From IMG/VR virus record IMGVR_UViG_3300009506_000651, positions 1 to 23,591 of that record: DNA of 23,591 nucleotides, one strand, 5' to 3'. Both the position numbers and the translations under genes were made by a program. The notes beneath the pieces were generated by a model. It ran no database searches, was not told the DNA's origin, and saw only the letters and a program-made list of their open reading frames with translations. Below, one piece after another: positions 1-23,591 of the stretch (position 1 is its first letter; every line of letters begins with the position of its first letter). The DNA comes from a virus.

Positions 1-4
1 CACG

Positions 5-226
5 ATGCCTAAGTTCGACTTCTCGTGGAGCCCGGCATACGATCAGATAATGGCGCAGATCAAGGACATGTCTGCAGCGCTGGAGGCCTTGGCAGAAGCC
101 ATCGAGAGAGTGAACGCAGCGTGGAATCGGCTTCCCAGGGACGGGTATGAATGCCTTGAGTTCATCCCATCCGAGGACGAGCGGCACATTGTAGAGAGGG
201 CGAACGGACAGGAGCACGATGCCTAG
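5..226 (+). CDS. Small hypothetical phage protein upstream of portal
   Basis: A 73-residue ORF that starts four bases into the window and overlaps the portal start by 8 bases, so it looks like the preceding gene of the same operon. The middle (about residues 14-42) is Ala/Glu/Met-rich and would form an amphipathic helix or short coiled coil; the C-terminal third is acidic. No signal peptide, membrane segment or enzyme motif is visible. The ribosome site lies outside the window, so the true start may be further upstream. Its place before the portal is often occupied by terminase-portal spacer genes, but I do not recognise a family and assign no function. Confidence 0.6.
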   Translation: MPKFDFSWSPAYDQIMAQIKDMSAALEALAEAIERVNAAWNRLPRDGYECLEFIPSEDERHIVERANGQEHDA

Positions 227-1892
227 TTTGAGAGAGCGCGCTGCGAGACGGCTCATGCGGCCGATGTACGAGCGCATGGCCCACAACCTGAGCTTCCTGG
301 ATGACGTGATCGACAAGCGGTCCTGGTTACTGGAGGACCTGGACGTCCAGGAAGCAATCGACATGAATCCGACCAGCCTCCACCATCGGCGGGACATCCT
401 ACTCACAGGCCAGGGCGATCCGACCGAGGACGAGCGCCTCCAGGCTGTGGGAGAGTCTAGGCGCCTCTACCGGCGGACACCACTGGGAGCTCGCATGGTC
501 GGCATCTGGACCGACTTCGGGTTCGGGCTTGACGTGGAGGTCGGGCCCAGGGGCAAGGAGGCCCAAGGGGTCTGGGAGGAGTTCTGGGGAGCACGGCGCA
601 ATCGGCCGGTGCTGAACGCCCGGAACATCCACGTGCTGAGCGATGCCACGCTGACAGACGGCGAGCTCTTCCTCATCGCGTACGTGGACAAGCGGACGGG
701 CATGGTCACGCTGCGCAGGCGCCCGACCGAGGAGTGGAGCGAGATCGTGCGCGACCCGGATGACGAGTCGGTGCCGCTCTTCTATAAGCGTGAGTGGACC
801 AACGACGAGACGTTCCAGACGCAGGCCCTTTACTACCGGGACTGGCTCTACGACGAGACGCACTCGGAGGTCCCTGACCTGCTGGACGGCGACGACTCGG
901 ATGCAGACTGGATGCCTCCCGATGATGAGCGGGCGGACATGCAGGACCCGGAGACCGACGTCATGGTGCTGCACGCCGCCAGGAACGAGGACAACAACGG
1001 GCGCGGCTGGCCAATGCTCTATCCGGCGGCGTTCTGGATTAGGGCATACCGCAAGACGACGCTCGACCTGATGAGCGTCACCGAGGCCAACGCGCAGTAC
1101 GTCCGGCAGCACGAGGTGGCGGGCGGGTCCCGGGCCGTGACCCAGCTCCGCGACTTCCTACGCTCCTCCTGGGCAGACACGACCGCCTCGACTGAGACAA
1201 ACCCGCCACCGGCAGCTGGCGCGGCCTACATCACCAACCAGCAAGAGAAGCTCAACGAGGTCCCACTGAACCGGGCGGCCTCCGAGGGCAAGGAGATCAT
1301 GGACATCTTGATCGGCCAAGCCGGGCTCGCGGGCGGGCTCTATCCGCACTGGCTGGGACGGGGAGAGGCGTTCCGCCTGGCCACCGCGACGGCGATGGAG
1401 GTGCCGACCATGCGGCAGTTCCTCCGCTATCAGACATGGTGGGCCGACGTCTGGCAGGACCTCGTGCACCTCGTGCTCTGGGCCGCGCAGGAGTACGGCG
1501 GCTACGTCTACGAGAACGAGCGCCGCGAGACCGTCGATGCCTTCGACGTGGACGTGGACGTCTCGACGAACGCTGTGGTCGAGAAGGACGTCGCGTCGTT
1601 CGCCCAGGCGCTGAACCTACTTGCGCCGTACGCTCGTGACTCCCAGACGCTGAGCAGACTGGCCCTCCAGGCGCTGAACGTCCCGGAGATCCAAGAGGTC
1701 CTGGACAAGCTCTATCCGCCCGAGGAGACGGCGCCAGAGGAGCGAAAGCTCACGCGGCTCGACTGGGGTGTGATCGAGGCAACGCTCAGGGCACTCGGAG
1801 AGGAGCAGCTGGAGGATGGGCAGCGGGAGATCCTGGCGGCTCAGGCGCTCGCGATTCTCGGAGGAACCGATGGGCATCCTATCACCGACTGA
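219..1892 (+). CDS. Phage portal protein
   Basis: Portal of 557 residues, the dodecameric ring at the capsid vertex through which DNA is packaged and to which the neck binds. The length is typical for the family. Support comes from the sequence layout: an N-terminal alpha/beta part, a central beta-rich part with several acidic loops (about residues 195-250), and a C-terminal helical stretch around residues 370-420. The Leu-Tyr-Pro-His-Trp-Leu-Gly motif followed by an Ala/Thr-rich helix there resembles the crown/stem helices of SPP1/HK97-like portals. Start is ATG with AGGAG at 210-214, overlapping the previous gene. The 3' end overlaps the head morphogenesis gene by 23 bases, the classic portal then minor-head pairing. 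Assignment rests on remembered family features plus synteny; no alignment was run. Confidence 0.88.
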   Translation: MPSLRERAARRLMRPMYERMAHNLSFLDDVIDKRSWLLEDLDVQEAIDMNPTSLHHRRDILLTGQGDPTEDERLQAVGESRRLYRRTPLGARMVGIWTDFGFGLDVEVGPRGKEAQGVWEEFWGARRNRPVLNARNIHVLSDATLTDGELFLIAYVDKRTGMVTLRRRPTEEWSEIVRDPDDESVPLFYKREWTNDETFQTQALYYRDWLYDETHSEVPDLLDGDDSDADWMPPDDERADMQDPETDVMVLHAARNEDNNGRGWPMLYPAAFWIRAYRKTTLDLMSVTEANAQYVRQHEVAGGSRAVTQLRDFLRSSWADTTASTETNPPPAAGAAYITNQQEKLNEVPLNRAASEGKEIMDILIGQAGLAGGLYPHWLGRGEAFRLATATAMEVPTMRQFLRYQTWWADVWQDLVHLVLWAAQEYGGYVYENERRETVDAFDVDVDVSTNAVVEKDVASFAQALNLLAPYARDSQTLSRLALQALNVPEIQEVLDKLYPPEETAPEERKLTRLDWGVIEATLRALGEEQLEDGQREILAAQALAILGGTDGHPITD

Positions 1893-2547
1893 CCTGTTCG
1901 TTCCGACCTGGCTAGACGGCTGGACCACGACGAGCCTGGAGGAGGTCGTCAACCGGGTAGGGACAGCGGGCTACCAGGAGTGGACGGCAAAGGTCCGGGA
2001 GGTCACGAATAACGTCTACCTGGACTGGTCAGGCTGGAGCCGCGTCACCCAATGGCCCGTGATGGAGGCACAGGTTGCGACCTCCTGGCGTAGGGCATGG
2101 GCGGACGGGATCAAAGAGTTCGGCCTAACCTTGGACGACATGACTGCCGAGGAGCTCCTGGCCCTGAACGCGCAGATCATGGACGACCAGAACCAGGTGC
2201 GCGGCTACGTGGAATGGGTGGACGCCAACCGGGCTTCCTACGAGATCAGCCACATCCAGGACGGGCGGCAAACATCCTGGACCGAATGGACCCGCCAGGC
2301 CTTTGCCCTTGATCGGTGGAAGAAGGTCGAGGCCCGGATGCGGGTCTGGTGGAACAGCTACCACCGCGTCCAGAACATGGCCCGGCAGCTCGCAGCGGGC
2401 GACCGCCCGATGGAGTGGGTGCTCGGGCCGACGGAACACTGCACGAGCTGCTCCAACTATGCCGGGAGAGTCTACAGGGCGTCGACCTGGCTGAAGTACG
2501 GAATCCGTCCGCAGATGCCAAGCCTCGAGTGCGGCGGCTTCAATTGA
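1870..2547 (+). CDS. Head morphogenesis / minor capsid protein (Mu gpF / SPP1 gp7-like), apparently truncated at a TGA
   Basis: Minor head protein of 225 residues that normally associates with the portal during procapsid assembly. The start at 1870 is chosen over the in-frame codon at 1816 because GGAGGA lies at 1860-1865. The C-terminal part carries the family's Cys-rich motif: a Cys-x-x-Cys pair (CTSC, about residue 194) followed by Trp, an Arg-Pro-Gln and then CGGFN. Relatives usually continue with Cys-x-Cys-x-Leu. Here the codon at the first of these two Cys is TGA (2545-2547), and the same frame carries on as QCSL and 15 more residues to a second TGA at 2605-2607. The gene is therefore either truncated by one substitution, read through, or recoded. 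The stop overlaps a possible TTG start of the next ORF. Confidence 0.82.
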   Translation: MGILSPTDLFVPTWLDGWTTTSLEEVVNRVGTAGYQEWTAKVREVTNNVYLDWSGWSRVTQWPVMEAQVATSWRRAWADGIKEFGLTLDDMTAEELLALNAQIMDDQNQVRGYVEWVDANRASYEISHIQDGRQTSWTEWTRQAFALDRWKKVEARMRVWWNSYHRVQNMARQLAAGDRPMEWVLGPTEHCTSCSNYAGRVYRASTWLKYGIRPQMPSLECGGFN

Positions 2548-2852
2548 CAGTGCTCGCTCCGGGCGACGTCGTCGCCCGTCACGCGAGGAAGGCCTCCGGG
2601 ACCGTGACCGCCTGGGACAAGCTGGCGCTCCGCCTCCAGAGCGCGGCCTATCGCGGATGCAAGGGCCACGCCTATTCCGAGATGAGCATCAAGCTGATCT
2701 TCGTCGAGGGTGAGCTCTACGGCTGGAGCGATCCCAAGCTGGGCATCGACTACGTTGAGACGCCATTCGACCCGGAGAGGCTGGCCGATGCACGGGTGGA
2801 GATCGGCAATGGGCAGAGAGCGAAAGGCCTTGACTCGGAGCCTGGGCCGTGA
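2544..2852 (+). CDS. Small hypothetical protein downstream of head morphogenesis gene
   Basis: About 102 residues if it starts at TTG 2544 (TTGA overlap with the previous stop); GTG 2550 and ATG 2682 are alternatives. There is no good Shine-Dalgarno, so translation would rely on coupling. The C-terminal half, from about residue 47, reads like a real protein: a beta strand (SIKLIFVEGELYGW), then an acidic segment with Pro-Phe-Asp-Pro-Glu. G+C-rich third positions persist along the frame. The first 20 codons share sequence with the possible read-through extension of the upstream gene, so the 5' part is ambiguous. Its last codons overlap the promoter at 2830-2858. I do not recognise a family. 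Confidence 0.55.
   Translation: MTVLAPGDVVARHARKASGTVTAWDKLALRLQSAAYRGCKGHAYSEMSIKLIFVEGELYGWSDPKLGIDYVETPFDPERLADARVEIGNGQRAKGLDSEPGP
2560..2578 (+). other. Perfect hairpin just after the head-morphogenesis TGA
   Basis: CGGGCGAC at 2560-2567 and GTCGCCCG at 2571-2578 form a perfect 8-bp stem with a 3-nt GTC loop. Twenty nucleotides separate the TGA (2545-2547) from the loop, and the loop begins with G. That matches the loose geometric rules used for bacterial SECIS elements, and it would also suit a read-through-stimulating stem. It may equally be a chance palindrome in G+C-rich coding DNA. Confidence 0.5.
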
Positions 2853-2858
2853 TATAAT
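2830..2858 (+). promoter_or_regulatory. Sigma70-like promoter, TTGACT-N17-TATAAT
   Basis: TTGACT at 2830-2835 is separated by exactly 17 bases from a perfect TATAAT at 2853-2858, which predicts transcription starting near G2865. It sits at the end of the preceding small ORF and reads into the block of adhesin-like and capsid genes. I saw no comparable promoter elsewhere in the window, where A+T-rich hexamers are rare, so this is unlikely to be background. Confidence 0.8.
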
Positions 2859-2864
2859 GCACTT

Positions 2865-2927
2865 GACCGAGTGATTATCATCTCGGTCCTCCTTTCATGG
2901 GCCTCCGGTTTCATCGCCCGGAGGCCC
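2865..2927 (+). promoter_or_regulatory. Two leader hairpins at the predicted 5' end of the transcript
   Basis: Hairpin I pairs GACCGAG (2865-2871) with CTCGGTC (2882-2888), starting at the predicted +1 base. Hairpin II pairs GGGCCTCCGG (2899-2908) with CCGGAGGCCC (2918-2927), a perfect 10-bp stem with a 9-nt loop. A 5'-terminal stem of this kind is known to protect phage and bacterial mRNAs from decay. The CCTCC segments at 2888-2892 and 2902-2906 could alternatively pair with the GGAGG ribosome site at 2996-3000, so a switch is conceivable. Region 2853-3005 holds no other gene. Confidence 0.6.
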
Positions 2928-2952
2928 GGCACAACCAGATAGCAAAGCCAAC

Positions 2953-2985
2953 AAAGGCGGTACCTCATAGCGAGGGCCGCCTTTT
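2953..2985 (+). terminator. Terminator-like hairpin in the leader (possible attenuator)
   Basis: AAAGGCGG (2953-2960) pairs with CCGCCTTT (2977-2984), and the stem continues inside as CCTC (2963-2966) with GAGG (2972-2975) around a 5-nt loop. A T-run (2982-2985) then a T-rich stretch (TCTTTCT) follow. This has the form of an intrinsic terminator but lies downstream of the promoter and only about 20 bases before the next start codon. It would therefore act as an attenuator, or as the 3' end of a short RNA of about 120 nt. The T-run is interrupted, so termination may be partial. Confidence 0.55.
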
Positions 2986-3005
2986 CGTCTTTCTCGGAGG
3001 TGCAC

Positions 3006-3485
3006 ATGGTCAGCGTAGTCGACTCAGCCACCTTGGCGATCGGCCTCAGCGCAAGAGGGCAGGCCAGGGCGAGCGCGGCCCTTCCAGCGGCAGGAGCCTG
3101 GGAGACAAGCCCGACCGAGCTGTTCGTGAGCGAGGCAAGCTGGCTGACGATCTTCCTGACGTATACGCGGGGTGCGGCCGGTGGCGCCTACGACTGGCAG
3201 CTCGAGGTCTCGCCTTACGCCATCACGGCAGACGTGCCCGCAGGTGCTCAGGAATGGGGTGACGTGACGGCCTATGCGGTGGGCGCCGTCGTGGCCGGGG
3301 TCGATACCCAGAGCCAGATGCAGGAAGAATATGTGAACTACGGCTCGACTGGAGCGGCCGCCGAGATGAACGTGTTCGGTCCGATCCATCTGGGCGGCGC
3401 CGTCGAACGCATCCGGATCAGGTGCCGGGAGACCGGCGTAGTCGGAACGCCCGGGACGCTTCAGATCGAGATCATGGCACAGTAG
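3006..3485 (+). CDS. Hypothetical virion protein, beta-rich
   Basis: 159 residues. ATG 3006 is chosen over in-frame GTG 3000 because GGAGG at 2996-3000 would otherwise overlap the start codon. The sequence is rich in Ala, Gly, Thr and Val with alternating hydrophobic strands and has no Lys, as expected for a compact beta-sandwich such as a head fibre or decoration domain. The C-terminal strands (IRIRCRETG, then LQIEIMAQ) support this. It is the first gene after the leader and shares its style with the next gene (3495). No signal peptide or catalytic motif is seen. I cannot name the family; a capsid-exposed structural role is inferred from position and composition. Confidence 0.7.
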   Translation: MVSVVDSATLAIGLSARGQARASAALPAAGAWETSPTELFVSEASWLTIFLTYTRGAAGGAYDWQLEVSPYAITADVPAGAQEWGDVTAYAVGAVVAGVDTQSQMQEEYVNYGSTGAAAEMNVFGPIHLGGAVERIRIRCRETGVVGTPGTLQIEIMAQ

Positions 3486-3494
3486 GAGGGCCGC

Positions 3495-3998
3495 ATGCTA
3501 TCGCTTGCAAGGCAGATCCAGAACGCGATCGCGGTCCTCATCGGCGGCGTGGAGGTCTCGGCCACGAACCCGATGCCCATCTCTGACACATGGCGCTCCG
3601 ATCTCCAGAGCGATGAGACGGCTAACGATTCCGACAAGACCTTCACAGTTCCAGCCGACACCGAGTGGCAGATTCTGTGGATCTGGGTCGAGTTCACGTC
3701 CACTGGCACGGCAGGAGCCCGCCAACTGGTCGTCCAGCTCCAAGACTCCGGAAGCGATGTGATCGGCGAGGTCCGGGTCGGGACAACCCAGGCCGCCTCG
3801 CTTACCTACAACTACATGATCGCCTCCTCCCTCGCGGACCTGACCGCCCTCCGGGACACCGACTGGCTGATGACGCCCTTCCCGCCCACGACCGTCCTCG
3901 AGGCGGGCGACAAGATCCGCATCTACGACAATAACGCGGTCGATGCCGCAGCCGACGACATGGTGATCCAGATGGGGATCGCCACGAGAGGAGTCTAG
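3495..3998 (+). CDS. Hypothetical virion protein, beta-sandwich-like
   Basis: 167 residues; the ribosome site is GGAGG at 3485-3489, fused to the upstream stop as TAGGAGG. After a short N-terminal helix (residues 2-17) the protein is strand-rich: DKTFTVPADTEWQILWIWVEF, then RQLVVQLQDSG, EVRVG and IRIYDNN, ending with a strand near the C terminus. This alternation is typical of jelly-roll or Ig-like phage structural domains. It belongs to the block of surface-protein candidates between the head morphogenesis and protease genes. No enzyme signature is present, and the functional inference is limited to a structural or adhesive role. Confidence 0.7.
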   Translation: MLSLARQIQNAIAVLIGGVEVSATNPMPISDTWRSDLQSDETANDSDKTFTVPADTEWQILWIWVEFTSTGTAGARQLVVQLQDSGSDVIGEVRVGTTQAASLTYNYMIASSLADLTALRDTDWLMTPFPPTTVLEAGDKIRIYDNNAVDAAADDMVIQMGIATRGV

Positions 3999-3999
3999 C

Positions 4000-4644
4000 A
4001 TGGCCATTCCCTCAGCAGACCTCAAGCTCCGCTCGGGCGACACGGGATTTGTGATGAGCCAAGGCTCGCTTCAGATGACCAAGCGCTGGGAGGTCTACCA
4101 CGCGACGCTCGGCGATGTGATTGCCACCGGATCAGGCTCGCAGTTCGTCCCGACCATCGCATCGTTCCCGGCCGCTGACGACAAGCTCGAGGTCCAGGCC
4201 GGGGCCTTCCTAGGCGCGGTTCAGGAGATGCACAAGGCGATTGCGGCCATTGGCGGCTTCTCCGCCTGGGATGCCAACCTGATCCTCGACGCCTGGATGC
4301 AAGACGAGGACGGGCTCCATCACCCGATCTGCGGGGACCTCGCAGCGACACCGGCTGATCTGATCGCGAGGGTGAACGCGATCCTGGCAGGACGCCTTCC
4401 TCCTCCCACCTGGGCATGGGCCCGGCCGGGGGCAGCCGGGCAGGTCCAGGTCAAGATCGTGGCGGTACCGGGCGCAGCAAGTTACAACGTCTATGATGGC
4501 GAGGACTTGATCGGGAACGTCCCGAACGGCGCCTGGCAGACGATCGGTGGGCTCAGCGCTGGGCCCTATTCTGTGAGGACAGCGGGCTTCGACGGGGCTG
4601 ATGTGGGCATTCTTTCGTTTGCAATTCAGGTGGAGGTGACATGA
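4000..4644 (+). CDS. Putative virion protein with C-terminal Fn3-like domain
   Basis: 214 residues, with GAGGAG at 3988-3993 before the ATG. Residues 1-75 look beta-rich; 70-130 are helical and acidic (an Ala-rich helix, then a second helix with Asp-rich loops). From about residue 148 to the end the pattern matches a fibronectin type III / Ig-like sandwich: a VKIVAVPGAASYNVYDGE strand pair, a GGL turn and a YSVRTAGFDG strand. Such domains are common in phage surface proteins and are thought to bind cell-surface sugars weakly. The stop overlaps the next start (ATGA at 4641), implying translational coupling to the LamG-like protein, so the two may act together on the particle. Confidence 0.68.
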   Translation: MAIPSADLKLRSGDTGFVMSQGSLQMTKRWEVYHATLGDVIATGSGSQFVPTIASFPAADDKLEVQAGAFLGAVQEMHKAIAAIGGFSAWDANLILDAWMQDEDGLHHPICGDLAATPADLIARVNAILAGRLPPPTWAWARPGAAGQVQVKIVAVPGAASYNVYDGEDLIGNVPNGAWQTIGGLSAGPYSVRTAGFDGADVGILSFAIQVEVT

Positions 4645-5345
4645 GTCCAAGGCGCGAAGGGCTACATGGCGTCGGAATGGTCAGCGCCCTTCGCGGCACT
4701 GGCCCGCAAGCTGCTGGCGCAGCAAACGGGTGGTGGGACAATTTCGGAGCCATCAGCTGTTGTGTCGCGGCCTATCAGCCTAAGGGCGCAGTCTCGTTGG
4801 CTGATAGCTATACCGACTTGTCTGGCAATGGTAATAATTGCAGTCTGGGCGTGGCTCCTGGCTGGGCAGCCGGGACCGGATGGACATTTAATGGGATCAA
4901 CCAATATCTGGACACGGGAGTGACACCAGTACTAGACACCACATGGAGCATGGCTATCCAATACGCTAATGTCACGGCGCAACCTCCAATTAAGATCATT
5001 ATGGGCGCTTTTGATGCCGCAGGGCGCGGGATGTATATCTCTCCGACTACTACAGGAAACCCAAGATCGTTTCGCTACGGTATAGCTGGCGCTGGCGTTG
5101 TGGATTTCCTGACGGGCAATGCGATCATAGCAGGTAACCCGGCATATCGCAATGGGGTCTTCAACCAGAACTGTGCTTCGGTTACTGCATGGGCACCTGG
5201 GTCAATCTATATTGGCGCCAATAATCAAACCAGCGCCGGGATAAGTTATCCTAGTGATGGGGATGTATCAGCGGCAGCAATTTATGACTGCGTGCTCACA
5301 GCGCCGCAAGTAGCAATACTAGCTGCGGCAATGGCGGCTATTTAA
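4641..5345 (+). CDS. LamG / concanavalin A-like lectin-domain protein
   Basis: 234 residues beginning with a perfect GGAGGTGA ribosome site (4632-4639). Residues 1-45 form a G+C-rich N-terminal segment; residues 45-234 look like a LamG/ConA-like jelly roll. Supporting motifs are an Asp-Leu-Ser-Gly-Asn-Gly-Asn turn, then WTFNGINQYLDTG, a TWSMAIQYANV strand, and a late YIGANNQ strand followed by a C-terminal IYDCVLTAPQVAILAA helix. This matches the ending of many LamG proteins (strand, then T-x-x-Q-V-x-x-L). Such domains bind glycans or other surface ligands. Codons and base content from about 4780 on are clearly more A+T-rich (about half G+C) than the flanking genes, suggesting acquisition by transfer. 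The gene ends TAATG, sharing a base with the next start. Confidence 0.75.
   Translation: MSPRREGLHGVGMVSALRGTGPQAAGAANGWWDNFGAISCCVAAYQPKGAVSLADSYTDLSGNGNNCSLGVAPGWAAGTGWTFNGINQYLDTGVTPVLDTTWSMAIQYANVTAQPPIKIIMGAFDAAGRGMYISPTTTGNPRSFRYGIAGAGVVDFLTGNAIIAGNPAYRNGVFNQNCASVTAWAPGSIYIGANNQTSAGISYPSDGDVSAAAIYDCVLTAPQVAILAAAMAAI
4654..4694 (+). repeat. Inverted repeat inside the LamG gene start
   Basis: GCGAAGGGC (4654-4662) and GCCCTTCGC (4686-4694) form a perfect 9-bp stem around a 23-nt loop, starting 13 bases into the LamG gene. The two beta-helix genes have comparable perfect repeats soon after their starts. Confidence 0.55.
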
Positions 5346-7084
5346 TGCCCTGGACTCTGCGCGACGTCGAGCGCTTCAATCCGGACTTGCCGGATCAATA
5401 TCGAGCCCAGTGGGTAGCCGTCGCGAACAGCGCACTCCAGAGCTGCCTGGACGACGGCGGGACGACCGAGACCTGCGACGCCCAGGCGATCATGATGGCG
5501 AACGGAGTGGTGGCTCGAGCCCAGGAGGGGACGATGGAGATGGGCGACGTCGCACGGTTGACACTGGCAGACGGGAGCAAACGGACCCTCTTCGAGGTCT
5601 GTGCTCTGGCATCCGAGGCAGTGACGCTCAAGGCGACGGCCCGCGGCCTCCTGCGCCAGCTCCAGGCGGTGCTCGATCTCCGCGATGTGCCGTCCCGCCT
5701 GCGGGACGAGATAGTTGACGTGGTGACCGCGCTCAGGGCGACCTGGGACGATCTCGGCTTGGAGGCGGAGGGAGATATGACCACGAATGCCCAAGAGCAG
5801 GCTACCAAGTTGATCGATGGTGTTGAGTATCCTCCGTCCGCCTTCCTAGTCGTAGAGGACCCAGAGAGTCCGGCGACCTGGCACCTGCAGGTCCGCGATG
5901 CGGACGGCAACCCGGACCATCGGCTGATGGGCGCGGCATGGGCCGCGCTGACCGTGGGATACCGCGGGAACCGCTACGAGGGCCCTGGGAAAGAGGAGGC
6001 CATGCGGAAACTTCAGGCGCTCTACTCTGGTGAGGACATGCCAGAGCCGACCGAGGTGGATGTCCGGATCGACGACGCGCTTGACAAGATGGGCGAGGTC
6101 CTACGCGCTTTGTTCCATCCGGTCGAGGAGCCCGTCTCCGAGCTGGCAGAGTCAGCGATCTCTGCTGAGACCGGGAGCGTGGTCCGCCTGCTGGAGCAGG
6201 AAGACGGAGCAGCCGAGCGCGACCCGGAGGGCCCGCTCCGCATGCGGATCGTAGTTATCGAGCCCGGCCTGGGCAACGAGCGGGACAACCACCTCTATGA
6301 GGCCGAGATGCTCCGCCGGGACGCCCACGTGTTCGAGGGCGCCAAGATGTACGTGACTGACCACAAGGAGACCGAGAAGTCGGTCAGGACAGAGGTCGGG
6401 GACATCGCCAAGAGCCCGGTGGGCTTCACCGATACGGGAGGCGTGATCGCTGAGGCCCGCATCTGGGACCCGGCCTTCGCGAAGATGGTCAGGAATCGAC
6501 ACGCGCTGGGTGCCCTGAATACCCTGCACGATTCGATCAAGGCAACGGGCAAGGTCAAGAGAGGCGCAGACTGGAACGGTCGCAAGGTCAACAAGGTCGA
6601 GCAGATCGTGGCTGCCGAGTCTGTTGACTGGGTGACGCAGGCTGGCGCGGGAGGGCGAGCGCTGGCCCTCATGGAGTCAAAGACAGGCGCGGGAGGAAAC
6701 GCCATGACCGACAAGGACGAGACGATCGTTGAGGAGGTCGAGGAGGTGGTCGAGACCACCCTGAATGAGACCGAACAGGCGCCGGAGGCCATGGGGCTTG
6801 GCGAGACCCTTAAGGTCCTGCTGGAGTCCGGACTGCCTCAGGTGGCACAGGCCAGGATCGCCGAGCGGGCGCCCTTTGAGTCGCAGACGCAGCTCGAGGC
6901 AGCCATCGCTGGCGAGAAGGCCTACATCGCGGAACTGGCCGAGGCCGCTCCCAGACGGGAGCCGAGGGTCTTCGGCAACTCTGGCAGGGCTCCCAGACGG
7001 GAGGAGCAGCCAGAGCAGAGCGAGATCGCTGAGGCCGCGGCCGATGAGCTCGACAAGATCATCGCCGCGCATCTCGGGAGGTAA
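5345..7084 (+). CDS. ChaB-like / prohead protease / scaffold fusion protein
   Basis: 579 residues with several parts. Residues 1-60 resemble the small ChaB fold (MPWTLRDVERFNPDLPDQYR, then a Trp-containing helix). Residues 150-235 form a conserved-looking alpha/beta block (Phe-Leu-Val-Val-Glu-Asp-Pro-Glu). Residues 295-440 look like a phage prohead protease: His340 in VTDHKE and Ser397 in LHDSIKATG are candidate catalytic residues with spacing like HK97/U35-type proteases. Residues 454-579 are Glu-rich, helical and end in a charged helix, as expected of a scaffold. Proteolysis would remove scaffold before DNA packaging. It stands directly before the decoration and capsid genes. In-frame ATGs at 5777 and 6704 both have strong ribosome sites, so shorter products are likely. 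The catalytic dyad is inferred by eye. Confidence 0.8.
   Translation: MPWTLRDVERFNPDLPDQYRAQWVAVANSALQSCLDDGGTTETCDAQAIMMANGVVARAQEGTMEMGDVARLTLADGSKRTLFEVCALASEAVTLKATARGLLRQLQAVLDLRDVPSRLRDEIVDVVTALRATWDDLGLEAEGDMTTNAQEQATKLIDGVEYPPSAFLVVEDPESPATWHLQVRDADGNPDHRLMGAAWAALTVGYRGNRYEGPGKEEAMRKLQALYSGEDMPEPTEVDVRIDDALDKMGEVLRALFHPVEEPVSELAESAISAETGSVVRLLEQEDGAAERDPEGPLRMRIVVIEPGLGNERDNHLYEAEMLRRDAHVFEGAKMYVTDHKETEKSVRTEVGDIAKSPVGFTDTGGVIAEARIWDPAFAKMVRNRHALGALNTLHDSIKATGKVKRGADWNGRKVNKVEQIVAAESVDWVTQAGAGGRALALMESKTGAGGNAMTDKDETIVEEVEEVVETTLNETEQAPEAMGLGETLKVLLESGLPQVAQARIAERAPFESQTQLEAAIAGEKAYIAELAEAAPRREPRVFGNSGRAPRREEQPEQSEIAEAAADELDKIIAAHLGR
5767..5779 (+). promoter_or_regulatory. Internal ribosome site and ATG (residue 145) in protease gene
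   Basis: GGAGGGAG at 5767-5774 precedes an in-frame ATG at 5777. A product starting here would lack the ChaB-like part but keep the protease and scaffold (435 residues). Purine-rich codons for Glu/Gly could produce such a site by chance. Confidence 0.45.
6692..6706 (+). promoter_or_regulatory. Internal ribosome site and ATG for nested scaffold
   Basis: GGAGG at 6692-6696 lies 7 bases before an in-frame ATG at 6704 (residue 454). This is exactly where the protease-like sequence ends and the acidic helical scaffold-like sequence begins. Confidence 0.65.
6704..7084 (+). CDS. Nested scaffold protein (internal start within protease gene)
   Basis: A 126-residue product in the same frame as the protease gene, beginning MTDKDETIVEEVEEVVETT. 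It is strongly acidic at the N terminus, helical with LKVLLESGLPQVAQARIAER in the middle, and ends in a charged helix (ADELDKIIAAHLGR). Many tailed phages, lambda C/Nu3 being the best known, make their scaffold from an in-frame internal start in the protease gene; layout, composition and ribosome site here all agree. The C-terminal charged helix would bind capsid protein during assembly. Separate expression is inferred from the sequence and not demonstrated. Confidence 0.6.
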   Translation: MTDKDETIVEEVEEVVETTLNETEQAPEAMGLGETLKVLLESGLPQVAQARIAERAPFESQTQLEAAIAGEKAYIAELAEAAPRREPRVFGNSGRAPRREEQPEQSEIAEAAADELDKIIAAHLGR

Positions 7085-7089
7085 AGAGA

Positions 7090-7608
7090 ATGCCAAGCGC
7101 ATACGAGTATGAAGTCTCGAGCGAGAGCGGAAGGGAGCGGCACGTTGCCATCCCGTGGGCTCGGCTGACGGACACCACGCCGACCCTCGCCGAGCCAGCA
7201 CAGGTGACTGGCCTAACGGCTGGCCGACAGCTGACCGGGACGGTGGTGAACGCCGGCACGGCGGTGGCTGCGGGCGGCACGGCTGAGGCCATCCTGAACG
7301 TGGCCTGGGGAGCCGTATACTTCCACAACGTGCGGAACGTGCTCACGTACACCTCGGGCCCAGTGGCCGAGGCAACCTGGGGAGCCATCAACATCGGCGA
7401 CCCTGTCTACTATGACGCGGAGCAGGACGCCCTCAATGGCGTCAAGCTCTCCACCGCACCGACCCAGAGCGACGGCGCTACGCGGAACGCACTTTTCGGG
7501 TGGGTGGTCATGAACCAGGACGAGGATTCATCGGACTTCCCCAAGGGCACAGCACTCGCGGGCTCAACGCAGGAGTGCGCGGTGCTTCAGGGCGGACCGG
7601 AGGCGTAG
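7090..7608 (+). CDS. Head decoration / capsid cement protein (DUF2190-like)
   Basis: 172 residues, GGAGG at 7077-7081 with the upstream stop TAA inside the spacer. The protein is Ala/Gly/Thr/Val-rich and strand-rich; the segment AINIGDPVYYDAEQDALNG followed by a distant GWVVMNQDED resembles the DUF2190/RecA-inteinase-like decoration family, where a small beta barrel clamps capsid subunits. Position between scaffold and major capsid is the usual place for a decoration protein (as with lambda gpD). The gene is followed 2 bases later by the capsid start, so high coordinated expression is likely. Confidence 0.72.
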   Translation: MPSAYEYEVSSESGRERHVAIPWARLTDTTPTLAEPAQVTGLTAGRQLTGTVVNAGTAVAAGGTAEAILNVAWGAVYFHNVRNVLTYTSGPVAEATWGAINIGDPVYYDAEQDALNGVKLSTAPTQSDGATRNALFGWVVMNQDEDSSDFPKGTALAGSTQECAVLQGGPEA

Positions 7609-7610
7609 GA

Positions 7611-8789
7611 ATGGCTATCACAGTTTACACGCCACGCAGGCATCGGATGCGACGGCTCCTGGCCATGGTGCTCGAGGCCGCCCAGGCTGACGTGCGTTCC
7701 GATGGTCGGCTCGAAGAGAGCCAGAAGGCCTCTCGAGTGGACGAGCTCGAGCAGGTCTACGAGTACTATGACGACGTGGTCAGCAGCTCCGGGTCCTGGG
7801 AACCGGCGGACGCCAGGCTCCAAGAGGCCCTGACCGTCGGCCACTTCCCGAACTACTTCGCGAGGGTCCTGAACCGGGCGGTCTACGCTCGCTATACCAG
7901 CCGCATGAGCGACTGGCGCGACTACACCTACCAGGATCAGGTTCCCGACTACACGGTAGCCGAACGCTATCAGTTCTCCGAGTTCGACCGCCTCGAGAGG
8001 CGGGTCGAGAAGGAAGAGGCGTACGCGGGCTACGTGTACGAGGACACGGTTCGCCAGTTGCAAGTCGATGACTACGCCAAGCAGATCGACTTCAGCAGGC
8101 GGATCCTCGTCAATGACGATCTCGGGGCCTTCAACAACATCATCGACAAGATGGTGGATGCGGCCAAGCGCTTCCTGGACTTCTACGTCTCGGCGCTCTA
8201 TGACAACGCGCTGAGCCAGGCAGCCCTGGTCGCTTTGGGCGCGAACTATGCAGGCACGGGCCGCCTGACGACCGCGAACCTGGCCATCGCCTGGAACGCG
8301 TTCGTACAGCGGGTCGACGGCAGAGGCAACCCGATCGTGGCGAGCCCAGTCTACCTGGTGATCCCGCCGATCCTCAGGCTGACGGCGGACCAGATCCTCC
8401 AGAGCGAGCGGATCGCCGAGCTGGCGACCAACGCGGTCAACGTGCTGCGGGGAGCCCTCCAAGTCAAGGAGGACCCTTACATCGCGACCGCGGCTCCGAA
8501 CGTTCCCTGGTACCTGTTCGCTGACCCGATGTCGATTCCGGCGGTGACAGTGGTCAAGCTCCAGAGCCTGGCGAACGACTTTTACGTCTACGCCAAGGCG
8601 CCCGACAAGACGCCGCTCAGCATGACGGGGGCGATGGGCGCGGCGGACTGGCGAGCAGGTTCGTTCCTGACCGGAGACATCGAGCTCCTGGTCGAGACGA
8701 CCGTCGGCCAGCGCATCGACGACCTGACCGGCCTGGTCGGGATAACAGATGCTAATGGTGTTTATTATAGCTCGGGAACCACCCCGTAG
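7611..8789 (+). CDS. Major capsid protein (HK97 fold)
   Basis: 392 residues starting at ATG 7611; GGAGG at 7599-7603 supports this over the in-frame codon at 7500. It forms the icosahedral shell. HK97-fold traits: a long charged helical N-terminal region (residues 1-60), an E-loop-like strand region around 100-150, and the FSRRILVNDDLGAFNNII segment (about 165-182) similar to Mu gpT-like capsid proteins (a strand, then Asn-Asp-Asp-Leu-Gly-Ala-Phe). A helical P-domain spine follows (VDAAKRFLDFYVSALY). A late YVYAK strand and LLVETTVGQRIDDL come before a short C-terminal end. Placement after protease/scaffold and decoration genes is diagnostic. The last codons (about 8740-8789) are unusually A+T-rich, at the edge of the inserted HNH gene. 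Confidence 0.87.
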   Translation: MAITVYTPRRHRMRRLLAMVLEAAQADVRSDGRLEESQKASRVDELEQVYEYYDDVVSSSGSWEPADARLQEALTVGHFPNYFARVLNRAVYARYTSRMSDWRDYTYQDQVPDYTVAERYQFSEFDRLERRVEKEEAYAGYVYEDTVRQLQVDDYAKQIDFSRRILVNDDLGAFNNIIDKMVDAAKRFLDFYVSALYDNALSQAALVALGANYAGTGRLTTANLAIAWNAFVQRVDGRGNPIVASPVYLVIPPILRLTADQILQSERIAELATNAVNVLRGALQVKEDPYIATAAPNVPWYLFADPMSIPAVTVVKLQSLANDFYVYAKAPDKTPLSMTGAMGAADWRAGSFLTGDIELLVETTVGQRIDDLTGLVGITDANGVYYSSGTTP

Positions 8790-8795
8790 GATAAT

Positions 8796-9542
8796 ATGCA
8801 CATAGATAGCGACGGCCTGAAGTTCTGCCCGGAATGCCAAGAGCGCAAGGCTCGGGAGGAGTTCGCGAAGAACAAGAATACCTCCGACGGCCTGACGGTC
8901 TACTGCAAAGTCTGTCGCAATGCCCGAGAACGAGCTAGGCATGAGGCAGATACAGAAGGCAAGGAACGAAGGGCCCGCCGCTATCGGCAGCAGTGCGAAG
9001 ACCCGAAGTTCATCAAGGCCCAAGCAGACCGGAGCGCAGCATGGTATGCAAGAGCCTCCGAGGATGAAGCTTTCATGGCTCGTCGCCGGCAGCGCGATCG
9101 CGACACCTATGCTTCAAAGCCTGACTACGGTCGGGCAAAAGCACAACGGCAGTGGGCAGAGATGACTGCGACTGAGGAAGGCCGAGCGGCGGCCAATGCT
9201 AGGCACGCCAACTACGTGAGGCAGCGCTATGCTGAGGATGAAGACTTCCGTCAGTATGTGAGAGACTACTTCCGAACACGGAACGCGACCAAGCGTTCCA
9301 ACGGCGGGAGTCTGTCTATTACGGACTGGCAGAAGCTCTGTGCCCTTAGCGCCGGGCGTTGTCTGAAATGTGGAAGGGAAGGGGTCGAGCTCGATCATGT
9401 GATCCCGGTCGCGCTGGGCGGATCGAGCAATGTGATCAACGTGCAGCCTCTTTGCAGAAGCTGCAATGCCTCCAAGCGCGACCAAATCGAGGACTACCGA
9501 ACGCCGGTCATGATGCAATGGCTGGCCGAACGAGTCTCATAG
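8796..9542 (+). CDS. Free-standing HNH endonuclease with N-terminal zinc finger
   Basis: 248 residues. The N terminus has a four-Cys zinc-ribbon-like site (C11, C14, C37, C40). The centre is Arg/Ala/Glu-rich and helical, suiting DNA binding. The C terminus holds an HNH nuclease of the zinc-bound type: Cys pairs near 189/192 and 220/223, the Asp-His pair at 200-201 and Asn near 215 and 224 in place of the last His (HNN-like). Such free-standing endonucleases are selfish homing elements and commonly lodge next to phage structural genes. It separates the capsid gene from the rest of the head module by only a few bases each side. The ribosome site (GGAT) is weak, which suggests low expression. 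Composition is slightly less G+C-rich than the neighbours. Confidence 0.88.
   Translation: MHIDSDGLKFCPECQERKAREEFAKNKNTSDGLTVYCKVCRNARERARHEADTEGKERRARRYRQQCEDPKFIKAQADRSAAWYARASEDEAFMARRRQRDRDTYASKPDYGRAKAQRQWAEMTATEEGRAAANARHANYVRQRYAEDEDFRQYVRDYFRTRNATKRSNGGSLSITDWQKLCALSAGRCLKCGREGVELDHVIPVALGGSSNVINVQPLCRSCNASKRDQIEDYRTPVMMQWLAERVS
8796..9542 (+). mobile_element. Homing-type HNH insertion between capsid and downstream head genes
   Basis: The gene behaves as a compact insertion: 6 bases after the capsid stop and 9 bases before the next start, with no flanking repeats or intron boundaries that I can see. Target site unknown. Confidence 0.45.
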
Positions 9543-9551
9543 GAGAACGCA

Positions 9552-9830
9552 ATGGCGAACAAGAAGGACTATGCACCCAAGTGGCCTGAGAGCAAGCGCA
9601 TTCCGCACGCGCACATCGACTTTGGGTCTCCAGAGCACGCGGCCCTCGTCGGCTTGCCCGACGAGGTGACCGCGTCCACGATGGACCCGGACGAGAGAGC
9701 AGCGCGGGAGCGCCTCCTCAAGGCCGAACCGGTGATCGCTTGCCCGGAGCGGAAGAAGCCGATCAACAGGCGGAACTACGCTGTGGACGAGCCGATCATC
9801 GATGGGTGGACCATCTACGGTAGGAGGTAG
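9552..9830 (+). CDS. Small conserved-looking phage protein of head module
   Basis: 92 residues, with AGGAG at 9541-9545. The protein is hydrophilic with basic ends (about 13 Lys/Arg in the first and last thirds), a Pro-rich N-terminal arm, a helical middle (MDPDERAARERLLKAE) and a strand-like GWTIYGRR end. The final Arg codons are written GGTAGGAGGTAG, so they also supply the ribosome site of the next gene. I do not recognise a family; position after the capsid suggests a minor head or neck component. No membrane segment or catalytic motif is present. Confidence 0.65.
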   Translation: MANKKDYAPKWPESKRIPHAHIDFGSPEHAALVGLPDEVTASTMDPDERAARERLLKAEPVIACPERKKPINRRNYAVDEPIIDGWTIYGRR

Positions 9831-9832
9831 CT

Positions 9833-10753
9833 ATGCCGTTCGGAAGCTTCGGGGCGAGCATGCCTCTTGAGCGACTCAAGCCCTGGTATCCCGGACAGCT
9901 CGGGATACCAGGCTCGGACAATCCGCTGGGCATCCGCATGGAGCCGCAGGGCCTCGTCTACTACGTGGATGGATCCTCTGCGGTCGCGAACGACAGCAAT
10001 GACGGGACCGATCCCGACGAACCGTTCGAGACCATCCAGGCGGCTATCACGGCCAGCAACGCGACGATCGACTGGGCAGAGACTCCTCCCTACTATGGGA
10101 TGAACACGATCATCGTTGCGCCAGGCGTCTATGACGAGAACCTGACGCCAGCCTACTACTGCCGCATCATCGGGCTCGGGCTTGCGACAGGCGGAGACGT
10201 CTGCGTGAACGTGGAGCCGACCAGTGGCTCCTGCTTGGCCGGGACCGGTCTCGGCCTCCACCTGTTCAACATCCGGTTCACCTGCAACACGGCGCACCCG
10301 GTGATCGACTTCGGAGTGATGAACTCGACGATCATCGAGGCCTGCATGATTGTAGATGGGAACCCAGGGCTGGCCACCGTCGGGATCGATACGACGGGGG
10401 CGGGGGGCAGCCAGATCCTTGGTTGCAACATCACGAACACCAACAACCCGATCACGATCGGGATCCGTAGCACGGGCAACTTCTTCGACTGCCAGATCAT
10501 CGGCTGCAAGATCCACGCGGTAACCACGGGCATCGATCTGAGCGGCGCAGCGCTGGTGGGCAACACGCTCATCGCGCATAACTACATCGCCAAGCCCGTG
10601 ACCGGCATCAACGATGCTGTCGGGAATACGCTCGTGGTGGACAACTGGATCACAGCGACAGATGCGATCAGCCATGCGGACGCGACCATGGTGATCGCCA
10701 ACCATGTGCAGGATGCTGGAGTGGGCGCGGTCGAAGCAGCCGGCACCGACTAG
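9833..10753 (+). CDS. Parallel beta-helix (pectate-lyase-like) virion protein, copy 1
   Basis: 306 residues. Residues 1-40 form an N-terminal module with PLERL, a Pro-Gly-Gln-x-Gly-Ile-x-Gly motif and GIRMEPQGLVYYVD. From about residue 44 a DUF1565/pectate-lyase-like right-handed beta-helix follows: NDGTDPDEPFETIQAAI is the usual cap sequence, then a ladder of short strands with Asn/Asp/Gly turns and several inward Cys, about 20-25 residues per rung. Such proteins act as tailspikes or other receptor-binding or polysaccharide-degrading fibres, but no catalytic residues can be assigned by eye. The gene is paralogous to the next one, with the same N-terminal module, so both probably attach to the same virion site. 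Its location within the head module hints at head fibres. Confidence 0.78.
   Translation: MPFGSFGASMPLERLKPWYPGQLGIPGSDNPLGIRMEPQGLVYYVDGSSAVANDSNDGTDPDEPFETIQAAITASNATIDWAETPPYYGMNTIIVAPGVYDENLTPAYYCRIIGLGLATGGDVCVNVEPTSGSCLAGTGLGLHLFNIRFTCNTAHPVIDFGVMNSTIIEACMIVDGNPGLATVGIDTTGAGGSQILGCNITNTNNPITIGIRSTGNFFDCQIIGCKIHAVTTGIDLSGAALVGNTLIAHNYIAKPVTGINDAVGNTLVVDNWITATDAISHADATMVIANHVQDAGVGAVEAAGTD
9882..9912 (+). repeat. Perfect 12-bp inverted repeat in beta-helix gene 1
   Basis: CCTGGTATCCCG (9882-9893) and CGGGATACCAGG (9901-9912) are exact reverse complements around a 7-nt loop. The repeat overlaps the codons for the Pro-Gly-Gln-x-Gly-Ile motif, about 50 bases inside the gene. Confidence 0.75.
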
Positions 10754-10761
10754 GAGGGATC

Positions 10762-11751
10762 ATGCCGAGCACTGACGTACGGTTTCCCGGCGTCTTCCCT
10801 CTGACGCGGCTCAATACGCTGTTCCCAGGACAGTTCGGAATCCTGGGAACAGCCAACGAGACTGGCCTCCGGATGCACCCGACCGGGACGGTCTTCTACG
10901 TGGATCCGAACTACACGGGCGTCAGCGACAACCGTGATGGCACGGACCCGCTGGCGCCCTTGCAGAGCGTGGCCACTGCCCTGACCAAGTGCCAGGCCTA
11001 TCGAGGCGACGTCATCTATGTGATGGCGAACAACTCTTGGCAGTACGGCAACAGCGCGGATGGCTACACGACGGCCATCGTCGAAGAGGTCGAGATCACA
11101 GTCCCTGGCGTCTCCATCATCGGGGTCAGCCCGAGTGGGCAGGGCGTCTACTGGAACCCGACCCGAAACGGTGGGACCTGCATCACGGTGAGCGCTATCG
11201 ACTGCACGATCGAGGGCTTCTTCTTCACCGAGGGAGCATCAAGCGGCTGCGATGGCATCTATGCCGAATGGGACGGCACGACTTTGTTCGGCGAGAACCT
11301 GACGGTTCGGCACTGCACGTTCGACGACACGGTAGCGACGGCGATCCAGCTCGAGTATTCCTGGAACTGCGAGATCGCTTACAACCTGTTCAAGGAATGC
11401 TCAGTCGCCGGGTTCTATCTCGACCCAGCAGGATCGTCAGCGGCCTACATCAGCCTGCACGACAACGCCTTCCAGAACTGCGCCGTCGCCATGGCCTGTC
11501 AGGGCCTCGAGGACAGCCAGATCTGGGGCAACCTGATCTACAACGGGAACGCCCAAGGCGCGGGAGTGGCTACAGACGAGGGTCTGGACACGACCGGAGG
11601 CAACTCCAATATCGTGGCTGGGAACTGGTTCAGCTGCTTGCTCCCTGTGCCGGCCAATGGGGACTGGGACGATCTCAACACTGCCAACGCATCCGATGCC
11701 TGGATTGGCAATGGGTGCCTCAACGGTCCTAACACGACCAACCCGACGTGA
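10762..11751 (+). CDS. Parallel beta-helix (pectate-lyase-like) virion protein, copy 2
   Basis: 329 residues, upstream TAGGAGG at 10751-10757 fusing stop and ribosome site. Its N terminus repeats that of copy 1: PLTRL, PGQFGI, a Gly-Leu-Arg-Met-His-Pro segment, then FYVDPNYTG and DNRDGTDPLAPLQS as helix cap. The remainder is a strand ladder with Cys, Asn and Gly turns (for example CEIAYNLFKECSVAGFYLD) as in pectate-lyase-fold proteins. Divergence from copy 1 is high beyond the N terminus, as in duplicated receptor-binding proteins under selection. The stop TGA at 11749-11751 is in frame with the next start, so read-through would fuse it to the following protein. Catalysis is not assignable; a receptor-binding or depolymerase role is inferred. 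Confidence 0.78.
   Translation: MPSTDVRFPGVFPLTRLNTLFPGQFGILGTANETGLRMHPTGTVFYVDPNYTGVSDNRDGTDPLAPLQSVATALTKCQAYRGDVIYVMANNSWQYGNSADGYTTAIVEEVEITVPGVSIIGVSPSGQGVYWNPTRNGGTCITVSAIDCTIEGFFFTEGASSGCDGIYAEWDGTTLFGENLTVRHCTFDDTVATAIQLEYSWNCEIAYNLFKECSVAGFYLDPAGSSAAYISLHDNAFQNCAVAMACQGLEDSQIWGNLIYNGNAQGAGVATDEGLDTTGGNSNIVAGNWFSCLLPVPANGDWDDLNTANASDAWIGNGCLNGPNTTNPT
10818..10853 (+). repeat. Perfect 13-bp inverted repeat in beta-helix gene 2
   Basis: GCTGTTCCCAGGA (10818-10830) and TCCTGGGAACAGC (10841-10853) are exact reverse complements with a 10-nt loop, over the same Pro-Gly-Gln motif as in copy 1. The arm sequence differs from copy 1, yet the pairing is kept. Confidence 0.75.
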
Positions 11752-11757
11752 GGCAGC

Positions 11758-12393
11758 ATGGCTACTGAGGCCTGGCTTCTCGAGGGCGCTAGCATCGGCG
11801 AGGGAGACGAAATCGCGAACTCCCTCGCCGACCGCATCCTGACGTTGCAGGGCGACTCAGAGAAGATCGATGACGCGGCCACGGACGGGCTGGCTGGCAC
11901 CGAAGACAGCCTGGCCTATCGCGTCCACGAAATCGAGACGCACCTGCACAACTCGGGCCGCTTCTGGGGATCCAACGGAGCTGCGGACGAGACGAACGCG
12001 ATCGCCGCTACGGTCTCGGTGCCGTTCGTAGCCGTCAGTGGGAACGACACCTGGGGAACGGCCATCCCGATCTGCGGGACAAGCGACAACCCGGTTGGCG
12101 CCTCGGACGTCAAGTTCGACGCGCACCTGATCCTAGTCACCGACACGGATCACGCGACGCCGTACAGGATCAGGCTGATCTACGGCTCTGGAACCAGCGG
12201 CGATGCCATCACGGCGGGGCAGTGGAGTGAGGCAATGTTCATCACCTCGACCGGGCCCTTCTCTAGTGGCGTGCCACTTAGCCTCATCATGCACCGAGTC
12301 GATGTGGGCTGGAAGCTCTGGGCACAGGTCTGGAACGCGACGAACGGGAGCAATGTGGACTTCTTCTGGGGCGCACACGGCTATCCAGGTTAG
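11758..12393 (+). CDS. Hypothetical virion protein, fibre-like
   Basis: 211 residues in the same frame as the beta-helix gene before it, 6 bases after that stop (GAGG at 11750-11753). Residues 1-65 are helical and acidic, consistent with an attachment or trimerisation stem (ANSLADRILTLQGD, then a second helix ending IETHLHN). Residues 70-211 are beta-rich with Trp/Phe strands (FDAHLILVTD, YRIRLIYGSG, GWKLWAQVWNATNG), resembling a phage fibre-tip sandwich. The helical stem plus beta head is a typical fibre plan. I do not recognise the family. Together with the two beta-helix genes it forms a surface-protein cassette. Confidence 0.7.
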   Translation: MATEAWLLEGASIGEGDEIANSLADRILTLQGDSEKIDDAATDGLAGTEDSLAYRVHEIETHLHNSGRFWGSNGAADETNAIAATVSVPFVAVSGNDTWGTAIPICGTSDNPVGASDVKFDAHLILVTDTDHATPYRIRLIYGSGTSGDAITAGQWSEAMFITSTGPFSSGVPLSLIMHRVDVGWKLWAQVWNATNGSNVDFFWGAHGYPG

Positions 12394-12403
12394 GAGAAGC
12401 AGA

Positions 12404-12580
12404 ATGGATCAAAGGGTAGCGAAGCTCTCTATCCTCGGCGTCGATCCGGAGGTCGCCGAGGAGCTGGTCAAGGCAGGAATCGACACACCGCGCAAGATCA
12501 AGAAGGCCAAGGCGAGCGAGCTGAAGAATGCCAAGGCGGACAAGGACTCGAAGGTCAAGCAACTGAGGCAGAAGAAGTGA
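12404..12580 (+). CDS. Small HhH/SAP-like basic protein
   Basis: 58 residues; ATG 12404 is chosen because TAGGAGA at 12391-12397 precedes it, while the longer in-frame ORF from 12203 overlaps the upstream gene. The sequence LGVDPEVAEELVKAGIDTPRKIKKAKASELKNAK fits a helix-hairpin-helix or SAP/HeH-like motif (Ala-Gly-Ile-x-T-Pro followed by Lys-rich helix), and the C-terminal tail is very basic, so it may bind DNA or act as an adaptor. Lengths like this are typical of small head-tail module genes. The stop overlaps the next start (GTGA). Confidence 0.68.
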   Translation: MDQRVAKLSILGVDPEVAEELVKAGIDTPRKIKKAKASELKNAKADKDSKVKQLRQKK

Positions 12581-13230
12581 CCTGCTCTGGCGCTTATGCT
12601 ACCGCCCTCGAGTACGCCATGACCTGGCTATGCGACATCGTGAGCATAGTGGGCCATGACGACTCAGGCGGAGCAGGCAACGCCTTCCTGACGGACACGA
12701 CGGCCAACTTCGCACTCTACCATGCGCTGGAAGCTGGCTCGCCGATCTACAATGCCACAACGGATACCTATGGCCTGATCACCGGGGTAGCGGCGACGAT
12801 CCTGACGACCTCCATCACTTGGAGCAACGGAGACGAGTACTGGCTAGCGAACATGAGCGCTGAGCAGCGGGTCCAGATCGATCACGCCCTGGCGCTGGCG
12901 GCCAACGACGTGCACGCGGCGCGCGGCGCCTCGGGCGGATGCGAGTGCACCCTCAGCGAGTGGGGCACCGGCTTTGCTGCGAAGATTAACATCGTCGACG
13001 CGGTGCTCTGGCACAACTGCCCATGCGCGTCTCCCAAGCTGGACGAGGCGGCTAAAGCCCGTTGGGCGCTCTGGGTCGATGCCCAGCTCGAGGCGATCCG
13101 GACGGTCAAGCTCGAACTCTGCCAGGGCGAGACCGGATCGGACACGGCGGCCCGAGCGGTGGCCGAGGTCAACCTTGACCAGTGGGCAGAGGTCGTGATC
13201 CCGGACAATGCCTACCTGAGGAGCCTGTAG
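12577..13230 (+). CDS. Candidate head-tail connector / head completion protein
   Basis: 217 residues with a GTG start overlapping the preceding stop (GTGA at 12577). Residues 28-90 form a beta-rich insert (ANFALYHALEAGSPIYNATTD, a Gly-rich turn, then strands). Residues 93-215 are mostly helical, with Gln-x-x-x-Asp-His and Ala-rich helices as in gp36/gp6-like head-tail connectors, plus two Cys-x-Cys motifs (CEC near 126, CPC near 148) that might bind metal. Position between fibre genes and the gp10-like completion gene fits a connector ring joining the portal to the tail. The family assignment is tentative and depends mainly on gene order. Confidence 0.55.
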   Translation: MTCSGAYATALEYAMTWLCDIVSIVGHDDSGGAGNAFLTDTTANFALYHALEAGSPIYNATTDTYGLITGVAATILTTSITWSNGDEYWLANMSAEQRVQIDHALALAANDVHAARGASGGCECTLSEWGTGFAAKINIVDAVLWHNCPCASPKLDEAAKARWALWVDAQLEAIRTVKLELCQGETGSDTAARAVAEVNLDQWAEVVIPDNAYLRSL

Positions 13231-13257
13231 TGGGTTGAGGAGGCGCCTCGCCGCAAC

Positions 13258-13274
13258 GACGGACGGCGTCCGTC
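13258..13274 (+). other. Small hairpin in the gap before the 13293 gene
   Basis: GACGGAC (13258-13264) and GTCCGTC (13268-13274) form a 7-bp stem with a 3-nt loop in the 62-base gap between genes. It has no T-run and may only shape translation initiation at 13293. Confidence 0.4.
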
Positions 13275-13292
13275 ACGAGGAGCGCGAAGGAC

Positions 13293-13475
13293 GTGACCTA
13301 CGGCGAGGAGGGCCTCGTGAGCGTGTCCTGCTCAGAGGATGGCTACCTGGTCGGGCAGTGCACGCAGCGGGCGTATTCCTTTATCCCAGGCGAGGTTCGG
13401 TTCGTGGACAAACGAGACTGGGAGTCGACCTTCAGCAAGATGCACACGTTCCAGCTCGCGCCGGAGCCCGTCTGA
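13293..13475 (+). CDS. Small conserved-looking head-tail junction protein
   Basis: 60 residues from GTG 13293; the frame is open back to the TGA at 13236, so an upstream non-ATG start is possible. The sequence is a run of short strands (GLVSVSCSED, RAYSFIPGEVRFVDK) and an aromatic-rich end (STFSKMHTFQLAPEPV), a pattern seen in tiny neck-region proteins that start TYGEE-like and end before a gp10-like gene. The TGA stop overlaps the next ATG (TGATG at 13473-13477), so the two are translationally coupled. Frame choice is supported by that coupling and by its protein-like composition. No function assigned. Confidence 0.6.
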   Translation: MTYGEEGLVSVSCSEDGYLVGQCTQRAYSFIPGEVRFVDKRDWESTFSKMHTFQLAPEPV

Positions 13476-13984
13476 TGCCGAAGAACAAGATCACGCCGAT
13501 CATCCCTCCTCCGTTCAACGACAGGGCAGCACAACGGGCCTTCGAGCAACAGATGAAGGTGATCGCCAAGGAATGGGAGAAGGAACTCGGCAAGACGACA
13601 GCCACCTGGGAGGACAAGCCGACGTTCAAGGTTCGGCTAGAGCGCAGGGCCAAGCTCTACGCGGTGACTGCCGAGGTCTCGGACATGCGGTGGATCTGGA
13701 TTGACCAGGGCACCAAGCCGCGCGACATCGTCCCGAAACGGCCCAGTGGCGTGCTGGCCTTCCCCAGCATGTTCAGGCCGAAGACGCGCAAGGGCTACAT
13801 CGGGTCCAACCGAGGATACAGCGGTGGTGCCATGCGCTACGCAAAGAGGGTGAAGAAGCACCCAGGCATCGAAGCTCGCGAGTGGACGCCGATACTGTCT
13901 AGGCGCTTGACGCCCAAGTTCATGAAGACGGTACAGGACGCGTTCCGGGCGTATGCAAGCGCCTCGGGACACGGCCAGGAATAG
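13475..13984 (+). CDS. Tail completion / neck protein (HK97 gp10-like)
   Basis: 169 residues from ATG 13475, which is coupled to the upstream stop; a longer in-frame reading from 13235 would run through unrelated sequence. It resembles the HK97 gp10 family, which sits at the head-tail joint: an N-terminal helix with Trp-Glu-Lys-Glu, then VRLERRAKLYAVTAEVSD, the WIDQGTKPRDIVPKRP segment (Asp/Asn-x-Gly-Thr-Lys-Pro is characteristic), a LAFPSMFRPKTRKG loop and the typical KHPGIEAREW near the end, followed by a helical C terminus. The protein is strongly basic. The next gene follows with TAGGAGG at 13982. Confidence 0.78.
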   Translation: MPKNKITPIIPPPFNDRAAQRAFEQQMKVIAKEWEKELGKTTATWEDKPTFKVRLERRAKLYAVTAEVSDMRWIWIDQGTKPRDIVPKRPSGVLAFPSMFRPKTRKGYIGSNRGYSGGAMRYAKRVKKHPGIEAREWTPILSRRLTPKFMKTVQDAFRAYASASGHGQE

Positions 13985-13993
13985 GAGGCTCAT

Positions 13994-14422
13994 ATGCCAG
14001 AGGACGAGGTCCAGGCTACGGAGCAGAACGAGCAGCCCAGGGAGCCAGAGGAGACCGAGGCGGAGCCCAAAGCCAAGTCGCCGCGCAGCGCCACGATCGC
14101 TGTCGCAGTGGTCAAGGCCGTCGGCAAGGCCGCGATCGTCCAATGGCAGGGAGGTGACGAAGAGCAACACAGGAGCACGGTACCAGCCGAGAGCATCGAC
14201 GAGGGCAAGGTCAAGGAGTCGGTCCTGAAGGCGGGCGAACCGAACTTCCGCTGGGAGGACGAAGGCTTTGACCAGATATGGGCGAGGGCTCTGCGGCGTG
14301 CTGGACTGTTCACGATCGAGGACTATCTCGCGAACTCCATGGACGGGCTGAATGCCCTTCGCGGAGCAGCGAACTTGATCATGCGAGAGATCATCCAGCG
14401 ACGCAGGTCGCAGAGGAGCTAG
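13994..14422 (+). CDS. Charged hypothetical protein between completion and tube genes
   Basis: 142 residues. Residues 1-35 are a Glu/Pro/Gln-rich, unstructured acidic arm; residues 36-90 look like a small beta-rich domain with hydrophobic strand VAVVKAVGKAAIVQW; residues 90-142 are helical and end very basic (RRRSQRS). Position just before the tail tube matches the place of tail-terminator or tube-associated proteins, but no diagnostic motif is visible, so no name is given. Ribosome site GGAGG at 13984-13988. Confidence 0.6.
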   Translation: MPEDEVQATEQNEQPREPEETEAEPKAKSPRSATIAVAVVKAVGKAAIVQWQGGDEEQHRSTVPAESIDEGKVKESVLKAGEPNFRWEDEGFDQIWARALRRAGLFTIEDYLANSMDGLNALRGAANLIMREIIQRRRSQRS

Positions 14423-14425
14423 AAC

Positions 14426-15928
14426 GTGGCTGAATATACAACCTCGGAGATGGCTGTCTTGTGGGTGGCCGAAGGGCCTAACAGGGCTCCGAATGCGATC
14501 CCATGCGCCATCCTGGAAAGCATCTCGATCCCGCGAGGCGGTCTCGAGTCCACCTACTGCTGGAATGCCCAGACGGGCAAGTACGAGCGGGTGAGCAAGA
14601 GGCGGGGCACGCCAGACGAGATCACGTTCGACATCGAGGAACTGGAGGGACTGACCGCCTCCGACATCGAGACCTACATCCGCAAGGACTGCCCGCTGGC
14701 CTTCTACGTGGGCGTCTACGAGTGCACCCCTCGCCTCGTTTTCAGTGGTGCGGACCGAATGAAAGTGATCGAGAACGCGCTATTGGAGACCGAGGCCGAG
14801 AGCGGCATGATGGGCAGGGATGCCGGCGTCGACACGATGTTGACGACCTCTTGGAATGCCGACGCGGTGGAGAAGGCCTTCGCGCTCGAGGAGTATGCTA
14901 AGAGCACGACTGAGACGGAGACCATCCGAGACATCGCGATCTGTGGGGTGGACGCCTGCCATGGCGTTTGCGGGCCCATCGCTGGCATGTGCGACACGCT
15001 AGTTGCGGTATGCGAGAGTGACGGCGTGGGGCCAGCCGACGTGTTGGCATCCACCAACTCTGGGGCGACCTGGGCCGTGACGGCAGCCGATCCGTTCCTC
15101 GTCTCAGAGGATATCAGCTCGGTGGTCTGCTTCCAGATGAGCCAGACCGTCACACGGTGGCTGGTCGCGAGAGGCACCACGGACGCGGGCAACCCGGCAG
15201 AGGTCTCATACTCAGATAACAGTGGGGCCACCTGGACGCCGGTCAACGTTGGAGCGACGAACGGCGAATTCGCTCCGCATAGCGGAAGCCTCTTCGCCCT
15301 GGATCGCTATCACATCTGGTGTGGGCTCGACAGTGGTGATATGTGGTTCTCGGCTGATGCCGGTGCGACCTGGACCGAGCAGGGCTCGGCCAATGCCGGG
15401 GTTGATCCGATCAACTACATCTACTTCATGAATGAGCGCGAAGGGGTGGCGGTCGGCGGAGCCGGGGCCACAAACTTCCTCATGAGCACCCGCAACGGTG
15501 GGGTCGACTGGGCCGTGACGACCACGATCGGCGGCGCTGGCACGGACATCCCTTGGTGCGTGACGATGCACGACCGTAACCGGTTCTTCATCGGCGATGA
15601 CCAGGGCGAGCTCTGGTTCACCGAAGACGCGGGCACGACCTGGACGAGGCGCCTGCCTGACCAGGGCCTGCCTGCCACCGCAACGTCGATCGATGAGATC
15701 TACGACATCACGCGCATCTCGGGTGAGTGCACGATCGGCGGCAACCCGTACGGGTTTATGGGCTGGACTGCCAACGGCGGCTACGACTGGGAGTTCAGAA
15801 CCACTGTACAGGCCAACGCTGCAGGCGATGGGATGTATGCCATCGTCGCGTGCAACTGGAACCTGGCGTATAGCGTGGGCGGGCCAGATACGGGCCCCTT
15901 GGGCCTGATCTACTCTCTGGCCGACTAG
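14426..15928 (+). CDS. Tail tube protein fused to a C-terminal six-Asp-box beta-propeller (BNR/sialidase-like)
   Basis: 500 residues, GTG start after AGAGGAG (14412-14418). Residues 1-160 fit a tail tube protein: beta-rich, with ITFDIEELEGLTASDIETYI and LAFYVGVYE, a typical size and the correct place right before the chaperones. A Cys-rich linker (about 173-197) leads to six Asp-box motifs of form S/T-x-[D/N]-x-G-x-x-W at about residues 209, 263, 309, 355, 399 and 448, spaced 44-54 residues. That is the periodicity of a sialidase/BNR or sortilin-like beta-propeller, here six blades. The fusion would array propellers along the tail. Catalytic residues of true sialidases (an Arg triad and a Tyr/Glu pair) cannot be confirmed by eye, so a binding role is as likely. 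Confidence 0.72.
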   Translation: MAEYTTSEMAVLWVAEGPNRAPNAIPCAILESISIPRGGLESTYCWNAQTGKYERVSKRRGTPDEITFDIEELEGLTASDIETYIRKDCPLAFYVGVYECTPRLVFSGADRMKVIENALLETEAESGMMGRDAGVDTMLTTSWNADAVEKAFALEEYAKSTTETETIRDIAICGVDACHGVCGPIAGMCDTLVAVCESDGVGPADVLASTNSGATWAVTAADPFLVSEDISSVVCFQMSQTVTRWLVARGTTDAGNPAEVSYSDNSGATWTPVNVGATNGEFAPHSGSLFALDRYHIWCGLDSGDMWFSADAGATWTEQGSANAGVDPINYIYFMNEREGVAVGGAGATNFLMSTRNGGVDWAVTTTIGGAGTDIPWCVTMHDRNRFFIGDDQGELWFTEDAGTTWTRRLPDQGLPATATSIDEIYDITRISGECTIGGNPYGFMGWTANGGYDWEFRTTVQANAAGDGMYAIVACNWNLAYSVGGPDTGPLGLIYSLAD

Positions 15929-15931
15929 GCG

Positions 15932-15969
15932 GATCCCGGAGGCCGAGGGACGATACGGGCCTCCTGATC
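15932..15969 (+). other. Hairpin after the tube-propeller gene
   Basis: GGAGGCC (15938-15944) and GGCCTCC (15958-15964) pair around a 13-nt loop, with GATC (15932-15935 and 15966-15969) able to extend the stem across small bulges. There is no T-run, so classical termination is unlikely; mRNA processing or stability is possible in this 119-base gap. Confidence 0.45.
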
Positions 15970-16000
15970 TAGCATCGGGCCGGGCGGACTGGTCGTATCA

Positions 16001-16047
16001 GTTTGCCCTCGCCAGTTCACCTGGCCCGACCTTCAGAGAGGGCAAAC
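16001..16047 (+). promoter_or_regulatory. Inverted repeat that can hide the ribosome site of the chaperone gene
   Basis: GTTTGCCCTC (16001-16010) is the exact complement of GAGGGCAAAC (16038-16047), which holds the GAGAGGG ribosome-site region just before ATG 16048. An inner stem GCCAG (16011-16015) with CTGGC (16021-16025) fits in the loop. The result is a structured 5' region that could lower chaperone translation relative to the tube protein. Confidence 0.65.
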
Positions 16048-16827
16048 ATGGCATCGACAACCGAAAAGTATACGACGGAAGACGGCGTTGAGCTCACGCT
16101 CAAGGCCGTGCGCCCTGTCCAGATCGAGATGGCCCAGGAGGCCATTCGGCAGGAGTGGCGCGAGACGGGCCGGATGGTGGACCCACCACAGTTCAAGGTC
16201 CAGTTCGAGCGCAGGATCGGCACGGCAGAGGTATGGGCCGACCACCGATATGACCCGGACAAGGGCATCGACACGCTAACGGTCCCGGACGACCCGCAGC
16301 AGACGGCGATCAACCACGCGATCTGGGGCCAGTACGAGAAGGACTCGGCCGAGCTCGAGCAGCATCTGACCGAGGTCCAGTTCCGGCTCTTCATCACCTA
16401 CGGCGTCGAGGCGGAGCTCCCTGATGACGACAAGTGGCTGCGACAGCTCCGGGCGATGGGGATCAAGGTCGGAGAGGACCCGGACGAGCAGCGGTTCTCC
16501 TACGTCTGGTTCTACCTTCTCAGCCCGAGCGACCAGGCAGAGGTGACGACCCACATCCAGTTCCTGAGCCTGGGTCGCCTCGCGACGGAGAACAAGGTGC
16601 AGTCCTTTCGTACGTCTATACGATCCAGCATGGCACGGGCCCTCGGGACGCAGGTTGACCGAATTATCGAAGGCTTTGAGGAGTATGCAGACCGGGGAAC
16701 AGGCGCCTTCGCCGAAGGCCTCCGTGGAGTCGGAGGAGAGCAGCAGGGGCTGGTTGGTGAGCCAGAGGCACCACGAGATGAGGGTGGCCAAGTGGGCGGG
16801 GCTCCTGCCTCCAGGGAGGTGGGATAG
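16048..16827 (+). CDS. Tail assembly chaperone, first frame (gpG-like)
   Basis: 259 residues starting at ATG 16048 (GAGAGG at 16036-16041); an in-frame TTG at 16003 is rejected. The protein is helical and acidic (WADHRYDPDKG, then AELEQHLTEVQFRLFITYG), as for chaperones that guide tube subunits onto the tape measure. Reading continues as plausible sequence to about GFEEYADRG (residue 217), after which it becomes Gly/Glu-rich and featureless. In the +1 frame from about 16697 the sequence is instead protein-like. That is the lambda G/G-T arrangement, where a small part of ribosomes shift frame to make the longer chaperone. Its position between tube and tape measure genes is diagnostic. Confidence 0.78.
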   Translation: MASTTEKYTTEDGVELTLKAVRPVQIEMAQEAIRQEWRETGRMVDPPQFKVQFERRIGTAEVWADHRYDPDKGIDTLTVPDDPQQTAINHAIWGQYEKDSAELEQHLTEVQFRLFITYGVEAELPDDDKWLRQLRAMGIKVGEDPDEQRFSYVWFYLLSPSDQAEVTTHIQFLSLGRLATENKVQSFRTSIRSSMARALGTQVDRIIEGFEEYADRGTGAFAEGLRGVGGEQQGLVGEPEAPRDEGGQVGGAPASREVG

Positions 16828-16933
16828 CCTCTCGGGCGACGAGAAGGCTGAGCTGATCGTGTTTCACGCGGCTGAGATGGAGATGGAGCGCTACGAGGCC
16901 GACCATCCGCCGAAGCCGAAGAAGGAGCGCTAG
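16655..16933 (+). CDS. Tail assembly chaperone second frame (gpT-like), probably made by frameshift
   Basis: A 92-residue frame open from 16568 to 16933, overlapping the first chaperone frame by more than 170 bases. The only early start codons are TTG 16655 and ATG 16685, neither with a good ribosome site, which supports expression as a G-T fusion. The C-terminal part has SSRGWLVSQRHHEMRV, WDSLSGDEKAEL and a Glu-rich helix with an ending of Pro/Lys (PPKPKKER), similar in style to tail chaperone T domains that bind the tape measure. The gene stops 3 bases before the tape measure ATG. Moving from the first frame requires +1 or -2. Confidence 0.65.
   Translation: MTELSKALRSMQTGEQAPSPKASVESEESSRGWLVSQRHHEMRVAKWAGLLPPGRWDSLSGDEKAELIVFHAAEMEMERYEADHPPKPKKER
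16693..16699 (+). promoter_or_regulatory. Candidate -2 frameshift site (CGG GGA A) in the chaperone overlap
   Basis: In the first frame the codons are CGG GGA ACA. A Gly tRNA reading GGA at 16696 can slip back two bases onto GGG at 16694 and resume at GAA 16697 in the second frame. No classic X-XXY-YYZ heptamer for a -1 shift is seen, and -1 would lead to the wrong frame. A -2 shift is known for the Mu tail chaperones. Confidence 0.4.
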
Positions 16934-16935
16934 GC

Positions 16936-19900
16936 ATGGCGTTCGCTCCGATAGGGTTGAAGGCAGTCCTCGACATGGAGTCCTTCAACAAGAGCCAAAA
17001 GGAATACGAGAAGGACCTGAAGAGCCTCGACCAGCAGACCCAGAAGACCGGGTCGAAGTTGGGCGGGGCTCTTCGTGGTATCGCCTCGGTCGCTGGCGGG
17101 ATGCTGGCCTACCAGGGCATCAAGACGCTGGTCGTCGGCATCAAGGACATGGCCCTGGCTGCCCAGGAGCTTCCGGGCGTAGCTGCGGCCTTTGACGGCA
17201 TCGGCGGGTCGCTGGAGCGGATGCGCGAGGGCTCGCTAGGCATGGTGGCTGACGTTGACCTGATGAAGAGCTACAACTCGGCCGCTCAGCTGGTCAGCAA
17301 AGACTTCGCCGATCAGCTCCCGGATGCCATGCAGTATCTCGCCAAGGTCTCAGCTGCCACTGGCACGACCATGGACTACATGATCGATTCGATGGTCAAG
17401 GGCGTCGGTCGCCTGAGCCCAATGATCCTGGACAACCTCGGCATCCAGGTCAACCTCACGGAAGCAAACGAGGCCTACGCCAAGCAACTTGGCAAGAGCG
17501 CCAGCGAGCTGACCAAGTCTGAACAGCAGACAGCGGTCATGAACCTGACCATGCAGAAGCTTGCGCAGAACACCAAAGACATGCCGCCCGTCCTTGGGAC
17601 GGCGGCCCAGAGCCTTGGCGTTCTCAAGGCCCAGACTCAGAATGTCAAGCTGGCTTTCGGGGCGGCGGCCCTGTCCGTGGGCAATCTCTTCCTCGCGCCT
17701 CTGGCCCGCCTTGCCACCAAGATCGGGCCAAAGGTCGTAGACATGCTCAACTCCTTCTCGAAGCGGGTCGGGCAGTTCCAGGGCATGACAGCTAAGGCAG
17801 GGAGCGTACTGAAGGCCGTTGGCAAGGTAGTCGCCTCGGTCGCCGATAGGATATGGAGCTGGGTAGACTCCATCATCGGGCTTAGCGACAGGGTCGGACA
17901 GGTGCTGGACCCTATCAGGGAGAAGCTGGCTCCGATCGGTAACGCTCTCAAGTTCGTGCGCGACAACTGGGACGATCTCAGCGACGTAGTGGAGAACTTC
18001 CTGACCTACGTCGGAACGGCAACTGACGTCTTCACGCCACTGAAAGACACTCTCGAGGGCATTGGTCTGAGCTCCGGGGCCGCCAACCAGATTGCTATGA
18101 TCGGAGACGCGGTCCAGCAGTTCATACGTACGCTCGAGGACGGCCAGGGCATCGTGGCCGCATTCCAGACGGGCCTATTCGCTACGGGCCTAGTCGACGA
18201 GAGCGTGGTCGTGGCCATTGGCGACATAGCCACGAAAGTTCAGGATGCCTTCTCTAATCTGTCCTCGACCTTTCAGGCTGGCGGGCTCTCTGGGATCGCG
18301 GGCCAACTCTTCGCTCCACTGGGCCTGGAGCTGCCGACCGCTTGGCAGTCGATCCTCGACGAGGCGCTGCCCTTCCTGGCGGATACGTTCATGGGCCTGC
18401 CTCAGCGTCTGGTCGAGGCTTTCCAGACCGGCGGAGTCGGCGGCGTTTTCAGCGAGGCATTCGCAGCAGCCTTCGACGTGGTCGGAACGATTGGCGCCAT
18501 CCGCATCGGGATCGTAGACGGGCTCCTCCAGCTCGGGCAGGATGTGCTCACTACGCTGGGAACGGCATTCCCTGGCATCCAGCCAATCATAGAGGACGTG
18601 TTCCGCCCGTTGCTGGACATAGTGACGACGCTCTGGAACACGTTCAACGAGGCCAAGGCAACCATCGTCTCCGCGATCATGGAGATGTTCTCGAACCCGC
18701 AGGAGACGGTCGGGAGCTTCAAGGACATCCTGGCACAGGTCGTGCCGGTGGTACAGTCGGTGATTCTGACCCTGACCGAGGTCGCCGCAAATGTGATCCC
18801 TGTCTTCATGGAGGTAGTCGCGGCGATCGTGCCCATCGTCAGTACTGCTATCGAGATCATCTCGCAGATCGCCGCGGATGTGCTTCCAGTCCTTGGGGAG
18901 GCATTCGTCGCTGTGTCGGCAGTCGTAGCCGAGGTGATGCCGGACATCCTCGCGATCGTCTCCGATGTTCTCGATGTGATCCAGCTCGCCTGGACAGCCA
19001 TCTGGCCAGTGCTTCAGACGGCCCTTGAAGGATTCCTGAACGTGGCACTCCCACTCTTCCAGGGACTGGTGGATGTGATCGCCGGGGTCGTCTCCACCAT
19101 CAAGAGCCTCCTCGAGGGCGACCTAGTTGGAGCCTGGAACAGCCTGAAGGATACGATCGTCACGATCGGCGCCACGCTCATTACGGCGGTCACGAACCTG
19201 TTCCAGGGCATCATCGACGTGATCAAGTCGATCTTCGGCATCGGCTCTCCGTCGACCGTGATGGTGGACATCGCCACGGACTTCCTGAACGGCTTCGTGG
19301 GCGGGATCCTAGGCATGACCGAGGCGGTCTTCCAGTCGATCACGGACCTGTTAGTCGGCATGAGTGATCTCTTCCTGGAGTACATCCCAGAGTGGACCCA
19401 GATAGGCGTCGACTTGATCAACGGGCTCCTGGGCGGGCTGCTCTCAAAAGTCCAGGAGGTTAAGGACGCGGCGGTCGGCGTCGTGAGCGACGCGGTCGGA
19501 GCAGTGAAGAATTTTCTCGGGATTGGGTCTCCTTCCAAGCTCTTCTGGGCCGTGTCTGAGGACATCGTGGCCGGCATCGCGGGCCCGCTCGAGCAGGGCG
19601 CTCCCACGGTCGACAACGCGCTCGCTCCGATCATGAACACGTTCGACGCCATGGTCAACTGGCTCAAGGACTTCGGGACAAGCCTCCGCGGAGCGAACCT
19701 CCAGGACCAAGCAGAGATATTCGAGGACATGGGCGACGGATTCGACTCGCTGACCAAGGCGATGAAGAACTTCATCATCGTAGGCCGGGAGCTGGCCGTA
19801 GGCGACATCACCGACACGGCGCTCATGCAGTGGCTAGAGACCTGGAAGCACTTCGTGGTCGTCATGGCTGACATGGCCACCGGCCTCGAGGCCGAGCTCG

Positions 19901-22900
19901 GGTACAACCGGATCAAGGAAGCCAGGCATACGATCAAGCGGATGAGCGACATCATCCAGTCGATGATGATCGACCTCAACTTCGTGAAGAAGCAGCCGAT
20001 CGTGGACATCCAGGCCTACGTGGCCCAGATCGGTGAGCTAGGGCGGGGCTTCTACTGGATGCTCTATCGGATGAGGAAGGACTTCGGTGAAGATGCTCTG
20101 GCCTACGCCAACTCGGTGGCCCAGAGCGTGGGTGGCATCCTCTCCATCGTCAAGGGCGCGCTGGACGCACTCAACGCCCTGGCTGAGTGGACGCCCGTCC
20201 AGGACCTGACCGAGAAGGCGACGGCCATGGCTGAAAGGATCGGCCAGTTCGTCACGGCGATGGCCGACATGGCCGGGAGCCTTGGATTCGGCGTGGCTGC
20301 TGCAGTGCAAGTCCTCACTAACGCGAAGACCATCCTCGAGTTTGGATCGGCCGGGATTGACGTCTTGAAGGCTCTGGTCGAGTACAAGGAAGGCGAAGGG
20401 CTGCCGGAGAAGATCGCCCGCGTCCGGGCCGACCTCCAGATCGTGATCACTGAGCTCCAGACGATCGCCAGCGGGCTTGAGCAGGAGGCGGTGGAGGCCG
20501 CAGCCGACATCCTGAAGAGCGCCCAGGCGATGCTCGGGTTCGTCGAGCCTGGCATCGATGCCCTGAAGGCTCTAGCCGAATATGAGACGGCAGAAGACCT
20601 CCTCGAGAGGATCGGCAACTTCAGTCTGGACATGTACGATCTGATCGATGAGCTGATCTTCCTCGCGGGCCGCTTCGAGGCCGAGGCCGTGAAAGCCGCT
20701 GTCGAATTCGCAGAGGCAGCAGCTAAGGTCGTCGGGTTCGTCCGTCCCGGCGTAGATGCCCTGACGGCTCTGGCAGACTACAAAAGCGCCAATCTGTTGC
20801 TTGATCGGATCGGATCGTTCTCCCTGGACATGTTCGACCTCATTGACGAGCTCGTATTCCTAGCCGGACGGTTCGAGGCTGAAGGCGTGAAAGCTGCGGG
20901 AGAGCTATTCTCTTCAGTCTCCAGCATGGTGGGATTCATCCAGCCCGCCCTCGAGGCCCTGAAGGCGCTTGGCGACTATAAGACGGCAAAGCTCCTGCTA
21001 GACCGGATCGGGTCGTTCTCCTTGGACATGTTTGACCTCATTGATGAGCTCGTGTTCCTGGCCGGACGGTTCGAATTGGAGGGTGTACAGGCGGCCGCGG
21101 CCTTTGGTGAAGCAGTAACGCGGCTGGTCGGGTTCGTCCGCCCAGCGGTGGACGCCCTCGCGGCAATTGCCGACTATGCTCCGCTGCAGGGCCTGCGCGC
21201 TCGCATGCAGACGTTCGCAGGCCAGCTTGCCGTAGTCGTGAACCAGATTCGGCTTCTGGCGTCCTACTACAAGGGCGCTGGGCTCGGATGGGCGGTGGAA
21301 TGGGCCGGCTACGTGAGCAGCATGGTCGGCGTCATCAAGCCAGCCATCGACGCGATCGCCGCCCTGGTAGAGTACAAGCCAGCCTCTGGCCTGCTTGCTC
21401 AGATGCAGGTCCTCATGGGCAACTTGGCGCCGATCGTGAACCAGATTCGTTTGCTGGCCGCCTACTACAAGGATGCTGGCCTTGGCGCGGCTGCAGAGTG
21501 GGCGAGCAATGTCTCCTCAATGGTCGGCGTGATCAAGCCAGGCATTGACGCCATCGCGGCGCTGAAGGACTTCGTCCCGCAGGCGGGACTTGGGCCGATC
21601 ATGGTTAGGTTCCGAGAGCAGCTTGCGATCGTGGTCGAGCAGATCCGCCTGATGGCCGAGGACTTCAAGGAGACCGGCGTCACCTGGGCCGCCACGTTCG
21701 CGACGCACGCCCAGGCGATGATCGGCCTCATCCAGCCTGGCATCGAGGCGATCAACTCGATCGTCAAGTATGCGCCAGCCGGGACGCTACCGGCCAAGGT
21801 GCATTCTCTCAGGCTGGACCTGAACACCGTCCTCGAGGAGGTCGTGGACCTTGCCAAGGAGTGGCACAGCAAGGGGCTGAAGGCCGCAGACAAGTTCGCA
21901 GACACGGCGCTCAAGCTGGTGGGCCTGGTCCAGCCATCGATCGATGCCTTGGTGGAGATCGTCGACTACAAGAGCGTCGCTAAACTGCCCAGGGCCGTGA
22001 GAGGCTGGCGCGACGACATGGAGAGCTTCCTCGATGCGATGGTCTACCTGGCCAGGGCCTTCGCGAGCGAGATGAGCACCATCCTCGAGTTCTTCCGCAA
22101 CGTGGACACGCTGCACCAGGCTTTCGTCTCCATCGATGCCTGGTTAGTCAACCTGACCGAGATGATGATCAGCTGGGAGCAGCCAATGTCCCAGGCAGCG
22201 GCCGCCATGCGTCAGATCGAGGACTATGCGCAGACCATGTTCCAGAGCGCCCGAAGCATGTACAACTGGCTGGCCGGGATATACACCGGAGGGCTCGAGG
22301 GGCTGCCCGATGGCGTCTCCGGCTGGGCCGATGCCTTTTCGCAGGCGATCCTCGCCATGTGGAACTGGTACCAGAACGAAGGTAAGGCAAAGTGGGACGC
22401 GATGCTGACGGAGATGGCCGTCAAGACCGTCTGGGTGATCTCTGGTAGGGCCTCCAGTGGGGCGCCTGGCATCGTCGGTATCAGAACTGCCTTTGAAGAC
22501 ATGCTCAAGGATATCGACAGCTTCATCGTAGGGCCGGGCACTGGGGGCGGGCTCTACTGGAACAAGCTCATGTCAGCGATGGCAGAGGCCATTGGCCCCG
22601 TGAGAGATGCCGCTGCCACTATCGCATCCTCGATCAACGAGACTGGCACGAGCGTGGTCGATCTCCAGGGGCTATGGTCCTCGGCCTTCTGGAACATGTA
22701 TAACGACATCACAACCATCGTCCCTGGAGTGGGGGAGAGTCCAGAGTCCAAGCCGCTGCCTCGCGTGCTGTCCTATCTGAACTCGATCATTGCCACTCTG
22801 GGCGAGCTGGCCACCGCTGGTCCTCGGCCATTCGATCTCATCAAGCTGTCCGTCGATGCGCTGAACCTCTCGCTCGACTCTCTTAGACAACGGTTCTGGC

Positions 22901-23010
22901 CCAGCTCGTGGCGGCTAGGAATGCAAACCTTCTCAGTGCTCCGGCGGCGGCCGGACCTGCGGCTCCTGCAGCATCTTGGGTCCCAGCCTATGGCGCTCCG
23001 TCTCCCTTAG
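16936..23010 (+). CDS. Tail tape measure protein (C terminus frameshifted)
   Basis: 2,024 residues, AAGGAG at 16922-16927. The protein sets tail length and is extruded into the host. Residues 1-230 are a TP901-like N-terminal core (helical; contains DYMIDSMVKGVGRLSPMIL). Residues about 597-870 hold hydrophobic helices and two GIGSPS motifs (near 768 and 862), usual in tape measures. Residues about 1060-1700 consist of ten repeats of about 66 residues. At about 1.5 angstrom per residue the length implies a tail of roughly 300 nm. The last ~30 residues after LDSLRQRF look like out-of-frame sequence, whereas the -1 frame encodes a typical tape measure end (see 22908-23138), so the real product is probably longer. 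No peptidase motif was recognised. Confidence 0.85.
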   Translation: MAFAPIGLKAVLDMESFNKSQKEYEKDLKSLDQQTQKTGSKLGGALRGIASVAGGMLAYQGIKTLVVGIKDMALAAQELPGVAAAFDGIGGSLERMREGSLGMVADVDLMKSYNSAAQLVSKDFADQLPDAMQYLAKVSAATGTTMDYMIDSMVKGVGRLSPMILDNLGIQVNLTEANEAYAKQLGKSASELTKSEQQTAVMNLTMQKLAQNTKDMPPVLGTAAQSLGVLKAQTQNVKLAFGAAALSVGNLFLAPLARLATKIGPKVVDMLNSFSKRVGQFQGMTAKAGSVLKAVGKVVASVADRIWSWVDSIIGLSDRVGQVLDPIREKLAPIGNALKFVRDNWDDLSDVVENFLTYVGTATDVFTPLKDTLEGIGLSSGAANQIAMIGDAVQQFIRTLEDGQGIVAAFQTGLFATGLVDESVVVAIGDIATKVQDAFSNLSSTFQAGGLSGIAGQLFAPLGLELPTAWQSILDEALPFLADTFMGLPQRLVEAFQTGGVGGVFSEAFAAAFDVVGTIGAIRIGIVDGLLQLGQDVLTTLGTAFPGIQPIIEDVFRPLLDIVTTLWNTFNEAKATIVSAIMEMFSNPQETVGSFKDILAQVVPVVQSVILTLTEVAANVIPVFMEVVAAIVPIVSTAIEIISQIAADVLPVLGEAFVAVSAVVAEVMPDILAIVSDVLDVIQLAWTAIWPVLQTALEGFLNVALPLFQGLVDVIAGVVSTIKSLLEGDLVGAWNSLKDTIVTIGATLITAVTNLFQGIIDVIKSIFGIGSPSTVMVDIATDFLNGFVGGILGMTEAVFQSITDLLVGMSDLFLEYIPEWTQIGVDLINGLLGGLLSKVQEVKDAAVGVVSDAVGAVKNFLGIGSPSKLFWAVSEDIVAGIAGPLEQGAPTVDNALAPIMNTFDAMVNWLKDFGTSLRGANLQDQAEIFEDMGDGFDSLTKAMKNFIIVGRELAVGDITDTALMQWLETWKHFVVVMADMATGLEAELGYNRIKEARHTIKRMSDIIQSMMIDLNFVKKQPIVDIQAYVAQIGELGRGFYWMLYRMRKDFGEDALAYANSVAQSVGGILSIVKGALDALNALAEWTPVQDLTEKATAMAERIGQFVTAMADMAGSLGFGVAAAVQVLTNAKTILEFGSAGIDVLKALVEYKEGEGLPEKIARVRADLQIVITELQTIASGLEQEAVEAAADILKSAQAMLGFVEPGIDALKALAEYETAEDLLERIGNFSLDMYDLIDELIFLAGRFEAEAVKAAVEFAEAAAKVVGFVRPGVDALTALADYKSANLLLDRIGSFSLDMFDLIDELVFLAGRFEAEGVKAAGELFSSVSSMVGFIQPALEALKALGDYKTAKLLLDRIGSFSLDMFDLIDELVFLAGRFELEGVQAAAAFGEAVTRLVGFVRPAVDALAAIADYAPLQGLRARMQTFAGQLAVVVNQIRLLASYYKGAGLGWAVEWAGYVSSMVGVIKPAIDAIAALVEYKPASGLLAQMQVLMGNLAPIVNQIRLLAAYYKDAGLGAAAEWASNVSSMVGVIKPGIDAIAALKDFVPQAGLGPIMVRFREQLAIVVEQIRLMAEDFKETGVTWAATFATHAQAMIGLIQPGIEAINSIVKYAPAGTLPAKVHSLRLDLNTVLEEVVDLAKEWHSKGLKAADKFADTALKLVGLVQPSIDALVEIVDYKSVAKLPRAVRGWRDDMESFLDAMVYLARAFASEMSTILEFFRNVDTLHQAFVSIDAWLVNLTEMMISWEQPMSQAAAAMRQIEDYAQTMFQSARSMYNWLAGIYTGGLEGLPDGVSGWADAFSQAILAMWNWYQNEGKAKWDAMLTEMAVKTVWVISGRASSGAPGIVGIRTAFEDMLKDIDSFIVGPGTGGGLYWNKLMSAMAEAIGPVRDAAATIASSINETGTSVVDLQGLWSSAFWNMYNDITTIVPGVGESPESKPLPRVLSYLNSIIATLGELATAGPRPFDLIKLSVDALNLSLDSLRQRFWPSSWRLGMQTFSVLRRRPDLRLLQHLGSQPMALRLP
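20130..22040 (+). repeat. Ten degenerate tandem repeats of about 198 bp in the tape measure
   Basis: Each unit ends in a motif such as VGFVRPGVDALTALADYKSA, and variants of it occur ten times, near 20200, 20390, 20590, 20788, 20985, 21183, 21380, 21575, 21780 and 21975. The average period is about 197 bases (66 residues). The third and fourth complete units are nearly identical around DRIGSFSLDMFDLIDELVFL, showing recent duplication. Confidence 0.8.
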
Positions 23011-23138
23011 CGGCCTCGGCGGCTAGCTCGACGAGCATCAGTCTCAACTTCAATGGCACGACCATCAGCAACGGAATGGACCTGGCTACCTTTGGCGCCT
23101 TCGTCCAGCAGCAGATACGCGACGAGATTCGGAGGTAG
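22908..23138 (+). CDS. Tape measure C-terminal segment in the -1 frame
   Basis: 76 residues from GTG 22908; the frame is open from 22887. It has no ribosome site of its own and begins inside the tape measure gene. The sequence is Ala/Pro/Ser-rich, then SISLNFNGTTISNGMDLATFGAFVQQQIRDEI, which is the normal ending of tape measure proteins of this group. Joining LDSLRQ to LAQLVAARN in this frame restores a continuous protein of about 2,066 residues. The stop lies 3 bases before the next ATG with GGAGG inside its last codons. So this is a fragment separated by a 1-base loss in the phage or in the assembly, or by a programmed -1 shift. Confidence 0.7.
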   Translation: MAARNANLLSAPAAAGPAAPAASWVPAYGAPSPLAASAASSTSISLNFNGTTISNGMDLATFGAFVQQQIRDEIRR

Positions 23139-23141
23139 GGC

Positions 23142-23591
23142 ATGCCAGTCTCGCGCCTCGTGGTTACGGACGGAACAACAGAGATCAGCCTCCTGGCGAA
23201 CAGCGGCGGGTTCAAGCTCGAGAACTGGAGCCCGACCGTCATGGGCCTTCGAGACGGCGGGACGAGCCGGACACCTCTCTTCGCCCCCGGCTCGGCCCTC
23301 GTGCAAGCCCAATACGATGACCTGACGGACGCCTTCACGCTCTCCGTGGTGAGCTGCGAGGACTATGTCTACGAGCAGCTCCAGGACCTGATCCGCCTCC
23401 TGGAGAAGGCCCGGGACTACTGGCTCTCGCCATGGTCGACCGAGCCAGTCTGGATCGAGGCTCAGGGCCCGCAGGAGACGAACGTCCGGTATGCCACGAT
23501 CAAGGACTACTCGATCCCGTCGCTTCAGGTGAACCCGTTCGGTCCTCCCGAGGTCGGCCAGCTTGCGCCAGGGCAGTCGATCATCCTCAGC
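23142..23591 (+). CDS. Distal tail-like / minor tail protein (partial, runs off the window)
   Basis: The frame from ATG 23142 (GGAGG at 23131-23135) is open to the end of the window: 150 codons with no stop. It begins MPVSRLVVTDGTTEISLLAN, followed by strands, a helix with DLIRLLEKARDYW and LSPWSTEPVWIEAQ, and a later YATIKDYSIPS strand. This is the layout of distal tail (Dit-like) or minor tail proteins that close the tail tube, and the location directly after the tape measure is where Dit genes are found. The pattern (strand-rich, central helix, Trp-Trp) is consistent but not decisive. Confidence 0.7.
   Translation, partial: MPVSRLVVTDGTTEISLLANSGGFKLENWSPTVMGLRDGGTSRTPLFAPGSALVQAQYDDLTDAFTLSVVSCEDYVYEQLQDLIRLLEKARDYWLSPWSTEPVWIEAQGPQETNVRYATIKDYSIPSLQVNPFGPPEVGQLAPGQSIILS

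Follow-up and report, generated by a model that had tools for sequence, protein, structure and literature searches.

We propose that the product of the gene at positions 14426-15928 of the viral DNA analysed here is the major tail (tube) protein in a siphophage with hosts of the Anaerolineae type, and that each subunit carries an outward-facing beta-propeller of the Ycf48 type that would make weak, multivalent contact with the host. We consider this reading likely. The DNA, which we call the window, comes from IMG/VR as a viral record 23,591 bases long with 63% G+C, and it forms a single collinear structural module on the plus strand. Genes for the portal, the protease, decoration proteins and the major capsid protein, an HNH gene and genes for two beta-helix proteins lead to the neck genes, and these are followed by ORF 14426-15928, the chaperones and then the tape measure. 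The genes on either side of the ORF are as follows.

13370..13984, plus strand: neck or tail-completion protein (gp10-like), the upstream anchor of the tube slot, with homologues in five relatives
13994..14422, plus strand: small acidic protein between the neck and tube genes; its G005 homologue is also upstream of the tube gene
16048..16827 (ORF from 16003/16048), plus strand: tail assembly chaperone, first part; its homologues in G001-G005 adjoin the 3' side of the tube-propeller gene
16655..16933, plus strand: second part of the tail assembly chaperone, shifted to the +1 (= -2) frame from that of the first part
16936..23138, plus strand: tape measure protein of >2,000 aa, with PHROG tape measure matches and a reading frame that is broken near 22,900

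These anchors can be recognized by several features. The G001 homologue of the neck protein matches the PHROG tail completion/Neck1 family (E 4e-4). The window, G001, G002, G003 and G005 all have the second part of the chaperone in the +1 (= -2) frame, which supports a programmed frameshift and thereby the identity of the chaperone pair. In the chaperone overlap, where the frame is +1/-2 and not -1, there is no classical XXXYYYZ slippery site that fits the frames. The conserved segment of the window tape measure is 74% identical to that of locus L029. The tape-measure ORF stops at 23010 after an alien-looking tail, and a typical C-terminus runs on in another frame to 23138; the break near 22,900 is either an assembly error or real. 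The small acidic protein of G005 has a homologue in the equivalent position in G761. The product of 13994-14422 was also considered as the tube and was rejected on reading of its sequence, which has an acidic, Pro/Glu-rich start and a helix-rich look. Between the capsid and neck genes lie the two beta-helix-type proteins (9833-10753 and 10762-11751), arranged in tandem and alike in their N-termini. The second of them matches Pfam Beta_helix, homologues of the pair are present in G001, G002, G005 and G008, and they are possibly a further decoration of the virion.

The gene of interest is one uninterrupted frame of 500 codons that starts with GTG at 14426. Its parts are listed here.

14414..14418, plus strand: Shine-Dalgarno sequence AGGAG, 7 nt 5' of the GTG start, read from the sequence
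14426..15928, plus strand: putative tail-tube protein with a C-terminal Asp-box beta-propeller, 500 aa (ORF, Shine-Dalgarno sequence, slot, and 12 homologous loci of the same architecture)
14426..14905, plus strand: N-terminal domain of ~160 residues, putatively the ring-forming tail-tube domain, assigned from its slot only (AF2 model of low confidence)
14924..15925, plus strand: predicted Ycf48-type beta-propeller, residues ~167-500 (AF2, Foldseek, PDB profile search)
14942..14992, plus strand: Cys-rich junction with C173, C178, C182 and C189 (alignment)
15050..15073, plus strand: Asp box 1, STNSGATW
15212..15235, plus strand: Asp box 2, SDNSGATW
15350..15373, plus strand: Asp box 3, SADAGATW
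15488..15511, plus strand: Asp box 4, TRNGGVDW
15620..15643, plus strand: Asp box 5, TEDAGTTW
15767..15790, plus strand: Asp box 6, TANGGYDW

The preliminary description of this DNA had reported a single-frame ORF directly before the tail chaperones, with six Asp-box motifs at a spacing of 44-54 residues that would form a propeller. The position is as described (the chaperone ORF 16003/16048-16827 and an overlapping ORF to 16933 follow), and the six boxes are confirmed. When scored as [STA]x[DN]xGxxW, they fall at residues 209, 263, 309, 355, 399 and 448, with spacings of 54, 46, 46, 44 and 49. Composition-preserving shuffles (20,000) gave a mean of 0.05 boxes and a maximum of 2, and the remaining frames of the window contain none. 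The propeller fold is likewise recovered by prediction. AlphaFold, with nine family members as input, builds residues ~165-500 of the full protein as a propeller with pLDDT mostly 60-90, and a Foldseek search of the PDB ranks Ycf48 first for it (E 1e-11, TM 0.74 by target length). The number of boxes is six as described, but the predicted propeller appears to have seven blades when strands A-D around the boxes are counted, the last blade having no Asp box.

A profile search of PDB sequences again has Ycf48 first (E 9e-16), and sialidases, GH74 enzymes and sortilin score more weakly. Against Pfam, the window protein gives weak matches that are under the cut-offs (sortilin/Vps10 with E 2e-6 and PSII_BNR with E 2e-5), including 24.4 bits for the Ycf48 family PF14870, whose gathering cut-off is 27. 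Nine of nine family members match PF14870 at E<=0.01, with a best E of 1e-10. As judged from the model, the assignment of residues ~165-500 to an Asp-box propeller of the Ycf48 type is well supported. Binding of glycan by this propeller is possible. At the junction that precedes it, C178 is invariant in the nine aligned members. Cysteines C27, C45, C89 and C100 of the N-terminal domain are also conserved. The conserved cysteines of the domain and the junction could possibly form disulfides or a metal site.

The case for a tube comes from gene order. In the window and in every relative with known flanks, the gene occupies the slot between the neck/tail-completion genes and the chaperones with the tape measure. 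Where there is enough sequence, the relatives run from the neck gene(s), mostly by way of a single small gene, to the tube-propeller gene, the chaperone ORF(s) and the tape measure. Phages that have a related tape measure and no propeller fill this slot with a plain tube of ~135 aa, with tandem tubes or with a longer tube, and no plain tube was seen in loci where the tube-propeller matched. Both kinds of gene can be duplicated in tandem in this slot. Plain tubes are duplicated in tandem in L003, and L073 has two tandem tube-propeller genes at 1-1083 and 1079-2611 (G004 46456-49066), the upstream copy being cut by the contig end. In the slot of another phage with a related tape measure (L115 4054-7061) there are three related tandem ORFs of 501, 336 and 158 aa.

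The N-terminal part had been described as tube-like. Its gene is indeed in the tube slot, but the sequence and structure tools gave no confirmation of the fold. The region has pLDDT ~35-45 in the full-length AF2 model, and a separate AF2 run on the domain reached pLDDT 43, with Foldseek matches that are meaningless. The order of elements in these low-confidence models (strands, one helix, strands) resembles that of a tube domain, which is a beta-sandwich with one flanking helix and a long beta2-beta3 loop, but this proves nothing at that confidence. Searches of Pfam, PHROG and PDB sequences with the N-terminal domain gave no match, and hhalign of its profile against plain-tube profiles and against 606 clusters of proteins from related loci returned family members only. 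This lack of tube homology is weak counter-evidence, because HHpred likewise fails to link the tube core of 936 phages, of ~165 residues, to any known tube (PMC6669499). We infer the tube fold of residues 1-160 from the position in the slot.

Direct searches with the protein alone found no relatives among viral contigs and INPHARED phages, nor did a first scan of genome contigs. The relatives were reached solely through the conserved tape-measure segment, followed by screening of those loci. The same two-part protein is present in eight other viral contig groups (L029/L049/L050, L032, L055, L060, L073, L078, L112 and L123), with L112 and L123 being almost the same. When whole genomes were searched with the N-terminal profile, it identified three of 396 genomes in the class of an Anaerolineaceae MAG, and one further genome from the order of two of those three also has a match. 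All four genome ORFs bear the propeller. In total, 12 further loci (eight viral, four in Anaerolineae genomes) have the same architecture. In one of the Anaerolineae genomes, the gene is part of a 101.6-kb contig on which neck, chaperone, tape-measure and distal tail genes are lined up in order. A phylum-wide search of 400 genomes found none and is uninformative in that it had no positive control. Tape-measure matches in named MAGs fall in Anaerolineae or Chloroflexi (three), in one with a Chromatiales label and in one from Thermoprotei. Since phage contigs can be mis-binned, these records point to, and do not fix, hosts of the Anaerolineae (Chloroflexota) type. A 1368-aa protein with four Asp boxes, encoded 3' of the tape measure in L159 (7019-11122; G333 contig C221), resembles that of G004 37183-39390 and is possibly a propeller-bearing tail fibre.

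The two domains have diverged together. Their identities correlate with r 0.75 over 66 pairs, and the trees of both domains group L032 with L112/L123, apart from the rest. The propeller is more conserved than the tube domain in 54 of the 66 pairs. The gene has no internal stops in the eight viral records, and that of G001 is split by the record ends. This joint divergence, together with the better conserved propeller, suggests from sequence comparison one old fusion that was inherited as a unit, and not a host-range module that is frequently swapped. We think it rather probable that a tube lineage of Anaerolineae phages has an obligate, vertically inherited Ycf48-type propeller, present in several hundred copies per tail as a multivalent binding surface or a structural sleeve.

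Other readings of the gene have to be weighed. The product could be a separate tail decoration or a neck-proximal protein that sits in the slot, with the true tube encoded by an unrecognized gene elsewhere. Such a protein would account for an N-terminus that has neither tube homology nor a confident tube fold. It would also fit with the N-terminal domain never being found without the propeller in anything searched (viral loci, Anaerolineae genomes), when one might expect to meet an ordinary tube domain on its own. We nevertheless judge this unlikely, since the tube of the relatives occupies exactly the same slot, and in G003 no gene other than the tube-propeller gene is called from the gp10-like gene to the chaperone, where a 350-base gap could hide a short gene. 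The two ends of G001 (55.7 kb) are identical over 123 bases and those of G002 (67.4 kb) over 127 bases; from these terminal repeats, both are apparently complete genomes. Plain-tube profiles match nothing elsewhere in these two or in the other propeller phages, a result to be read with the provisos that highly diverged tubes could be missed and that the window is a fragment. The preliminary description had named three outcomes that would count against its own reading (no propeller, no tube fold, another tube gene); none of them was seen, and in particular a second plain tube was not matched in the relatives. The preliminary description had further offered a glycan-cleaving fold, and a propeller acting along the tail as an enzyme of the sialidase or xyloglucanase type, with surface polysaccharide as its substrate, would be in line with the GH33 and GH74 enzymes that are found among Asp-box propellers and among the weaker structural and profile matches here. 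This reading is very improbable. The nearest structures, by sequence profile and by fold, are the non-enzymatic propellers of Ycf48, the sialidase F/YRIP motif is present in 0 of 13 members, and the Pfam matches at E<=0.01 are generic BNR repeats with no sialidase or GH74 catalytic family among them.

The protein could also be a tube protein whose propellers serve the architecture of the tail, through ring-to-ring or neighbour contacts, stiffness or protection, and not host binding. Host-range modules do not usually show the greater conservation that the propeller has over the tube domain, and this pattern, together with co-inheritance and the lack of any module swapping seen, speaks for a structural part. 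The nearest fold, Ycf48, is an assembly factor, and the extra domain2 of YSD1 is structural (PMC8718954). On the other hand, the D-A loops, which are the ligand face by the general propeller convention that we used in place of coordinates to assign loops to faces, show the lowest conservation of all elements, as expected for a variable binding face; the Asp boxes show the highest. Moreover, the TpeX tube decorations of 936 phages bind host cells (PMC6669499). An architectural role is a possibility that we hold to be somewhat doubtful, and we prefer a tube protein whose propellers contact the host.

Tube proteins form stacks of hexameric rings that enclose the tape measure. In lambda, each tape-measure residue corresponds to ~0.15 nm of tail length. 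In the mechanism that we propose, the N-terminal ~160 residues would form such stacked hexameric rings, and the C-terminal ~335 residues would form an Asp-box propeller, apparently seven-bladed, that projects outside the tube. The fusion is in frame and does not depend on a programmed frameshift; therefore, every subunit would carry the propeller. Each ring would then display six propellers, as the preliminary description had pictured, provided that the N-terminal part has the tube fold. For a tape measure of ~2,000 residues and a ring repeat of 4.3 nm, as in YSD1 (PMC8718954), the tail would be ~300 nm long, with ~70 rings and ~430 subunits and propellers per virion. The propellers would most likely touch glycan or peptide on the host surface, weakly and with high multivalency, and in this way help adsorption. 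They would perhaps add stiffness to the tail and are probably not enzymes.

Known tube decorations are mostly small Ig-like domains, the purpose of which is unclear. A tube domain followed by a C-terminal decoration, as we infer here, is also the arrangement of lambda gpV, T5 pb6 and YSD1 (PMC8718954). In lambda gpV the decoration is an Ig-like domain of ~90 residues (PMC8718954), whereas here it would be a propeller of ~335 residues. The MTP-TpeX protein of lactococcal 936 phages is similar in having a tube core with no HHpred link and then a large outward domain, with a total of 470-530 residues for TpeX (PMC6669499). TpeX differs in that an Ig-like domain and a BppA-type CBM are added by programmed frameshift to a fraction of the subunits, estimated at <= ~180 modules per virion, and isolated TpeX binds the host (PMC6669499). 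Ycf48/HCF136 (PF14870; PDB 2xbg, 5ojr), the best match by fold and profile, is seven-bladed with Asp boxes; it is a stand-alone cellular assembly factor of photosystem II, whereas here the propeller is fused to a phage domain. The top viral fold match is the 'outer capsid protein' of Vibrio phage VP2 (Q6RCF0), a propeller of similar size. We rejected it as a precedent, because its gene comes after a tail fibre gene and not in the tube slot. The annotated genes of VP2 resemble epsilon15. The VP2 protein is L152 20439-21821, and its annotation may be wrong, as the gene follows a tail fibre gene. The architecture had been thought to be without parallel in well-studied phages. This holds for the type and size of the domain and does not hold for decorated tubes as such, which are known in lambda, T5, YSD1 and 936 (PMC8718954, PMC6669499). 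No propeller-decorated tail tube was found, by title or abstract, in the open-access papers searched. The principle of tube decoration is already known, and what would set this protein apart from the 936 case is the type of domain, its size and the in-frame fusion that would put it on each subunit.

If the proposal is correct, this family, whose lineage has an identifiable host class, would allow the purpose of tube decorations to be tested clearly, with adsorption, stiffness and protection as the candidates. The tail would also be a natural scaffold on which hundreds of propellers are regularly arrayed. In addition, the gene would serve as a recognizable tail gene for uncultivated phages of the Anaerolineae, a major but poorly sampled group of hosts.
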